The notes beneath the pieces are model-generated. The model saw only the letters and a program-made list of their open reading frames with translations. It ran no database searches and had not been told where the DNA came from. The translations under genes were made by a program, and so were the position numbers. Positions 1-64,000 of a DNA stretch of 64,000 nt are shown here, piece by piece. Position 1 is the first letter of the stretch. Every line of letters starts with the position of its first letter. Origin of the DNA: Clostridia bacterium (lineage in GTDB: Bacteria > Bacillota > Clostridia > Oscillospirales > Acutalibacteraceae). The stretch spans positions 1 to 64,000 of the forward strand of contig JAGASD010000011.1 in assembly GCA_017621885.1 (NCBI GenBank). Reading direction: 5' to 3'.

Positions 1-620
1 TACATAGTTTCAGTGCAAACTGTGCGAGAGGATGAAATGTCCTCCCGCTATTTGTGCTGTCTATGTGACGGCTTTTTTGTTGTGCAATTTTAACGAAAAT
101 AAAAAAGTTTTCGAATTTGCTTGATTTTTTGCCGTTCTAAACCCTTACCCCTTGAGGGGTAAAAACAACCGAATACGGAAAGCGAAGTTTGTGCAAAGCT
201 ACAAAATTTCAAGTTTATGAAAAAAGTTTTGCAAAAACCTACAAAAATCGGCGTTTTAAACGTCACCCCTTGAGGGATGTTTTTCTCTCATACACCTTGA
301 CAACTGAATGACCGTCCGAAAGTGATATGATTTTACAAAGACCGTGGGGTCTCCGAAAAGCATTTGCTTTTTGGGGAGAGGAGGGGCAACGAAGTGAAAG
401 AGATTTTCGTGTTTACACGGAAACGATTGATACGGAGTATGTGACGACGAGAGCGAGGCAACGCTGCGGTGAGATTCCGGGGCAGGAATTATTTCGGATA
501 AAACGGCAAAAATATGCTTTTTATATGTAGTTAATGAAATTACCCTACCGACAAAACAAAACTCATTACAGGCGAAAAAAACATCAAAAATCAACCCGAA
601 ATGCTACAGTAAAAAGGAGT
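1..620. other. Left edge, mobile-element sequence without a supported gene
   Basis: No open frame here has a convincing ribosome binding site or a product I recognise. The frames of 112 and 67 codons on opposite strands overlap each other and look like chance. The stretch carries two copies of the 12-mer ACCCCTTGAGGG (147-158 and 265-276), the first inside a perfect 7-bp stem-loop. Given the RepA and recombinase genes downstream, I read it as non-coding or decayed sequence of the integrated element. Confidence 0.5.
145..162. repeat. Stem-loop built on ACCCCTTGAGGG, repeated at 265-276
   Basis: TTACCCC and GGGGTAA form a perfect 7-bp stem with loop TTGA. The core 12-mer ACCCCTTGAGGG recurs at 265-276, where only the inner pairs are kept. 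Its position upstream of a replication gene would suit a replication or regulatory site, but nothing here proves that. Confidence 0.45.
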
Positions 621-806
621 GTGATAGTTATTCCGAGAATAACAAAAAGTAAAAAATCAGAATGGAGCTTGTTCCTGAACGAACGAAACAGAATCTGTTA
701 TAACGAGCTTTGCAGAAAATGTGTTAAAAGTTGCAAGCAGAGTTTCAGAGCTGTAATTATATCCTACAACTATGTATCAAAAAGGAGCGTGAAAGATTGT
801 GGATAA
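621..806 (+). CDS. Small Cys-rich protein coupled to RepA
   Basis: This is an unnamed basic protein of about 61 residues. Its visible signature is C-x4-C-x2-C-x3-C in the second half, which looks like a zinc-binding knuckle, followed by K-rich ends. From memory, small proteins of this kind sit just before repA in clostridial mobile elements; I cannot name a family. The stop codon (804-806) lies 8 nt inside the repA start (GTG at 799), so translation is probably coupled. The start is uncertain: GTG at 621 is in frame but only one base from an AAAGGAG motif (613-619), so initiation may be slightly downstream or upstream. Other possibility: the frame is a remnant. The reading frame ends cleanly and the Cys spacing looks selected, so I favour a real gene. 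Confidence 0.5.
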   Translation: MIVIPRITKSKKSEWSLFLNERNRICYNELCRKCVKSCKQSFRAVIISYNYVSKRSVKDCG

Positions 807-1235
807 TGAATCCTTCTTCAAAATGCCGAAGGTGTTATTTACGGATAAATATAAAAGCTTATCTGCTGAAGCAAAGCTTTTATACGGCTTAATGCTCGAC
901 AGAATGCAGTTGTCAGCAATCAACGGTTGGTGTGATAAAAACGGAGAGGTCTTTATTATTTATACCATTGCCGAGACAAGTGAAATGCTCGGTTTCGGAC
1001 ACGATAAAGCAACAAGGCTGCAGCGTGAACTTGAAAAGCACAATCTGCTCCGCCGTAAATATCAGGGTAAAGGTAAACCTGCAAAGCTCTATGTTTTACC
1101 TATACCGAAAACACGCATCAGGTCACCGTAAATATCGCAAGTAATAAGACTGAGCAGAGTAAGACTGAGATATATACCGACCGAGAAGAGAGAAAATATT
1201 CTTTAATTAAGTTAGCAGTAACTTTAAGTATATAA
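799..1235 (+). pseudogene. repA: Truncated, frameshifted RepA_N replication initiator
   Basis: The first 110 codons (799-1131) match the N-terminal winged-helix domain of RepA_N plasmid/ICE initiators: an F-x-MPKVLF start, then LSAEAKLLYGLMLDR, an NGW...NGEVFI stretch and RKYQGKGKPAKLYVL. GTG at 799 is preceded by AAAGGAG (782-788). Intact relatives are usually 250-300 residues. Here the frame stops at 1131, and an overlapping frame continues (about 1119-1235) with Asn/Thr/Glu/Tyr-rich residues like the linker after the N-terminal domain, then stops. The C-terminal domain is missing. I read it as an inactive initiator of the integrated element, although a stand-alone 110-residue DNA-binding protein cannot be excluded. 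Confidence 0.75.
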
Positions 1236-1510
1236 GGCGGTTCGCTGAATGCGAAAAGCTGATGAATACAACGCATTTCTTCTTCGGCTCGTATAATAAA
1301 AATTTGGCAAATCAGACGATAGAAATTGGCAAAACGAACAGTACCCCGTCAGCAAAATTTCCATTAAAAATCGGTGCATTCTGCCCGTAGTACAAGGTGC
1401 TATTTTTACTCAAAAACGGGTGTCTTGAAAAAATAAATATTTTCCAAAGGAATGGAAGTCCACTAATATTACACTATTTTTTTATTATTTTTCATTATGC
1501 AGCGGTTTTG
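1236..1510. other. Intergenic, no gene seen
   Basis: This AT-rich stretch between the repA remnant and the terminator of the next operon has no frame with a start, ribosome binding site or recognisable product. It is probably more decayed element sequence. Confidence 0.5.
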
Positions 1511-1544
1511 ACAAAAAGAAACTGCTCCCACGGAGAGAGCAGTT
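1511..1544 (-). terminator. Rho-independent terminator of the ABC/LytTR/DUF3021 operon
   Basis: AACTGCTC (1520-1527) pairs with GAGCAGTT (1537-1544), and a T-rich run follows on the minus strand (1511-1519). It lies 8 bases past the DUF3021 stop codon. Confidence 0.8.
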
Positions 1545-1552
1545 AAAAACAT

Positions 1553-2011
1553 TTAATTGGACTGTCCTTTATTATCTATTAGACCTTGCTGCTTTTCTTT
1601 CAGCATTTCATTAAGCTTTTTAGTATTTCGTTTAGTTACGCAATAAATAATTGCCCAAACTGCCAAATATCCTACAACAAAAATACATGAGAAAACCAAA
1701 ATTGGTGTTGTGCCCCATTCAATCCAATCATTAATCAGATAAGCGCCTAAATAGCTAAAATATAAGATAATACCGTGAATCAGAATTGCCGACATCAAAG
1801 GTAAGCGTTCTATGTGATAAACAGCATTCATACCGCCTGCTGTAAAGGCAAGTACAGTTATCGAAAAAATACTTGTACAGACCTGATTAACAGTTAATGT
1901 ATCTAACAGACCCTTATAATGCAGAATCAGATATAAAACAGCAAGAACGATCGGACCGAAACCGCAAGCAATCAGACCTCTGCGGAAAATTTCCGTAATA
2001 AATCTTTTCAT
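1553..2011 (-). CDS. DUF3021 family membrane protein
   Basis: A 152-residue polytopic protein with four hydrophobic segments of the DUF3021 type and a charged, Lys-rich cytoplasmic C terminus. DUF3021 proteins are regularly encoded next to LytTR regulators, as here, and are thought to act as membrane partners that control them. I chose ATG 2011 rather than an in-frame start at 2047 because it overlaps the LytTR stop in an ATGA arrangement and follows GAAGGAG-like sites. It is the last gene of a four-gene operon ending at the 1511-1544 hairpin. The family assignment is good; the regulatory role is known only by association. Confidence 0.85.
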   Translation of the reverse strand: MKRFITEIFRRGLIACGFGPIVLAVLYLILHYKGLLDTLTVNQVCTSIFSITVLAFTAGGMNAVYHIERLPLMSAILIHGIILYFSYLGAYLINDWIEWGTTPILVFSCIFVVGYLAVWAIIYCVTKRNTKKLNEMLKEKQQGLIDNKGQSN

Positions 2012-2451
2012 ATTCCTTCGTACCTCCTTCTTATTTGTGAAAAGCAACGCCTTGAAACATACTCACGATAACCGCATCTGAATACTGCATCCACACCGCC
2101 GTTGAACACAGCATCAAATCGCTCAATGCGGTGTTCGTTGGCAAGGGTAGATTTGTTGATGCGTATAAAATAAGAAGGCAGAATATTCTCTAAATCACGA
2201 AGTCTTTCCTGAATGCGGTAGCGTTTTCCCTTCGTATCGACAGCTATTACCTTTTTATCAACAACAGTTATACACTCTATTTCAGAGAATAAGAGCTTTT
2301 TCATCTCATCATCATTGTATCCCATAATGCTTTCAGCACCTGAAAAACTACAGACGAGATTTTCTATCTGCTCAGTCAGAGAAGAGGGAGCGTGAACCTT
2401 TGCAATTATCTCTTCGTCCGCATCTTTGTCTATAATGAGTTTGTATTTCAT
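2008..2451 (-). CDS. LytTR-family transcriptional regulator
   Basis: A 147-residue protein with a short N-terminal alpha/beta region and a C-terminal LytTR DNA-binding domain (about residues 50-145), seen in FSEIECITVVDKKVIAV, the middle RIQERLRDLENILPSYFIRI and the final REYVSRR. There is no receiver domain, so it is the stand-alone class usually paired with a membrane protein (here DUF3021, 4-bp overlap). It starts 12 bases after the ABC permease stop. By analogy it probably controls its own exporter operon. Confidence 0.88.
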   Translation of the reverse strand: MKYKLIIDKDADEEIIAKVHAPSSLTEQIENLVCSFSGAESIMGYNDDEMKKLLFSEIECITVVDKKVIAVDTKGKRYRIQERLRDLENILPSYFIRINKSTLANEHRIERFDAVFNGGVDAVFRCGYREYVSRRCFSQIRRRYEGI

Positions 2452-2463
2452 CGCATCAAATCC

Positions 2464-3195
2464 TTATTGTTTTTTCATTTGTCTGAGGAAGCTGAGAACA
2501 GCTATCGCAGTTATAAATACACTGTACAGAATAATGGGCATAACGTGAGTTATGGCAAGCTCAAAGTTCCCGCTGAATAAAGCTTTTTCCATTTCTGCTG
2601 CGTGAACAAACGGTAGCACATTCGCAATTTTTTCGAAAAATCCACCCACAAGTTTCAAATCAAACCATACTCCGGATAGCCACGCAGAGAGATTAGTAAG
2701 TAATGCACCGCAAATACCGCCGACTTGTTTAACGCCAAAGATACTTCCACACAAAAGCCCTAATACAATATTTAAAACAGCCATTGGTATTATACCTATT
2801 ATTGCATAAACAATGTTTATGCTGACCGTCAAGCCCAGAGGAATCGCAAACAGGTAACAAATGATTGTCTGACTAACGGCAAGAGGTAAAAGAGGTAGCA
2901 TATAGCCAAGAATAAAATCAAAACCTGTAAGTGGTGTTGCGTATAATCTTTGCAAAAAAGCACTTTCTCGGTCCTTAGCAATCAGCGTGGCGGAGAAAAG
3001 TGTCATAAATGACAAACCGAACACCGTAATGCCGGGCGTTAGTGTGTCAATATCAAACAATTCTGCGGGGATATTTTTCTGCAAGCTACTCAGAAGTAAT
3101 AGTAACACCAAAGGAAAACCGAGACCGAAAGCAAGATTTATCGGGTCACGCAGAATCTCCTTTGTACACCTTTTTGCAAATGTCAACATTCTCAT
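2464..3195 (-). CDS. ABC-2 type exporter permease
   Basis: A 243-residue membrane protein with about six hydrophobic segments, an N-terminal cytoplasmic helix (TFAKRCTKEILRDP) and the first segment rich in Leu, as in ABC-2 permeases of the DrrB/YadH type. The ATG at 3195 overlaps the ATPase stop (3192) by 4 bp and has GGAGGG upstream. Together the two genes form a complete half-type exporter. The substrate cannot be read from the sequence; such cassettes with LytTR/DUF3021 often export antimicrobial peptides or drugs. Confidence 0.85.
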   Translation of the reverse strand: MRMLTFAKRCTKEILRDPINLAFGLGFPLVLLLLLSSLQKNIPAELFDIDTLTPGITVFGLSFMTLFSATLIAKDRESAFLQRLYATPLTGFDFILGYMLPLLPLAVSQTIICYLFAIPLGLTVSINIVYAIIGIIPMAVLNIVLGLLCGSIFGVKQVGGICGALLTNLSAWLSGVWFDLKLVGGFFEKIANVLPFVHAAEMEKALFSGNFELAITHVMPIILYSVFITAIAVLSFLRQMKKQ

Positions 3196-3920
3196 AATGC
3201 ACCCTCCTTCACTATAGAAACGAAGGCTGATTCAAAGTCATTTGCACCTGTCATTATCTTTAATTCTTCTGTAGTTCCTACAGCAAGAAGATTGCCGTCT
3301 TTCATGATACCTATACGGTCAGAAAGTGATTCTGCTTCTTCCATATAATGTGTTGTAAGAATAATGGTTACTTTGCCCTTCAACGAGCGAATCATATCCC
3401 AAAGTTCATGCCGTGCAATAACATCTAACCCAAGAGTAGGTTCATCCAAAAAGAGAATCTTAGGTTCACTGATAAGTGCCATAGCAATACTTACACGGCG
3501 TTGCCATCCACCCGATAGCTTACCCGCCTTTCTCTTCAAAACAGAATCTACAGCAAATTGCTCGGTAAGCTCTTTGATTTTTGCTTTGCTTTTTTCTTTA
3601 GAAAAACCATGAATACCACACATTAATTCAAGGTTTTCCTTTACAGAAAGATTCGGAGCTACTGCAGTTTCCTGAGGTGATACACTAATCAATCGCTTAA
3701 CCTGTTCGGGCTGTTTGGTTATGCTGTATCCACCTATAAATGCATCGCCATCCGTTGGTTTTGTTATGCAGGTTAACATTTTTATCGTTGTGGTTTTTCC
3801 GGCTCCGTTAACACCTAACAGAGAAAAGAGTTCTCCTTGTTGTATTTCTAAATTGAGCTTATTCACAGCAGTAAGATTTTTGTATCTTTTGACAAGCTCA
3901 ACTGTTTTTATTTCTTGCAT
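3192..3920 (-). CDS. ABC transporter ATP-binding protein
   Basis: A 242-residue ATPase of the CcmA/BcrA type with all motifs: Walker A GVNGAGKTT (about 36-44), Q-loop, signature LSGGWQRR, Walker B ILFLDEPTLGLD, and switch His in TTHYMEEAE. It pairs with the permease that overlaps it by 4 bp. The start ATG at 3920 is preceded by AAAAGGAGGC, and a TATAAT lies 32 bases upstream. It is the first gene of the cargo operon inside the integrated element. A Trp follows LSGG in the signature, where Q or M is more usual. Confidence 0.92.
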   Translation of the reverse strand: MQEIKTVELVKRYKNLTAVNKLNLEIQQGELFSLLGVNGAGKTTTIKMLTCITKPTDGDAFIGGYSITKQPEQVKRLISVSPQETAVAPNLSVKENLELMCGIHGFSKEKSKAKIKELTEQFAVDSVLKRKAGKLSGGWQRRVSIAMALISEPKILFLDEPTLGLDVIARHELWDMIRSLKGKVTIILTTHYMEEAESLSDRIGIMKDGNLLAVGTTEELKIMTGANDFESAFVSIVKEGAL

Positions 3921-3951
3921 TTACATTAGCCTCCTTTTTATTTGCAGTACC

Positions 3952-3957
3952 ATTATA
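3952..3957 (-). promoter_or_regulatory. -10 box of the ABC operon promoter
   Basis: A perfect TATAAT on the minus strand, 32 bases before the ATPase start. The best -35 is TCAACA with a long 19-nt spacer, so the promoter may need an activator such as the encoded LytTR protein. Confidence 0.45.
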
Positions 3958-4194
3958 GCAAATGTAAAAGAGGAAATGTTGATTTTTATCTAATCGGTCA
4001 TTTATCGTATCTCATCGGTTATAAAAAGTATATCACATTAACACCCTATATTTCAAATTACATATCCTTGTGCTTTAAGGTTCAGTGCGAGGATTTTTTG
4101 AATGCAAAATTTTCAAGTAAAGGAAGTGAAAAAAATGCTTTAGCAACTTTTTAAAACTCAAAATCAAAACAAAATAATTTCAAAGAAAGAAAAA

Positions 4195-5058
4195 ATGAAT
4201 TTAATGTCAAACGAAAAAATTGAATATTTGAATCTTGATTTACTTCATCCGTTTGAAAACAATCCGTTTCAAAGTGTTGATGAAAGTGAATACGATGAGC
4301 TTCGTGACAGCGTTATGGAGTTCGGAATTATCACACCACTCATTGTTAATAAGTCGGATAACGGTTATGAAATTATTTCCGGTCACAGACGGTGGCAGAT
4401 TGCAAAGGAACTAAATCTTGATGTTGTTCCCGTTTATGTAAAAGAATTTTCAAAAGAAGAAGCGGTAATAAATTTTGTTGACTGTAATTTATCACGAGAA
4501 AAAATCTTACCGAGTGAAAAAGCCCGTGCTTACAAAATGAAACACGATGCAATTAAAAAGCAAGGTGCAAGGACTGATTTAACTTCGTCACAAGTTGGGA
4601 CGAAGTTCCGCAGTGATGAAAAACTCGCAGAAACAATGCCCGATTCCCGAATGCAGATTCAGAGATATATCAGATTAAATAATTTACAACCGGCTCTTCT
4701 TGATATGGTGGATGAAAAAAGAATTTCTTTTACACCTGCGGTTGAGCTTTCATATTTAACTGAAGAAGAACAGTGCAACTTAATTGAAACTATTGAGAGT
4801 GAAGATTGCACTCCGTCACTCTCACAGGCTCAGCGTATGCATAAGTTAAGTGAAGAGAAAAAACTCACTATGGATGCTATCTTTGAAATTATGCAGGAAC
4901 AAAAAGCTAATCAAAAGGAGTATGTGAAAATCCCGGTTGAAACTTTTAAAAAGTATTTTAAGAAAGATATGCCGCCCAAAAAGATGGAAGAGATAACGGA
5001 AAAAGCTCTTGCCCGTTACGCAATGGTGCTTCAAAAGCAACGTCAGTGGGAGCGATAA
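4195..5058 (+). CDS. ParB/Spo0J-family partition-like protein, orphan
   Basis: A 287-residue ParB-family protein. The N-terminal ParB domain (about 10-110) includes ENNPFQS, the box II motif GHRRWQIAK (about 63-71) and NLSREKILPSEKARAY; a helix-turn-helix region follows (about 125-200), then a Lys-rich C terminus (240-287). ParB proteins load on parS sites using CTP. No parA lies beside it, as is common for ParB-like genes of clostridial ICEs, where they may regulate or help maintain the element. Start choice is uncertain: ATG 4195 has weak upstream purines, and ATG 4204 is possible. The paired hairpins just downstream (5071-5197) are a candidate binding site. Confidence 0.88.
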   Translation: MNLMSNEKIEYLNLDLLHPFENNPFQSVDESEYDELRDSVMEFGIITPLIVNKSDNGYEIISGHRRWQIAKELNLDVVPVYVKEFSKEEAVINFVDCNLSREKILPSEKARAYKMKHDAIKKQGARTDLTSSQVGTKFRSDEKLAETMPDSRMQIQRYIRLNNLQPALLDMVDEKRISFTPAVELSYLTEEEQCNLIETIESEDCTPSLSQAQRMHKLSEEKKLTMDAIFEIMQEQKANQKEYVKIPVETFKKYFKKDMPPKKMEEITEKALARYAMVLQKQRQWER

Positions 5059-5070
5059 AAAGTGTGGGAT

Positions 5071-5197
5071 AAGTCTTAACAAGCACTGAATTTGTGTCCA
5101 CACATTTGCTTGTTGCGACTTATATGATATGACATCAGTCTCAACAAGCATTGAATTCGTACGGACACAAATTCCGCTTGTTAAGGGGTTAACCCCT
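5071..5197. repeat. Two related inverted repeats plus a palindrome
   Basis: Unit 1 (5071-5121) is AAGTC-tt-AACAAGCA pairing with TGCTTGTT-gc-GACTT, around an inner TGTGTccACACA. Unit 2 (5143-5182) has AACAAGC/GCTTGTT arms. The left halves are direct repeats (5072-5095 and 5137-5160) with 21 of 24 bases equal. A perfect 14-bp palindrome AGGGGTTAACCCCT (5184-5197) follows. This is the 188-bp gap between parB and the recombinase-associated small gene. It could be a ParB or recombination-factor binding site, or a transfer or regulatory site. Confidence 0.75.
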
Positions 5198-5243
5198 AAC
5201 ACCCCGACAGAAATAAAGCAAAAAATTTAAACAAGGAGATGAT

Positions 5244-5495
5244 ATTATAAGAATTATATCAGTAATAAAAAATGAGATAGCAAAAATAAAAGAGTTTCTC
5301 GAATTTGTTTTGACAGATATTCATGGAGAATGTGTTTTAAATATTAACGGTGTTGAAGTTATTGCAACCTTTGCAGAAAAACCTAACAAAGAAATCTTTT
5401 CACGGATGAAAGAAATTCTACTCGGTGATTCGCACATTCGACAAAGTAATGCCCCTGATATTAAACTAAAGAAAAATATCAAGGAGGCGGTTTAA
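5244..5495 (+). CDS. Small protein upstream of the recombinase, probable non-ATG start
   Basis: This unrecognised protein has about 83 residues. The open frame extends well upstream of its first TTG (5310), and AAGGAG (5234-5238) sits 5 to 8 bases before ATT (5244) and ATA (5247), so translation probably begins at one of these rare codons. The TTG at 5310 has no ribosome binding site. The product has an Ile-rich N terminus, a central beta-like stretch containing GECVLNINGVEV, and a Lys-rich tail. Its TAA shares one base with the recombinase ATG (5495), which implies coupled translation. It may be a recombination accessory factor; that is inference from position only. Confidence 0.55.
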   Translation: MIRIISVIKNEIAKIKEFLEFVLTDIHGECVLNINGVEVIATFAEKPNKEIFSRMKEILLGDSHIRQSNAPDIKLKKNIKEAV

Positions 5496-7090
5496 TGTCA
5501 AAGCGAGTGTGCTGTCTTTACAGAGTTTCAACGGGTAAGCAGGTTGATTATGACAGCAACAATGAAGCAGATATTCCGATGCAGAGAAAGGCTTGCCATA
5601 AATTTGCAAGTGAAATGGGTTGGGATATTGTTCACGAAGAACAGGAAGATGGTGTTTCCGGTCATAAGGTGCGAGCTGAAAATCGTGATAAAATTCAAAT
5701 AATAAAGGACCTTGCGAGAAAGAAAAAGTTTGATATTCTGCTTGTGTTTATGTTTGACCGTATCGGCAGAATCGCAGATGAAACACCTTTTGTTGTTGAA
5801 TGGTTTGTCAAAAATGGTATTGAGGTTTGGAGCACACAAGAGGGCGAACAGAGATTTGATAATCACATTGACAAGCTCTTAAACTATATCCGCTTTTGGC
5901 AGGCTGACGGTGAAAGTGAGAAAACATCAGTACGAACAAAAACAAGCCTTGGTCAGTTAGTTGAAGCCGGTCATTTCAAGGGCGGCGTTGCCGCCTTTGG
6001 ATATGACCTCGTGAAAAGTGGTAGATATAATAAAAGAAAGCACGAGCTTTACGATTTAAAAGTTAATCCCGATGAAGCTACTGTTGTTAAGATAATCTTT
6101 GACAAGTACACGCAAGAGGGTTACGGTGCTCATAGAATTACAACTTGGCTTAATAACAATGGTTACCGAGCAATAACAGGTAAAATGTGGCACGAGGCTA
6201 CTATAAGAGGTATTCTATGCAACCTGACTTATACGGGTGTACTTCGTAGTGGTGATGCTCGTTCAGAGGTTATACCCGAACTGCAGATAATACCGTCTGA
6301 ACAGTTTGAAAGAGCAAGAATGATAATGCAAGAGCGTTCCGATAGGAAGAAAGAAAATCCTACGGTACCACTTAACACAAAAGGAAAATCACTTGTGTCC
6401 GGCAAGGTTTACTGTGGGCATTGCGGCTCAAGGCTGAATCTTACAACAAGGGGAAGATACCGTAAAAGAAAAGACGGAACTGTTGATACAACGAAGCGAA
6501 TCAGATATGCATGCTACGGAAAAAGCAGAAAGCAAACTGAATGTGACGGTCAGTCGGGTTACACCTTGCATATTCTTGATGATTTAATTGATGAAATTGT
6601 CCGTGACATTTTCAGGAGGATGAAAGGTGTATCAAAATCTGATGTAATCAAGCTCCGTTATGCTGATGAGCTTGAAGTGAGAAAAGCAAGGCTGAATATG
6701 CTGAAAGCAGATTACAATAAAGAGTTTGAAAATCTTACCATACTGAAATCTGAGGTTGTTAAGGCTATCAAAGGTGAAAGCTCATTTTCGGCTGATACTC
6801 TTTCGGAATTGATTACAGAATCCGAGAAAGAGTGTGAAAGGCTTTTTGATTTATGCACTGATGCTGAAAAGGATGTTGTTGACAGCGAGAGTGTACTTAA
6901 AACTTTATCTGACAGCTTTGATGAACTGATTTCCCGCGCGGAGCTTTATGATGAGACAAGCTTTGAAAAGAAAAAAATGATTGTTAATTGCTTAATTAAA
7001 CGGGTTGAGGTTAGCAAAGGATACAAACTGAAAGTTGAGTTTAATATTGACTTTGAGCAGTTTATGGTGGGAATTGATAAGGTGGCTTGA
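5495..7090 (+). CDS. Large serine recombinase (integrase) of the integrated element
   Basis: A 531-residue large serine recombinase. The N-terminal resolvase domain (1-150) has the nucleophile Ser12 in YRVSTGKQ and the FDRIGRIADET segment. The recombinase domain follows (about 160-290, GGVAAFGYDL...NNNGYRAITGKMW), then a zinc ribbon (C-x2-C near 307-310 and a second Cys pair near 340-350), and a C-terminal coiled coil (380-470). The enzyme integrates and, with a directionality factor, excises the element. AAGGAGG lies just upstream within the preceding gene. It is the last element gene, so the att junction should lie just after 7090. All catalytic landmarks are intact. Confidence 0.95.
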   Translation: MSKRVCCLYRVSTGKQVDYDSNNEADIPMQRKACHKFASEMGWDIVHEEQEDGVSGHKVRAENRDKIQIIKDLARKKKFDILLVFMFDRIGRIADETPFVVEWFVKNGIEVWSTQEGEQRFDNHIDKLLNYIRFWQADGESEKTSVRTKTSLGQLVEAGHFKGGVAAFGYDLVKSGRYNKRKHELYDLKVNPDEATVVKIIFDKYTQEGYGAHRITTWLNNNGYRAITGKMWHEATIRGILCNLTYTGVLRSGDARSEVIPELQIIPSEQFERARMIMQERSDRKKENPTVPLNTKGKSLVSGKVYCGHCGSRLNLTTRGRYRKRKDGTVDTTKRIRYACYGKSRKQTECDGQSGYTLHILDDLIDEIVRDIFRRMKGVSKSDVIKLRYADELEVRKARLNMLKADYNKEFENLTILKSEVVKAIKGESSFSADTLSELITESEKECERLFDLCTDAEKDVVDSESVLKTLSDSFDELISRAELYDETSFEKKKMIVNCLIKRVEVSKGYKLKVEFNIDFEQFMVGIDKVA

Positions 7091-7092
7091 AT

Positions 7093-7106
7093 AAAAGAAT
7101 TCTTTT
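7093..7106. repeat. Perfect 14-bp palindrome after the recombinase
   Basis: AAAAGAATTCTTTT begins 2 bases after the recombinase stop. It has no loop, so it is a poor terminator. It could mark or overlap the element's attachment site, but only a comparison with an empty site can show that. Confidence 0.35.
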
Positions 7107-7268
7107 AATATATCAATCCCTTTGAAATAACACGCAAATGGCATGGAGAATCCTTATCGCTTATTTTGCTATTTTAACATTCATATGATAAAATTAAAAA
7201 AATCCGTAAAAATCTGTAAGATTTCACATGTGAAAAGAATCATATAAGTGAAAGGTGGTGATAACGCA
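7107..7268. other. Probable junction between element and host chromosome
   Basis: This non-coding, AT-rich stretch lies between the recombinase and the sigma-factor gene. Large serine recombinases usually sit next to one att site, so an element end is expected here. I see no gene and no clear consensus promoter. Confidence 0.4.
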
Positions 7269-7769
7269 ATGGAATTTGAAGAAGTATACCGTAAATATTT
7301 TAACGATGTTTATTTATATGTCCTCAGACTTTCAGGAGATGAACATATCGCAGAAGAAATAACGAGCGACACATTTTATAAGGCTCTTTATTCTATCAAC
7401 AAATTCCGCGGAGACTGCGATATAAGAGTCTGGCTTTGTCAAATAGCAAAAAACAGCTATTTCGCATACATCAAGAAAAGAAGAAATACTGCAAATCTTG
7501 ATGATGAGGAAGTGCTGAATTTAATAGATGATAATATTTTAATTGACGATGCCATTATTCAAAAAGATGAGTCTATGCAAATCAAAAAAATTCTGCACAC
7601 TATCTCTGAGCCATACAGAGAGGTGTTTATGTGGCGAGTTTTTGCAGAATTAAGTTTTAAACAGATAGGACAGATATTTGGCAAATCTGATAATTGGGCT
7701 TGCGTTACATATCACCGTTCAAAATCAATGATTCAACAAAGATTGGAGGAAAACAACAATGAGAAATGA
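7269..7769 (+). CDS. ECF-type RNA polymerase sigma factor
   Basis: A 166-residue ECF sigma factor with region 2 (YRKYFNDVYLYVLRL...EEITSDTFYKAL...FRGDCDIRVWLCQIAKN) and region 4 (SEPYREVFMWRVFAELSFKQIGQIFGKSDNWACVTYHR). It redirects RNA polymerase to its regulon, usually for envelope stress. I chose ATG 7269 because AAAGGTGGTGA (7251-7261) is placed ideally before it; an in-frame GTG at 7248 lies upstream of that site. The next gene, its anti-sigma factor, overlaps by 11 bp. Confidence 0.92.
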   Translation: MEFEEVYRKYFNDVYLYVLRLSGDEHIAEEITSDTFYKALYSINKFRGDCDIRVWLCQIAKNSYFAYIKKRRNTANLDDEEVLNLIDDNILIDDAIIQKDESMQIKKILHTISEPYREVFMWRVFAELSFKQIGQIFGKSDNWACVTYHRSKSMIQQRLEENNNEK

Positions 7770-8502
7770 ATGTAATATAATTCGTGACATTTTACCCCTT
7801 TACGCAGAAGATATGGTCAGTGACGATACCGTTTCCTTTGTTGAGGAACATCTTCAAACTTGTAATGAATGTTCTTTAATGTATGAACGAATTAAAGAAG
7901 GTGGTATCGTTATGAAAAACGAAAATAAAAGCACAGAACAGGAAGTTGTAAGCATTTTAAAAAAATTGAGAAAAAAAGTTTTTAAAAGGTTCTGCATTAT
8001 ATTCTTGGCTATATGTATCGGCGTTGTGGGACTTATTGCAACATTACAGGTATTTCCTGTTTATAGGGTTTATCAATACAGTTCTAAGGATGATTTTGTA
8101 AATGAAAACAAGATAATGTTGGCATACATCGGTACTCCCGGAGACAGAAAAATTGCAACCGATATTGTAAATTATGCAAGTATTCATGTTTTCTCTGATA
8201 CAAGTCATACATACGAAGAAAATTTAGAGCTTTATGGAGAATTAGGAAGATATCCATTTGATTTACATTACTTTGACGGAACAAGAGGCGAACTAAATGC
8301 ACTTTATGAAACACATTCTATAGAACTCTTATCTGCACATATAGATGAAAATCATGGATATATGTTTGTAGAACATTCTCAGCAAGCCATCGGTGAAAAT
8401 GGTGAGGTTGTTGCAGGTAGTTGGGACATTCTCTCTTTATGGGAAATCGAAAAAGATGCTGACGGTAATTGGAAAGTAGTAAGCATAAGAGAAGGTGCAT
8501 AA
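7759..8502 (+). CDS. Membrane anti-sigma factor with zf-HC2 domain
   Basis: A 247-residue protein with an N-terminal anti-sigma zinc-finger domain (about 1-45): first Cys near residue 5, LPLYAEDMVSDD, then HLQTCNEC. One transmembrane helix follows (about 78-97, CIIFLAICIGVVGLIATL), then an extracellular domain of about 145 residues that I do not recognise. It presumably holds the upstream sigma factor at the membrane until a signal is received. The 11-bp overlap with the sigma gene implies coupling. A hairpin 26 bases after the stop ends the transcript. Confidence 0.88.
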   Translation: MRNECNIIRDILPLYAEDMVSDDTVSFVEEHLQTCNECSLMYERIKEGGIVMKNENKSTEQEVVSILKKLRKKVFKRFCIIFLAICIGVVGLIATLQVFPVYRVYQYSSKDDFVNENKIMLAYIGTPGDRKIATDIVNYASIHVFSDTSHTYEENLELYGELGRYPFDLHYFDGTRGELNALYETHSIELLSAHIDENHGYMFVEHSQQAIGENGEVVAGSWDILSLWEIEKDADGNWKVVSIREGA

Positions 8503-8528
8503 AGCTTATATTTAAAGCATCAAGAAAA

Positions 8529-8556
8529 AATCCGAGGTTTAAGAACCTCGGATTTT
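8529..8556. terminator. Bidirectional terminator between anti-sigma gene and tRNA-Ala
   Basis: AATCCGAGGTT (8529-8539) pairs perfectly with AACCTCGGATT (8544-8554), loop TAAG, with T runs in both directions. It serves the plus-strand sigma operon and lies just past the 3' end of the minus-strand tRNA. Confidence 0.85.
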
Positions 8557-8559
8557 TGT

Positions 8560-8635
<76 letters not shown>

Positions 8636-8690
8636 AAGTATTAAATTTTCTCAGTTGCTCAATGTGGGGTGCGTTTCTGAGTGCTTCTCG

Positions 8691-8712
8691 CTCCCAGCTG
8701 AGCTACGCCCCC
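8691..8712 (-). pseudogene. 5' fragment of a second tRNA-Ala-like gene
   Basis: These 22 bases match the first 22 bases of the neighbouring tRNA-Ala at 20 positions (differences only at the TA/CG pair), and then the similarity stops. Only the acceptor 5' strand and D arm are present, so it cannot form a tRNA. It may be the stump of a deleted tandem tRNA, or the trace of a past integration or recombination event. Confidence 0.7.
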
Positions 8713-8926
8713 ATATCTGAAGCAAGAAGCAATAGTAAAGAGTGAAGAGGTATTTGCCTTACGGCAAATGTGTTTTAATTAATCCTCATATCACTATGAA
8801 AGTATAGCATTTTAAAGTTATTTAGTCAAGTAAAAACGTTATTTTTGTTTTATATTTTATGTTTTATTGCCCAAAAAACTTGTTAACTTTTTGTTAATAT
8901 TACTATACAAATTTTATTGTAAATTA

Positions 8927-8956
8927 TTTACAAATTTACAGTATTTGTGTTATAAT
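8927..8956 (+). promoter_or_regulatory. Promoter of the secreted hydrolase gene
   Basis: TTTACA (8927-8932), an 18-nt spacer, and TATAAT (8951-8956). The transcript would start near 8963, 35 bases before ATG 8998, which argues against the upstream in-frame ATG at 8962. Confidence 0.65.
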
Positions 8957-8997
8957 TAAGTATGTCTAATCAAATCTTTTCTGAAAGGATTGCTATT

Positions 8998-10869
8998 ATG
9001 AAAAAAACGAAGAAATTGTTAGCTTTACTTCTTGCTGTTGTAATGCTTTCAACAACACTTTTAGCGAGTGTAAACGCTATTGATTGGGGCGGTCACACAC
9101 CCTACGTGCCCGTAGATGATGACGTTCTTCCCACAATCATCGTTCCCGGCTTGTTCCAGAGCGAAACCAAGTATTACGAAAACGGTCAGGTAGCCCTTGA
9201 TATGAACGGCGAACCCTACAAAATGCCCTTCTTTATGGATACAACCGTTGAAATCGTAGGCGCTGCTGTTACAGAGGCTCTTGTTCCCATTTCAAATCTT
9301 CTTATAAATCAGGAAGATAAGGACCAGATGGCAGCAAATGCTGTTGCAGACGTTCTTTGCGAAACATTAATGGGCAAGCAGAAGCTTGACGAAACAGGTC
9401 ATTTTATAAATGACATACGTGCTACCGAGTACAATGCTTCTTTTGACCAGCTTTCAGATCACGATAAAGAAACTGTTCTCGACCACTTCCCTATGGAGTA
9501 TTACATTGAGCACGCAGGCGCAGATAAGCTTTATGTGTTCTCTTACGCTTCATTGGATAACATGATTGACATTGCAAACAGACTTTATGATTACATTCAG
9601 TTTGTTAAAGAAGACTCAGGCTATGAAAAGGTAAATATCGTTCCCATCAGCCAGGGTGGTTCTGTTGCAAATGCTCTTATGGAAATTTACAATGAAAAAG
9701 ACCGTTCTCTTGCTGAAGATATCAACAAAATGGTATTTGCGGTTCCTGCTCTTGACGGTTCAACTCTTGTTGGTGAAATTCTTGAATTCGGTATTATTGA
9801 CGAAGATAATGAGCTTTATTGCGAATTACTTCCCGCACTCCTTGGCGAAAACAACGTTCTCAGCTATGTAATAAACATCGTTTTACGTATTATGCCCAAC
9901 GCTGATTTACATACACTTCTTGACGTTGTATTTGATACCTTCATCAGCGAATACGCAGGTTATTCAACAGCACTCTGGGGTCTTTGTCCTATAGAAAACT
10001 ATCCCGGTGCACGTGACAGATACCTTATGGCTGAAGGTATGGAAAGCATCAGAGAACAGACAGACTGGTTCTATCAGTCACAGCTCAACTCCGATGCAAA
10101 CATCCTTAAAGCAATTGAGGACGGCGTTCAGGTTTACGATATCGTAGATTACAACAAGCCCCTTGTTCACATCGTTGACTCATGGAATATTCCTGCTGAC
10201 GGTATTATTCAGGTGGATTCAACATCAATGGGTGCTTACGCAGCAGGTAACAACGTTAAGCTTCCCGCTGACTACGTTCCCACACATTCTAATTGTACAG
10301 ATCCCGAAAACCACGACCATAAGGACCCCAACGGTCTTCTCGATCCTTGCACAGGTCTTCTTCCCGAAACAACCTTCTATTTCGTTAACCAGTCACACGA
10401 AAGCTCTGCTTCAAACGACGTATTTATGAAGCTTGCTTCTGCAATTCTTATGGACTCCAATTTCACAAGCGTTCATTCTTATCCTGACGTTTTCCCCCAG
10501 TTCAACACCGGCAGAAATACAAAGGGTATTGCAAAAGATGTTGATGAATACAGAGATTATGATACAAGCAAGCTTTCAGCAGAAGACAAATTAGAGCTTG
10601 AAGAAGCAATTGTTCAGGTTGAAGCAATGCTCAACAATACAGTTGTTGACACAAGAGAAGTTGAAGCTGCTAAAATCAGATTCTATGACATCCGCGATAA
10701 GATTGAATGGTTAGAAGCAAACAACGGCGATTATGATGCTCCTGTTCCCGAAAAAGAGAATACAGCTTACCTTGATTTCAGCTATCTCTTAAAAGATATT
10801 CTTGAAATTCTCAGTGACATTCTCTTCAAATACTTCGGCGGTTTAGGCTTCAGCGATATATTGAAATAA
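8998..10869 (+). CDS. Secreted alpha/beta-hydrolase (lipase-like) with C-terminal hydrophobic tail
   Basis: A 623-residue exported protein. The signal peptide (1-27) ends near SVNA. The hydrolase fold begins with PTIIVPGLFQSE, and the nucleophile elbow is PISQGGS with Ser near residue 218. Late His-containing motifs (SYPDVFPQF region) could supply the catalytic His. The region near residue 530-580 is helical, and the protein ends in an amphipathic tail, SDILFKYFGGLGFSDILK. The substrate is unknown; esterase or lipase activity is inferred from the elbow motif. ATG 8998 is chosen because AAAGGA (8985-8990) precedes it and the signal peptide then starts properly with MKKTKK. It is a single-gene unit with its own promoter and terminator. 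Confidence 0.8.
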   Translation: MKKTKKLLALLLAVVMLSTTLLASVNAIDWGGHTPYVPVDDDVLPTIIVPGLFQSETKYYENGQVALDMNGEPYKMPFFMDTTVEIVGAAVTEALVPISNLLINQEDKDQMAANAVADVLCETLMGKQKLDETGHFINDIRATEYNASFDQLSDHDKETVLDHFPMEYYIEHAGADKLYVFSYASLDNMIDIANRLYDYIQFVKEDSGYEKVNIVPISQGGSVANALMEIYNEKDRSLAEDINKMVFAVPALDGSTLVGEILEFGIIDEDNELYCELLPALLGENNVLSYVINIVLRIMPNADLHTLLDVVFDTFISEYAGYSTALWGLCPIENYPGARDRYLMAEGMESIREQTDWFYQSQLNSDANILKAIEDGVQVYDIVDYNKPLVHIVDSWNIPADGIIQVDSTSMGAYAAGNNVKLPADYVPTHSNCTDPENHDHKDPNGLLDPCTGLLPETTFYFVNQSHESSASNDVFMKLASAILMDSNFTSVHSYPDVFPQFNTGRNTKGIAKDVDEYRDYDTSKLSAEDKLELEEAIVQVEAMLNNTVVDTREVEAAKIRFYDIRDKIEWLEANNGDYDAPVPEKENTAYLDFSYLLKDILEILSDILFKYFGGLGFSDILK

Positions 10870-10884
10870 TAAACCGACAAAACT

Positions 10885-10920
10885 AAATCGGAGTTGCACT
10901 CAGGCAACTCCGATTTTTTA
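10885..10920. terminator. Terminator after the secreted hydrolase
   Basis: AAATCGGAGTTGC (10885-10897) pairs with GCAACTCCGATTT (10904-10916), then TTTTATTT. It lies between convergent genes and can also serve the minus-strand GDPD operon. Confidence 0.88.
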
Positions 10921-10930
10921 TTTATTATAA

Positions 10931-11692
10931 TTATTTTACAAGCATCATATTAACCATACCGGGATTATCAGTAATAATACCGTCCACACCAAGGTCAATA
11001 AGATTTTGTGCTGTTTTGGGTTTATTCACTGTCCAGGGGTTGACCATAATCCCTGCTTTGTGTGCTTTTTCCATATATCTTTTATTCACATATAAATGCA
11101 TCGGATGCAAAGCATCAGCACCTATTTCTTTTGCAAATCCCACAGCATTTTTAGAAATCTTTATACCGATAAGCTTATCGGGACTGTAAAGAAGGCCCGT
11201 CTTACAGTTTTTGTCAAGCTTTTTACAAACAACAAGAATTGAAGGGTCAAAGCTTGATATAAGGAGCTTGTCAAAAAGACCGTGATTTTTAACTGCTTCA
11301 ATTGTTTTTTCGGCAAGCTCTGTACCTGCCTCACCAAACTTTTCACTTTTAAGCTCAATATTGAGAACCTTCATATCATCCCCCATAGTTTTACTCAGTT
11401 CAAGAAACTCATCAATTGTGGGGATTTTTACACCTTCAAATTCAGGTCCCTTATATTTGCCGAAATCGAATGCTCTGAGCTCTTCAAGGGTCATATCCTT
11501 AATTGCGCCTTTGCCGGTCGAGGTTTCATCAATCGTAAAATTATGGCAAATTACCGGCACGCCGTCTTTTGTAAGATGAACGTCAGTTTCGAAGCCTGTG
11601 CAACCGATTTCTATTGATTTTTTAAATGCTTCAATTGTATTCTGAGGTGCCACAAGGTTTGCACCTCTGTGTGAAATAACGTTACAACCCAT
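10931..11692 (-). CDS. Glycerophosphodiester phosphodiesterase (GDPD/UgpQ family)
   Basis: A 253-residue cytoplasmic TIM-barrel enzyme that splits glycerophosphodiesters into glycerol-3-phosphate and an alcohol. The family motifs are clear: SHRG with the catalytic His near residue 8, PQNTIEAF, GFETDVHLTKDGVPVICHN (metal-binding E, D and second His), ELKSEK, and the C-terminal PWTVN...GVDGIITDNP. There is no signal peptide. It begins 10 bases after the metallophosphoesterase stop and ends an operon with mgtE, which suggests phospholipid-headgroup or phosphate scavenging. Confidence 0.94.
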   Translation of the reverse strand: MGCNVISHRGANLVAPQNTIEAFKKSIEIGCTGFETDVHLTKDGVPVICHNFTIDETSTGKGAIKDMTLEELRAFDFGKYKGPEFEGVKIPTIDEFLELSKTMGDDMKVLNIELKSEKFGEAGTELAEKTIEAVKNHGLFDKLLISSFDPSILVVCKKLDKNCKTGLLYSPDKLIGIKISKNAVGFAKEIGADALHPMHLYVNKRYMEKAHKAGIMVNPWTVNKPKTAQNLIDLGVDGIITDNPGMVNMMLVK

Positions 11693-11702
11693 AACTAATC
11701 GC

Positions 11703-12833
11703 TCACTTTCTTTTCTTCAAAGCAATGCCTACACCTACACCGATACCCAATACTGCGGCACCTGCAACGCCGGCAATTAAAGCTGCTTTTTTCTTCCACA
11801 TATCGTCTGCATCCCACAGGTAGCAAAAATCGTTCCAAAGAGATTTACCCACAATATCATCATAAGTGAGTACGAAGGTTTCAAATTCACCCGTTGATTC
11901 ATCAATATCAAAAACTCTTACGCCCCTTTTTCTGTTGCCGTAGCAACGGAAGGATGTGCAAGGAGTCTGAATAAACTGAATGCCGTCAACAACACCTGTA
12001 AAGCAGTTTCCGTGGTCATGACCGAAAACGACTGCCTTAACGTCACCGCATTCTTTGATTGCTTCCATCTGGCCTGTTTTTTCGCTTACCGCTGAAACGT
12101 ATTCACCTAAAAAACCGCCGCATTCGTCTTTAAGCTTAAAGAATTTTCCGTCAGGGCCGGGAACAGCACCTTCGTAATTTTTATCACATTCTTCAATAAG
12201 CTCAAGTGTTTCAAGCATCGGTATATGCTGGAACATTATTGCGGGAACTACCTCCCCACCGTTTTCTTCCTTTAACCTTGCGCTTGTTTTTTTATACCAT
12301 TCAACAGCCTGCGGCTTAACGTATTCAAAGCATTTATCCTGCTCTTTGTCGTGCCACGCGGAGTCAAGCATCCATATATTGATTTTAACCTTTTCACCGT
12401 CTTCGGAATAAATAGGGATATTATATGTGTCACAATCACCGCTGTCCGTACCGTCAAGACCAATATTGCAGCTATAGCTTCTGTAAAAATCCGCCTGTTC
12501 TTCCTTTGTCATTCTGTTGCGGTCATCGTGATTACCGTAAATCATTGCAAAAGGAATCTTACGCTCTTCAATAGGTGAAACCAGCTTATCAATGGCAATA
12601 CCCATTGCTTTCTTTTCACTTTCTTTATCTTTAACAATAAGCGGTGTATAAATACGCGCATCATCAAGATGGTTGCCGAGAATATTGTCACCCGTAAGCA
12701 CAATAAGATCAGGCTTCAAATCGTCATAAGCCTTATTGAGCATACGCATCATAGTGGGGCGAACATATTGTAAATCCTGAGGGTCACTTACCTGTAAAAC
12801 TCTGAATTTACCGTTTTTAAATTTCAATTGCAT
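11703..12833 (-). CDS. Calcineurin-like metallophosphoesterase with C-terminal membrane anchor
   Basis: A 376-residue phosphoesterase. Metal-binding motifs in order: SDPQD (about 16-20), LTGDN, YGNHDD, FQHIP and FGHDHGN. The first motif is D-x-Q instead of the usual D-x-H, as in the purple-acid-phosphatase-like branch. The C terminus has one transmembrane helix (about 350-370) followed by KKRK. There is no signal peptide, so by the positive-inside rule the catalytic domain may face the cytoplasm. It lies between mgtE (11-bp gap) and the GDPD gene (10-bp gap). The substrate is unknown; the neighbours suggest a phosphodiester or phospholipid-derived compound. Confidence 0.86.
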   Translation of the reverse strand: MQLKFKNGKFRVLQVSDPQDLQYVRPTMMRMLNKAYDDLKPDLIVLTGDNILGNHLDDARIYTPLIVKDKESEKKAMGIAIDKLVSPIEERKIPFAMIYGNHDDRNRMTKEEQADFYRSYSCNIGLDGTDSGDCDTYNIPIYSEDGEKVKINIWMLDSAWHDKEQDKCFEYVKPQAVEWYKKTSARLKEENGGEVVPAIMFQHIPMLETLELIEECDKNYEGAVPGPDGKFFKLKDECGGFLGEYVSAVSEKTGQMEAIKECGDVKAVVFGHDHGNCFTGVVDGIQFIQTPCTSFRCYGNRKRGVRVFDIDESTGEFETFVLTYDDIVGKSLWNDFCYLWDADDMWKKKAALIAGVAGAAVLGIGVGVGIALKKRK

Positions 12834-12844
12834 TTATATCTCTC

Positions 12845-14203
12845 CTATCCCAAAGCGGGAATTAAACTCTTTGCAACACCAAAATAAACAAGCAAAGAAA
12901 CAGCATCCACAATTGTTGTAATGAAGGGACTCGCCATAACAGCAGGGTCAAGCTTCAGCAGCTTTGCAACAATGGGAAGAACACAACCGATAATTTTAGC
13001 ACAAATAACCGTAGCACAAAGGGTAAGAGCCACAACAAGCGCCACTAATTTGTCAACGCCTTCCGTATGGAGCACGGCTCCGTCAAGAACAATAATCTTG
13101 AAGAAGCACGCAACAGCAAGTGAAACACCGCAAAGAAGCGAAACGCGGATTTCCTTCCACATAACGCGAAGTATATCTTTAACGTCAACCTCACCAAGGG
13201 AAAGTCCGCGAATAACAGTAACCGAAGACTGACTGCCCGAGTTACCGCCCGTACCCATAAGCATAGGAATATAAGCAGTAAGCACAACAACCCTTGAAAG
13301 CGCATCCTCAAAAGAAGAAATGATTACGCCCGTAAATGTTGCAGAGAGCATAAGTAACAGAAGCCACGGCATACGAACCTTCCATAAATTCCAGACAGAG
13401 GTTTTCAGATAAGGTTTGTCTGTAGGGGCAATAGCCGCCATTTTCTGGAAGTCCTCTTCAGCCTCTTCCTGAATAACGTCAATAGCATCATCAACTGTTA
13501 CAATACCCACAATGCATTGCTCATTATCAAGAACGGGCATAGTAAGAACATCATATTTATTAAAAAGCTGAGCAACCTCTTCTTTGTCGGTTAACGTGTT
13601 AACCGTTATAAGGTTGTCATCCATAACCTCGCTTATCAGCTCGTCGTCATCACAAGTGAGCAAATCCATTGCGCTGACAGCACCAAGAAGCCTGTGCTTT
13701 TCGACTACATAGCAGGTATTAACGGTTTCCGAATGGATACCGCGGGATTTTATTTTCTTCAGCGCATCACCGATTGTCATAACAGGGTGAAGGCTGATAT
13801 ATTCAAGTGTCATAATGCTGCCGGCACTGTCCTCAGGGTATTTAAGCACCGCATTGATTGCGTTGCGCTTATCACCTGCCGCCGCAAGCATTCTTTCAAC
13901 CACGTTAGCAGGCATTTCTTCAATAACGTCAACCGTATCGTCAATGAACATATCGTCCATGATACTCTCAAGCTCACGATCGGTAAACGCTTCAACAAGC
14001 ACCTGCTCCTCTTCCGGCTCAAGATAAGTGAATACCATCGCAGCACTCTCTTTGGGAATAAGTCTGAAAAGAAGAACCATCTGTTTTTCTTCAAATTCAG
14101 GTAACAATGCTGCAATATCAACAGGATTCATTTCATCCAATATACTTTTAATGGCTTTATACTGTTTTTCATTTAAAAGCCTTGCAAAAACATCTTTTGT
14201 CAA
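12845..14203 (-). CDS. mgtE: Magnesium transporter MgtE
   Basis: A 452-residue MgtE channel. It has a cytoplasmic N domain (about 10-110), two CBS domains (about 115-240, with DSAGSIMT and VGIVTVDDAIDVI), a plug helix, and five membrane helices with the family signature GTGGNSGSQSS. It imports Mg2+ and is gated by Mg2+ on the N and CBS domains. I chose TTG 14203 because AAAAGGAGGT lies 7 bases before it and the length then fits the family; the ATG at 14278 lies within the leader terminator's T run. It is first in an operon with the metallophosphoesterase and GDPD genes, behind a structured leader with an attenuator. Confidence 0.95.
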   Translation of the reverse strand: MTKDVFARLLNEKQYKAIKSILDEMNPVDIAALLPEFEEKQMVLLFRLIPKESAAMVFTYLEPEEEQVLVEAFTDRELESIMDDMFIDDTVDVIEEMPANVVERMLAAAGDKRNAINAVLKYPEDSAGSIMTLEYISLHPVMTIGDALKKIKSRGIHSETVNTCYVVEKHRLLGAVSAMDLLTCDDDELISEVMDDNLITVNTLTDKEEVAQLFNKYDVLTMPVLDNEQCIVGIVTVDDAIDVIQEEAEEDFQKMAAIAPTDKPYLKTSVWNLWKVRMPWLLLLMLSATFTGVIISSFEDALSRVVVLTAYIPMLMGTGGNSGSQSSVTVIRGLSLGEVDVKDILRVMWKEIRVSLLCGVSLAVACFFKIIVLDGAVLHTEGVDKLVALVVALTLCATVICAKIIGCVLPIVAKLLKLDPAVMASPFITTIVDAVSLLVYFGVAKSLIPALG

Positions 14204-14275
14204 TATCCGTACCTCCTTTTTCGTGAGGGATGAATAACACCCCTTTTGCAGAATCAGGTTACGGGGAAAAGCAAA

Positions 14276-14301
14276 CAAAAAAACTGAGCCCTCAGGCCCA
14301 G
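14276..14301 (-). terminator. Attenuator terminator inside the mgtE leader
   Basis: On the minus strand CTGGGCC pairs with GGCTCAG (7 bp, one G-U, loop TGAG) and is followed by seven Ts. It ends 73 bases before the mgtE start codon, so full-length transcription must read through it. Confidence 0.75.
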
Positions 14302-14446
14302 CGACACAAACACAAGCCTATGGAATGTTTATTCCAAAGGCAAACTGATAATTTACACAATGCCTTGTGTAACAGCACTGCAAATGCAGGCTGACTGTAC
14401 CGCTGTTTTCATATATATGCAACTTCGCCCATGTCCGCTACTGCCT
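14276..14446 (-). promoter_or_regulatory. Structured 5' leader of mgtE, candidate metal riboswitch
   Basis: About 170 nt of non-coding RNA runs from the promoter to a terminator upstream of mgtE. On the minus strand it contains an AACAGC/GCTGTT stem enclosing TGCA/TGCA, then hairpin ACACAAggcaTTGTGT, then hairpin GCCTTTGGAATaaacATTCCATAGGC, then the terminator 14276-14301. Mg transporters are often under M-box control, but I cannot match the M-box consensus here, so the class is open. Confidence 0.55.
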
Positions 14447-14452
14447 GAATCC

Positions 14453-14458
14453 ATTATA
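14453..14458 (-). promoter_or_regulatory. -10 box of the mgtE leader
   Basis: A perfect TATAAT on the minus strand, placed so that the transcript begins just before the structured leader. No good -35 box is visible. Confidence 0.5.
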
Positions 14459-14551
14459 CTGTCACACTCCTTAAATAATTATTGCACCCAAAGCTACGCT
14501 TCAAGCCTACACTTTAATATACTCCAAAACAACCGCCTTTGTCAAGAAAAT

Positions 14552-14595
14552 ATGATTAAAAACAAATAAAAAAATGATTAAAAACAAATAAAAAA
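14552..14595. repeat. Exact 22-bp tandem duplication
   Basis: ATGATTAAAAACAAATAAAAAA occurs twice in direct succession (14552-14573 and 14574-14595), next to the following terminator. It probably arose by slippage and also extends the T tract of that terminator. Confidence 0.85.
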
Positions 14596-14616
14596 AGGAG
14601 TCCTGAGACTCCTTTT
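14586..14616 (-). terminator. Terminator of the small secreted protein gene
   Basis: AAAAGGAGTC (14593-14602) pairs with GACTCCTTTT (14607-14616), loop CTGA. The T run on the minus strand comes from the tandem duplication. Confidence 0.85.
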
Positions 14617-14630
14617 AATATTATTACTGA

Positions 14631-15188
14631 TTAGCCGATAAGTGAAGTAATAAGAGCCATAAGCCACTCCCAAAAAACAAGAATACCTGTGTACTGAGAT
14701 GTTCTTACGTGACCGCAAACCTTGCAGATGTTGTCTTTAGCGGTTGCTGTTTCACCAAGTGTTGTATGACCGCCCTTACATGCCTGACCGCCGCAATCAG
14801 CACAATCGCGCCAATGGTCTGTACCATTGTACTTATAAGCACCGATGGGGTTATGTTCAAGAACGATTTCAGCCTCGTTTGAGTAAGCGTAACCGCCTAC
14901 TGCGTTAGCAGCAAAATATCTGAGGCTTGCACCTTGAGCATTCTTTGTGAGGGGTTCACCATCATAAGGAATCCAATCGCCGCCAACATATCTGATTTCC
15001 CAACCTTCTGCGTAAACGTTGCCTGAAACCTCAGGAGCTTCAATATTGATAGCTGTGTCGGGACAAATTCTTACCTTAGCGGAAATTTCACCTTCGATAA
15101 CGGGAATTGCTGCTGCTGATGCAACACAAGAGAATGTGCAAAGCAATAAGCAAACGCAAATAATTGCAGATAAAACTTTCTTTGTCAT
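14631..15188 (-). CDS. Small secreted protein with paired CxxC motifs and hydrophobic C-terminal tail
   Basis: A 185-residue exported protein of unknown function. The signal peptide (1-26) ends near ASA. A beta-rich region of about 80 residues follows, then HWRDCADCGGQACKGGHT and CKVCGH, a Cys pattern seen in many clostridial surface proteins, perhaps zinc-binding. The protein ends with a short hydrophobic helix, FWEWLMALITSLIG. I chose ATG 15188 over 15200 because GAAAGGA directly abuts the upstream ATG. It forms a single-gene unit with a terminator. Confidence 0.7.
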   Translation of the reverse strand: MTKKVLSAIICVCLLLCTFSCVASAAAIPVIEGEISAKVRICPDTAINIEAPEVSGNVYAEGWEIRYVGGDWIPYDGEPLTKNAQGASLRYFAANAVGGYAYSNEAEIVLEHNPIGAYKYNGTDHWRDCADCGGQACKGGHTTLGETATAKDNICKVCGHVRTSQYTGILVFWEWLMALITSLIG

Positions 15189-15321
15189 ATCTATATGCAT
15201 CCTTTCACTAATACATTTTTTTATATATTACCATTTCTTCACAAAAAATGCAAGTGTTTTGAAGAAAAACAATTATTAAATTATAATATACCTTTTTCAT
15301 TATCTTCCTTCATCCACAATC

Positions 15322-15370
15322 CCGCACTTTGCATTCCGCCTTCCGCATTCCGCACTTCGCATTCCGCATT
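15322..15370. repeat. Short-word tract (ATTCCGC/ACTTCGC type)
   Basis: About seven imperfect heptamers such as CATTCCGC, CCTTCCG and CACTTCG in a row. Reverse-complement words appear again near 59252-59270, and related words near 44150 and 59181-59320. It resembles the dispersed short tandem words of some bacterial genomes. It is non-coding. Confidence 0.6.
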
Positions 15371-15376
15371 TACTAA

Positions 15377-15425
15377 GTACGCGAGCTCGGGTGAGAAAAT
15401 CGACAAAGTCGCGTGCAATTAAGCC
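15377..15425. repeat. 49-bp direct repeat, copy 1
   Basis: This copy starts GTACGCGAGC and ends AATTAAGCC. It matches 15493-15541 at 48 of 49 positions (C versus T). The two copies are 116 bp apart, and copy 2 runs into the 3' end of the isomerase gene at 15542. Confidence 0.9.
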
Positions 15426-15492
15426 GATTTGAGTGATTTAAGGCTTTAGTGTGCGTGAATTTGGTGATTTACGAACCCCGAAGCGTACCTGT

Positions 15493-15541
15493 GTACGCGA
15501 GCTTGGGTGAGAAAATCGACAAAGTCGCGTGCAATTAAGCC
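15493..15541. repeat. 49-bp direct repeat, copy 2
   Basis: The second copy of the 15377-15425 sequence, ending exactly where the minus-strand isomerase stop codon begins (15542). The 67 bases between the copies hold no gene. The pair may be a local duplication or the trace of a removed insert. Confidence 0.9.
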
Positions 15542-16513
15542 TTAAATCCACCAGGCTGCTGTAAGACCTTCCTTTATTATGCATTTTTTAAGAAGGGCAA
15601 CGGCTTTTTCAAGACCTTCGTTCTGACTCATAAGCGAATCCTCGTGCTCAATTGAAACAGCATAATCGTAACCGACCATACGAAGATTACTGATAACGTC
15701 ACGCCAGTAGCTCTCACCGTTACCGAAGCCAACTGAACGGAAAATCCATGAACGGTTTATTTCATCAGCATACGATTTAACATCAAGCACACCGTTAACT
15801 GCTGTATTTATAGCATCAACCTTTGTATCCTTTGCGTGGAAATGGAAAATAGCACCTTCTTTACCGAGGGCACGGATAACGGCAATAGGATCCATTCCCT
15901 GCCAGATAAGGTGAGAAAGGTCAAGGTTTGCACCGATTTCCTTACCAACGGCATTGCGAAGTTTAAGAAGACTCTCTGTATTATAAACACAAAAACCGGG
16001 ATGAAGCTCAAGGGCGATTTTATCAACTCCGTGAGCAGTGCTGAATATCACAAATTCTTTCCAATAAGGGATAAGCACTTCATTCCATTGATAATCAAGA
16101 ATTTCGCCAAAATCATTGGGCCATGGACAGGTTACCCAGTTGGGATATTTTGAATTTTCACAATCGCCGGGACAGCCTGAGAAGGTGTTGATCTGATGAA
16201 CACCGAGTTTTTCGGCAAGAAGAACAGCCTTTCTCATATCCTCATCAAAGCTCTTTGCAATTTCTTTGTTGGGATGCACCGGATTACCGTGACAGCTGAG
16301 TGCGCTGATTTCCACATTGTATTTTTTCAAAAGAGCCTTAAAATCTTCAAGAGCTTTTTCGTCATTAAGCAAAATGTCGGGGTCAGCGTGATCTTTTCCG
16401 GGGAAACCGCCGCAGCCTATTTCTACCATTTCAAGACCGAGCTCCGAAAAATATTTTAATGCTTCTTCAAGAGAAACTGTACCGAGTAAGTTAGTTAATA
16501 CACCAAGTTTCAT
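15542..16513 (-). CDS. Sugar phosphate isomerase/epimerase (xylose-isomerase-like TIM barrel)
   Basis: A 323-residue AP-endonuclease-2-like TIM barrel. Visible metal-site motifs are VEIGCGGF, ALSCHGNPVHP, INTFSGCPGD, ALELHPGF (Glu), NLDLSHLIWQG (Asp/His), FHFHAKDTK and SIEHEDS. Such enzymes isomerise or epimerise sugars or inositol-derived ketones. It is last in an operon with a second isomerase (14-bp gap) and a Gfo/Idh/MocA dehydrogenase, a common pairing for oxidise-epimerise-reduce sugar catabolism. The substrate cannot be told. The stop codon abuts a 49-bp repeat that has replaced the native downstream sequence. Confidence 0.87.
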   Translation of the reverse strand: MKLGVLTNLLGTVSLEEALKYFSELGLEMVEIGCGGFPGKDHADPDILLNDEKALEDFKALLKKYNVEISALSCHGNPVHPNKEIAKSFDEDMRKAVLLAEKLGVHQINTFSGCPGDCENSKYPNWVTCPWPNDFGEILDYQWNEVLIPYWKEFVIFSTAHGVDKIALELHPGFCVYNTESLLKLRNAVGKEIGANLDLSHLIWQGMDPIAVIRALGKEGAIFHFHAKDTKVDAINTAVNGVLDVKSYADEINRSWIFRSVGFGNGESYWRDVISNLRMVGYDYAVSIEHEDSLMSQNEGLEKAVALLKKCIIKEGLTAAWWI

Positions 16514-16527
16514 AATTCTACCTCAAA

Positions 16528-17253
16528 TCAGAAATTTTCTTTAAGCCATTTATAGCTGCGGGTTATATCATCAAGTCCGCATGGCACGGGGTCATCATTT
16601 TCAAGAACAACCCAAGAAAGACCGATTACCTTAACACCCTCAACAACCTTAGAGAGGTCATTTTCACCCTCACCCAAAGCGGCGGGCTTTCTGTCAACAC
16701 CGTCTTTAATGTGAATTAAAACGATTTTGTCTTTATTTTCTTTAAGATATTCAACGTTATCAATGCCTGCACAAAAGCTCCAGTATGTGTCCACCTCAAG
16801 CTTACAGCCATTTTCTGATATAATATCCATAGCGTTTTTGCCGTCTTTCAAGTCGGTAAATTCTTCTGTGTGATTATGATAATATGTATCCATTCCGTTT
16901 TCACGGGCAACAACACCTGCTGCACTAAGAACGTCGCCTGTATTTTTAGCTTCTTCATATGTATCGTGAGGTGCACCGCCAACACCAAGATACTTTGCGC
17001 CCAATGCCTTACCGTAAGCAATTGTTTTCTCAAGGTTTTCGGGGAGATAATCATCAAGACCAAGATGAGAGCCTACAACCTCAAGACCCAATTCTTCACA
17101 TCTTTTGCGGAGAGTTTCTGCTTCGAGTCCGAAATAGCCTGCAAATTCAACACCGTCAAAACCGATTTCTTTTACTTTGCCGAGAACCTCAAGCATATCA
17201 TTTCCGTCTTTAATGTGATCGCGAACTGAATATAACTGTACTGCAAATTTCAT
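16528..17253 (-). CDS. Sugar phosphate isomerase/epimerase
   Basis: A 241-residue TIM-barrel protein of the IolE/IolI-like superfamily. Features: QLYSVRD at the N terminus, FDGVEFAGYFG, VGSHLGLDDY, YYHNHTEEF, KLEVDTYWSFCAG (metal Glu/Asp) and VLIHIKDG. It is shorter than its operon partner and lacks extra C-terminal helices. It lies 14 bases after the oxidoreductase stop and 14 bases before the other isomerase. Its role is in the same sugar or polyol pathway; the exact substrate is unknown. Confidence 0.87.
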   Translation of the reverse strand: MKFAVQLYSVRDHIKDGNDMLEVLGKVKEIGFDGVEFAGYFGLEAETLRKRCEELGLEVVGSHLGLDDYLPENLEKTIAYGKALGAKYLGVGGAPHDTYEEAKNTGDVLSAAGVVARENGMDTYYHNHTEEFTDLKDGKNAMDIISENGCKLEVDTYWSFCAGIDNVEYLKENKDKIVLIHIKDGVDRKPAALGEGENDLSKVVEGVKVIGLSWVVLENDDPVPCGLDDITRSYKWLKENF

Positions 17254-17267
17254 ATTAATACCTCAAA

Positions 17268-18359
17268 TTAATCATCAAAATAAACGGGTTTACCTGTTTT
17301 AGCCGATTCATAAATCGCTTCCAAAATTCTTGTAACACAAAGTGCCTGATAAGGAAGAACAACAGGGTCAGTATCCGTTCTGATTGCATTAATCCATCTT
17401 GATGCTTCAACCTCTGCGGGAGAACCGTCTCTCTGTCCTTCAAAGAATGCGGCGCCACCTGCGTTAAGGTTAGGCTTTTCGATACACTGACGCTGATTTT
17501 TTATGTAGTTGATACGTGCTTCATCATTAAGAGTATCTGCGCCGCCCTTATCACCGCAAATCATATAGCAAGCCTCGTTTGGCTCTGCAATGTTAAGTGC
17601 CCAGCTTGATTCAAGGTTAATAAGTGCACCGTTTTTCATTTTTATAAAACCGAATGCCGAATCTTCAACAGTGAATTTTTCCGGATCCCACTGACCCCAG
17701 GCATTACCCTGCTCTGTCTGGTCAGCAAGCTTTCTGAAGGTCTGACCGACAACCATTTCAGGCTCGTAGTTATTCATAACCCAAAGTGTCATATCAAGAG
17801 CGTGAGTACCGATATCAATAAGAGGACCGCCGCCCTGCTCATATTCATTAAGGAAAACACCCCATGTAGGAACTGCCCTGCGACGGATTGCAAGAGCTTT
17901 ACCGTAATAAATTTCACCGAACTCACCGTTATCTGCACATTGTTTAACATAAAGATTTTCGGGAGTCTGGCGGTTCTGATAACCGATAGAAAGCTTTTTA
18001 CCGGTTCTTTCGGCAGCTTCACACATTGCTTTTGCCTCGGCGTAGGTTTTTGCCATAGGCTTCTCACACATAACGTGCTTTCCTGCTTCAAGTGAATCAA
18101 TAGTTATAAAGCTGTGTGAGCGGTTCGGAGTACAAACGTGAACGATATCAATGCTTTCGTCAGCAATAAGCTCTTTATAATCCTCATAAACCTTAGCATC
18201 GGGAGTACCGAATTTTTCAGCAGCCTTCTGAGCACGTTCAATCACGATATCGCAAAAAGCAACCATTTCAACACCGTCAACCTTTGAAAGTGCGGGCATA
18301 TGCTTTCCGTTAGCAATACCGCCGCAACCGATGATACCTATTTTCAGAATTTTATCCAT
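17268..18359 (-). CDS. Gfo/Idh/MocA family NAD(P)-dependent oxidoreductase
   Basis: A 363-residue sugar or inositol dehydrogenase. The Rossmann motif is GIIGCGGIANGKHMPAL, the catalytic EKP Lys is in HVMCEKPMAKTY (near residue 96), and the second domain has GGGPLIDIGTHALDM, whose Asp/His pair completes the site. It probably oxidises or reduces a sugar hydroxyl that the two downstream isomerases then process. It is the first gene of the operon, with GGAGG before the ATG and a promoter at 18397-18424. Confidence 0.93.
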   Translation of the reverse strand: MDKILKIGIIGCGGIANGKHMPALSKVDGVEMVAFCDIVIERAQKAAEKFGTPDAKVYEDYKELIADESIDIVHVCTPNRSHSFITIDSLEAGKHVMCEKPMAKTYAEAKAMCEAAERTGKKLSIGYQNRQTPENLYVKQCADNGEFGEIYYGKALAIRRRAVPTWGVFLNEYEQGGGPLIDIGTHALDMTLWVMNNYEPEMVVGQTFRKLADQTEQGNAWGQWDPEKFTVEDSAFGFIKMKNGALINLESSWALNIAEPNEACYMICGDKGGADTLNDEARINYIKNQRQCIEKPNLNAGGAAFFEGQRDGSPAEVEASRWINAIRTDTDPVVLPYQALCVTRILEAIYESAKTGKPVYFDD

Positions 18360-18396
18360 AAAACAAACCTCCGTTTTACTTTAATTAATTAATAAT

Positions 18397-18424
18397 ATTA
18401 TATTACATCTGCTTTATAATTCAA
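18397..18424 (-). promoter_or_regulatory. Promoter of the oxidoreductase/isomerase operon
   Basis: On the minus strand TTGAAT (18424-18419), a 16-nt spacer and TATAAT (18402-18397). The -10 lies about 38 bases before the first start codon. Confidence 0.6.
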
Positions 18425-18481
18425 TAGATTTGCAACTTTAAAATCGACAAAAATAACACACTTTATATAGTCAAAACACAC

Positions 18482-18516
18482 AAAAAAGGGTGCCCCCATA
18501 AGCGGGAACACCCTTT
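18482..18516 (-). terminator. Terminator of the PAP-like phosphatase gene
   Basis: AAAGGGTG (18485-18492) pairs with CACCCTTT (18509-18516), with inner CCC/GGG pairs and a T run on the minus strand. Confidence 0.85.
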
Positions 18517-18528
18517 AAAAATCAAATC

Positions 18529-20049
18529 TTATTTGAACAAACCGATAAGAGCCTGAGGAAGAAGCTTGCCGATATATGTAAAGATAAGACCGAAGATTTC
18601 TGTGAAGAAATTAGCAACGCTGCCGTCAAGAGAACCGAAGATATCGGTGGGCTTGTTTGTGCCCTCTACAGCATCATCCTTAACAGTTTTCTTGATAGCA
18701 TATTCGTCAACCAACGTTACTTCCTGAGTATCGTCGTTAACAACGTATGCTTTGTAAACGAGATAGTTACCGTCAACTTCAATGTTAGCGAAGCAACCGC
18801 CTGCGTTGGGGTTAGTTTCAACCTCGTTTTCATCTTTTTCTGATCTTGTTGTGAAGTAAACGTCAGCGCAATCCATAATGGGATTAATAGCACCGTCGTT
18901 CACGCCGTATCTCTTAGTACCGGCTGTTGAGGGAAGAGCATAAATTGCGCCTTCGGGATTAACTGCAAAGGTGATATCTTCACCGTTATGTCTTTCTGTA
19001 ACGTAAACGGTATCCTCACAAACTGCATCGCCTGCAACCTGTTTTGTTCTGAAATACATATGGTCATGACCTGAAAGAACAAGATCAACACCTGTTTCAT
19101 CAACAATTTCAATAACAGTTTCTCTCATAGCAAGAGTATCGGGCTTGTTGATGTTTTTACCTGCTGAGTAAACAGCTCTGTGGAGAAGAAGCACCTTCCA
19201 CTGTGCATCAGAATTGGTAATATCGTTATAAATCCAGTTTCTCTGAGCCTCAGTCATAGGATACATATCATTTGAGTTAAGAACTGTGAAATGAGTGTTG
19301 CCGTAATCATATGAATAATATGTACCGTTAACACCGTTACCTGCACCGTCACCGGGAAGGAGGTTGAACATAGCGTCAAACCAGCCAACATTGAGCTTAT
19401 TTGTGATGTTACCTTCGTGGTTACCTGCAACAGGAACAAGAGTCATACTTGTGTTAGCCTCCTGGAAAGCCTCACCGTACCAGTTCCATTTGTCGTTTGT
19501 ACAATCGTTAACGAAGTCACCAAGGTTAATAACAAACTCTGCATCCTCATCCATCTTCATAGCTTCATCCATAACGAGTGATGCCCGATAGAAGTTTTCA
19601 AGGTTACTTGCCTGCACGTCAGCAATAGCAAGGAAAGAGAAGCTGCCGTCACCGTCATCAGTAACAAATTCGCCGAGATTGCTCCAGATGTCTCTGTCGT
19701 AAGTGCCTACGCGATAGCGATAATCTGTGCCGGGTTCAAGACCTGTTACTACTACCTTATGGCAATAATAGTCTTTCCATTCAGAAACCGTACCTTTAAC
19801 GGTCATCGCATTCGCAAAGCCTGAAACAACGTACTCTGATGCAGGAACAATCTGAATTGTTGTATCGCATTTTTTCTCGGTAAACCAAGTGAAACCGCGC
19901 TGTGTCTGAGAATCGCCATACATTGTGCAGTTAACACGAAGTGTCTCGAAGCCTGTTTTTTCTGTTGCTGAACCGCTGATACCGATGCAGCTGAAAAGCA
20001 TAATAACTGCGAGTAAAACTGCAAGAGTTCTTTTTGCTGTCATTTTCAT
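18529..20049 (-). CDS. Secreted purple-acid-phosphatase-like metallophosphoesterase
   Basis: A 506-residue exported enzyme. The signal peptide (1-28) ends near SGSA. A PAP-type N-terminal fibronectin-like domain follows (about 35-135, with GLEPGTDYRYRVG), then the metallophosphoesterase core: AIADVQ (D-x-Q), NLGDFVND, AGNHEG, LLHRAVYS and SGHDHMYFRT. A C-terminal beta domain follows, then a Thr/Pro-poor linker and a hydrophobic tail ending TYIGKLLPQALIGLFK. It probably releases phosphate from extracellular esters. It has its own promoter (20117-20145) and terminator. The tail may hold the protein at the membrane. Confidence 0.88.
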   Translation of the reverse strand: MKMTAKRTLAVLLAVIMLFSCIGISGSATEKTGFETLRVNCTMYGDSQTQRGFTWFTEKKCDTTIQIVPASEYVVSGFANAMTVKGTVSEWKDYYCHKVVVTGLEPGTDYRYRVGTYDRDIWSNLGEFVTDDGDGSFSFLAIADVQASNLENFYRASLVMDEAMKMDEDAEFVINLGDFVNDCTNDKWNWYGEAFQEANTSMTLVPVAGNHEGNITNKLNVGWFDAMFNLLPGDGAGNGVNGTYYSYDYGNTHFTVLNSNDMYPMTEAQRNWIYNDITNSDAQWKVLLLHRAVYSAGKNINKPDTLAMRETVIEIVDETGVDLVLSGHDHMYFRTKQVAGDAVCEDTVYVTERHNGEDITFAVNPEGAIYALPSTAGTKRYGVNDGAINPIMDCADVYFTTRSEKDENEVETNPNAGGCFANIEVDGNYLVYKAYVVNDDTQEVTLVDEYAIKKTVKDDAVEGTNKPTDIFGSLDGSVANFFTEIFGLIFTYIGKLLPQALIGLFK

Positions 20050-20116
20050 AACTACCTCCGTAATTATATTATAGAATCATTGACGGTATACACTACCACC
20101 ATTTTCATTCTCTACT

Positions 20117-20145
20117 ATTATACACGCTAATTCCAATTATTTCAA
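20117..20145 (-). promoter_or_regulatory. Promoter of the PAP-like phosphatase gene
   Basis: On the minus strand TTGAAA (20145-20140), a 17-nt spacer and TATAAT (20122-20117). It sits in the short gap after the GH125 stop codon, so the phosphatase is transcribed separately. GGAGG precedes the start codon. Confidence 0.75.
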
Positions 20146-20159
20146 TACATATTTTAAAT

Positions 20160-21431
20160 TTAATTTTCAACAAGCCTTATTAGTAACTCTGCAAACAGGC
20201 TGTTTGCCCACGCAAACCACGGTCTTGTGAACAAAGTATCATCATCCTTGTCAAATGATTCGTGCATAAGGAACGTATCTGCATGCGAATGTGTGATCAT
20301 ATCAAGACATTTCCTGATTTCGGCTTCATCACCCGACGTAAGAGCCTGCATCGTAAGAGCAATATGCCAGATTTTGTTATGACCCGTATGGGGACTGCCC
20401 ACACCCTTAGCCACACGGCCTTCAAAATACCACGGATTACTTAAAGAAAGAACAAAATTCCTCGTATTGCGGTAAAGCTCATTGCTTTTATCAACATAAC
20501 CGAGATAAGGTGCAGCCAGAAGGCTCGGAGAATTGGCGTCATCCATAAGAATAATATCGCCCTTTCCGTTTACCTCATAAGCAAAAATTCTGCCGAATTT
20601 GGGATGGTCATAAACGGCATGCTCTTTGATACCCTCGTCAATATCAAAAGCAAGAGACCTGCATTCGCTTTCCAGCTTATTATCCTCATAGCCGATGTTG
20701 GCAAATTCAGCCGCTTTTTTCAATGCGCACACAGCCATCATATTTGACGGCACAAGGTAGCCGTAAACGCAACGGTCATCAGAGGGTCTGAAGCCCGACC
20801 AGGTCATACCCGTATAAGCGACCTCATTACCTTTGCCGTTTCCGGGAAGAGTATCTGTCTGGGGACAATTCTGACGGTTGAAAAAATAAGATGAACGCTG
20901 AAAATGATTCTGCTCTTTTTTAAACACGTCAACAATAAAATACATCATTTTTCTGAAGTTTTCCGTAAAAATGCTGTCATCCGATGTCTGCTTATAATAC
21001 TCATGAGCAAGATATAAGGGTGCACAAAGAGAATCCACCTCATATTTACGCTCCCAGATAAGCTCGTGATAAAAATCCGTTTCATCATTATGGCTATGGC
21101 TGTTGGGAGCCGCATTGAATGCATTCGCATAAGGGTCAATACACACAAACTGAGCCTGGCGCTCAATAACGCTTCGGATTATCTCTTTTAAATCTTCATC
21201 CTCATTTGCATATCTTATGTAATGGGTGAGCTGGGCGGCACTGTCACGAAGCCACATTGCAGGAATATCTCCCGTAATAACAAAATATCCGCCGTCGTCA
21301 AGCCTTGTGACGGTTGTTTCAATCGTGTTCAGAAAACACCCTTTGAAAAACGGGGCTGCCTCGGGATATTTTTCCTTCAGCTTCTCTGTGATTTCGTCTG
21401 CTTTCTGTAAAAGTATCTTCGGAATTTCCAT
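20160..21431 (-). CDS. GH125 exo-alpha-1,6-mannosidase (DUF1237)
   Basis: A 423-residue (alpha/alpha)6-barrel enzyme. The family blocks are all there: GDIPAMWLRDSAAQ, NDETDFYHELIWERKYEVDS, GMTWSGFRPSDD (catalytic Asp region), DDANSPSLLA, and VGSPHTGHNKIWHIALTMQA. GH125 enzymes remove alpha-1,6-linked mannose from N-glycan-derived oligosaccharides by inversion. There is no signal peptide, so it acts in the cytoplasm on imported glycans. I chose ATG 21431 because GGAGG sits 5 bases before it; the in-frame GTG at 21443 overlaps that site. It fits with the fucosidase and FucO in a host-glycan diet. Confidence 0.93.
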   Translation of the reverse strand: MEIPKILLQKADEITEKLKEKYPEAAPFFKGCFLNTIETTVTRLDDGGYFVITGDIPAMWLRDSAAQLTHYIRYANEDEDLKEIIRSVIERQAQFVCIDPYANAFNAAPNSHSHNDETDFYHELIWERKYEVDSLCAPLYLAHEYYKQTSDDSIFTENFRKMMYFIVDVFKKEQNHFQRSSYFFNRQNCPQTDTLPGNGKGNEVAYTGMTWSGFRPSDDRCVYGYLVPSNMMAVCALKKAAEFANIGYEDNKLESECRSLAFDIDEGIKEHAVYDHPKFGRIFAYEVNGKGDIILMDDANSPSLLAAPYLGYVDKSNELYRNTRNFVLSLSNPWYFEGRVAKGVGSPHTGHNKIWHIALTMQALTSGDEAEIRKCLDMITHSHADTFLMHESFDKDDDTLFTRPWFAWANSLFAELLIRLVEN

Positions 21432-21601
21432 ATATTCCTCCACTGAAAATCATAAATTTCAACAATATGTTAATACTACCGAGTATGATAGGGTTAGTAT
21501 ATCACGCTATTTTTATTAAAACAATGGTAATATTGCAAGGGTTTTCACCCATAAATTTGTAAAACCTTCCGAAATTTTCAAAAAACAGGATTTTTATCAT
21601 T

Positions 21602-21619
21602 TTGTTAATGATTTCACAA
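21602..21619. promoter_or_regulatory. Rex-type redox operator in the fucO promoter
   Basis: TTGTTAATGATTTCACAA matches the Rex consensus: TTGTTAA is the clostridial half-site and TTCACAA the Bacillus half-site, with the canonical 4-nt spacer. It overlaps the expected -35 region of the promoter whose TATAAT is at 21631-21636. Rex represses such sites when NADH is low relative to NAD+. A nested perfect repeat AATGATTTcacAAATCATT (21607-21625) overlaps it. Confidence 0.7.
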
Positions 21620-21630
21620 ATCATTTGATG

Positions 21631-21636
21631 TATAAT
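21631..21636 (+). promoter_or_regulatory. -10 box of fucO
   Basis: A perfect TATAAT 35 bases before the start codon. The -35 position (about 21608-21613) is non-consensus and covered by the Rex-type operator. Confidence 0.6.
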
Positions 21637-21670
21637 ACTTGAGAAAACAAAAACAAGGAGGTTGTTTGCT

Positions 21671-22819
21671 ATGGCAAACCGTATTGTATTAAACACAATT
21701 TCATACCACGGAAAGGGTGCCGTTGAGAACATTGTTCCCGAGCTTCAGAGCCGCGGCTTCAAAAAAGCTTTTGTTTGCGTTGACCCCGACCTTATTAAAT
21801 TCGGTGTAAGCGCAAAGGTTACCGATCTTTTAGATAAAGCCGGTTTCCCCTACTCAGTTTTCAGCGAAATCAAGGCTAACCCCACAATTGAGAACGTTCT
21901 TGCGGGCGTTGAGGCATTCAAAGCAAGCGACGTCGACTGTATTGTTGCTATCGGCGGCGGTTCTGCAATGGATACTGCAAAGGCTATCGGTATCATTATT
22001 GAAAATCGCGAATTTGCAGACGTAAGAAGCCTTGAGGGCGTTGCACCCACAAAGAATCACGCAGTTTTCACAATTGCAGTTCCCACAACTGCAGGTACAG
22101 CTGCAGAGGTTACAATCAACTATGTTATCACTGACGTTGAAAAGAAACGCAAATTCGTTTGTGTTGACGTTCACGATATTCCCGAGGTTGCAGTTGTTGA
22201 CCCCGATATGACAGCAACAATGCCTAAGGGTCTTACCGCTTCAACAGGTATGGATGCTCTCACCCACGCTATTGAAGGCTATATCACAAAGGGCGCTTGG
22301 GAAATGACAGATATGTTCCACCTTAAAGCAATTGAGCTTATTGCAAAGCATCTTCCCGGTGCTTGCGAAAACACTGCTGAAGGCAGAGAGGGTATGGCTC
22401 TTGCACAGTACATTGCAGGACAGGGCTTCTCAAACGTAGGTCTCGGCATTGTTCACAGTATGGCTCACGGTCTCGGTGCTCTTTATGACACACCCCACGG
22501 CGTTGCTAACGCAATTCTTCTTCCTTCAATTATGGAATACAACGCAGAATGCACAGGCGACAAATACCGCGATATTGCAAAAGCAATGGGAGTTGAGGGT
22601 ACAGAGGCAATGTCAATTGAAGATGCAAGAAAAGCAGCAGTTGACGCAGTTGCAGCACTTGCAGAAAAGGTTGGTATTCCCAAAGACCTCAAGGGTATTC
22701 TTAAAGAAGAGGACGTTCAGTTCCTTTCAGAAAGTGCATTCGCAGATGCTTGCCGTCCCGGTAACCCCAAGGACACAAGCGTTGAAGAAATCGCAGCACT
22801 TTACAGAGCACTCCTTTAA
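21671..22819 (+). CDS. fucO: Lactaldehyde reductase / iron-containing alcohol dehydrogenase FucO
   Basis: A 382-residue group III alcohol dehydrogenase. It follows E. coli FucO closely along its length from memory: ADVRSLEG, PTTAGTAAEVTINYVITD, KFVCVDVHDIP, TGMDALTHAIEGYIT, GFSNVGLGIVHSMAHGLG, YDTPHGVANAILLP. The NAD motif is AIGGGSAMDTAKA, and the iron ligands are an Asp (EVAVVDPDM region) and three His (DALTHAIE, HSMAHGLG, DTPHG). It reduces lactaldehyde from fucose or rhamnose breakdown to 1,2-propanediol, reoxidising NADH. ATG 21671 follows AAGGAGG. The Rex-type operator upstream fits this redox role. Confidence 0.95.
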   Translation: MANRIVLNTISYHGKGAVENIVPELQSRGFKKAFVCVDPDLIKFGVSAKVTDLLDKAGFPYSVFSEIKANPTIENVLAGVEAFKASDVDCIVAIGGGSAMDTAKAIGIIIENREFADVRSLEGVAPTKNHAVFTIAVPTTAGTAAEVTINYVITDVEKKRKFVCVDVHDIPEVAVVDPDMTATMPKGLTASTGMDALTHAIEGYITKGAWEMTDMFHLKAIELIAKHLPGACENTAEGREGMALAQYIAGQGFSNVGLGIVHSMAHGLGALYDTPHGVANAILLPSIMEYNAECTGDKYRDIAKAMGVEGTEAMSIEDARKAAVDAVAALAEKVGIPKDLKGILKEEDVQFLSESAFADACRPGNPKDTSVEEIAALYRALL

Positions 22820-22836
22820 TTCACAGTTAAAACAAC

Positions 22837-22869
22837 AAAACCGCTTGACCGAAAGGTCAGGCGGTTTTT
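22837..22869. terminator. Bidirectional terminator between fucO and the TIR-TPR gene
   Basis: AAAACCGCTTGACC (22837-22850) pairs with GGTCAGGCGGTTTT (22855-22868), loop GAAA, with T-rich sequence on both strands. It serves both convergent genes. Confidence 0.9.
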
Positions 22870-22890
22870 CGTTGTGTGCTTTAACTCTTG

Positions 22891-23277
22891 TTATTCTCCG
22901 AGTAGTTCTTTCAACTCTTTTATCCTCTCTGCGGTTTTTATGGTCTTAGGATCGTTTTCACCAAGCGTTTTTACTCTGCTTACATAAACTTTTTCGAAAA
23001 ATGAGAGAGAGGAGATATAATCACCAATCTCTTTATGACAAAGTGCGTACGAGTGCAAAGAGGAGAGCGTTTCCGCATGTTCTTCACCCAACAACTGAGC
23101 ACGAACATTATAAAGTTTTCTGTAAAATTCCAAAGCCTTTTTGTAGTCTTTCACAGTATAAAAACTATGTGCAAGATAATTTAATGTTAAAATACTGTTT
23201 GAGTTCTCCGCGCCAAATATTTTACAACTGACGTTGTAAGCTTTTTCAAAAAGCTCTGAGGCTTTTTTTGTGCTCAC
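22891..23277 (-). CDS. TIR-TPR segment 4: last TPR units and capping helix
   Basis: 128 codons: the end of one TPR unit, two further units, and a polar capping helix ending IKELKELLGE. It opens with an internal ATG and no ribosome binding site, so it is the displaced C terminus of the interrupted protein. The stop is 22 bases from the shared terminator with fucO. Confidence 0.72.
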   Translation of the reverse strand: MSTKKASELFEKAYNVSCKIFGAENSNSILTLNYLAHSFYTVKDYKKALEFYRKLYNVRAQLLGEEHAETLSSLHSYALCHKEIGDYISSLSFFEKVYVSRVKTLGENDPKTIKTAERIKELKELLGE

Positions 23278-24268
23278 CCAATCTACCGTAAGTTTTTGCC
23301 AGAAAATTTAATGTTTTAAACGTATCCGTATGTTCTTCGCCAAGTGTCTGATAACGAAGCTTGTACACTTCCTCAAATAGTTCCGAAGCTTTTTTTAGTT
23401 CGCCTAAAAGTACATAAGTAAGTGCACAGTCGTTTAAAGAAGAAAGTGTGTCTGAGTTTGTTCCTCCCAAGGCTTTACAACGCATAGTGTATGTTTTTTC
23501 GTGAAGCTGTAAAGCTTGTTTGTGTTTTTTTAATTTATTGCAGGTGTCAGCTGATTTACTTAGTATCTTAAGTGTTTGAGGGTGTTCTTGACCTAACACC
23601 TTGCAACGAAACGTATATAATTTTTCGTAAAGTTCCAAAGCATTCTCAAGGTTACCCAATTGATCGTTAGCGTATGCTACTGCGTATAATGCTGACAGAG
23701 TATCGGGGTGTTCTTCGCCCAAAACTTTACATTGGATTGAATATAATTTTGCGCAAATCTCTTTCGCCTTTTGATGTTTTTTTAATTTTATACATAAGCC
23801 TGCGAGGTCGTTTAGCGTCGCGAGTGTGTCGGGGTACTCGTCGCCAAGTGCTTTGCAACGAAGGTCATATACTTTTTCTTTGAATTCAAAGGCTTTTTTA
23901 GGGTCACCCAATTTAATGTATGTGTGTGAAACTTTGTCTAAAGCGGCAAGTGTAAGAATATTTTCTTCACCAAATTTTTTGCAATGAACGTTGTATGTTT
24001 TTTCTTGTAGTTCTGCTGCTTTGCAATAGTTGCCCAAGTTAACATATATAGAAGTGAGTGCGTTTAAAGCTTTAAGTGTGCGAATATGTTCCTCACCAAG
24101 TGTTTTGCAGCGAAGTTTGTAAGCTTTTTCCGTGAATTCTAAAGCCTCGTTGTAGTTACCTAATTTGTTATGAATAGTAGCATAATTACTTAAAGAGGTA
24201 AGCGTATTTGGATGCTCTTCACCAAGCACTTTGCGGCGAAGACTATAAACTCTTTCAAATAAGATCAA
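23246..24268 (-). CDS. TIR-TPR segment 3: eight TPR units
   Basis: 340 codons made almost wholly of 42-residue TPR units with the motif KxLGEEHPxTL between helix pairs. The units have diverged enough that they are not simple recent duplications. The frame ends in GEHKKSLRAF because the A7 tract 23263-23269 is one base long; removing one A gives GEHKKASELFEKAYNVSC. TPR superhelices bind peptides or proteins, and here they probably sense the trigger of the TIR domains. Confidence 0.72.
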   Translation of the reverse strand: MILFERVYSLRRKVLGEEHPNTLTSLSNYATIHNKLGNYNEALEFTEKAYKLRCKTLGEEHIRTLKALNALTSIYVNLGNYCKAAELQEKTYNVHCKKFGEENILTLAALDKVSHTYIKLGDPKKAFEFKEKVYDLRCKALGDEYPDTLATLNDLAGLCIKLKKHQKAKEICAKLYSIQCKVLGEEHPDTLSALYAVAYANDQLGNLENALELYEKLYTFRCKVLGQEHPQTLKILSKSADTCNKLKKHKQALQLHEKTYTMRCKALGGTNSDTLSSLNDCALTYVLLGELKKASELFEEVYKLRYQTLGEEHTDTFKTLNFLAKTYGRLGEHKKSLRAF

Positions 24269-25059
24269 AGCTTTTTGTAGTCGCCAATGTTACTATAGGT
24301 AGAAGCTATATTGTTTAAACTTATAAGTGTATCGGGATGTTCTTCACCGAAAGTGTTACTAAAAAAGGTGTATACTTTTTCAGTAAGTTCCAAAGCTTTT
24401 TTGTATTCGCCCAAATTACTGTAACTAATAGCAAGATTATGTATCGCGGTAAGTGTATCAGGGCACTCTTCCCCATAAGTCTCCACCATATAATCCGCAT
24501 ATTTTTCTGCCCATACTACTGCTTTTCTGTAATCCAACTGTACACCTACACCAATAAAATACATATCACGAAGCTTTTCCGTTGCCTCGGGAAGTCCTGC
24601 TTCTGCGGCAGATGTAATAAGCTCAAGGGCAAATTCGCGGTTAACCTCAACGTCAATACCGTCAAGGTATGCAAGGCCGATAAGGAAATTATGCTCAGGT
24701 GTGTTGTTTGCTTGTGTAGCAATTTTTGTTACAGAGTCAAGAAGCTGTGTATAGAATTCTGTAGCTTCAGGATTTACACATTCGGGTATATCACGATATT
24801 TTTCTTTTAATGCATTTTTATCGGTTTCAACCATTTCGGCAGGGAGAATATTAATACCCGATTTTTGTGCAGCAGGGTATTCTTCACCCATAACAAAGTT
24901 AGGCTCTTCAAGAATGTTAGGTGTAACCAAAAGTGTAAAAAGCTGACTGTTATGTAAGATTTTGTCAATACCTTCCTTAAAGCTTTCACCGGGAGTTAAA
25001 AATTCATCAAACCATATTGCAATGTCACGGCAATCAGGATTTGAATGGATAAGCTTCAT
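24265..25059 (-). CDS. TIR-TPR segment 2: rest of second TIR, Sel1-like and first TPR units
   Basis: 264 codons in the next frame. The second TIR continues (CRDIAIWFDEFLTPGESF with a conserved Glu/Asp-rich loop, TLLVTPNILEEPN, PAAQKSGINILPAEM). A linker follows, then a Sel1-like region (NFLIGLAYLDGI..., ALELITSAAEAGLPEA) and two TPR units. It stops inside GDYKKL because the A5 run 24272-24276 is one base short. A -1 shift there would restore YKKALILFERVYSLRRK. No ribosome binding site stands before its ATG, so it is probably not translated independently. Confidence 0.72.
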   Translation of the reverse strand: MKLIHSNPDCRDIAIWFDEFLTPGESFKEGIDKILHNSQLFTLLVTPNILEEPNFVMGEEYPAAQKSGINILPAEMVETDKNALKEKYRDIPECVNPEATEFYTQLLDSVTKIATQANNTPEHNFLIGLAYLDGIDVEVNREFALELITSAAEAGLPEATEKLRDMYFIGVGVQLDYRKAVVWAEKYADYMVETYGEECPDTLTAIHNLAISYSNLGEYKKALELTEKVYTFFSNTFGEEHPDTLISLNNIASTYSNIGDYKKL

Positions 25060-25610
25060 AAGCCGGTTTGCGTATTTCTGTCCTTTTTACGGTAGCTTAA
25101 GAATATGTAAGCATCAAAAGCTGCGCGCACGCGCTTTGCCATTTCATCACTGATAAGTATTGCTTCAAGATGCTTTTTCAGCTTCTCTTTATATGAAATT
25201 TCAGTTGGGTCAGTACTGTAAGGGTTAAGAAACTGCAATTCACCGAATTTATCGGGTTTTGAATACAACTCATCAAGCCCTGACTCCATCATAATCGGTA
25301 AAACAGGGATGTGTTTTTCCATAGCGTAACGGAAATCCTCATCCATTGCGCGGTTTGGAGTTGTAAGGAGTTTAAAAGTAACGGGAATAACAAAAAGGTT
25401 GTTTCTGCCAAGGTCAGTTTCCTTTTCATCCTCAGCAATCGCTTCACACATATCCTCGGTATAATAAATGGCGCAATCGTGGGTTTTGAAAATATCATCA
25501 CAGATTTTCTTGAAACATTTTTCAAAATCATCAGGATGACAAGTAAAGTATACCCTTGTTTTTTTGCCAATATCCAAGTGATTTTTAGTTTCAATCTTAA
25601 TGTTTGCCAT
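25056..25610 (-). CDS. TIR-TPR segment 1: N-terminal TIR-like domain and start of second TIR
   Basis: 184 codons from ATG 25610. Residues about 15-135 form a TIR/SEFIR-like alpha/beta domain (KTRVYFTCHPDDFEKCF, AIYYTEDM, NLFVIPVTFKLLTTPNRAMD, IPVLPIMM). Residues about 168-178, DAYIFLSYRKKDR, are the first strand of a second TIR domain, which breaks off at a frameshift in the A3 run 25075-25077. Adding one A gives the expected RKYANRLMKLIHSNP and leads into segment 2. If made alone, the product would be a single TIR-like module. The ribosome binding site is weak. Confidence 0.75.
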   Translation of the reverse strand: MANIKIETKNHLDIGKKTRVYFTCHPDDFEKCFKKICDDIFKTHDCAIYYTEDMCEAIAEDEKETDLGRNNLFVIPVTFKLLTTPNRAMDEDFRYAMEKHIPVLPIMMESGLDELYSKPDKFGELQFLNPYSTDPTEISYKEKLKKHLEAILISDEMAKRVRAAFDAYIFLSYRKKDRNTQTGL

Positions 25611-25743
25611 AATTTTTTCTCATTTAAATTAAACGCTTTGCTGTTGTTTACAAGGATATTATAAAACTCATTTTTGTTGCATTTACAGGGGGGTACAATA
25701 ATGCGTAAGACATAACGCAAAGCCCGACTTTAAAATCCGCAGA

Positions 25744-26457
25744 TTAAAAAAGCTCAAATATCATACAAACAAACGGAACAAACACAAGTCCCGGAAGAAG
25801 GTCGGCCACCTTTATTTTTGTTATATTCAAAAGATTCAGTCCCAATGCAGTAATCATTACAGACCCTGCACAAACAAGCTCAGCTATGGCAAAATCACTC
25901 AAAAACGAACCCAAAAGCATTGAGAGTGCAACAAGCATCCCCTGAAAAACAAAAACGAACGCTGCCGCAAACACAACACCCACTCCAAGGCTTGCCGCAA
26001 GCATTGCAGAGGAAATCAAATCAAGAACAGATTTTGTGTAAAGCATCTGATTGTCGCCTGAAATACCTGCATTCATTGAGCCAACAATTGTCATTGCACC
26101 AACACAAAAAAGGAGCGACGCCGTGACAAAGCCTTGAGAAAAGGTTGATTTTTCGGAATCAGCTTTTTTATTTTTCTTCTGAAGCTTGTCGCCTAAAGAC
26201 ACAAGCTTGCCGTCGATATTCAAAAGAGTACCAACAATAGCGCCGAGCACAAGGGAAATTATCATAACAAGCTGATTTTCACCCTTGATTATTCCTCCGA
26301 TACCGATTGCAACCGTACAAAGACCAATTGCAGTCATAACCGCACTTGTTAATTTTTCGGGGATTTGCTTTTTCAGAAGAAGCCCTACGGAGCTTCCTAT
26401 AATTACTGTTGCGGTATTTACAAATACACCGCTGAATTTTATTAACACTTCAGGCAT
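25744..26457 (-). CDS. DUF554 family membrane protein
   Basis: A 237-residue polytopic protein of the DUF554 (YdfK/YqgA) family, with about six to seven membrane segments and the typical start FSGVFVNTATVIIGSSVGLLL; GAMTIVGSMNAG and TKSVLDLISSAMLAA are further family-like stretches. Function is unknown; transport is likely. I chose ATG 26457 because GGAGGT lies 7 bases before it. It overlaps the end of the rluA-like gene by 8 bp and is last in a three-gene operon with the phosphate cotransporter. Confidence 0.9.
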   Translation of the reverse strand: MPEVLIKFSGVFVNTATVIIGSSVGLLLKKQIPEKLTSAVMTAIGLCTVAIGIGGIIKGENQLVMIISLVLGAIVGTLLNIDGKLVSLGDKLQKKNKKADSEKSTFSQGFVTASLLFCVGAMTIVGSMNAGISGDNQMLYTKSVLDLISSAMLAASLGVGVVFAAAFVFVFQGMLVALSMLLGSFLSDFAIAELVCAGSVMITALGLNLLNITKIKVADLLPGLVFVPFVCMIFELF

Positions 26458-27121
26458 TTTTCTTACCTCCGAACAAGCTCCATGGATATTCATTAAAATC
26501 CGGAGCGGATTCAAAACACATTTTTTCGTTTGTTACGGGATGAGTAAAGGTTATTCTGCAGGAATGAAGCGCAATATCCTTACCCTCTCCATCTTTACTA
26601 CCGTATTTTCTGTCACCCGTAAGGGGCATTTTTCTTGAAGAAAACTGCACTCTTATCTGGTGAGTTCTCCCTGTATGAAGAAGCACCCGAACCATTGCTT
26701 TGTTTTCTGTTTTATCAAGAAGCTCGTATTCAAGCGAGGCCTCGCGCACGCCCTTACGCATTCTTTTCACAACGTAAGAACGATTCTTTTTTGAATCCTT
26801 AAAAAGCAAATCTTTATATACACCTTTATCTTCTTCGGGAATGCCGTCTGTAACAGCCAGATATTCCTTGAAAAATCTACCCTCGGCAATATCCCTTGAA
26901 AGAGCACCTGCGCTTTGTTTATTGTCCGCAAAAACCATTACACCGCCCACATTTCTGTCAAGACGGTGTAAAAGATGCACGGGTTTTCCTTTATAATCAC
27001 TGAGAATACCAACAATCCCCTTTTCACCGTTCAGGGCATCCTCACTGAGAATACCCTTTGGCTTTTCAAGGACGATTATATCGCTATCCTCATACAAAAT
27101 TTTCAAATCAATATTATGCAT
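26450..27121 (-). CDS. RluA-family RNA pseudouridine synthase
   Basis: A 223-residue pseudouridine synthase. The catalytic motif HRLDRNVGGVMVFA carries the Asp near residue 56; other family blocks are VLEKPKGILS, FFKEYLAV, VLLHTGRTHQIRVQ and PLTGDRKYG. There is no S4 domain, as in the short RluA/TruC-like members. It converts uridines in rRNA or tRNA; which site cannot be told. ATG 27121 is chosen because upstream codons overlap the transporter gene and the family N terminus begins here. It overlaps its neighbours by 8 bp on both sides. Confidence 0.92.
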   Translation of the reverse strand: MHNIDLKILYEDSDIIVLEKPKGILSEDALNGEKGIVGILSDYKGKPVHLLHRLDRNVGGVMVFADNKQSAGALSRDIAEGRFFKEYLAVTDGIPEEDKGVYKDLLFKDSKKNRSYVVKRMRKGVREASLEYELLDKTENKAMVRVLLHTGRTHQIRVQFSSRKMPLTGDRKYGSKDGEGKDIALHSCRITFTHPVTNEKMCFESAPDFNEYPWSLFGGKKNA

Positions 27122-28880
27122 GAAGGTCATACTTTCTGTTATATTCATCAAAAACCTTATTAAACGATTCGTCACCGTATTTAACAGTGTTAAGATAGTG
27201 GTGAGTATCAAAAGAATCGTTACGAGCCTCTATTGTTGCAACAGCAATGTTTGAGCAGTGATCGGAAATTCTCTTACAGTTTGTAAGAAGGTCAGAAAGC
27301 ACAAAGCCCATTTGTATTGTACAATCACCTCGCTGAAGTCTTTCAATGTGATGTGATTTGATTTCTGCGGTAATTCTGTCAATCACCTGCTCAAGAGGCT
27401 CAACCTTTGAAGCAAGCTCGTAATCGTTTTTCTCATAAACAAGTGTTGTTGTAATAACAATTTCGGTAATTGCATCAACAAGCACGGCAATTTCATGCTG
27501 TGCATTTGTTGAGAAGCTGATACCTTTATCCTTTATTTCAAGGGCAACCTTCTGAAGTCCCTTTGCATGGTCACCCAATCTTTCAAAATCACCGATTGTA
27601 TGAAGCATTCTTGCAACGGTTCTTGCATCCGCATTTGAAAGTGATTGCTCCGACATTTTAACAAGGTAAGTACCTAAGTTATCCTCATAAAGGTCAAGAA
27701 TCTTTTCATTGTCGCACACTTTTTTTGCAATGTCCTTATCATAACCTTTAACGAGCTTGAGCGCACCGAGAACGGTATCCTTTGCAAGAAGAGCCATTTT
27801 TACAGTATGGTTATCGCACTCCATAACCGCAATAGTCGGTGAGTTAAGAAGTCTTTCATCAAGATAAACAGCTCTTGAAGGTACATCGCCCTCTTCTTCT
27901 GCCTTTTCTTTAACCATTTTTTCGCAAAGCCTTGCAATAAACTTAGCAAAAGGCATAAGAACAACAACAGTTGCAATATTGAAAACTGAATGAATAATCG
28001 CAATTGAAACGGGATTAACCTTTAAAGCATCTGTAGGAAGAGAAAGAAGCTTTACACCGAGAAGGTATACAGGTAAAACAATTATCATTCCGAAAACGTT
28101 TATAAGAAGCTGTGAAAGGGCAACACGCTTCGCCTTTGCACCGGCACCGATACTTGAAATAAGGCCCGTTGCACAAGTACCGATATTCTGACCTATAACA
28201 ATGGGAACTGCAATATTGTAAGTAATTGCACCTGTAAGAGAGAGTGCCTGTAAAATACCGACAGATGCGGATGAAGATTGGATAACCGCAGTAACAAGTG
28301 CGCCTACAAGCACGGCTAAAACGGGATTGGAGAATTTAACAAACAATTCACCGAACCAGGGTTCTCCTGCAAGGCTTTCAACAGAGCCCGACATAATATC
28401 CATACCGTAAATAAGCACGGTAAAGCCGATAAAAATAGCACCGAGGGTTTTCTTTTTATCGCTTTTTGCAGCCATTGTAAACGCTGTACCGATTACGGCA
28501 AGAACGGGTGCAAAATTCTGCGGCTTAAAAAGCTGAACAATTAACGAAGAGCTTTCAAGACCCGCTAAGGATAAAAGCCACGCTGTAACCGTTGTTCCTA
28601 TATTTGCACCGAAAAGCACGGAAATTGTGCTTTGAAAGCTCATAAGTCCTGAGTTTACAAGACCGACAAGAATAACGGTTGTTGCTGATGACGACTGAAT
28701 GAGAGCTGTAATCACAAGACCCATAAGTACGCCTATAATAGGCTTATCCGTCATTTTTTTCAATATTATTTCAAGCTTACCGCCTGCTAATTTTTCAAGT
28801 CCGTTTGACATTGTGCTCATACCGAAAAGGAAGAACACAAGACCTGCGCATAATTTTAATACAATTCCTGAAACACCCAT
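27114..28880 (-). CDS. Na/Pi cotransporter family protein with PhoU-like domain
   Basis: A 588-residue NptA/YjbB-type transporter. Two inverted repeats with the signatures ALIQSSSATTV and AVIQSSSASVG form the Na+-phosphate pathway across about eight membrane segments (1-340). The C-terminal part (about 360-570) has two PhoU-like helical bundles. Bacterial members move phosphate with Na+. ATG 28880 follows GGAG with 7 bases. It is the first gene of the operon with rluA-like and DUF554 genes. Confidence 0.93.
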   Translation of the reverse strand: MGVSGIVLKLCAGLVFFLFGMSTMSNGLEKLAGGKLEIILKKMTDKPIIGVLMGLVITALIQSSSATTVILVGLVNSGLMSFQSTISVLFGANIGTTVTAWLLSLAGLESSSLIVQLFKPQNFAPVLAVIGTAFTMAAKSDKKKTLGAIFIGFTVLIYGMDIMSGSVESLAGEPWFGELFVKFSNPVLAVLVGALVTAVIQSSSASVGILQALSLTGAITYNIAVPIVIGQNIGTCATGLISSIGAGAKAKRVALSQLLINVFGMIIVLPVYLLGVKLLSLPTDALKVNPVSIAIIHSVFNIATVVVLMPFAKFIARLCEKMVKEKAEEEGDVPSRAVYLDERLLNSPTIAVMECDNHTVKMALLAKDTVLGALKLVKGYDKDIAKKVCDNEKILDLYEDNLGTYLVKMSEQSLSNADARTVARMLHTIGDFERLGDHAKGLQKVALEIKDKGISFSTNAQHEIAVLVDAITEIVITTTLVYEKNDYELASKVEPLEQVIDRITAEIKSHHIERLQRGDCTIQMGFVLSDLLTNCKRISDHCSNIAVATIEARNDSFDTHHYLNTVKYGDESFNKVFDEYNRKYDLHA

Positions 28881-28896
28881 ATTTTTTCTCCTTTTT

Positions 28897-28917
28897 AACG
28901 ACACCTCGTCCGTCGTT
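28897..28917. repeat. Inverted repeat in the Na/Pi gene leader
   Basis: AACGAC (28897-28902) and GTCGTT (28912-28917) flank a 9-base loop just upstream of the ribosome binding site. On the plus strand it is followed by TTTTTCTTTATTTTT, so it looks like a plus-strand terminator facing no gene, or an operator. Confidence 0.45.
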
Positions 28918-29001
28918 TTTCTTTATTTTTAATTCTTTATCAACATTTACGATGTTATCACAATTTTTTTACATCTTCAATATTATTTTAAAATTTTTTA
29001 C

Positions 29002-29035
29002 AAAAAAATAACCTTGCAGAAATTTCCGCAAGGTT
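29002..29035 (-). terminator. Terminator of the PRTase-like gene
   Basis: AACCTTGC (29010-29017) pairs with GCAAGGTT (29028-29035), with further A/T pairs in the loop and a run of seven Ts on the minus strand. Confidence 0.85.
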
Positions 29036-29052
29036 AAGCAATTTTTTTATTA

Positions 29053-29697
29053 TTAAAGCTTTGAAAATCCGTGAGAATTAATAAGCGCGTCAATCTTTCT
29101 TTTTTCTTTACAAAGAGGGCACTCGTGAGCAGGGCAGTTAAAATAACCGTCCAAGTCGTTCGGATTAAATACCGAATTAACCTTGTAGTCACCGCATTTT
29201 TCTGAGGTAGCAAAAATCGATGAAATACCCACCACATTACCTCCGTAGTAGTTAACAGCCTCAATAGCAGACTGTGCCGTAACACCGGATGCAACAGAAA
29301 CCGCAAGCAAAAGTATATGCTTATCCTTAATCATAGGAACAATATTATCACGGAACATCATCTGCGAGCCGTTAGTCATCTCGGGAGTTATAACATAAAC
29401 GGACTGATGAGCGTTTATATTTGCAATTGAATTTTTCGTAAGCTCATTTGCAAGACACGTACCGAGAACCTCAGTACCGTCAAGGCAAAGGATTGTATCA
29501 ATTATTGTGTTTGTGTAATTATAGTTTGAACAAAGAACTTCTGCTACAGCTTTAGCCTCAGAAAGACGAGATTTTTGTGCAGCAACATCAATGTAATAGT
29601 TAGTGTGCGAGTGGTTAGATGCGAAATGCCCCTTAGCAACACGAAGATATACGTTTTTACGTTTTGTTTTAATTTTGTCGATACTGGTTGTAGGCAT
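29053..29697 (-). CDS. Divergent phosphoribosyltransferase-like protein (orotate PRTase-like)
   Basis: A 214-residue protein with a type I PRTase-like layout: a strand with ILCLDGTEVLGTCLANEL, then LLLAVSVASGVTAQSAIEAV where the PRPP-binding loop should be, then NVVGISSIFA. The two adjacent Asp of the usual PRPP motif are replaced by AVS, so PRPP binding is in doubt. The C terminus holds CPAHECPLCKEKRKID, a Cys/His cluster that could bind zinc. Orotate PRTase-like annotation is from memory of similar clostridial proteins. It is a single gene with its own terminator, between the Na/Pi gene and ligA. Confidence 0.6.
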   Translation of the reverse strand: MPTTSIDKIKTKRKNVYLRVAKGHFASNHSHTNYYIDVAAQKSRLSEAKAVAEVLCSNYNYTNTIIDTILCLDGTEVLGTCLANELTKNSIANINAHQSVYVITPEMTNGSQMMFRDNIVPMIKDKHILLLAVSVASGVTAQSAIEAVNYYGGNVVGISSIFATSEKCGDYKVNSVFNPNDLDGYFNCPAHECPLCKEKRKIDALINSHGFSKL

Positions 29698-29785
29698 AAA
29701 AATTCCCCTTTTGTCAAATTATAAATATATTCTATAACAAAATCCGTCTTATTTCTATTGGAGTAATGCATAAAATTTGCGACCG

Positions 29786-31798
<2,013 letters not shown>

Positions 31799-31866
31799 TT
31801 AATCTATTGTACCATAAGTAACAAAAAATGTCGAGAGGTATACCTCTACAATTGCCCTATTGCACA

Positions 31867-31895
31867 TTGACAAATCTATTTTTTATTTCTATAAT
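31867..31895 (+). promoter_or_regulatory. Consensus sigma-A promoter of the chromate transporter pair
   Basis: TTGACA (31867-31872), a 17-nt spacer and TATAAT (31890-31895), a perfect match to consensus, about 57 bases before the first start codon. Confidence 0.85.
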
Positions 31896-31951
31896 TTACT
31901 ACGTTATTATTATGTACATTTAAAACAGACTTAATTTCAATAAAAAGAGGG

Positions 31952-32521
31952 ATGTTTTTGAAAGATAAATTTAAAAATGCCTTAATTCTTTTTGTCACGT
32001 TTCTAAAAATCGGTGCATTCACCTTTGGCGGCGGTTATGCAATGATACCCATTATTGAAAAAGAAATCTGTGAAAAGCATAAATGGCTCAGGGGCGAAGA
32101 AATTCTTGATATTTTTGCAATTGCCGAAAGCACTCCGGGACCCATAGCAATCAACTCCGCAACCTTTGTCGGCTACAAGGTTGCAGGCTTTTTTGGCGCA
32201 TTCTGCGCAACCTTCGGTGTTGTGCTCCCCTCTTTTGTAATAATCTCTGTGATTTCCCTCGTGCTTAAAGAATTCAGCGAATATAAAGCTGTAAAATATG
32301 CCTTCACGGGAATCCGCGCAGGTGTACTTGCTCTCGTAATAAAAGCACTTGTTTCAATGTACAAAAAATGCCCCAAAAGCCTTTTCGGTTACATCCTTAT
32401 GGGTGGCGCATTCATATTATCTGCATTCACCGAAATCAATGTTATTTTCATTATTATCGGTTGTGCAGTAATAGGCCTCGTTTACTCTGCTGTTTTAAGA
32501 AAGCGAGGTAAAGAAATATGA
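31952..32521 (+). CDS. Chromate transporter (ChrA half-protein), first subunit
   Basis: A 189-residue CHR-family protein. It has the family signature [22 protein letters not shown] near the N terminus (about 13-32) and ESTPGPIAINSATFVGYK, with about five membrane segments. Short CHR proteins work as heterodimers, and the second half gene overlaps by 4 bp. The pair may export chromate or another anion; in anaerobes the true substrate is uncertain. ATG 31952 follows a purine-rich site; TTG 31958 is an alternative. Confidence 0.9.
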   Translation: MFLKDKFKNALILFVTFLKIGAFTFGGGYAMIPIIEKEICEKHKWLRGEEILDIFAIAESTPGPIAINSATFVGYKVAGFFGAFCATFGVVLPSFVIISVISLVLKEFSEYKAVKYAFTGIRAGVLALVIKALVSMYKKCPKSLFGYILMGGAFILSAFTEINVIFIIIGCAVIGLVYSAVLRKRGKEI

Positions 32522-33129
32522 GTATATTCCTTGAATTTCTAAAGCTTTTTCTCACATTTTTCAGAATAGGCGCTTTCACATTTGGCGGCGGTTACGCAAT
32601 GCTTCCGCTTATTCAGGATGCTGTACTTCAAAACAAATGGCTTTCGGAAGAAGCAATTGTCAATTTCATTGCCGTGAGCGAAAGCACACCCGGACCGTTT
32701 GCCATAAATATTGCAACATACGTCGGCATGGAACGCGGAAGAGCCCTGCTTGATCTTCCCGGAGGATTTTTAGGTGCGGCTGTTGCTACCCTCGGTGTAG
32801 TTCTTCCGTCTTTTATTGTTATCCTCATTGTTGCAAGAGTATACAAAAAATTCCAAGAAAGCAAAACAGTCAAGGGCTGCATGAACGGTTTAAGACCAAC
32901 GGTTATCGGTCTTATTGCGGCGGCAGTGCTTAATATAGGCACAACCGTTTTCTTCCCCGACGGTTTTTCTTTGTCAGCACTCAATCCGTACAACATAGTG
33001 GTTTCACTTGTAATTGCCGTTATCGGTATTCTGCTTATATTCAAGAAAAAAATCCACCCCATTATTCTTATTTTAATTTCCGCCGCTTTAGGTATCGCGG
33101 CAGGCTTTGCGGGTGAGCTTATCAGATAA
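32518..33129 (+). CDS. Chromate transporter (ChrA half-protein), second subunit
   Basis: A 203-residue CHR-family partner of the preceding gene. It repeats the signature [20 protein letters not shown] and [17 protein letters not shown], and has about six membrane segments with an extra C-terminal pair. The 4-bp overlap and equal size suggest the two form the inverted-topology dimer that longer ChrA proteins contain in one chain. Confidence 0.9.
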
Positions 33130-33152
33130 ATTCTACATTTCAAAGTAAAGGG

Positions 33153-35255
33153 ATGATTAAAATAAAAACCGTAACTGACTATTTCGGATGTGATGTTTTC
33201 TCCGAATCCGTAATGAAAGAGCGTCTTCCTGCCGCAGCTTACGAAGAGCTCAAGCGTACACTCCAGACGGGCCACCGACTTAACATTGACGTTGCAAACA
33301 TAATCGCAAACGCAATGAAGGATTGGGCAATTGAAAAGGGTGCAACGCATTACACACATTGGTTTCAACCTTTAACAGGTGTTACTGCCGAAAAACACGA
33401 CAGCTTTATCACAAACAAAAAAGACGGCAGAGTAATAATGGAGTTTTCGGGGAAAGAGCTTATTCAGGGTGAACCCGATGCATCTTCTTTTCCCTCAGGC
33501 GGACTCAGAGCAACCTTTGAAGCAAGAGGCTACACAGCCTGGGACCCCACGTCATTTGCATTCATTAAAAACGGTGTTCTTTGTATTCCCACCGCTTTCT
33601 GTTCTTACGGCGGTGAAGCACTTGATAAAAAGACCCCTCTCCTCAGATCGATGGAAGCAATCAACAAACAGACTCTGCGCATTCTCAGACTTTTCGGCCA
33701 CGATGAGGTCATTTCCGTTAAAACAACCGTAGGGCCTGAGCAGGAATATTTCCTTGTTGACTGCGACGTTTTCAACAAAAGAAAAGACCTTGTGTATACC
33801 GGCAGGACCCTTTTCGGTGCAATGCCCCCTAAGGGTCAGGAGCTTGACGACCACTATTTCGGTGCAATCAAGCCCCGTGTTCAGGCTTTTATGAAGGACC
33901 TTGACGAGGAATTATGGCGGCTTGGTGTTCTTGCAAAAACAGAGCATAACGAAGCGGCACCCGCACAGCACGAGCTTGCACCCATTTTCACAACAACAAA
34001 TATTGCAACCGATCACAATCAGATTACAATGGAAACAATGCAGAAATGTGCCAAAAAGCACGGTATGATCTGCCTTCTCCACGAAAAACCCTTTGCAGGT
34101 GTTAACGGTAGCGGTAAGCACAACAACTGGTCCATTTCCACAAGCACAAACGTAAATCTTCTTGAACCCGGCGAAACTCCTGCGGAAAATGCGCAGTTTC
34201 TCCTATTCCTTTGTGCAGTTATAAAAGCGGTTGACGATTATCAGGACCTTTTGAGAATTTCAATTGCTTCTGCAGGCAATGACCACCGTCTCGGTGCTCA
34301 GGAAGCACCGCCTGCAATTGTATCAATGTTCCTTGGTGAAGAGCTTACAGCTATTCTTGAATCAATTGAAAACGACGAAGATTACGACAACAAGGAAAAA
34401 GAAGTTCTTAAAGTCGGTGTTCACGTTCTCCCCCGTTTCCCCAAAGATACCACCGACAGAAACAGAACCTCCCCCTTCGCTTTCACGGGTAATAAATTCG
34501 AATTCCGTATGTTGGGTTCATCTGCTTCAGTTGCCGGTCCCAATACAACAATAAACACCGCTGTCGCAGACGTTCTTTCGCAGTTTGCAGACGAGCTTGA
34601 AAATGCCGACAACTTTGAAAGCGCACTTCATGACCTTATCAAAAGAGTCATCAAAAACCATAAGCGCATTATATTCAACGGCAACGGATATGATGATGCG
34701 TGGGTTGAAGAAGCAGAAAAAAGAGGTCTTCTTAATCTTCGAACAACCCCTGACTGCTTACCCTATATGCTCCACGAAAAGAACATTGAGCTTTTCAAGC
34801 GCCACAAGGTTTACAGCGAAGCTGAAATAAAGGCACACTATGAAATCAAAAACGAAAAATACTGCAAATACCTTAACATTGAAGTGCTTACTATGGCAGA
34901 TATGATTAAGAAGGATATTCTTCCTTGTGTCAGCCGTAATATCCATGAGCTTGCAGACACCGTTATTGCAAAGCGCACCGTCAGCAGTAGCATCGACACC
35001 TCTTATGAAGAGCATCTTGTTGAGAAGCTTTCAAATCTTTCCGCAAAGGTTTTCAGCGGGGTTGGTGAACTTGTCGACCTTTCGAAAGAGGTTAAAACAA
35101 TCAAAGAAAGCGATGCCGCCGCAATGTTCTACAAAATGCGTATAATCCCGCTTATGAACACCCTGAGAGAAGCAGTTGATGAAATGGAAACATTGTGTTC
35201 TTCACAGCATTGGTGCTATCCCTCATACGGCGATTTGCTTTTCAGCGTAAGATAA
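33153..35255 (+). CDS. glnN: Type III glutamine synthetase
   Basis: A 700-residue GSIII enzyme, the usual length for this class. Recognisable blocks: THWFQPLTG and [20 protein letters not shown] (GSIII N-terminal region), [11 protein letters not shown] (metal Glu), [27 protein letters not shown] (nucleotide and ammonium site), [16 protein letters not shown] and [18 protein letters not shown]. It joins ammonia and glutamate to glutamine using ATP. GSIII is typical of Clostridia, Bacteroidetes and cyanobacteria. No PII or nitrogen-regulator site is visible next to it. A strong terminator follows. Confidence 0.97.
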
Positions 35256-35259
35256 AAAC

Positions 35260-35299
35260 AATCGGACCAACTATTCTTGGTGTTGGTCCGATTATTTTT
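35260..35299. terminator. Terminator between glnN and hflX
   Basis: AATCGGACCAAC (35260-35271) pairs perfectly with GTTGGTCCGATT (35282-35293), then ATTTTTTT on the plus strand. It also lies just past the stop of minus-strand hflX. Confidence 0.92.
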
Positions 35300-36544
35300 T
35301 TATACTATATAATCTTTATATTTCTCAAGCACAAAAATCTCTGCGGTTATGTCAAGCAAAAGACCTTCTGCGGTGTAATCTTCGCTGTGAACAACGCCTG
35401 TTTTGCGGAGCTCTGCGCCCGCACCGCCCATTGAAAACGGAAAAAGAATCTTAACGCGCTTCCTTGTGGGAGGCAAAGCCTTTGCAATTTTTTCAAGAAG
35501 CTCAGAAAGTCCTTCTCCTGTTTTAGCGGAAACTCTGACGGAGTTCCCTACTATCGGAATGTCGGACTCCGTAACAGCATCACATTTATTGAGAACGGTT
35601 ATTATAGGCTTGTCACCGCATCCCAGCTCATCAAGAAGCTCATTAGTTACTCTGTAATGCTCAGCACATTCTTCACTTGAAGCGTCGCATACGTTAAGGA
35701 TAACGTTTGCATCCACCGCTTCATCAAGAGTGGATTTAAATGCTTCAACAAGCTTATGTGGAAGTCTTCTTATAAAGCCAACGGTATCAATCAGCAAAAC
35801 CGTGTTACCGTCAGGCAAGGTCAGGGCTCTTGCCGTAGGGTCAAGAGTCGCAAAAAGCTTATTCTCCGCAAGCACGCCTGCATCTGTAAGGGTATTCATA
35901 AGCGTAGATTTACCGGCATTGGTGTAACCGACAAGAGCAACTGTAACCACACCGTCTTTTTTTCGTCTTTCTCTGTGGCGGGTGCGTCTTTCATCCAGAG
36001 CTTTTAAATCCTCCGTTAATGCAGAAATTCTTCGTCTTATGTGACGGCGGTCTGTTTCAAGCTTTGTTTCACCGGGACCCCTTGTACCGATACCGCCGCC
36101 AAGCCTTGACATTGATACACCCTTACCGCCAAGACGAGGTAAAGCATATTTCAACTGAGCAAGCTCAACCTGAAGCTTACCCTCACCCGAAAGCGCTCGC
36201 TGTGCAAAAATATCAAGAATAAGCGTCGTTCTGTCAATAACGCGAACATCAGTGATTGTTTCAATATTTTTTTGCTGTGCCGGTGACAGCTCACCGTCAA
36301 TAATAACAAGGTCGGGCTTTTCTTTCTCACAAAAATCCGATAATTCTTCAAGCTTTCCTCTGCCAAGATAAGTACCCGGCTCAGGCGCTTCACGTTTTTG
36401 TGTCATTTCGCACACAACCTCTGCACCTGCTGTTTTAGCAAGCTCGGTTAATTCCGCAAGGGAGGAATCAACGTCAAACTCACCGGTATCAACAGACACA
36501 AGCACGGCTCTTTCCGCCTCTGTTTTATTCTCATAAAAATCCAT
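35300..36544 (-). CDS. hflX: GTPase HflX
   Basis: A 414-residue ribosome-associated GTPase. The HflX N-terminal domain has GTYLGRGKLEEL and DGELSPAQQKNIE, then LGGGIGTRGPGETKLETDRR, a coiled coil (RRRISALTEDLKALDERR), and the G domain: G1 GYTNAGKST, G3 DTVGF and G4 NKCD. HflX splits stalled or stressed ribosomes. ATG 36544 is preferred over GTG 36553. It is transcribed from just after a terminator at 36562-36596. Confidence 0.97.
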   Translation of the reverse strand: MDFYENKTEAERAVLVSVDTGEFDVDSSLAELTELAKTAGAEVVCEMTQKREAPEPGTYLGRGKLEELSDFCEKEKPDLVIIDGELSPAQQKNIETITDVRVIDRTTLILDIFAQRALSGEGKLQVELAQLKYALPRLGGKGVSMSRLGGGIGTRGPGETKLETDRRHIRRRISALTEDLKALDERRTRHRERRKKDGVVTVALVGYTNAGKSTLMNTLTDAGVLAENKLFATLDPTARALTLPDGNTVLLIDTVGFIRRLPHKLVEAFKSTLDEAVDANVILNVCDASSEECAEHYRVTNELLDELGCGDKPIITVLNKCDAVTESDIPIVGNSVRVSAKTGEGLSELLEKIAKALPPTRKRVKILFPFSMGGAGAELRKTGVVHSEDYTAEGLLLDITAEIFVLEKYKDYIV

Positions 36545-36561
36545 AATAATCACCGTAGTTT

Positions 36562-36596
36562 AAAAACCCTGTTTGCCATAAGGTAAACAGGGTTTT
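36562..36596. terminator. Terminator of the polysaccharide kinase operon
   Basis: AAAACCCTGTTT (36563-36574) pairs with AAACAGGGTTTT (36585-36596). T runs exist on both strands; it ends the minus-strand operon whose last stop codon is at 36615. Confidence 0.85.
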
Positions 36597-36614
36597 AATA
36601 ATTTAAAATATGGC

Positions 36615-38108
36615 TTACTTTCTCTTTTTGTGATTTCTGCTTCCGTAATAATAAGAAGAGCCGTAATATCCGCCGTAACGGTTTGAGAAATAACCGCCTG
36701 CTTTTTCGGTAGCAATCTTCAGTGTGCCTGTACCTGCACGGTTGTAAATGCATCCGAAAATATCTGCCTTTGTTGTTGAAATATCGCTCAATGCATATTC
36801 AATCTGAGGAATAGCAACTTTTTCTTCAGCAGTAACGAATACGATTGTATCTGTGTAGTTAGCAACGATAGCAGCGTCAGCAACAACACCTGCGGGAGGA
36901 CAGTCAATAATAACATAGTCAAAGTTTTTCTTAGCGTCTGCAACAATCTTAGCCATAGCATCAGAAGCAAGTGTTTCTGAGGGGTCGGCAACCGCAGAAG
37001 CAGAAACAAGAAGATAAAGATTATACTTCTCAATATACTTAACTGATTCCTCAAAAGTTTTATTACCGGTAACTATATCGTAAATACCCTTTTCGCCTTC
37101 AAGTGAAACACCCAAGGTTTTGCAAACCGCAGGCTTTCTGAGGTCAGCATCCATAAGAAGAACTGATTTACCGCTCTTTGCAAGTGAAAGTGCAATATTT
37201 GTTGAGCAGGTTGTTTTACCCTCACTCTCAGTTGAGCTTGTGATTGCAAAAACAGAGTAACCCTTTTTGAGCTTTGCGTTTTCAAACTTTGTTCTGATAA
37301 GCTTGAAGGTTTCAATGAACGGCAGACCAACGTTTCTGTCTGTAATAAGGAGTCTTGAACGGTCACCCTTCTTTTTATTTTTGATATCGGAAACGGTTGC
37401 AATGATATCAATATTGAACCTATTCTTAATATCTTCGGTTGAGAGCAATTTATTCTGGATTTTTGCAGTAATAAGAATAATAATTACCGCAAGAGCAGCA
37501 CCTATAATAAAGCCTGCCGCTGTGTAAAGAAGTGTAGATGAGTCTGCTGCAAGCTCAGACTGAGTCGCACTGTCGGCAACGCTGATATTAGCAGTCGGGA
37601 ACGCATTCTTTGCAATTTCGGGATAAACGCTCTGAATTGCAGTTGCAACAACGTAAGCAAGCTCTTTATCTTCAGATTTAACCGTAATATTGATAAGTGT
37701 TGAATCGGCAACAAGCTCAACGTTCATCATATCGCGAAGCTGTTCTTTGCCGTAGGTTTTACCTGTCTGAGCCTTAACGTTAGCTTGTACGGCTGTAATA
37801 AAGTCATTACCGCGCTGAATAAGTGTTTTAAAGTTTGTAGCAATAGTAGTCGAAGCCTGTGCGTCACTGGCGGTAGTATATGTACCTGCGGCACCTACAA
37901 CGTCTCTGTCCTTGTTAGAAACGTTAAAAATAAGGTTTGAAGTATATGATTCAGAATAAGTGAGTTTAGCAATACCGAAACCACTCACGCTGAACGCAAC
38001 AACAAAAATGACAATTAACCACCATTTGCCGATAAGCTGGCGCAAAAATTTAAGAATAGGCTCAAGACCTATCGCTTCATCAGAAGTTCTTTTTTCTTCG
38101 TAAGCCAT
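36615..38108 (-). CDS. Fused Wzz/BY-kinase: chain-length regulator and tyrosine kinase for polysaccharide synthesis
   Basis: A protein of about 497 residues. The N-terminal Wzz domain has two membrane helices (about 28-50 and 175-200) around an extracytoplasmic region. The C-terminal BY-kinase has Walker A SSTESEGKTT, Walker A' LLMDADLRKP, and Walker B YVIIDCPPAG. The tail is a Tyr cluster (YGGYYGSSYYYGS), the autophosphorylation site. In most Firmicutes the two parts are separate genes; fusion is the Gram-negative style but also occurs in Clostridia. ATG 38108 and 38111 are both possible. It is last in the pqqD-like island. Confidence 0.92.
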   Translation of the reverse strand: MAYEEKRTSDEAIGLEPILKFLRQLIGKWWLIVIFVVAFSVSGFGIAKLTYSESYTSNLIFNVSNKDRDVVGAAGTYTTASDAQASTTIATNFKTLIQRGNDFITAVQANVKAQTGKTYGKEQLRDMMNVELVADSTLINITVKSEDKELAYVVATAIQSVYPEIAKNAFPTANISVADSATQSELAADSSTLLYTAAGFIIGAALAVIIILITAKIQNKLLSTEDIKNRFNIDIIATVSDIKNKKKGDRSRLLITDRNVGLPFIETFKLIRTKFENAKLKKGYSVFAITSSTESEGKTTCSTNIALSLAKSGKSVLLMDADLRKPAVCKTLGVSLEGEKGIYDIVTGNKTFEESVKYIEKYNLYLLVSASAVADPSETLASDAMAKIVADAKKNFDYVIIDCPPAGVVADAAIVANYTDTIVFVTAEEKVAIPQIEYALSDISTTKADIFGCIYNRAGTGTLKIATEKAGGYFSNRYGGYYGSSYYYGSRNHKKRK

Positions 38109-38186
38109 CATTATTCCCCTTTATAATTTCATATATAACATATAATATCATAAATAAACATTTACTACAATAGTTTTTTAAAAATT

Positions 38187-39365
38187 TTAGAAACCGTTTT
38201 TTTTCAAAAATTCAGCTCTTTTCTCCTTGAGACCCGAATCAACGGAATTAATATTCTGCGCCTCGTGCGTGTATTTGTCCTTATTACTCAAAGCACTGAA
38301 AAATCTTACAACCCACATCAAGGGCAACAAAAAAGGAAGCTTTATAAGAATGGGGTATCTTTTTTTCATAAGCTTATACGGTAAAAACAATCGCGATAAG
38401 AAATACGAGGATTTTTTCTCGGTATAATCTCCGCGCATAATACCGCTGAGATAATCGTTTGTTTCATTCCCGAAAACACCGCTGAGGATAATGTATTCTC
38501 CCATTTCCTCCAATGAGTCATCCCCTTGAGCGTTTCCGAACCAATATTCAGAAAGAGCATCCATTCTGTCGCTGAAAACAGAAAGTCCTGTTTTTTCCAG
38601 TGAATCTTTAAGCAAAGCCCCGTCACACAACGGCTTGAGCTTTCTTTTAAGATAAAAGTGGTCAACTACGGTTTTTATGCCTGTGCCTGCTTTTTCAAAA
38701 TGGTGCGCGGCGTGAGAAAGAATATAAACGTAAAAGTCCTCGTTTGTCATATTCATTGTATAGCCGTTTTCCTCTGTCACCATTCGTTCAAAGGCACCTT
38801 TATAATACTCGTAGCCTTTGTCGTAGTCATATTTAAGTTCTTTATGAAGCTCAAAATTCAAAAACGGTTTTTTTACGTAGCCTGCATCCTTTTCATCTTC
38901 ATAGTTATCGTAAACATAACCTCTTTTTTTCAATATTTTTTTAACTTCATTCACTTTTGAAGGTTCAATATAAACGTCCATATCAAGCATAAATCGCATA
39001 TCAGGATTATCGTAAAAGCCCGCAACCTTCATACCCTTGAGAAAATTATGTCTGATTTTTTGTTCAACAAATACGGCAGTAAGCTCTTCTGCCTCTTTTT
39101 CCTGGGCAGAATATCTTGCAGCACATCTGAAAAGCTCTTTTCTGAACACTTTTTTTACATCCTCATCAGCAGAGGTACAGCTCACAACTGCCCCTGCAAC
39201 CAACGGTGTAACCTTGTGGCGCTCAGAAAGCTTATAAATTTTTTTGAAATCCGCGTCTTCGGGAAATTCATAAACACTGCCGTTAAGCTGACACTTCACA
39301 GCATCAACAATTATCCGCCCTGTTTTGAGCACGTCACGGCTGATTTCACTCTTATTATTTTCCAT
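38187..39365 (-). CDS. PF14907 nucleotidyltransferase family protein
   Basis: A 392-residue protein of the uncharacterised nucleotidyltransferase family PF14907. The fold's catalytic acids are in DMRFMLDMDVYIEPSK (the D-x-D of the family, near residue 128) and in NFELHKELKYD. A helical domain follows with HAAHHFEKAGTGIKTVVDHFYL, and a basic, hydrophobic stretch near 335-350 may touch the membrane. Members occur in capsule, exopolysaccharide and peptide-modification clusters. It overlaps the S26-like gene by 11 bp. Its acceptor is unknown. Confidence 0.85.
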   Translation of the reverse strand: MENNKSEISRDVLKTGRIIVDAVKCQLNGSVYEFPEDADFKKIYKLSERHKVTPLVAGAVVSCTSADEDVKKVFRKELFRCAARYSAQEKEAEELTAVFVEQKIRHNFLKGMKVAGFYDNPDMRFMLDMDVYIEPSKVNEVKKILKKRGYVYDNYEDEKDAGYVKKPFLNFELHKELKYDYDKGYEYYKGAFERMVTEENGYTMNMTNEDFYVYILSHAAHHFEKAGTGIKTVVDHFYLKRKLKPLCDGALLKDSLEKTGLSVFSDRMDALSEYWFGNAQGDDSLEEMGEYIILSGVFGNETNDYLSGIMRGDYTEKKSSYFLSRLFLPYKLMKKRYPILIKLPFLLPLMWVVRFFSALSNKDKYTHEAQNINSVDSGLKEKRAEFLKKNGF

Positions 39366-39810
39366 TTCTCAACCTATAAAGCTTATATTTTAATCTGCGT
39401 ACGGGGTAACGTGTTTTCACGTTACGCACATACTTGTTTTTGAAATCCAAATATTCTTTATCGTCAACATTAAAGGTTTTTCCGTCACGGAACACAGTAC
39501 ACATAACACCGATAATATGCTTATCTTCAACACCTTTTTCAAGTATAAACTGATTGTCTCCGCACATCACGTAGCCGTTTTCGGTTTTATCCACTACCCT
39601 GTGCAAAACGAAAACGCCGTTATCTCTGCGGTAAAGAGGCACGTCCCCCACCTCAAGAGGAAACTGAGGCTTTTTAATAATCACGTAATCGCGCCCCTCC
39701 ACAAGGAAAGGATTCATACTCGTTCCCGTTACGGGAATTTTAAAAGTCATATCTTTGCTGAACGCTTCTTCAATAAACGGCAGAAGGTCAGCCATTGAAA
39801 CCTGCTTCAT
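39355..39810 (-). CDS. S24/S26-like serine peptidase domain protein without membrane segment
   Basis: A 151-residue protein resembling type I signal peptidases and LexA-type peptidases. The catalytic Ser is in PVTGTSMNPFL (near residue 31) and the second motif is FVLHRVV, with His in place of the general-base Lys, as in the SipW/archaeal Ser-His type. GDVPLYRR and CGDNQ are further family blocks. No transmembrane helix is visible, which is odd for a signal peptidase. It lies between the PqqD-like gene (16-bp gap) and the nucleotidyltransferase (11-bp overlap), so it probably acts on a product of this island. Confidence 0.85.
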   Translation of the reverse strand: MKQVSMADLLPFIEEAFSKDMTFKIPVTGTSMNPFLVEGRDYVIIKKPQFPLEVGDVPLYRRDNGVFVLHRVVDKTENGYVMCGDNQFILEKGVEDKHIIGVMCTVFRDGKTFNVDDKEYLDFKNKYVRNVKTRYPVRRLKYKLYRLRNGK

Positions 39811-39826
39811 TTTATCACCGAAAAAA

Positions 39827-40093
39827 TTATTTTTCTAAAATATTATATTTCTCAAGCTTTTCTAAAAATGCAGTAAGGTCTGCACGCAGCACGTCCTCCG
39901 GAACATCGTACTCAGATTTTAGCAGAGCAACAATCTCCTCAAACTCTTCACCCTGCTCAAGAGCCTTCCATATATCTTCCGCAGGACCGTTGAGGGTTAT
40001 CATACCCTTAATATTGCTTATTGCATCACCAACCGGCACAACAACGGGTGTGCCTGCAACGGTTTTCAAAACATAATTCTCATTAAGCTTCAT
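39827..40093 (-). CDS. PqqD-like protein (RiPP recognition element fold)
   Basis: An 88-residue PqqD-family protein with the winged-helix RRE fold: the strand region YVLKTVAGTPVVVPVGD, then MITLNGPAEDIWKAL, then EEIVALLKSEYDVPEDVLRADL. PqqD proteins bind the leader of a peptide substrate and hand it to modifying enzymes; stand-alone ones also occur in polysaccharide clusters. ATG 40093 is preferred over GTG 40105 because GGTGATAAAA precedes it. It is first in a four-gene operon. No radical SAM, cyclase or obvious precursor peptide gene is beside it. Confidence 0.85.
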   Translation of the reverse strand: MKLNENYVLKTVAGTPVVVPVGDAISNIKGMITLNGPAEDIWKALEQGEEFEEIVALLKSEYDVPEDVLRADLTAFLEKLEKYNILEK

Positions 40094-40169
40094 TTTTATC
40101 ACCACAAAAATTCATATTTTTCTGATATAAATATTATCACACATCAATTTGGAAATCAAGAGAATATGC

Positions 40170-40207
40170 AACAAACAAAAGAGATGCTCCGCCAAAAACG
40201 AAGCATC
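40170..40207 (-). terminator. Terminator of the MATE transporter gene
   Basis: On the minus strand GATGCTTCG pairs with CGGAGCATC (9 bp, one T-G pair) and a T-rich run follows. The wobble pair is possible only in minus-strand RNA, which supports its direction. Confidence 0.75.
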
Positions 40208-40213
40208 CGCAAA

Positions 40214-41560
40214 TCATTCAACTGATTTAAACCTTTTATTCAGCTTATTCATAACAACAAAGAAAGCGGGGAACAAGAACAAATCTGCCACAATCCACGC
40301 AGCAGGGTTCACAACACAAGCCGCATCGTAGCCGTATTGTTTTATAAACACCAAGCCGCCGATACCTCTTGCCGCAAGTTCGAACACACCCGTTGTCATT
40401 GCAGTAAAGCTGTAGCCGAGACCCTGCAAAGAATTCCTCAACAGGAAAAGCACCGACAAAACAAGATAGAAATAACTACCCATTTCTATATATTGCTGAG
40501 CAAGAGCAATAACAGCTGTTTCCTTTGCTTCAATAAAGAGAAGTGAAATGTAAGGTCCCAAGAATCTTGCAACACAAATACCAATCGCAGAATAAGCCGC
40601 AGCAAGGATAAAGCCTCTGCCTATACCTTTTTTAATTCTGTCAAGCTTACCTGCACCAAGATTCTGTCCGCAGTAGGTTGCCATTGTAATACCTATGGTT
40701 TCGGAAGGAAGCACAATCATAAGCTGTGTTTTACCGCCAATGGTAGCCGCCGCAATAACGTCGGCACCAAGACCGTTAACGCAGGACTGGAATATAACTG
40801 AGCCGAGAGCAGTTATTGAAAACTGTAACGCCATAGGAAGCCCGTTTCTTAAAAGATTTTTTACGAAAGCGAAATCAGGCTTTGCTGTTTCTTTATCAAT
40901 ATGAAGTATGGGAAAACTGCGTTTAACATATACAAAGCAAAGCACACCCGAAACCAACTGAGCAATCACCGTCGCAACAGAAGCACCGCGCACACCCATA
41001 CGAAAAACGGTTATAAGGAAAATATCAAGAACAATGTTGAGAACAGATGAAAAAATCAAAAAATATAAAGGTGTTTTACTGTCACCCAGACTTCTTACAA
41101 TGCTTGCAAGAAGGTTATAGAACATTGTAGCACCGATACCTGCAAATATTATTACAATATAATCGTAAGCATCCTTATAAATCTCCGCAGGAGTATTAAG
41201 AATACTCAAAAGCGGCTTCGTCAAAAGCACCGCCCCAAGAGTAACAACAACGCCCAAAACTGCAGACGTATATATAATGTTTGCAACGTATTTTTTTAAA
41301 TTTTTAATATCCTGCGCACCAAAACGCTGAGCAATAGGAATAGCAAAGCCTGCACAAAGACCCGTTATTGAGCCGATAATAAGAAAATTAAGAGCACCGA
41401 CTGAGCCTACGGCGGACAAAGCGGTTTTGCCCACAAATCTTCCTACGATGACAGTATCCGCCATATTATAAAGCTGTTGAAAAAGCTGGCCTAACATCAG
41501 CGGTAAACAGAACTTTATTATATTTTTCATAGGACTTCCCGTAGTCATATCCTTAGTCAA
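40214..41560 (-). CDS. MATE family efflux transporter
   Basis: A 448-residue, 12-helix MATE protein. Family motifs: PLMLGQLFQQLYNMADTVIVG near the N terminus, AVGSVGALNFL, MFYNLLASIVRSLGDSKTP, and the second-half counterpart GKTQLMIVLPSETIGITMA...CGQNLGAGK. It exports cationic compounds using Na+ or H+. The start is TTG 41560, 6 bases after GAGGTGA. The second ATG (codon 5) lacks that spacing. Confidence 0.93.
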   Translation of the reverse strand: MTKDMTTGSPMKNIIKFCLPLMLGQLFQQLYNMADTVIVGRFVGKTALSAVGSVGALNFLIIGSITGLCAGFAIPIAQRFGAQDIKNLKKYVANIIYTSAVLGVVVTLGAVLLTKPLLSILNTPAEIYKDAYDYIVIIFAGIGATMFYNLLASIVRSLGDSKTPLYFLIFSSVLNIVLDIFLITVFRMGVRGASVATVIAQLVSGVLCFVYVKRSFPILHIDKETAKPDFAFVKNLLRNGLPMALQFSITALGSVIFQSCVNGLGADVIAAATIGGKTQLMIVLPSETIGITMATYCGQNLGAGKLDRIKKGIGRGFILAAAYSAIGICVARFLGPYISLLFIEAKETAVIALAQQYIEMGSYFYLVLSVLFLLRNSLQGLGYSFTAMTTGVFELAARGIGGLVFIKQYGYDAACVVNPAAWIVADLFLFPAFFVVMNKLNKRFKSVE

Positions 41561-41631
41561 GCTATCACCTCATTCATACAAAAAACAAACTCAGTAAAAT
41601 TTATCACACCATTGGATTTTTGTCAATAAGT

Positions 41632-41667
41632 CCATAATAAAAACCTCCCGCAACACGGAAGGTTTTT
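41632..41667 (-). terminator. Terminator after leuS
   Basis: AAAACCTCCCG (41640-41650) pairs with CGGAAGGTTTT (41656-41666) around CAACA, with a T run on the minus strand. Confidence 0.85.
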
Positions 41668-41671
41668 AAAA

Positions 41672-44077
41672 TTATTTTGCAACAATATTGATAATTTTAC
41701 CGGGAACGTAGATTTCTTTGATGATGTTTTTACCGTCAAGGAATTCCTGAACCTTTGCATCAGCCTTTGCTGCAGCAATTGCATCTTCAGCTGACGAGTC
41801 CTTTGCAATAGTGATTGTAGCTCTGAGCTTACCGCAAATCTGAACGGGAACCTCAATCGTAGCATCAACTGTTTTTGCCTCATCAAATTCGGGCCACTGT
41901 GCAACTGCAAGCAAGCCTTCACCACCGAGCTGAGCCCAAACCTCTTCTGCAACGTGAGGTGCAAAGGGATCAAGAAGCTTAACGAATGTTTTGAGCTCAC
42001 CCTTTGTAATTGAGCCAACCTCATAAATCTCATTAAGAAGAGTCATAAGTGTTGCGATAGCGGTATTGAATTTCATATTTTCAATATCTTCTGATACCTT
42101 CTTGATTGTTTTATGGAAGGATGTTTCAAGCTCTTTTGAATAATCCTCCCCATCCTTAACAATTTCAAGAAGATTCCAGATTCTGTCAATGAAACGCTTA
42201 CAGCCCTTAACGCTGCTTTCGCTCCAGGGAGCTGCCTTTTCATAGTCACCCATAAAGAGTACGTAAGTACGCAGAACGTCTGCACCGAGTGCATCAACAA
42301 CCTCGTTGGGATCAACAACATTACCCTTTGACTTACTCATTTTTTCACCGTCAGGACCAAGGATAAGACCCTGAGCCGTTCTCTTTGAATAGGGCTCATC
42401 AAAGGGAACTACACCGATATCATAAAGGAATTTGTGCCAGAAACGAGAATAAATAAGGTGACGTGTAACGTGCTCCATACCACCGTTGTACCAGTCAATG
42501 GGACCCCAGTATTTAAGCTTATCCATATCAGCAAAGGCTTCTGTATTGTGGGGGTCAATATAACGAAGGAAATACCAGGAAGAGCCTGCCCACTGAGGCA
42601 TTGTGTCAGTTTCGCGCTTTGCAGGTGCGCCGCACTTGGGGCAAGAGCAGTTAACGAAGCTGTCAATTTTTGCAAGGGGGCTTTCGCCGTCAGATCCGGG
42701 CTGGAAGTTATCAACCTCGGGAAGTCTTAAGGGAAGCTCTTCATAGGGAACGGGAACGATTCCGCATTTTTCACAATGAACAACGGGAATGGGTTCACCC
42801 CAATATCTCTGTCTGTTAAATGCCCAGTCCTTCATTTTATACTGAACACCCTTTTCGCCTACACCCTTTTCCTGAAGGACTTCAACCATTTTTTCAATTG
42901 ATTCTGCCTTCTTGGTGAAGCCATTGAGGAAATCAGAGTTAACCATTTCGCCGTCACCTGTGTAAGCTTCAACAGAAATGTCGCCGCCCTTGATAACCTC
43001 AATAATATCAATACCGAATTTTTTAGCAAATTCGTAGTCGCGCTGGTCGTGTGCAGGCACAGCCATAATAGCACCTGTACCGTAGCCCATCATAACATAG
43101 TCGGATATGTAAATGGGGATTTTTTTGCCGTTAACGGGGTTGATTGCTTCAAAGCCGTCAATGCAAACACCTGTTTTATCCTTTACAAGCTGAGTTCTTT
43201 CAAACTCTGTTTTCTTTGCACACTCTGCTCTGTAAGCCTCAATTTCATCCATATTGCCGATTTTGTCAGCATACTTGTCAATAAGAGGATGCTCGGGTGC
43301 CATAACCATAAAGGTAACACCGAAAAGAGTATCGGGACGGGTGGTATAAATTTTCATTTTTTCATCAGTGCCGTCAATTTCAAAATTAACGAAAGCACCT
43401 GTTGACTTACCAATCCAGTTAACCTGCTGGAGCTTGATATTGGGAAGATAATCAACCTTATCAAGTCCCTGAAGAAGCTTATCGGCATATTCTGTAATAC
43501 GAAGGTACCAAACATCCTTTGATTTCTGAACGATATCACTGTGGCAGATATCGCACTTACCGCCCTGAGAATCTTCATTTGAAAGAACAACCTTACAGGA
43601 GGGGCAGTAGTTAACAAGTGTTTTATCACGGAAAACAAGTCCGTTTTCAAACATTTTAAGGAAAATCCACTGTGTCCATTTGTAATAGCTCTCTTCTGTT
43701 GTGTCAACAACTCTTGTCCAGTCAAAAGAGAAGCCGACCTTTTTAAGCTGTGAAGAGAATTTTTCAATATTCATATCCGTAACCTTACGGGGATGAATAC
43801 CTGTTTTTATAGCATAGTTTTCCGTGGGAAGACCGTAGGCATCAAAGCCGATGGGGAAAAGAACGTTGTAGCCCTGCATTCTTCTTTTGCGGGAAATAAC
43901 CTCAAGACCCGAATACGCTTTAATATGACCGACGTGCATACCTGCACCGCTGGGATAAGGGAATTCTACAAGTCCGTAAAATTTGGGTTTATCAGAATTA
44001 TCCTGAGCGTGGAAAACGCCTTCATCCTCCCATTTTTTCTGCCATTTTTGTTCAACGGCTGAAAAATCGTATTTCAT
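41672..44077 (-). CDS. leuS: Leucyl-tRNA synthetase
   Basis: An 801-residue class Ia synthetase. HIGH motif as HVGH (GMHVGHIKAYSG), a zinc-binding Cys cluster (CPSCKVV...CDICHS), editing domain with TTRPDTLFGVTF and GYGTGAIMAVPAHDQRD, the RQRYWGEP block, and KMSKSKGN. It charges tRNA-Leu. It begins 91 bases after rsfS, too short for a T-box leader, and probably shares the long upstream transcript. Confidence 0.98.
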   Translation of the reverse strand: MKYDFSAVEQKWQKKWEDEGVFHAQDNSDKPKFYGLVEFPYPSGAGMHVGHIKAYSGLEVISRKRRMQGYNVLFPIGFDAYGLPTENYAIKTGIHPRKVTDMNIEKFSSQLKKVGFSFDWTRVVDTTEESYYKWTQWIFLKMFENGLVFRDKTLVNYCPSCKVVLSNEDSQGGKCDICHSDIVQKSKDVWYLRITEYADKLLQGLDKVDYLPNIKLQQVNWIGKSTGAFVNFEIDGTDEKMKIYTTRPDTLFGVTFMVMAPEHPLIDKYADKIGNMDEIEAYRAECAKKTEFERTQLVKDKTGVCIDGFEAINPVNGKKIPIYISDYVMMGYGTGAIMAVPAHDQRDYEFAKKFGIDIIEVIKGGDISVEAYTGDGEMVNSDFLNGFTKKAESIEKMVEVLQEKGVGEKGVQYKMKDWAFNRQRYWGEPIPVVHCEKCGIVPVPYEELPLRLPEVDNFQPGSDGESPLAKIDSFVNCSCPKCGAPAKRETDTMPQWAGSSWYFLRYIDPHNTEAFADMDKLKYWGPIDWYNGGMEHVTRHLIYSRFWHKFLYDIGVVPFDEPYSKRTAQGLILGPDGEKMSKSKGNVVDPNEVVDALGADVLRTYVLFMGDYEKAAPWSESSVKGCKRFIDRIWNLLEIVKDGEDYSKELETSFHKTIKKVSEDIENMKFNTAIATLMTLLNEIYEVGSITKGELKTFVKLLDPFAPHVAEEVWAQLGGEGLLAVAQWPEFDEAKTVDATIEVPVQICGKLRATITIAKDSSAEDAIAAAKADAKVQEFLDGKNIIKEIYVPGKIINIVAK

Positions 44078-44168
44078 AAAATCTGTCCTTTCTATATAAA
44101 AACGAAATTATTTACTATTTTACAATCGGCGCTTTGCGCCCCGACAATTACGCATTACGAATTATGAA
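44078..44168. other. rsfS-leuS gap with hairpin and short repeat words
   Basis: It contains GGCGCtttGCGCC (44128-44140) and the word run ATTACGCATTACGAATTATG, a type of non-coding filler also seen near 15.3 kb and 59.2 kb. No gene or T-box is seen. Confidence 0.5.
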
Positions 44169-44519
44169 TTACGCATTCAAAAATTGACTCACGTCAATTT
44201 TCGCACCGTCTTCCCAGAGTCTTTCAAGATTATAGTAGTTTCTTGATTCCTCAAGGAAAACGTGAACAACCACACCTGCATATTCAAGAAGCACCCATCC
44301 TGTTGCGCGGCCTTCAATATGGTCAGGCATTATTCCCTCCTGCTCAAGCTGATATTCAACCTCATCTGCAAGAGCTCTTACGTGGGTATTTGAGTTTGCA
44401 GTTGCGATTATAAAATAATCTGCAACAATAGTCAATTCATCAATTTTAATTACTTCAATATTATTTGCTTTTTTATCATCAAGGGCCTTAACAGCCTTTT
44501 TTACAATATCAAGACTCAT
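44169..44519 (-). CDS. rsfS: Ribosome silencing factor RsfS (YbeB/Iojap)
   Basis: A 116-residue RsfS protein with the family blocks VADYFIIATANSNTHVRALADEV, GRATGWVLLEYAGVVVHVF and YNLERLWEDG. It binds ribosomal protein uL14 and blocks subunit joining under starvation. ATG 44519 is chosen because AGGAG lies 7 bases before it; the ATG at 44570 would run into yqeK. The nadD-yqeK-rsfS order is conserved in Firmicutes. Confidence 0.96.
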   Translation of the reverse strand: MSLDIVKKAVKALDDKKANNIEVIKIDELTIVADYFIIATANSNTHVRALADEVEYQLEQEGIMPDHIEGRATGWVLLEYAGVVVHVFLEESRNYYNLERLWEDGAKIDVSQFLNA

Positions 44520-44529
44520 TTTTTTACTC

Positions 44530-45105
44530 CTATCGCTTTTGTAATGCGTACATTGCATCATTGTAAGCATCGACTGTATCGGGGTGAATTATTCGTGCTC
44601 TTTCAATTAAATCTGTAATTGTAAAGCCCAACCCTTCAACAATCGCTTCCTCCAAGGATCTTTTTGCTTTTTCACGCATTACATCAACACCGTTATAATC
44701 ACGCTCCGCACTTATGAAATCTGCAATAAACACAACCTTTTCAAGAATTGACATATTCTTTCTTCCCGTTGTGTGATAACGGATTGCATTCAGCATATCT
44801 TCATCCGTAATGCCTAATTCCTTTCGGGCATATAAGCTACCGCACATTGCGTGGTAAAGCTTAGGCTCGTTTATTTCAAGCTCTGTCATTGCAAGACTGT
44901 TGCTCAGCATATATGAAAGCTGTAAACCGGGAGCATCATCCTTACACCAATCGTGAATAAGGCCTACAGTATATGCCTTTTCAGGGTCACACCCGTAAAT
45001 TAACGCAAGCTCTTTTGCGCTGTCGGCAACATTAAGGGAATGAAGAAATCTTTTTTCCGTTAGTCTTTCGCGCAAGGCTTCAATATATTCCGCATTTTTA
45101 TTCAC
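44530..45105 (-). CDS. yqeK: YqeK family HD-domain phosphohydrolase (Ap4A hydrolase)
   Basis: A 191-residue HD-superfamily protein with metal motifs RFLHSLNVAD, GLIHDWCKDD, YHAMCGSLYARKELGI, IRYHTTGR and IADFIS. B. subtilis YqeK is a symmetrical diadenosine tetraphosphate hydrolase. It overlaps nadD by 4 bp and precedes rsfS by 10 bases. Confidence 0.95.
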   Translation of the reverse strand: MNKNAEYIEALRERLTEKRFLHSLNVADSAKELALIYGCDPEKAYTVGLIHDWCKDDAPGLQLSYMLSNSLAMTELEINEPKLYHAMCGSLYARKELGITDEDMLNAIRYHTTGRKNMSILEKVVFIADFISAERDYNGVDVMREKAKRSLEEAIVEGLGFTITDLIERARIIHPDTVDAYNDAMYALQKR

Positions 45106-45695
45106 AGATACAACCCCCTGTTTTTAATATACGTGAACACCTCTTCTTCAAGATAATCACCAACACCGTTTTTCAAGTTCATACGGATTTCGGTAGAGCT
45201 TATCTGGAGAGGCACACTCTCGCAAAGAATAAAGCTGTCACTATTCATATTAAGAACTTTTTTTGCAAATTCCTTCATATCGTGAAGTTTCTCAAGCCTC
45301 GTTGTACGGCAAGCCGCCACAACGGTGCATAAATCAAGGATTTCTTCATATTTATACCATCTGTCAAGAGACAAAAACATATCGTCCCCCATAAAAAGGT
45401 ACAATTGTGATTGAGGATAAAGCTGTTTAACCTTCCTTAACGTATCAACCGTATAGCTTTTTCCGCCGCGTACAATTTCAATATCGCTCACTTCAAAAAG
45501 CGGTTCGGAAAACGCTAACCTGCACATCTCGTATCTGTCAGCAGAGGTAGCACCCGATTTATCTTTAAAGGGCGACATTGCAGTAGGAATTACAATAACC
45601 TTTTCCGCACCGCACTGCCCCGCAAGATTCTCAGCCAATAATTTATGTCCTTTGTGCGGAGGGTCAAAGGATCCTCCGTATACAGCAATTCTCAT
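45102..45695 (-). CDS. nadD: Nicotinate-nucleotide adenylyltransferase NadD
   Basis: A 197-residue nucleotidyltransferase with YGGSFDPPHKGHKLLAE (nucleotide-binding HxGH), IPTAMSPFKD, MGDDMFLSLDRWYKYEEI and the ISSTEIR motif. It makes nicotinic acid adenine dinucleotide in NAD synthesis. It starts 4 bases after the fucosidase stop, so it may be co-transcribed with the catabolic genes upstream. Confidence 0.97.
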   Translation of the reverse strand: MRIAVYGGSFDPPHKGHKLLAENLAGQCGAEKVIVIPTAMSPFKDKSGATSADRYEMCRLAFSEPLFEVSDIEIVRGGKSYTVDTLRKVKQLYPQSQLYLFMGDDMFLSLDRWYKYEEILDLCTVVAACRTTRLEKLHDMKEFAKKVLNMNSDSFILCESVPLQISSTEIRMNLKNGVGDYLEEEVFTYIKNRGLYL

Positions 45696-45699
45696 AATA

Positions 45700-47112
45700 T
45701 CAATATAACGTTACGCTCTGCATTTCAAGATTACCTCTGTATGATGTAATCTTAATTTTTACTCTTGCCACCTCAACGGGTGTAATTTTATGTATTCTCT
45801 TATAACCGACAACTTCGCCTTCGCCTATTTTTTTGAATTTACCGCTGCCGTCATCAATATAAAGCTCATATTCCTCAACGTGCTGACCGTTCACAATGTT
45901 TTCCGTCATCACGAATTTATCAAACATATCCTTCTGGGAAAGGGTAATTGTAAGCTCGGGCTGTGTGTCACCCAAAGCCGGACGCCAGGTTTTTGTTTCA
46001 TCATCGCTGAAAAGGTTTGAAGCCTCAAAATCCTTTGAAAGAGTTGAGCTTGCTTCAATTGTGCCAATCTGCGAGACCTTGTAGCTGTAAGCTCTTCTCA
46101 AATCAAGACCGAAAGCCCTCAAAATCTGCAAATCCATTTCGGAAAACTTACCGTTTTTCATTGGAGGAACACCCAACATCAATGCACAGTTTTTACCAAC
46201 AGAATCGAGATAAAGCTTCTGGAGCTTATCCTTTGTTTTTGCAGAGTATTCGTCTTCCTTATGGTAATACCATCTGTCACGCATTGAAACGCAAACCTCA
46301 CAAGGATACCAGATAAACTCAGACTCTTTTTTTATTGCTTTTCTTGAGCCTAAATCACGCTCAAACTTACTGTCTCTCTTGCGTGCTTTTTTCGATGTAT
46401 CTTTACTGCGTTCTATTGCATTATATATACTGTGCCTTTCGGGAATAACACTCCACTCATTCTCACGGATAACGCCCCATTCGTTGCCATACCAACGAAC
46501 GTCAGGACCCACAAGAGCAATCACAGCACCCGGCTGACATTCTCTTACAACGTCGTAGTAGCCTTCCCAGTCATATTCCTGGATATTTCCTTCTTTATCA
46601 GGCTCAGCAGCACCGTCAAAACGCACGTAGAATATTTCACCGTATTTTGTGAGGACTTCTCTGAGAAGCGCCTTGAAATATTCATTGTATTCTTTACCGC
46701 TTCCGTAAGACTTTTCGTGACGGTCAAGTGGCGAAATTGCAATACCGAATTTGAGACCCTGATTTCTGCATTCTTCGCTGAGCGCCGCTACAATATCTCT
46801 GTTTTCGGTGTCCCAATCTGTTGCGCTTTCCACTGAATAATTTGTGTATTCCGAAAACCACAGGCAAAAACCGTCGTGATGCTTAACGTTGAGCACCATA
46901 CCTTTGAAGCCTGCATCTTTAAAGAACGTAACCCATTCAGCCGCATCAAATTCTTCGGGATTAAAGTTTACGGGATTAAGGTTGCCGTCTGTCCATTCTC
47001 TGTTAACTATTGTGGAAAGACCGAAGTTTATAAATCCGTAAAACTCGGTTTTCTGCCAATTAACCTGTCTTTCGGTAGGTTTTACACCTGCCGCTATTTC
47101 ATAGGGTTTCAT
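45700..47112 (-). CDS. GH29 alpha-L-fucosidase
   Basis: A 470-residue enzyme. The catalytic TIM barrel (about 1-340) has FYGFINFGLST, NVKHHDGFCLW, KFGIAISPLDRHE and the nucleophile Asp166 in YVRFDGA. A C-terminal F5/8-type beta domain (about 345-470, with TWRPALGDTQPELTITL) probably binds sugar. There is no signal peptide, so it acts on imported fucosylated glycans. It fits with the fucO gene at 21.7 kb. It lies 27 bases after the DUF1667 gene and 4 before nadD. Confidence 0.92.
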   Translation of the reverse strand: MKPYEIAAGVKPTERQVNWQKTEFYGFINFGLSTIVNREWTDGNLNPVNFNPEEFDAAEWVTFFKDAGFKGMVLNVKHHDGFCLWFSEYTNYSVESATDWDTENRDIVAALSEECRNQGLKFGIAISPLDRHEKSYGSGKEYNEYFKALLREVLTKYGEIFYVRFDGAAEPDKEGNIQEYDWEGYYDVVRECQPGAVIALVGPDVRWYGNEWGVIRENEWSVIPERHSIYNAIERSKDTSKKARKRDSKFERDLGSRKAIKKESEFIWYPCEVCVSMRDRWYYHKEDEYSAKTKDKLQKLYLDSVGKNCALMLGVPPMKNGKFSEMDLQILRAFGLDLRRAYSYKVSQIGTIEASSTLSKDFEASNLFSDDETKTWRPALGDTQPELTITLSQKDMFDKFVMTENIVNGQHVEEYELYIDDGSGKFKKIGEGEVVGYKRIHKITPVEVARVKIKITSYRGNLEMQSVTLY

Positions 47113-47139
47113 AAAAAATCCTTTCGATTTATATTATTT

Positions 47140-47502
47140 CTAAATACCGGGATCACAATTCGTCGCTATAATATCCACACCAAGGTCAAGAATATTCTCA
47201 ATAACAACGTCACCGATTTTAACGGGTGCTTTAACAGTAACTGCATTGATTTTTTTCATACAGTCAAACATTTTATCTTTCGGCACGGGACCCGATGATT
47301 TAACGGGCACAACCGCATACATACCGTTTTCAACCTTAACACTTGTGGTAAGGCTTCTTACGGGATTTGTTATTTCGGCACGGGCATAAGCATCACCGCG
47401 TTTGCAGGTGTTACCGGTTACCGCAACAACCTCTCCGTTTTCTATCTCAACCTCAATAGGGCAACCCAAAGGGCAGGATACACAAATAAGACTTTTTTTC
47501 AT
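47140..47502 (-). CDS. DUF1667 protein of the glycerol-3-phosphate dehydrogenase cluster
   Basis: A 120-residue protein with the DUF1667 signature: LICVSCPLGCPIEVE and CKRGDAYARAEI (Cys motifs, possibly metal-binding), TTSVKVENG, and CDPGI at the end. DUF1667 genes nearly always follow the two FAD-dependent dehydrogenase genes seen here and may form a small subunit. ATG 47502 is preferred; GGAGTGGGAG precedes it. Confidence 0.92.
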   Translation of the reverse strand: MKKSLICVSCPLGCPIEVEIENGEVVAVTGNTCKRGDAYARAEITNPVRSLTTSVKVENGMYAVVPVKSSGPVPKDKMFDCMKKINAVTVKAPVKIGDVVIENILDLGVDIIATNCDPGI

Positions 47503-47514
47503 TTCTCCCACTCC

Positions 47515-48768
47515 TTATTGTTCAATACGAACCGTAATTTCGCTGTTTTCATTCATTTTTGCAAGCATTTCGGGTGTAATAACCACGTTTTCCATTTCGC
47601 CGGGAGCAAGCTTAACCTTTTTTCTCGATGAAAGAATCTCTCCATCACACTCAACAACAACCTTTGCTCCTGTGTAGACTTGTCCCACGCGGAAATAAAG
47701 CTTTAATTTCTCCGTGCCTTCAATGTTCACTCTCTGCGGAACAATATAACGCACGCCGTCAATACCCTTTGTATTAATGAACGTACCGCCTTTTTTCTTG
47801 CCGAAAATGTAATCAGCAGCACCTTTACCTGCAATCTGACTTTCTTCCGTTACGTAGTCAACAAGGTCGTGAACCTGCAAAACGTTACCGCAGGCAAAAA
47901 TACCGGGCTTTAAAGTCTCTCTGTACTCGTCAACAACAGGACCGCTTGTAACTCTGTCAAGCTCAACACCGACGTCCTTTGAAAGTTCATTTTCGGGAAT
48001 AAGACCCACAGAAAGAAGAAGCGTGTCACATTCAATATATTCTTCCGTACCCGGAATAGGCTGAAGTCTTTCGTCAACCTTTGCAATTGTAACGCCCTCA
48101 AGTCTTTCTTTACCGTGAGTTTTAATAACCGTACAGCTTAATCTCAACGGGATACCGAAATCATCAAGACATTGAACGATATTTCTTGTAAGACCTCCCG
48201 AATAAGGCATAAGCTCACAAACAACCTTAACCTCCGCACCCTCGAGTGTCATACGGCGAGCCATAATAAGCCCTATATCGCCGGAGCCTAAAATAACAAC
48301 CTTTTTACCGGGCATATATCCGTCAATATTAACGTATTTCTGCGCAGTACCCGCAGTCATAATACCCGAAGGTCTTGAGCCTGCAATTGATAGCGCACCT
48401 CTCGGTCTTTCGCGGCACCCCATTGCAAGCACAACGGCTATTGCCTGAAACTGCATAAGCCCTTCATTATTATTTACCGCAGTAACAACTTTACTATCGG
48501 AAATATTAAGCACCATTGTGTCTGTGAAAACATCAATATCGGTTTTTTCAACAAGCTCTATAAATCTGCCCGCATATTCGGGACCCGAAAGCTCTTCACC
48601 GAAATAGTGAAGACCGAAGCCGGTGTGAATACATTGTTCGAGTATACCTCCGAGAGTCTGCGCTCTTTCAAGAATAACAATTTTTTCAACGCCCTCTTCT
48701 TTTGCCTTTAAAGCAGCCGCCATACCTGCAGGACCGCCGCCGACTACTACTAAATCATAATTCAACAC
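47515..48768 (-). CDS. FAD/NAD-dependent oxidoreductase, partner of the GlpA-like dehydrogenase
   Basis: A protein of about 417 residues from the pyridine-nucleotide-disulfide oxidoreductase class: DLVVVGGGPAGMAAALKA (FAD), LAMGCRERPRGAL, VVILGSGDIGLIMARRM (NAD), GIFACGNVLQVHDLVDYV (second FAD contact). The position-specific redox Cys pair is not present. It probably passes electrons from the GlpA-like subunit to NAD. The start is unclear: ATG 48798 overlaps the previous stop; GTG 48768 or TTG 48765 follow AAGGGGGTAGGA, and I prefer these. Confidence 0.9.
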   Translation of the reverse strand: MLNYDLVVVGGGPAGMAAALKAKEEGVEKIVILERAQTLGGILEQCIHTGFGLHYFGEELSGPEYAGRFIELVEKTDIDVFTDTMVLNISDSKVVTAVNNNEGLMQFQAIAVVLAMGCRERPRGALSIAGSRPSGIMTAGTAQKYVNIDGYMPGKKVVILGSGDIGLIMARRMTLEGAEVKVVCELMPYSGGLTRNIVQCLDDFGIPLRLSCTVIKTHGKERLEGVTIAKVDERLQPIPGTEEYIECDTLLLSVGLIPENELSKDVGVELDRVTSGPVVDEYRETLKPGIFACGNVLQVHDLVDYVTEESQIAGKGAADYIFGKKKGGTFINTKGIDGVRYIVPQRVNIEGTEKLKLYFRVGQVYTGAKVVVECDGEILSSRKKVKLAPGEMENVVITPEMLAKMNENSEITVRIEQ

Positions 48769-48781
48769 AAGTCCTACCCCC

Positions 48782-50215
48782 TTATTTTGTTCTGTCATAC
48801 ATAATTTTTGACTGACCGCCGAATTTTGTTATTTCATTCATTGGTACGCCTAATTCTCTTGCAAGAATTTCGACTACCTTACTACCGCAGAAGCCACCCT
48901 GACATCTGCCCATACCTGCTCTTGTTCTTCTCTTGACACCGTCAACGTCACGAGCCCCTGCAGGAGCGTGAATAGCATCAATAATTTCACCTTCGGTGAT
49001 AGTTTCACAACGGCAAATAATTCTGCCGTAAGCTTTATTTTTCTTAATAAGCTCTGCTCTTTCCTCTGTGCTCATATGACGGAAACGAACAGGCTCGGGA
49101 CGAATGGGATTATAATCAACCTTTTTCTCCATACCGCCTGTAAGCTCTTTCATTATGCCTTCTACCATTTCTGCAATTGCAGGAGCTGAAGAAAGACCGG
49201 GTGACTCAATACCCGCAGCATTTATAAAATTCTTATTGACGGAAGATGAGCCTATAATAAAGTCATCTGTTGTGGGATGTGCTCTGTTACCGCTGAATGA
49301 GGTAATTGCATTTCTCAAAGAAACTGCAGGCACGCTCTTCGTTGCAGAAGTGTAAATACCGTTAAGACCTTCGCTTGTTGTTGCAACGTCACCACCGTCA
49401 TCTATGTCTGTTGCAGAAGGACCGACAATAAGGTTACCGTCAACCGTAGGTGAAACGAGAACACCCTTGCCCATTATTGTGGGGCACTGGAAAATTGTAC
49501 GGCTCACAAGAGTACCCTGGGATTTATCAAGAAGATAATAGTCACCGTGACGGACAATTATTTCAATTGAGTTGTCACCTATCATCTGCGCAATTTTACC
49601 CGAATAAACACCTGCCGCATTAATTACATACTTGCTTTTAATTTCGCCCTGTGTTGTGCCGAGAACGAAGCCTTCATCAGTTGATTGAATGTTTTCGACT
49701 TCGCAATTTCTTATAAACTCAGCACCGTTTGTTACCGCATTTTCAACACCCGCAATTGTAAGCTCATACGGGCAAACAATTGATGAAGAGGGAGCAACAA
49801 GAGCTGCTACTGCTCTTTCACCTATATTAGGTTCGAGTGCAACAAGCTCTTCTCTGCCAACTATATGAAGGCCGGGAACACCGTTTTTCTCACCGCGCGC
49901 CATGAGTTTTTCAAGATGGTGAATTTCGTCCTCAAAAAAAGCCACAACAAGAGCTCCGTTGTTCTTTAACGGAACGTTGAGCTCCTTGCAAAAGCGTTTC
50001 ATAAGCTCAACACCGCGAACGTTAAGCCTTGCTTTAAGTGTACCGGGCACAGCATCAAAGCCTGCGTGAACAATCGCGCTGTTTGCCTTTGTTGCGCCCA
50101 TTGCACAATCGTTGCACTTTTCAAGAAGCGCAATTTTAAGGTTGTACTTTGAAAGTTCTCTGGTAATAAGAGAACCAACAACACCTGCGCCGATTACCGC
50201 AACATCGTACGTCAT
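48782..50215 (-). CDS. GlpA-like FAD-dependent glycerol-3-phosphate dehydrogenase with BFD-type Fe-S domain
   Basis: A 477-residue DAO-family enzyme: DVAVIGAGVVGSLITREL (FAD), GATKANSAIVHAGFD, VRHGDYYLLDK, SGNRAHPTTDDFIIG and AAGIESPGLSSAPAIAE. The C-terminal BFD-type [2Fe-2S] domain has C-R-C-ETITEGEI and GRCQGGFCG. It likely oxidises glycerol-3-phosphate to dihydroxyacetone phosphate with its two downstream partners. No glpK or glpF is near. It is first in a run of eight same-strand genes reaching leuS. Confidence 0.92.
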   Translation of the reverse strand: MTYDVAVIGAGVVGSLITRELSKYNLKIALLEKCNDCAMGATKANSAIVHAGFDAVPGTLKARLNVRGVELMKRFCKELNVPLKNNGALVVAFFEDEIHHLEKLMARGEKNGVPGLHIVGREELVALEPNIGERAVAALVAPSSSIVCPYELTIAGVENAVTNGAEFIRNCEVENIQSTDEGFVLGTTQGEIKSKYVINAAGVYSGKIAQMIGDNSIEIIVRHGDYYLLDKSQGTLVSRTIFQCPTIMGKGVLVSPTVDGNLIVGPSATDIDDGGDVATTSEGLNGIYTSATKSVPAVSLRNAITSFSGNRAHPTTDDFIIGSSSVNKNFINAAGIESPGLSSAPAIAEMVEGIMKELTGGMEKKVDYNPIRPEPVRFRHMSTEERAELIKKNKAYGRIICRCETITEGEIIDAIHAPAGARDVDGVKRRTRAGMGRCQGGFCGSKVVEILARELGVPMNEITKFGGQSKIMYDRTK

Positions 50216-50468
50216 AAAAATACATCTCCTTAATTATTATCGCACTCATTTAAGTGTTCAATAGAAAAATAATCAACTTATTATAACACAGCATTCACAG
50301 AAAAATCAAGGTATTATAATATATTATTATATCCTTATTCTTTTTTATTTGTCACCCATCAAGTGTACCATAACATTATAATATATTATTATATCCTTAT
50401 TTGACCTTGTTTTTTACCTTGCAATAGTGTATTATATTACGTTGAAAGACTTTTGTGAGGTATTTGAA
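50216..50468. promoter_or_regulatory. Divergent promoter region between glpA-like and U32 genes
   Basis: An AT-rich 253-bp gap. A plus-strand promoter TTGTTT (50409-50414), 17 nt, TATTAT fits the U32 operon. It also contains the 27-bp direct repeats described separately. No gene is seen. Confidence 0.4.
50313..50401. repeat. Exact 27-bp direct repeats, 62-bp period
   Basis: The 27 bases at 50313-50339 (ATTATAATATATT, then ATTATATCCTTATT) recur exactly at 50375-50401. The repeat unit contains several TATAAT-like boxes and lies between divergent operons. It may be a duplicated operator or promoter. Confidence 0.85.
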
Positions 50469-51689
50469 ATGAAAAAGCCTGAACTTCTTGCCCCCGCAGG
50501 GGATATGAATTGCCTTAAAGCCGCCGCAAGATTCGGTGCAGATGCAGTATATATAGGAGGTCCTCTTCTTCAGCTGAGAGCCGAAAAATCAGCATTCACC
50601 GAAAGTGAAATCGACGAAGCCGCAAGGTATTTGCACTCGCTTGACAAAAAGCTTTACGTAACCGTAAACAGCTTCACCAAAAACGCTGAAATAGAGCCTC
50701 TTAAAAGCTATGCAAAAGCCCTTTATTCGTTGGGTGTTGATGCAGTAATTGTTGCAGATTTAGGTGCCTTAAGAGCCATAAAGCAGGCAGAGCCCCGTCT
50801 TGAAGTACATATAAGCACACAAGCAAACTGCTGCAACTATTCATCAGCTATGGCATATTACGAATTAGGCGCATCAAGAATTGTTGTTGCCCGCGAAATG
50901 ACTATTGATGAAATTGCCGAAATGCACGAAAAAATTCCCGATGACCTTGAAATTGAAGCCTTTGTACACGGTGCTATGTGTATGGCATATTCAGGCAGAT
51001 GCCTTATTTCATCATATATGAACGGCAGAAGCGGTAACAGAGGCGAATGTACTCAACCATGCCGTTGGGAATATTATCTTGTCGAGCGTAACCGTCCCAA
51101 CGAGTATCTCAAATTAGAAGAATATGACGACCACTCCGCGCTTCTTTCATCCCACGATATGAAAGCAATTTCATTCCTTGACAAATTGCAGGAGGCGGGT
51201 GTAGACTCCTTTAAAATCGAAGGCAGAATGAAAACAGAATATTACGTTTCACACGTTGTTAACGCATACAGACGCGCCATTGACAAAAGTGCGCCCATTG
51301 ATTTGTTGGACGATGAGCTTAACGCAATAAGCCACCGTCCCTACAACAGCGGTTTTTATTTCGGAAACCTTGTGCACGGTCACAAAAACGACGGCCTTTA
51401 CCACTGGGACTGCACATTTGCAGGTGTTGCCCTTGAAGATTGCACCGACGGTAAATTAAAAATCCAACAACGCAACTTCTTTAAATTGGGCGATAATATT
51501 GAGGTCTTGTCACCCGAAACCTTCGGAATGTCCTTTACTTGTACAAAAATAGTAAACGAAAAGGGAGAAGAATGCGAAACAGCCTGTCACCCTCAGGAAT
51601 TTCTTACTCTCGACTGCTCGGCTGACGTCAAAAAGGGTGATATTTTAAGAGTACGCACGCCCAAAGAGAAAATAATTACTGATATATAA
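50469..51689 (+). CDS. U32 family protein (TrhP/RlhA-like RNA hydroxylation type)
   Basis: A 406-residue U32 protein: ELLAPAGDMNCLKAA, FGADAVYIGG, EVHISTQANCCN, and the Cys-rich core HGAMCMAYSGRC then RSGNRGECTQPCRWEYY, followed by DSFKIEGRMKTEYYV. U32 proteins are called peptidases, but E. coli relatives hydroxylate tRNA (TrhP) or 23S rRNA (RlhA), and the Cys cluster binds Fe-S. ATG 50469 is chosen with GAGG upstream. The next gene is a larger U32 protein 5 bases away. Confidence 0.93.
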   Translation: MKKPELLAPAGDMNCLKAAARFGADAVYIGGPLLQLRAEKSAFTESEIDEAARYLHSLDKKLYVTVNSFTKNAEIEPLKSYAKALYSLGVDAVIVADLGALRAIKQAEPRLEVHISTQANCCNYSSAMAYYELGASRIVVAREMTIDEIAEMHEKIPDDLEIEAFVHGAMCMAYSGRCLISSYMNGRSGNRGECTQPCRWEYYLVERNRPNEYLKLEEYDDHSALLSSHDMKAISFLDKLQEAGVDSFKIEGRMKTEYYVSHVVNAYRRAIDKSAPIDLLDDELNAISHRPYNSGFYFGNLVHGHKNDGLYHWDCTFAGVALEDCTDGKLKIQQRNFFKLGDNIEVLSPETFGMSFTCTKIVNEKGEECETACHPQEFLTLDCSADVKKGDILRVRTPKEKIITDI

Positions 51690-51694
51690 ACAAT

Positions 51695-53740
51695 ATGAAC
51701 AAGCACGAAATACTTGCCCCTGCCGGTGCGTGGGAGCAGCTTAAAGCCGCAGTAATCTGCGGTGCAGATGCAGTTTATCTGGGTGCCGGGAATTTCAATG
51801 CCCGTCGCAATGCAGATAACTTCACAGAAAACGAATTAAAAGAATCTGTAAAATATTGTCATCTTCGCAACGTGAAGGTCTACGTAGCATTAAACACACT
51901 CGTTTTTGATAAAGAAACAGACGAACTGTATTCCACAATAGAATCAATTGCAAAAAGCGGTGCAGATGCGGTTATTGTGCAGGATTTTGCCGTGGCAGAT
52001 GCAGTAAAAAAAATCTGTCCGCAGATGCCCCTGCACGCTTCAACGCAAATGGCAATCCACAATGCTTCGGGAGCATTGTTTCTTCAGGAAAAGGGCTTTT
52101 CACGCATTGTTCTTGCCCGTGAACTTTCTTTTGAAGAAATTAAAACAATCCGTGAAAAAGTGTCTGCAGAATTAGAGGTTTTTGTTCACGGTGCTCATTG
52201 TATGGGCGCTTCGGGCAATTGCTATCTTTCTGCAATGTTAGGTGAAAGAAGCGGTAACAGAGGTCTTTGCGCACAAGGTTGCAGACTTCTTTGGAAATCT
52301 CAACACGGCAGAGAATACGCCCTCTCTCTCAAGGATATGTCATACCTTGACAGTATCAACCGGTTAACCGAAATCGGCATTGACTCATTCAAAATCGAAG
52401 GCCGTATGAAGCGCCCCGAATACGTAGCCGCCGCCGTAACAAGTCTGAAAAGCGCACTAAACGGCAAAGGCTATGACAAAGAAACTCTGAAGAGCGTTTT
52501 CTCAAGAAACGGTTTTACAGACGGTTATCTGAAAGGCAACCGGGATTTGAGTATGTTCGGCTTCCGCGGAAAAGAAGACGTAACCTCTGCAAACAACGTG
52601 CTTAAAGACCTTGAGGCACTTTACAGGAAAGACATTCAGCCCCAAAATGCAGAAATGCACCTTGAGTTGAAAAAAGGTACTCCTGCCACACTTACCGTGA
52701 TTTCAAACAGCAAATCTGTATGCATTACGGGTGACGTTCCCGAAGAGCCGAGAAACGCACCGTTAAGCACAGAGATTGCACAAAGAAACTTAGGTAAATT
52801 AGGAAACACACCCTTCACTTTACAAAAAGCACAGATTAAAAACCCCGATAAGCTTACCCTTTCCGCATCTTCAATAAACGCTATGCGGCGCGAGGCAGTT
52901 GAAAATTTATCTGAGCTTTTAACCGAAAACACGTATACAATCAACAGTATTTCACCCGAGAAAGCCGACAGATATTTTCCTCTCGGAAAAACAAAAACAA
53001 GGGCAAGATTTGAAAAGCTTTCTCAGTATTCAGAAATTTTTGACAAATGTGAATTTATAATTTTGCCCATTGATGAAATACTTGATAATAAAGAAAAGCT
53101 TTTTATCCCCCGTGAAAAAATAATTGCAGAATTACCCGAGCTCATTTATCCCAAAAGCGAAGAGGAAATCTCAAAAAAGCTTAAAGAACTTAAAAATATG
53201 GGCATCACAAACGCTGCTGCAGGTAACGCAGGAGCAATAAATCTGCTGAAAAAAGCAGACTTAATAATTCACGGTACGCACGGGCTTAACGTAACAAACA
53301 CGAAAGCTCTTGAATTTTACAAAGTCTGCGGACTCAAGGATATCACTTTATCCTTTGAGCTTTCCGAAAAAGATATAAAAAGCCTTTCGGGTACTGCACA
53401 ACGGGGCATATACGCTTACGGCTATCTGCCCGTTATGCTTATGCGCGCCTGTCCCCAAAAGGATTATCAGGGCTGCGTCAGCTGCAAAGGAAAAACCTTC
53501 CTCACAGACCGAAAAGGCATTAAATTCCCCGTGCTTTGCAGAAGCAGGAAATACTCCGTGCTTCTTAACAGCGTACCGATGTATATCGGTAACAAAAGCC
53601 TGCCCCCTCTTGATTTTGCAACACTTTATTTCACGATTGAAGCAACGGAAAAATGCGCTGAAATATATGAAAGCTTCAGAAGAAAAAACACCATAGAGGG
53701 CAAAAAAACAAACGGACTTTACAACAGAGAATTGATTTAA
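51695..53740 (+). CDS. Large U32 family protein with DUF3656 domain (RlhA-like)
   Basis: A 681-residue U32 protein. The N-terminal U32 domain has EILAPAGAWEQLKAA, LHASTQMAIHN, HGAHCMGASGNCYLS and RSGNRGLCAQGCRLLW, then DSFKIEGRMKRPEYVA. The middle part (about 290-420) is the DUF3656 type, and the C terminus has a second Cys group (CPQKDYQGCVSCKGK). Size and order match E. coli RlhA, which hydroxylates C2501 of 23S rRNA. Tandem small and large U32 genes are frequent in Clostridia. Confidence 0.92.
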   Translation: MNKHEILAPAGAWEQLKAAVICGADAVYLGAGNFNARRNADNFTENELKESVKYCHLRNVKVYVALNTLVFDKETDELYSTIESIAKSGADAVIVQDFAVADAVKKICPQMPLHASTQMAIHNASGALFLQEKGFSRIVLARELSFEEIKTIREKVSAELEVFVHGAHCMGASGNCYLSAMLGERSGNRGLCAQGCRLLWKSQHGREYALSLKDMSYLDSINRLTEIGIDSFKIEGRMKRPEYVAAAVTSLKSALNGKGYDKETLKSVFSRNGFTDGYLKGNRDLSMFGFRGKEDVTSANNVLKDLEALYRKDIQPQNAEMHLELKKGTPATLTVISNSKSVCITGDVPEEPRNAPLSTEIAQRNLGKLGNTPFTLQKAQIKNPDKLTLSASSINAMRREAVENLSELLTENTYTINSISPEKADRYFPLGKTKTRARFEKLSQYSEIFDKCEFIILPIDEILDNKEKLFIPREKIIAELPELIYPKSEEEISKKLKELKNMGITNAAAGNAGAINLLKKADLIIHGTHGLNVTNTKALEFYKVCGLKDITLSFELSEKDIKSLSGTAQRGIYAYGYLPVMLMRACPQKDYQGCVSCKGKTFLTDRKGIKFPVLCRSRKYSVLLNSVPMYIGNKSLPPLDFATLYFTIEATEKCAEIYESFRRKNTIEGKKTNGLYNRELI

Positions 53741-53752
53741 AGGAGTTTTAAA

Positions 53753-55300
53753 ATGAACGGAAAAACCGCCATTATAATCGGTGCAGGTCCTGCGGGACTT
53801 ACAGCCGCCTACGAACTTTTAAAAACCACCGATATTACACCGCTCATTCTTGAAGAAAGCAATTTTATCGGCGGTATATCCCGCACTGCACAGCACAACG
53901 GAAATCGTATCGATATAGGAGGCCACCGTTTCTTTTCAAAAAGCGAAAAGGTGAACGAGCTCTGGCAGAGCTTAATGCCTCTCCAGGGTGCACCCTCCAT
54001 TGATGATATTAAGACCGGCACAGAAAAAGAATTGAATGCAGGCGGTCCCGATCCCGAAACAGAGGATAACGTTTTTCTTTTAAGAAACCGCGTTTCAAGA
54101 ATTTATTATTTAAGAAAATTCTTTGATTACCCCATTTCTTTAAAGCCAGAAACCTTTATAAATATGGGATTTTCACGCACTATGAAGGCAGGCTTCGGTT
54201 ATCTGCGCTCCTGTGTTTCAAAGCGTGAAGAAACATCTCTTGAAAATTTCTATATCAACCGCTTCGGAAAGCCTCTTTATGAAATGTTCTTTGAAGATTA
54301 CACCGAAAAGCTGTGGGGTGTAAATCCTTCAATGATTGCCGCCGACTGGGGCGCCCAAAGAGTAAAAGGTCTTTCTCTTACTAAAGCCGTGCTTAACGTA
54401 CTTGCAAAGCCGTTCAGAAAAAAAGACGAGGTTGAAACCTCACTTATTGAGCAGTTTTATTATCCTAAAAAAGGTCCCGGTCAGCTTTGGGAAGCTCTTG
54501 CGGAGGAAATTGAAAAATCAGGCGGAAAAATTCTCAAAAACAACTGCGTAAAAACAATAAATGTCCAAGGCAAAAAAATTGTAGCCGTTGGTGTTGAAAC
54601 TCCGGAAGGTATGGTCGAATATGCGGCTGATTACTATATTTCAACAATGCCCGTAAAGGACCTTGTAAACGGTATGGGTGACGATGTTCCTCAGATGGTT
54701 CAGGAAATATCATCACAGCTTCCTTACCGCGATTTTATGACGGTCGGTCTTCTTGTAAACAAGCTTCTGCTTGAGAATAAAACGAACCACAAAACCCTCG
54801 GCAACATTGTGCCCGACTGCTGGATTTATATTCAGGAAAGCGACGTTAAGCTGGGCAGACTTCAGATTTTCAACAACTGGTCACCCTATATGCTCAAAGA
54901 CCCCGAAAACACTGTCTGGATAGGTCTTGAATATTTCTGTGACGAGGGCGACAAATACTGGAATATGTCAGACGAGGATTTTACGGAATTTGCTATAAAC
55001 GAGCTCCACAAAATCGGTGTTATTGAAAAAGAAGACGTACTCGACAGCGTACGCTTAAAGGTCAAAAAAGCATACCCTGCATATTTCGGAACATACAAGG
55101 ATTTTGACAAGGTACGTGATTACCTTGATTCCGTTGAAAATCTTTATTGCATCGGCAGAAACGGTATGCACCGTTACAACAATATGGACCACTCAATGCT
55201 CACCGCTATGGAAGCAGTAAATTGCATTAAAAACGGTCTGATGAACAAATCCGCTATATGGAACGTAAACACAGAGCAGGAATATCACGAAGAAAAGTAA
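53753..55300 (+). CDS. FAD-dependent amine-oxidase/UDP-galactopyranose-mutase-like oxidoreductase
   Basis: A 515-residue flavoprotein: [17 protein letters not shown] (FAD), [43 protein letters not shown], and C-terminal [20 protein letters not shown]. The pattern fits the protoporphyrinogen-oxidase/mutase-like branch often found in surface-polysaccharide loci. The reaction cannot be named. It lies 12 bases after the U32 gene with AAGGAG before the ATG, and ends its operon at a strong terminator. Confidence 0.87.
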
Positions 55301-55320
55301 AACAGCTTAAACACACATTA

Positions 55321-55360
55321 AAAAGAAGGTTTCTCAACGAATGAGAGACCTTCTTTTTAT
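55321..55360 (+). terminator. Terminator of the U32/FAD operon
   Basis: AAAAGAAGGTTTCTC (55321-55335) pairs with GAGAGACCTTCTTTT (55343-55357; one T-G pair), then TAT. The 3' arm supplies the T run. Confidence 0.85.
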
Positions 55361-55567
55361 ATAAATGTTGCACAAACTTTATCCGTTATATTTGCCAACA
55401 TCTTACAATACTCGACTTTTTGTTTAATTTTTGTTAATATTCAATGGACATTATACACAAAACACTTTACACAAATACAAAATATTTGTATACAACGCAT
55501 TAACTATTCTACAATCTCTGTTGTGCATATTACACAATGGAACATCCGTTTTTTTGTGCAATTTCAC
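55361..55567. promoter_or_regulatory. AT-rich region with operator-like repeats upstream of the small protein
   Basis: No gene is seen. Two inverted repeats stand out: ATACAAA-ata-TTTGTAT (55475-55491) and TTGTG-cATATTA-CACAA (55521-55537). Words like TTGTGCA and TACACAA recur several times. These look like binding sites for a regulator of the 55568 promoter. Confidence 0.5.
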
Positions 55568-55595
55568 TTGACTTTTTTTAAAAAATTGATATAAT
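55568..55595 (+). promoter_or_regulatory. Promoter of the 40-residue protein
   Basis: TTGACT (55568-55573), a 16-nt spacer and TATAAT (55590-55595), 33 bases before the start codon. Confidence 0.75.
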
Positions 55596-55628
55596 TAAGA
55601 TATAAATTAAAGGAAAGGAGCCGATACA

Positions 55629-55751
55629 ATGTTAAACTATCGCGAAATCGAAAACAATCTTCTTAAAGAGATTGAAGAAGAAAAGGGCTTCTCCTGGAAG
55701 AAGCTTGTTAAGATTATTGAACTTAACGCAATTCTTAAAGAGATGGAATAA
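55629..55751 (+). CDS. 40-residue charged helical protein, unknown
   Basis: The gene has a strong ribosome binding site (AAAGGAAAGGAG, 55610-55621), its own promoter (55568-55595) and a following hairpin terminator (55772-55828). The 40-residue product is mostly charged and predicted helical, with two parts: an acidic N-terminal helix rich in Glu (IENNLLKEIEEEKG), then WKKLVKIIELNAILKEME. There are no Cys, no signal peptide and no membrane segment. I do not recognise it. It stands alone between operons. Its complete expression signals argue for a real small protein rather than a chance frame. Confidence 0.72.
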   Translation: MLNYREIENNLLKEIEEEKGFSWKKLVKIIELNAILKEME

Positions 55752-55771
55752 GCCTCCCCTCTTCAATCAAA

Positions 55772-55828
55772 AAAATCCGGACATTGCGTTCGCCCATGTA
55801 ATCGCCGTGCGCAACTCCGGATTTTATA
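55772..55828 (+). terminator. Elaborate hairpin terminator after the small protein gene
   Basis: AAAATCCGGA (55772-55781) pairs with TCCGGATTTT (55816-55825), and an inner TTGCG/CGCAA stem lies within its long loop. The T run is short, so it may also work as a structured RNA element. Confidence 0.7.
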
Positions 55829-55848
55829 TATAAAGTTTCATAAAGCCA

Positions 55849-55887
55849 AAACAGCAAGTCGCATTTTCGCGGCTTGTTGTTTTTTTA
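55849..55887 (+). terminator. Second terminator in series
   Basis: AACAGCAAGTCGC (55850-55862) pairs with GCGGCTTGTTGTT (55869-55881; G-T wobbles), followed by TTTTT. Only 23 bases separate it from the preceding hairpin and no gene lies between. Confidence 0.75.
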
Positions 55888-55933
55888 CATAAAAATGTGA
55901 AAAAGATTATCAACTTTCACCATTGCAGCCTTC

Positions 55934-55962
55934 TTGACTGCTACTTACTTTTAGTTTATATT
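55934..55962 (+). promoter_or_regulatory. Promoter of the GH3 operon
   Basis: TTGACT (55934-55939), a 17-nt spacer and TATATT (55957-55962), 38 bases before the GH3 start codon. Confidence 0.65.
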
Positions 55963-55999
55963 TAAAGGTATCGAAAACATTACAAAAAGGAGTTTCCAA

Positions 56000-58105
56000 A
56001 TGACAAAAACCGAAGCAAAACAGAAAGCAAAAGAGCTTGTTGCAAAAATGACTGCTGAAGAAAAAATTTCTCAGCTTTTATATAATTCCCCTGCAATTGA
56101 GCGTCTCGGAATCAAAGCGTACAATTGGTGGAACGAGGGTGCACACGGTGTCGCACGAAGCGGAACCGCAACCGTATTCCCCCACACAATCGCAATGGCG
56201 GCAACCTTTGATCCCGAGCTCATCAACAAAATTGCCGACGTAATTTCAACAGAAGGCAGAATTAAATACAACAAGCACGTTGAGTATAATGACTTTGATA
56301 TTTTCAAGGGTATCACATACTGGGCTCCCAACATCAACATTTTCCGTGATCCCCGTTGGGGACGCGGTCAGGAAACCTTCGGAGAAGACCCCTTCCTTAC
56401 AGCTATGTTAGGCACATCCTTTGTTAAGGGTATTCAGGGTGACGGTGAATTTTTAAAGGGCGGTGCTTGTTCAAAGCATTATGCTGTACACTCAGGTCCC
56501 GAAAAGACCCGTCACAGCTTCAACGCAATCACAAACGAGCACGACCTTTTTGAAACTTACCTTCCCGCATTTGAAAAAACAGTTAAAGACGGCAAGGTTA
56601 TCGGTGTTATGGGTGCGTACAACCGCACAAATGGCGAGCCCTGCTGTGCTCACTCATACCTTGTTTCAGATATTCTCAGAAAACGCTGGGGATTTGACGG
56701 TTACTTTGTTTCGGACTGCGGTGCTTTAAAGAATATTTATACCTTCCACGAATTTACAGAAACTAAGGCAGAAGCCGCCGCTATTTCTCTTAAACACACC
56801 TGCGACCTTAACTGCGGTGAAACTTATGATGCACTTGTCGATGCTTATGAAGAAGACCTCGTTACGGAAGAGGATATCACGGCAGCAGCAGAACGACTTT
56901 ATACAATCCGCTTCCTTCTTGGCGAATTTGAAGAGGTAAGACCTTATTCGGACATTCCCTATTCAAAGCTTGACTGTAAAGAACACAGAGAGCTTAATAT
57001 GACAGCCGCTGAGCAATGCCTTGTTCTTCTTCAGAATAAGAATAATTTCCTTCCCCTTGACAAAGACACAGATAAACGCATTACAGTTGTCGGCCCCAAT
57101 GCACTTTCCGTTACGGCACTTGAAGGCAACTACAACGCTTACGCCTCACAGTATTTCCCCGTTGCAGACGGTGTGCGAAACGTATTCAAAAATGCAGACA
57201 TCAGCGTTGAGAAAGGCTGTAACTATTGCTTTGAGGAGCTTAATCACTGGAGCGGCTTCAACAATATGTTAAGCGACGGTATTGCCGCTGCTTCGGAAGC
57301 AGATATTACAATTCTTGCTCTCGGTCTTGACTGCTCTGTTGAAGGCGAAGACACCGGCTTTGACGATGATTACACCGCTTGCGGCGATAAAAGAACGCTC
57401 TTCCTTCCTAAAACACAGCAGAAGCTTGCAGATGCTGTTTGCGATGTTTGCGATAATGTTATTGTTGTGCTTATGTGCGGAAGCTCCATTGATGTCGGTG
57501 AAAAAGTGAGAAATCACGCAAAAGCAATTATCCACGCCTGGTATCCCGGTTCATTGGGCGGACTTGCAGCCGCAAGACTTCTTGCAGGTGAATTTTCACC
57601 CAGCGGTAAATTACCCGTTACAATATATGACGGAAATCACAACATTCCCGATTTTAACGATTACAGTATGAAGGGCAGAACGTACCGTTACATTGAGGGT
57701 GATGCGCTCTACCCCTTCGGCTTTGGTCTTTCTTACACTAGCTTTGAATATTCCGATTTTAAGGTTACTGACAAAAACGAAAACTCAATCACAGTAAGCC
57801 TAAAGTTCAGAAACACAGGTTCAATGAAAGCGAAGGAAATTTCACAGATTTACGCTTCATATAAAGACAGCAGAACTTATACCCCCCATTATCAGCTTTG
57901 TGCAGTAAAAACCACCGAGCTTGAAGCGGGTGAAGAAGCAACAATCACAATGACAATTGACGCTTATTGGGTAAAAGCCGTTCTTGAAGACGGCAGCCGA
58001 GTTGACCCCGACGGTGAAATCACTCTTTACGCAGGCGGTCACCAGCCCGATAACGTAAGCACCAAGCTTACAGGCAGCACTTGTCAGAAAATAAAAATTC
58101 AGTAA
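56000..58105 (+). CDS. GH3 beta-glycosidase (beta-xylosidase/glucosidase type)
   Basis: A 701-residue GH3 enzyme. The N-terminal barrel has YNWWNEGAHGVARSG, FRDPRWGRGQETFGEDP, KHYAVHSGPE, and the nucleophile Asp239 in GYFVSDCGAL. The (alpha/beta)6 domain has GPNA, ALGLDCSVEGEDTG and WYPGSLGGLAAARLL. A C-terminal Fn3-like domain follows. SDCGA rather than SDW is typical of the beta-xylosidase-like branch. There is no signal peptide, so it is cytoplasmic. AAAGGAG precedes the ATG. The oxidoreductase gene follows after 11 bases, suggesting joint use of the released sugar. Confidence 0.94.
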   Translation: MTKTEAKQKAKELVAKMTAEEKISQLLYNSPAIERLGIKAYNWWNEGAHGVARSGTATVFPHTIAMAATFDPELINKIADVISTEGRIKYNKHVEYNDFDIFKGITYWAPNINIFRDPRWGRGQETFGEDPFLTAMLGTSFVKGIQGDGEFLKGGACSKHYAVHSGPEKTRHSFNAITNEHDLFETYLPAFEKTVKDGKVIGVMGAYNRTNGEPCCAHSYLVSDILRKRWGFDGYFVSDCGALKNIYTFHEFTETKAEAAAISLKHTCDLNCGETYDALVDAYEEDLVTEEDITAAAERLYTIRFLLGEFEEVRPYSDIPYSKLDCKEHRELNMTAAEQCLVLLQNKNNFLPLDKDTDKRITVVGPNALSVTALEGNYNAYASQYFPVADGVRNVFKNADISVEKGCNYCFEELNHWSGFNNMLSDGIAAASEADITILALGLDCSVEGEDTGFDDDYTACGDKRTLFLPKTQQKLADAVCDVCDNVIVVLMCGSSIDVGEKVRNHAKAIIHAWYPGSLGGLAAARLLAGEFSPSGKLPVTIYDGNHNIPDFNDYSMKGRTYRYIEGDALYPFGFGLSYTSFEYSDFKVTDKNENSITVSLKFRNTGSMKAKEISQIYASYKDSRTYTPHYQLCAVKTTELEAGEEATITMTIDAYWVKAVLEDGSRVDPDGEITLYAGGHQPDNVSTKLTGSTCQKIKIQ

Positions 58106-58116
58106 GAGGTAAAAAA

Positions 58117-59064
58117 ATGATAAACGTAGCATTAGTCGGCACGTGGCACGTGCATTTTCACGGATACGCAAAGGAAATTGAAAATAATCCTCTTTGCAAA
58201 ATAACCGCCCTTTGGGATAACGACACAGTAAAGGGTAAGGAGCAGGCAGAAGCCTTTAATTGCGAGTTTGTTGAAAGATATGACGAGCTTTTAAAAAGAG
58301 CTGATGTAGATGCGGTTATGGTCTGCACATCAACAGATTTGCACCACGAGGTAATAAAGAAAGCTGCCGAAGCAGGCAAACACATTTTCACGGAAAAGGT
58401 GCTTTGCTTCACGGAGGCAGATGCTCTTGACGTTGCAGAATCCGTTAAAAAAACGGGTGTAAAATTCTGCATTTCATTCCCCTGGCGCACAAGAGGTGAC
58501 TTTTTGTGGATAAAGGATGCTGTTGATTCAGGTCTTGTGGGTCAGGTCAACTATTGCCGTATGCGTAATGCTCACAACGGCACCCTTGCAGGCTGGCTCC
58601 CCGAAACATTTTATGACCCCCAAACCTGCGGCGGCGGTGCAATGATGGACCTTGGCGCCCATTCAATGTATATTCTCAACTGGCTTTTAGGCGAGCCTGA
58701 AAAAGCCGCGTCAGCCTTCACAAACGTGCGTGTTAAATCCGTTGAGGATAACGCAGTTACCGTGCTCACCTACAAAAACGGTGCAATCGGTGTAAGCGAA
58801 ACGGGCTTTGTTGCCCCCAATAATCCTTTTGAATTGGAAATTGTTGGTGATAAGGGCACAATACTTGCAGGCGGATTTTTAAACAAAGTCTGCTACAATA
58901 TCGGCGAAGGTTGGATATTACCCAACGTCCGCCCTGATTTACCTAAGCCCATCACCGTGTGGGTGGATGCAATTGAAAGCAACACCGAAATCTCCTTCGG
59001 CATAGACGATGCCGTAGCTCTCTCAAAAACAATGGAAATGGCATACAAGAACCGCTTGACGTGA
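58117..59064 (+). CDS. Gfo/Idh/MocA family oxidoreductase
   Basis: A 315-residue dehydrogenase with an N-terminal Rossmann domain (NVALVGTWHVHFHGYAK, where the usual GxGxxG is altered to GTWHVH) and EKVLCFTEAD in place of the EKP motif, so the cofactor site is unusual. The second domain keeps GGGAMMDLGAHSMYILNW. ATG 58117 follows AAGAGGT. The last codons form the left arm of the terminator and the TGA lies in its loop. It probably works with the GH3 enzyme on a sugar derivative. Confidence 0.88.
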   Translation: MINVALVGTWHVHFHGYAKEIENNPLCKITALWDNDTVKGKEQAEAFNCEFVERYDELLKRADVDAVMVCTSTDLHHEVIKKAAEAGKHIFTEKVLCFTEADALDVAESVKKTGVKFCISFPWRTRGDFLWIKDAVDSGLVGQVNYCRMRNAHNGTLAGWLPETFYDPQTCGGGAMMDLGAHSMYILNWLLGEPEKAASAFTNVRVKSVEDNAVTVLTYKNGAIGVSETGFVAPNNPFELEIVGDKGTILAGGFLNKVCYNIGEGWILPNVRPDLPKPITVWVDAIESNTEISFGIDDAVALSKTMEMAYKNRLT

Positions 59065-59079
59065 GTCAAGCGGTTTTTA
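59050..59079 (+). terminator. Terminator overlapping the oxidoreductase stop codon
   Basis: AACCGCTTGAC (59050-59060) pairs perfectly with GTCAAGCGGTT (59065-59075), loop GTGA, then TTTA. The stop codon TGA (59062-59064) is in the loop. Confidence 0.85.
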
Positions 59080-59340
59080 GTTAGGAATTAGGAGTTTCGC
59101 AACGCGTTAGATTATAGATTGAGGTGCCGGTTATCAGGGAACAGATGCCTTTTTTCGGAACTGCGTTGCGATTATAAATAAAGTTGCAAATGGCAAGTAG
59201 CAAGTGGCAAATTTCGGAACGCTGACGCGTTGATTTTGTATAATGGGAAATGCGGAGTGCGAAGTGCGATTATAAATAAAGTTGCAAATGGCAAGTGGCA
59301 AGTGGCAAGTTTCGGAACTGCGTTGCAATTATAAATAGCG
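59080..59340. repeat. Non-coding tract of short repeated words
   Basis: Words such as GCAAGTGGCAAGT, AAATGGCAAGT, GGAATTAGGA and ATTATAAATAAAGTTGCAAATGGCAAGT recur; the block around 59171-59195 is nearly repeated at 59269-59295. The complementary words CTTGCCACTTGCC appear at 59803-59835. There is no coding potential. Confidence 0.75.
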
Positions 59341-59363
59341 TTGCTGAAAACGATAACACAGTA

Positions 59364-59480
59364 GGGTACGCATCCATGCGTACCGCCCGATAAAATTTTA
59401 GCGGAGCGGAGCTTATCCTCCTTGCGAGCTTTAGCTCGGAGGGAGGGGGACCACCGCAGGTGGTGGAAGGTACCATTGTT
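59364..59480. repeat. Cluster of small hairpins, REP/MITE-like
   Basis: Consecutive short inverted repeats: GGTACGCATccATGCGTACC (59364-59383), a GAGC/GCTC hairpin near 59427-59438, ACCACCgcaGGTGGT (59450-59464) and, just after, TTCCGCaaaGCGGAA (59479-59493). They are modular and tight, like mosaic extragenic repeats of gut Firmicutes. Confidence 0.7.
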
Positions 59481-59493
59481 CCGCAAAGCGGAA

Positions 59494-59600
59494 TATATCG
59501 CATACGCAAGTATATATCGCACCGTAGGTATATCGCATCGCAGATATATCGCACCGTAGGTATATCGCATCGCAGATATATCGCACCGTAGGTATATCGC
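59494..59600. repeat. 16-bp tandem repeats TATATCGCA(C/T)CG...
   Basis: Two 16-mers, TATATCGCACCGTAGG and TATATCGCATCGCAGA, alternate: at least five exact units in a row between about 59513 and 59592, plus degenerate units on both sides. The minus-strand frames across this stretch are artefacts of the repeat. Confidence 0.88.
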
Positions 59601-59646
59601 CCGAAAGTGAACTACCCACCACCATTCCGCATTAACTAAACAAAAA

Positions 59647-59676
59647 GGATAGTGTATTGCACGTAATACACTATCC
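59647..59676. repeat. Perfect 12-bp stem hairpin
   Basis: GGATAGTGTATT (59647-59658) and AATACACTATCC (59665-59676) form an uninterrupted stem with a 6-base loop. There is no T run directly after it (TAAAACATCTG, then T6 at 59688). It could be a terminator variant, an operator or an element end. Confidence 0.75.
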
Positions 59677-59838
59677 TAAAACATCTGTTTTTTCTAAAGA
59701 GCGGTTCATCTCCCTATTTGCTGAAGCAACCAGAGATGACAGGCTATCACAACACCAAAACCGGCAACCGGCAGCTTGTATAATCAACGCGAAGCGTTCC
59801 GAAACTTGCCACTTGCCATTTGCAACTTGCAACTTAAT
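59677..59838. other. Intergenic end of the repeat mosaic
   Basis: This stretch runs from the hairpin to the yfcE stop. It has a 75-codon frame made of repeat words at its end and no ribosome binding site. No gene is supported. Confidence 0.5.
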
Positions 59839-60381
59839 TTATAGTCGGTACTCCGCCACTATCTCCCCCTCAAGCGTCTTATGAATTATTGCACTATCAT
59901 CAATAATCATATAGCCTCTTGGGGTGTTTTCTTTAGGGATTGAAACTGAGCCGGGGTTACAGTATAAAAAGCCGTCAAGCTCTTGGATTTTACTCACATG
60001 GGTGTGACCGTTAAAAAGAATATCTCCCTGCTTTAGTTTGGGTAAATTCTGCGGATTGAATTTATGACCATGCGTCAGAAAAATCAATCTTTTACCGTGG
60101 TAAAGTATGGCGTAGTCTGCAAGAACGTTAAAGTCCAGCACCATATCATCAACCTCTGCCTCACAGTTACCCCTTACACAAAGGATTTCATCTGCCATAC
60201 CGTTAAGAAGAGCAATAACCCCTTTTGGATTATACTCTTCAGGCAGATCGTTACGCGGCCCGTGATAAAGCACGTCACCCAGAATAATCAGCTTATCACA
60301 TTTTTCTTCATTATAGCGCTCAACCATATCACGGCAATATTTAAGCGAACCGTGAATATCCGAAGCTATCATCAGTTTCAT
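59839..60381 (-). CDS. yfcE: YfcE-family metallophosphoesterase
   Basis: A 180-residue phosphodiesterase with the complete motif set: ASDIHGS (D-x-H), ILGDVLYHGP, RGNCEAE, LTHGHKFN and FNGHTHVS, then NPGSVSIPK near the C terminus. E. coli YfcE cleaves model phosphodiesters; its natural substrate is unknown. ATG 60381 is preferred to TTG 60390; GAAGGG lies upstream. It is the only gene on its strand here before AIM24. Confidence 0.94.
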   Translation of the reverse strand: MKLMIASDIHGSLKYCRDMVERYNEEKCDKLIILGDVLYHGPRNDLPEEYNPKGVIALLNGMADEILCVRGNCEAEVDDMVLDFNVLADYAILYHGKRLIFLTHGHKFNPQNLPKLKQGDILFNGHTHVSKIQELDGFLYCNPGSVSIPKENTPRGYMIIDDSAIIHKTLEGEIVAEYRL

Positions 60382-60402
60382 TTTTTGCAACCCTTCAACT
60401 TT

Positions 60403-61083
60403 TTAAGATTTTGACACAAGATAGGGCTGAACAGCGTGTGCAAGCTTATAAACAGGCATACTCTGAAGAACAACCTTACCGGGACCGTGAATTACCGTGT
60501 TAAAGAAACCTTCACCGCCCAAAATTGCATTTTTGGCACCGCCGGTGCTTTTAATTTCTATTGTGCAAGTATCTGTTATATATGCAAGATGACCCGTACC
60601 TACAACCATTGACTGACCTTGTGCAAGCTCATATTCAACAGCGTGTCCGTCAATTTCAACAAAAGCAATTCCGTTACCCGAAAGCTTCTGCATAATAAAG
60701 CCTTCACCGCCAAAAAGTCCTGCACCTAATTTTTTCTGCATATGAACTGAAAGGGTTACACCCTCTGTACCGGCAAGAAAGCTGCCCTTCTGCATAATAT
60801 AGCCGGTTGTTCCGTTCACTTCAAGAGCTCTTATAGAACCGGGAAAGCTTGAAGCAAAGGCAATCTGACCGGGACCGCCTGCTGCGGTGTATTTATTCTG
60901 GAACATAGATTCACCGGAAAACATTCTTCCGAATGCTTTACCGAGACCACCGTTTGTTGTGGTCTGCATCTGCATATTAGGCGACATCCAGCTCATACTG
61001 CCGCTCTCTGTTATAAGGGTTTCACCGGGATCAACGTCGCAAATAACAACGGGCATAGGTTCGCCAATAATGTTATACTTCAT
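60403..61083 (-). CDS. AIM24/TIGR00266 family protein
   Basis: A 226-residue beta-sandwich protein of the AIM24 family (DUF124): PMPVVICDVDPGETLITESGSMSWMS, AFGRMFSGESMFQNKYTA, FPGSIRALEVNG, GLFGGEGFIMQKLSG and GEGFFNTVIHGPGKVVLQS. Function is unknown; no membrane or signal segment is present. ATG 61083 is chosen with AAAGGACG upstream; the longer frame to 61161 has no site. Confidence 0.9.
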   Translation of the reverse strand: MKYNIIGEPMPVVICDVDPGETLITESGSMSWMSPNMQMQTTTNGGLGKAFGRMFSGESMFQNKYTAAGGPGQIAFASSFPGSIRALEVNGTTGYIMQKGSFLAGTEGVTLSVHMQKKLGAGLFGGEGFIMQKLSGNGIAFVEIDGHAVEYELAQGQSMVVGTGHLAYITDTCTIEIKSTGGAKNAILGGEGFFNTVIHGPGKVVLQSMPVYKLAHAVQPYLVSKS

Positions 61084-61179
61084 AAAAACACGTCCTTTTT
61101 CTTTTATTATACCACAGTGCATACCGAAAGTAAAACAATTTATACTATATGAATGCAACAAAAATTGCAGTTATTATTT

Positions 61180-61791
61180 TTACAAATCGCTGTAATCAAT
61201 TTTTCTGTCTTTGAAATAATACTCTTTATCGTGCTCACTTATGGGGCGCAAAACCCTACACGGGTTACCGACAGCCACAACGTTCGAAGGAATATCCTTT
61301 GTTACAACACTCCCCGCGCCGATAACCGTGTTATCCCCGATTGTAACACCGGGGAGAACAATCGCACCTGCACCGAGCCAACAATTTTTACCGATATAAA
61401 CAGGCAAATTGTACTGATAAGCCTTCTCCCTGAGCTCCGGGTCAATCGGATGTCCTGCCGTTGCAACAGTAACATTGGGGCCGAACATTGTGCAATCACC
61501 AACATAAATATGCGTATCATCAACCATTGTCAGATTAAAATTCGCATAAACATTGTTACCGAAATGAACGTGGTGACCGCCCCAATTTGCGTGAAAGGGC
61601 GGTTCAATATAACAGTTTTCACCAATTTCGGCAAACATCTCTTTTAAAAGCTCTTCTCTTTTAGCGAGCTCAGTTGGCCTTGTGGCATTAAAATCATAAA
61701 GCTTATTAACGTAGCTAAGCTGCTCATTCATAATTTCATCACCGCTGGGGTAATATACTTTTCCCGAATGTATCTTCTCTCTGTCAGTCAT
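61180..61791 (-). CDS. Maltose O-acetyltransferase-type hexapeptide acetyltransferase
   Basis: A 203-residue left-handed beta-helix acetyltransferase. The Mac domain (about 5-60) is followed by hexapeptide repeats: PPFHANWGGHHVHFG, NFNLTMVDDTHIYVGD, PNVTVATAGHPID (catalytic His), NCWLGAGAIVLPGVTIGD and VVAVGNPCRVLR. It transfers acetyl from acetyl-CoA to sugars such as maltose or galactosides. ATG 61791 is chosen with TTGGAG 7 bases before; the longer frame adds only a hydrophobic, non-family stretch. Confidence 0.92.
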   Translation of the reverse strand: MTDREKIHSGKVYYPSGDEIMNEQLSYVNKLYDFNATRPTELAKREELLKEMFAEIGENCYIEPPFHANWGGHHVHFGNNVYANFNLTMVDDTHIYVGDCTMFGPNVTVATAGHPIDPELREKAYQYNLPVYIGKNCWLGAGAIVLPGVTIGDNTVIGAGSVVTKDIPSNVVAVGNPCRVLRPISEHDKEYYFKDRKIDYSDL

Positions 61792-61878
61792 AATTTTTCT
61801 CCAAGTTTTATTTTTCTCAATTTTATCATTACAAAATAATAATATCAACATCAAAATAACGAAAAATAATACCAACTC

Positions 61879-61907
61879 TTGTAGAAACAAAAAATAAATG
61901 TTATAAT
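61879..61907 (+). promoter_or_regulatory. Promoter of the FprA gene
   Basis: TTGTAG (61879-61884), a 17-nt spacer and TATAAT (61902-61907), 36 bases before the start codon. Confidence 0.65.
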
Positions 61908-61943
61908 TAAAAGAAAATTTTTAAAAAACTCAAGGAGCAAAAA

Positions 61944-63098
61944 ATGAATATCACAGACAAAGTCTACTATATCGGTGTAAACGACAGAAACATCGATTTA
62001 TTTGAGGGTCAGTTTATTGTCCCCAACGGAATGGCCTACAATTCATACGCAATAATTGACGAAAAAATTGCGATTATGGATACTGTGGATATAAATTTCA
62101 CCAACGAATGGTTGGGAAATATTGAGGCTGTTCTTAACGGAAGAAAGCCCGATTACCTTGTTGTTCAGCATATGGAGCCCGACCATTCCGCGAACATTGA
62201 TAATTTCCTCAGAAAATATCCCGACGCAACAGTCGTTTCCTCAAAAATTGCTTTTCAAATGATGAATCAGTTTTTCGGAACAGATTACGCTGAGCGCAGA
62301 ATAGTTGTAGCCGAAGGTGATTCTCTTGATTTAGGCGGTCGCAAGCTCACATTCTACACCGCACCGATGGTGCATTGGCCTGAGGTTATCGTAACCTATG
62401 ATGATTTTGATAAAATTCTTTTCTCAGCAGACGGCTTCGGCAAATTCGGTGCACTTGATACTGACGAAGACTGGGCATGTGAAGCAAGAAGGTATTATGT
62501 AGGCATCGTAGGTAAATACGGAGTGCAGACACAAGCTCTTCTAAAAAAAGCCGCAACACTCGATATTAAAAAAATCTGTCCTCTCCACGGTCCCGTTCTC
62601 ACAGAAAATCTCGGTTACTATATTGACCTTTACAACACGTGGTCCTCTTACGGTGTTGAAAGTGAAGGTGTTGTAATTGCTTACACTTCCGTTTACGGCA
62701 ACACAAAAAAAGCTGTTGAATACCTGGCAGAAAAGCTCAGAGAAAACGGCTGCCCAAAGGTTACAGTAAATGACCTTGCGCGTTGCGATATGGCAGAGGC
62801 TGTTGAGGATGCATTCCGTTACGGCAAAATTGTTCTTGCCACAACCACCTATAATTCAGATGTTTTCCCCTTTATGAGGACGTTTATTGATGCGCTCACA
62901 GAAAGAGGCTACCGCAACAGAACAATTGCATTTATTGAAAACGGAAGCTGGGCACCCACCGCCGCAACTGTTATGAAGAAAATGCTTGAAAAGAGCAAAA
63001 ACATCACTTACGCAGAGAACAACGTTCAGATTAAATCCGCTGTTTCTGACAAAAACCTTGAACAGCTTGAAGCTCTGGCAAAAGAACTTTGCGAATAA
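61944..63098 (+). CDS. FprA family A-type flavodiiron protein
   Basis: A 384-residue flavodiiron protein. The N-terminal lactamase-like domain has the diiron ligands in VQHMEPDHSAN (H-x-E-x-D-H), MVHWPE, FSADGFG and CPLHGP. The C-terminal flavodoxin domain (about 245-384) starts VVIAYTSVYGNTKKAVEYLA. These enzymes reduce O2 (or NO) to water and protect anaerobes. No rubredoxin gene is adjacent. AAGGAG precedes the ATG and a hairpin follows. Confidence 0.95.
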   Translation: MNITDKVYYIGVNDRNIDLFEGQFIVPNGMAYNSYAIIDEKIAIMDTVDINFTNEWLGNIEAVLNGRKPDYLVVQHMEPDHSANIDNFLRKYPDATVVSSKIAFQMMNQFFGTDYAERRIVVAEGDSLDLGGRKLTFYTAPMVHWPEVIVTYDDFDKILFSADGFGKFGALDTDEDWACEARRYYVGIVGKYGVQTQALLKKAATLDIKKICPLHGPVLTENLGYYIDLYNTWSSYGVESEGVVIAYTSVYGNTKKAVEYLAEKLRENGCPKVTVNDLARCDMAEAVEDAFRYGKIVLATTTYNSDVFPFMRTFIDALTERGYRNRTIAFIENGSWAPTAATVMKKMLEKSKNITYAENNVQIKSAVSDKNLEQLEALAKELCE

Positions 63099-63105
63099 AA
63101 AGATT

Positions 63106-63138
63106 TTCGGAGTACAATTTTTTGTACTCCGAATTTTT
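63106..63138. terminator. Terminator between fprA and the inositol-phosphatase-like gene
   Basis: TTCGGAGTACAA (63106-63117) pairs with TTGTACTCCGAA (63122-63133), loop TTTT, then TTTTTAT. It can serve both convergent genes. Confidence 0.9.
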
Positions 63139-63140
63139 AT

Positions 63141-63887
63141 TTATATCACATTGTTTTTTGCTAAAATTGAGGTTTTACCTTCAAACGAAAGAGCTTCGCC
63201 CTCAAGAGTCGTAACAACACCGCCCGCTTCTTCAACAATCAGCTTTCCTGCGGCGAAATCCCAGGGAGAAACAATCAATTCAAAATAAAGCTCTGCCCTG
63301 CCGCAAGCTACCCAACACAAATCCAATGCCGCAGAACCGCATCGTCTGATATCCAAAGCTTTATAAAAATATTCAGAAAGAATTTCCAGCGTTTTCGGAA
63401 AAAGCTCTTTATTATAAGGTGATGAACCGAAAAGAACCAGAGCATTACTCATGCCCTGAGAAGAAACGCTGATTCTTTTACCGTTGCAAAAGGCACCTTC
63501 GCCTTTTATTGCATAAAAAACCTCATCAAGATAAGGGTTATAAACAACGCCTGCAACAGCTTCTTTGCCCTTCAAAAGAGCAACAGATATTGCACTGATA
63601 TGAAAATCCTTTACAAAATTTGTCGTACCGTCAATCGGATCAACGACAAAAGCATAACCCTCATCGGTCAGCTTATCGCTTGCCCCTTCTTCACCAATGA
63701 ATTTTGCTTCGGGCATAATCTTTTTCAAACCGATTTCCAATTGCTCCTGAATACTTTTATCATATTCAGTAACCAAATCTGCAACACCCGACTTTATATC
63801 AACAGCCATTTTCTCTCTGTCTGCCTGAAGAATGACCTTTCCGTATTCCTTCACCAGAGAACAAATTTCATTTACCGTTCTGTTCAA
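63141..63887 (-). CDS. Inositol monophosphatase family protein (SuhB-like)
   Basis: A protein of about 248 residues with the family metal sites: GEEGAS, VDPIDGTTNFVKD and SPWDFAAGKLIVEEAGG, plus VTEYDKSIQ near the N terminus. It hydrolyses inositol phosphate or related sugar phosphates. No standard ATG exists at the start; TTG 63887 follows GGTGAT, and TTG 63902 or GTG 63896 are alternatives. Confidence 0.93.
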   Translation of the reverse strand: MNRTVNEICSLVKEYGKVILQADREKMAVDIKSGVADLVTEYDKSIQEQLEIGLKKIMPEAKFIGEEGASDKLTDEGYAFVVDPIDGTTNFVKDFHISAISVALLKGKEAVAGVVYNPYLDEVFYAIKGEGAFCNGKRISVSSQGMSNALVLFGSSPYNKELFPKTLEILSEYFYKALDIRRCGSAALDLCWVACGRAELYFELIVSPWDFAAGKLIVEEAGGVVTTLEGEALSFEGKTSILAKNNVI

Positions 63888-63937
63888 ACCAATCACCAAC
63901 AACTTTCTATTCGAATATTTACCTTCATTATATCAAT

Positions 63938-64000
63938 TTATATTTTTCTTTGCAACAGGTTAATTAAATCAATATAAAAGACTCTTGCTTTTTCTTTCAT
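63938..64000 (-). CDS. Possible 3' end of a gene extending past the window
   Basis: A minus-strand frame from the window edge reads about 20 residues with mixed charged and hydrophobic character (ends LINLLQRKI), then TAA. It may be the C terminus of an unseen gene. It is too short to identify. Confidence 0.3.
   Translation of the reverse strand: MKEKARVFYIDLINLLQRKI

Follow-up and report, generated by a model that had tools for sequence, protein, structure and literature searches.

The window analyzed here, a 64,000-nucleotide stretch of contig JAGASD010000011.1 from a Clostridia bacterium, carries four overlapping minus-strand reading frames of 184, 264, 340 and 128 aa between positions 25610 and 22891. 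A preliminary description had read these frames as one split TIR-TIR-TPR gene, and offered recent inactivation, phase variation by A-tract length or rescue by slippage as explanations. The locus raises the question of whether a gene has been lost, switched off or kept readable by some other route, and whether its breaks belong to the organism or to the assembly. We assign a probability of roughly 0.76 to the reading that a laterally acquired TIR-TIR-Sel1-TPR gene, lying between an Fe-ADH and a DUF554 gene, was recently inactivated by three single-base length changes, likely through slippage. It resembles the common kind of recent gene loss more than a novel switch.

Table 1. Features of the broken locus and its flanks (window coordinates)
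Feature	Position	Strand	Basis
DUF554 gene, neighbor on one side	25744..26514	-	Pfam
Piece 1: TIR1 domain, 184 aa, stops a few codons into TIR2	25056..25610	-	Frame, relatives' alignment, profile comparison
Break 1: frame shifts where TIR2 begins, within or next to a short A run	25059..25088	-	Conserved motif of 29 relatives
Piece 2: TIR2 lacking the first strand, with a Sel1 repeat and the opening TPR units, 264 aa	24265..25059	-	Frame, Pfam, alignment, unit period
Break 2: frame shifts at the lysine-lysine codons of one TPR unit; step 125, not 126	24265..24281	-	Repeat spacing
Piece 3: TPR array, 340 aa	23246..24268	-	TPR_12 E 2e-73, unit period
Break 3: frame shifts at the lysine-lysine codons of a TPR unit further on; steps total 379 = 3x126+1	23246..23269	-	Repeat spacing
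Piece 4: final TPR units through to the end of the gene, 128 aa	22891..23277	-	TPR_12 E 1.8e-21, unit period
Hairpin then T-rich DNA past the gene end, terminator-like by eye	22837..22869	-	Sequence; absent from the consensus terminator scan list
Fe-ADH gene, neighbor on the other side	21662..22819	+	Pfam

The single-gene reading holds: the four frames are pieces of one TIR-TIR-Sel1-TPR gene, and together amount to 916 codons with overlaps counted. Pieces 2, 3 and 4 all match TPR_12/TPR_10 in Pfam, the TPR profiles still being well matched, and piece 2 also matches Sel1. Against TIR_2, piece 2 reached 21.7 bits, under the Pfam cut-off of 28 bits, and a Pfam scan of piece 1 matched no model. 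A profile built from piece 1 together with 14 relatives can, however, be aligned to that of TIR2 over 69 columns (hhalign probability 95, E 4e-8), which makes the name TIR-TIR-TPR reasonable. The domain matches of the pieces follow the layout of the TIR-TPR family, a TIR domain and then a TPR array; among 29 aligned relatives, Pfam gave TIR_2 in 29/29, TPR_12 in 27/29 and Sel1 in 26/29.

Two of the three breaks are visible without translation, from the unit period alone. On the coding strand the TPR units recur every 126 nt with two exceptions (24351 to 24226, 125 nt; 23470 to 23091, 379 nt), and a DNA repeat finder reported odd spacings of 125, 253 and 127 in the array. Since the aberrant steps are 125 and 379 (three periods plus one), breaks 2 and 3 each amount to a net change of one base in length, and each falls at the lysine-lysine codons of a TPR unit, where the preliminary description had placed them. 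Break 1 emerges by comparison only, from a motif at the start of TIR2 that is invariant or nearly so in 29 relatives, which were chosen as intact. The tracts now read A3, A5 and A7 at breaks 1, 2 and 3, respectively. The pieces contain no stop codon other than those that the shifts cause, again as first described. The breaks are thus real features of the assembled sequence, where their positions are directly observed, and they are presumably present in the organism itself.

The junctions deserve attention in their own right, as stop and start codons overlap at the first two (ATGA at 25059-25056, TTGA at 24268-24265), an arrangement that would suit translation of the pieces as separate, coupled subunits. 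However, the stop after break 1 overlaps a Met codon that is nearly invariant in the intact protein, which makes the overlap a by-product, and piece 2 would begin without a first TIR strand that is nearly invariant in 14 relatives. A simple scan also detected no ribosome-binding-like site at any of the three junctions. We regard separate subunits as extremely improbable.

To place the broken copy among its relatives, genome contigs were scanned with piece 1. This yielded 108 relatives, of which 79 distinct TIR1-selected loci were kept, most of them in metagenome-assembled genomes that derive from gut samples, those of ruminants included. An interruption test, which can miss a break before a divergent C-terminus, detected none in 77 of the 79 loci, five of which run off a contig end. 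As for the other two, L086 meets an assembly gap, and L090 has an in-frame stop in TIR2 that the test missed in just this way and that was caught by its short frame and by reading on. In L090 the stop is a TGA at 733-735, within a conserved TIR2 motif, and the frame is otherwise open; the TGA may be a nonsense mutation or reflect a different genetic code. A further copy, in genome G617, has one frame change in TIR2, and loss therefore occurs occasionally in the family. With three breaks, the window copy is the most extreme case seen. Intact homologs thus exist (77/79 loci uninterrupted) while the window's own copy is disrupted by three frame changes, as is expected of a pseudogene.

The best relative of piece 1, at locus L016, shares 84% amino acid identity with it. 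TIR1 identity ranges from 71 to 84% in the 14 closest of the 16 relatives compared, and TPR piece 3 stands at 51% or less. No relative was found in viral contigs (searched with piece 2), plasmids or phages, nor was another genome of the same species identified. Further matches past the stop in L043, L063 and L079 proved in all three to belong to another gene of the TIR-TIR family lying in tandem; these second genes have open frames that start at most 64 nt from the stop of the first gene. Several copies lie on contigs C15, C20, C37, C39 and C47 of genome G214, and their matches end near the same conserved TIR stretch. This pattern is as if near-identical TIR segments with differing C-termini had split the assembly, and sensor swapping is a possible reading of it. 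Together these loci point to a sporadic TIR-TIR-Sel1-TPR family, mostly of gut and rumen Clostridia, in which the TIR part is conserved, the TPR part variable and tandem copies occur in some genomes.

The accuracy of the assembly was gauged by homology. ORFs of at least 120 aa from 40 stretches (675 kb) of the same-genus genome G013 were mapped onto the window and 19 other stretches of the window's own genome (395 kb in all), and 91 of them matched over 60% of their length. Only one of the 91 was flagged as broken, at window 36210-36709; it runs antisense to the ORF at 35300-36553 and is counted as an antisense shadow, leaving no real frame break. Counted without overlap, the matched stretches add up to 94.7 kb, in which there are 695 A/T runs of five or more. 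If breaks fell uniformly, the 95% limit on their rate would be 0.032 per kb, giving an expectation below 0.09 for the 2.72 kb of the gene and a chance of about 1e-4 of seeing three, although the mapped ORFs are conserved genes, whereas the TIR-TPR locus is accessory, and some may themselves be shadows. Reverse mapping of the genome's own ORFs onto G013 flagged 1/89, with the difference in the copy of the relative. In a scan of 10 large window genes, nine matched known families and one had no match. A codon-score scan of adjacent frames returned 108 pairs that mostly resembled operon neighbors; it was dropped as an error test, and homology mapping was preferred.

These results bear out the earlier expectation that general sequence error is less likely and that other genes are intact, the latter in the sample of 91 mapped ORFs. 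Errors of consensus or assembly might still be confined to this accessory, A-rich locus, for example through mixed strains, with the gene intact in the organism. The draft genome consists of 64 contigs, two of the three changes lie in A runs of five to seven, typical of homopolymer error, and A runs of five or more are about twice as dense in the gene as in 203 other long ORFs from a sample of the genome (11.4 versus 5.4 per kb). The 695 A/T runs in the mapped stretches nevertheless passed without a real frame break, the run at break 1 is very short, and a single TIR1 match in the genome makes a collapse of close paralogs unlikely. On balance, we consider local assembly error an unlikely explanation.

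The same A-richness bears on whether the tracts act as a switch, toggling the receptor on and off within a population by slippage. In all, 31 A runs of five or more lie in the gene, a density that is also about double that of 29 intact relatives (5.5 per kb); being A-rich, it is therefore a place where slippage is favored, and two of its breaks share the same TPR unit position. Slipped-strand phase-variable genes are similar in that homopolymer length alters their frame, but differ in that the tracts here are short and common elsewhere in the genome. The 203 other long ORFs contain 574 A runs of six or more, the longest A run in the 29 intact relatives is five to nine, and four other A7 runs in the gene itself are all in frame. 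At the break-1 position, a 9-nt stretch, the 29 relatives carry A runs of just one to four. The available text of PMC11868660 requires of a phase-variable locus repeat numbers that genome composition does not predict, and treats the C7 tract of one meningococcal gene as a site that is mutation-prone by accident. By that measure A3, A5 and A7 are unremarkable in length against the genome background, as judged by raw run counts. Three tracts would furthermore have to be correct at once. In the portions of the literature on phase variation and defense that were available, no TIR-TPR case was found, which is no proof of absence. We therefore hold phase variation to be very unlikely. A looser idea, to which we give just as little weight, is that an A-rich TPR immune receptor could be a mutation-prone and slowly reversible locus, whose lysine-coded A runs would lead to frequent loss and occasional regain and so maintain a reservoir of off copies in populations.

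Programmed ribosomal or transcriptional slippage, by contrast, would restore a full-length product from the sequence as it stands. While A-rich sequence at two of the sites permits some slippage in principle, the frame change is not conserved, as might be expected of a programmed frameshift, the breaks not being common to the other loci (77/79 uninterrupted). Rescue would require slippage at three sites and in two directions, so that the yields multiply. The A7 tract also falls below the length of nine A or T at which selection against transcriptional slippage is commonly evident, although shorter runs may slip in some bacteria (PMC1088944, available text). Such rescue seems scarcely credible. 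Among the three explanations first offered, recent inactivation is thus the one that stands, given the intact homologs, an outlier copy and the lack of further decay, and neither the switch nor the rescue is supported.

How the gene came to this position was approached through its flanks. The TIR1 domain had no match in 20 of the 21 genomes of the genus, many of which are incomplete; in the sole exception, G007, the matches lie on contigs other than the one that carries DUF554. When ten same-genus loci were fetched around DUF554, Fe-ADH stood beside it in four; the two matches there are 50 to 778 nt apart, and the intervening DNA gave neither a TIR nor a TPR match. These are empty sites, and the contrast with the occupied site of the window is a direct observation. 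At the other six, Fe-ADH has been rearranged away or lies outside the stretch, and no TIR match is listed there. The junction (window 22820-25743; L127 to L130) varies in length among the four same-genus loci, and is perhaps a tolerated insertion site. Across the taxonomic family, 18 of 398 genomes have a TIR1 match (the window's own included), the best ones coming from outside the genus. Such a scattered occurrence is consistent with lateral transfer, by which the gene was probably acquired.

The age of the loss can be bounded from the pieces themselves. No further stop is seen in the 916 codons, which limits neutral change since inactivation to under about 2 to 4% (95% limit); therefore either the loss is recent or selection ended recently. 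Comparison of dN/dS with relatives is uninformative because synonymous sites are near saturation, even the closest of 16 relatives standing at 84% amino acid identity in TIR1 and 51% in TPR piece 3. Low codon scores of the TPR pieces were considered as a sign of decay and rejected, as the 13 intact relatives that were scored likewise have lower values in the TPR part than in the TIR part, if only slightly in some.

Recent inactivation of a laterally acquired gene would then have proceeded in few steps. The gene would have been inserted between Fe-ADH and DUF554 in the chromosome, most likely through lateral transfer, and its frame would then have been broken by three single-base length changes, two of which fall in A runs that encode lysines in TPR units. 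Ordinary replication slippage together with loss of selection is the likely cause, and slippage probably produced the breaks; with selection lost, the second and third hits could follow the first freely. The locus would accordingly show an immune-type gene being gained and soon lost again by a gut-type bacterium. The intact members of the family are assayable, and the broken copy itself adds little.

By analogy with TIR proteins in general, from which a role in phage defense is deduced, the intact protein is probably a phage-sensing immune receptor. In intact relatives the TPR array would bind a trigger, upon which TIR2 would consume or convert NAD+. The conserved TIR1 and variable TPR would suit a receptor whose output stays fixed while its sensor varies. 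One glutamate is invariant in 15/15 TIR2 rows, the window included, although the alignment fails to put it exactly opposite the known catalytic glutamate of AbTIR. The TIR2 profile matches AbTIR-type TIR NADases (PDB 8g83 and 7uwg, E 0.0017 and 0.00079), a weak and partial-length similarity; 7uwg has the same letters as 8g83 in the aligned stretch.

Known systems offer partial parallels. Bacterial TIR-TPR proteins include group 6 of a TIR survey, which in the available text of PMC7075850 is mainly actinobacterial, whereas the present family belongs mostly to gut and rumen Clostridia and has two TIR domains and a Sel1 repeat. No precedent for TIR-TIR-TPR was found in the available portions of PMC9092222, PMC13142454 and PMC7159879. 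PADLOC models did not match the four broken pieces, and in the 29 relatives gave TIR-level matches to SAVED-TIR (25), PDC-S66 (18) and ThsB (PDLC00420; 16). ThsB is not known to have a TPR array. The locus also differs from Thoeris in its surroundings, as no ThsA-like gene is present among the four neighbors scanned, which encode Fe-ADH, GH125, DUF554 and a pseudouridine synthase; by Pfam, none of these four is a defense gene.

The 20 near neighbors of 11 relatives form no clear defense island; they are a mixture that takes in glycosidases, transporters, sporulation genes and others, and includes a single TIR protein, a single RyR-domain protein and a single transposase. The RyR-domain protein is encoded at L025 8587-9975, directly after an intact TIR-TPR relative. 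Phage RyR proteins have been linked to ADP-ribose immune signals in the available text of a preprint (PMC13232231). RyR-like neighbors suspected by eye at L001 and L211 had no Pfam match.

A few other genes may be recorded here. The same genome has another TIR gene of a different kind, with TIR and leucine-rich repeats, on contig C19 (18958-19287; locus L001). A PrsW-type protease gene adjoins it, and a PrsW gene also adjoins the relative in L019. Elsewhere in the window, at 5495-8502, a large serine recombinase gene precedes one sigma-70-like and one zinc-finger (anti-sigma-like) gene.
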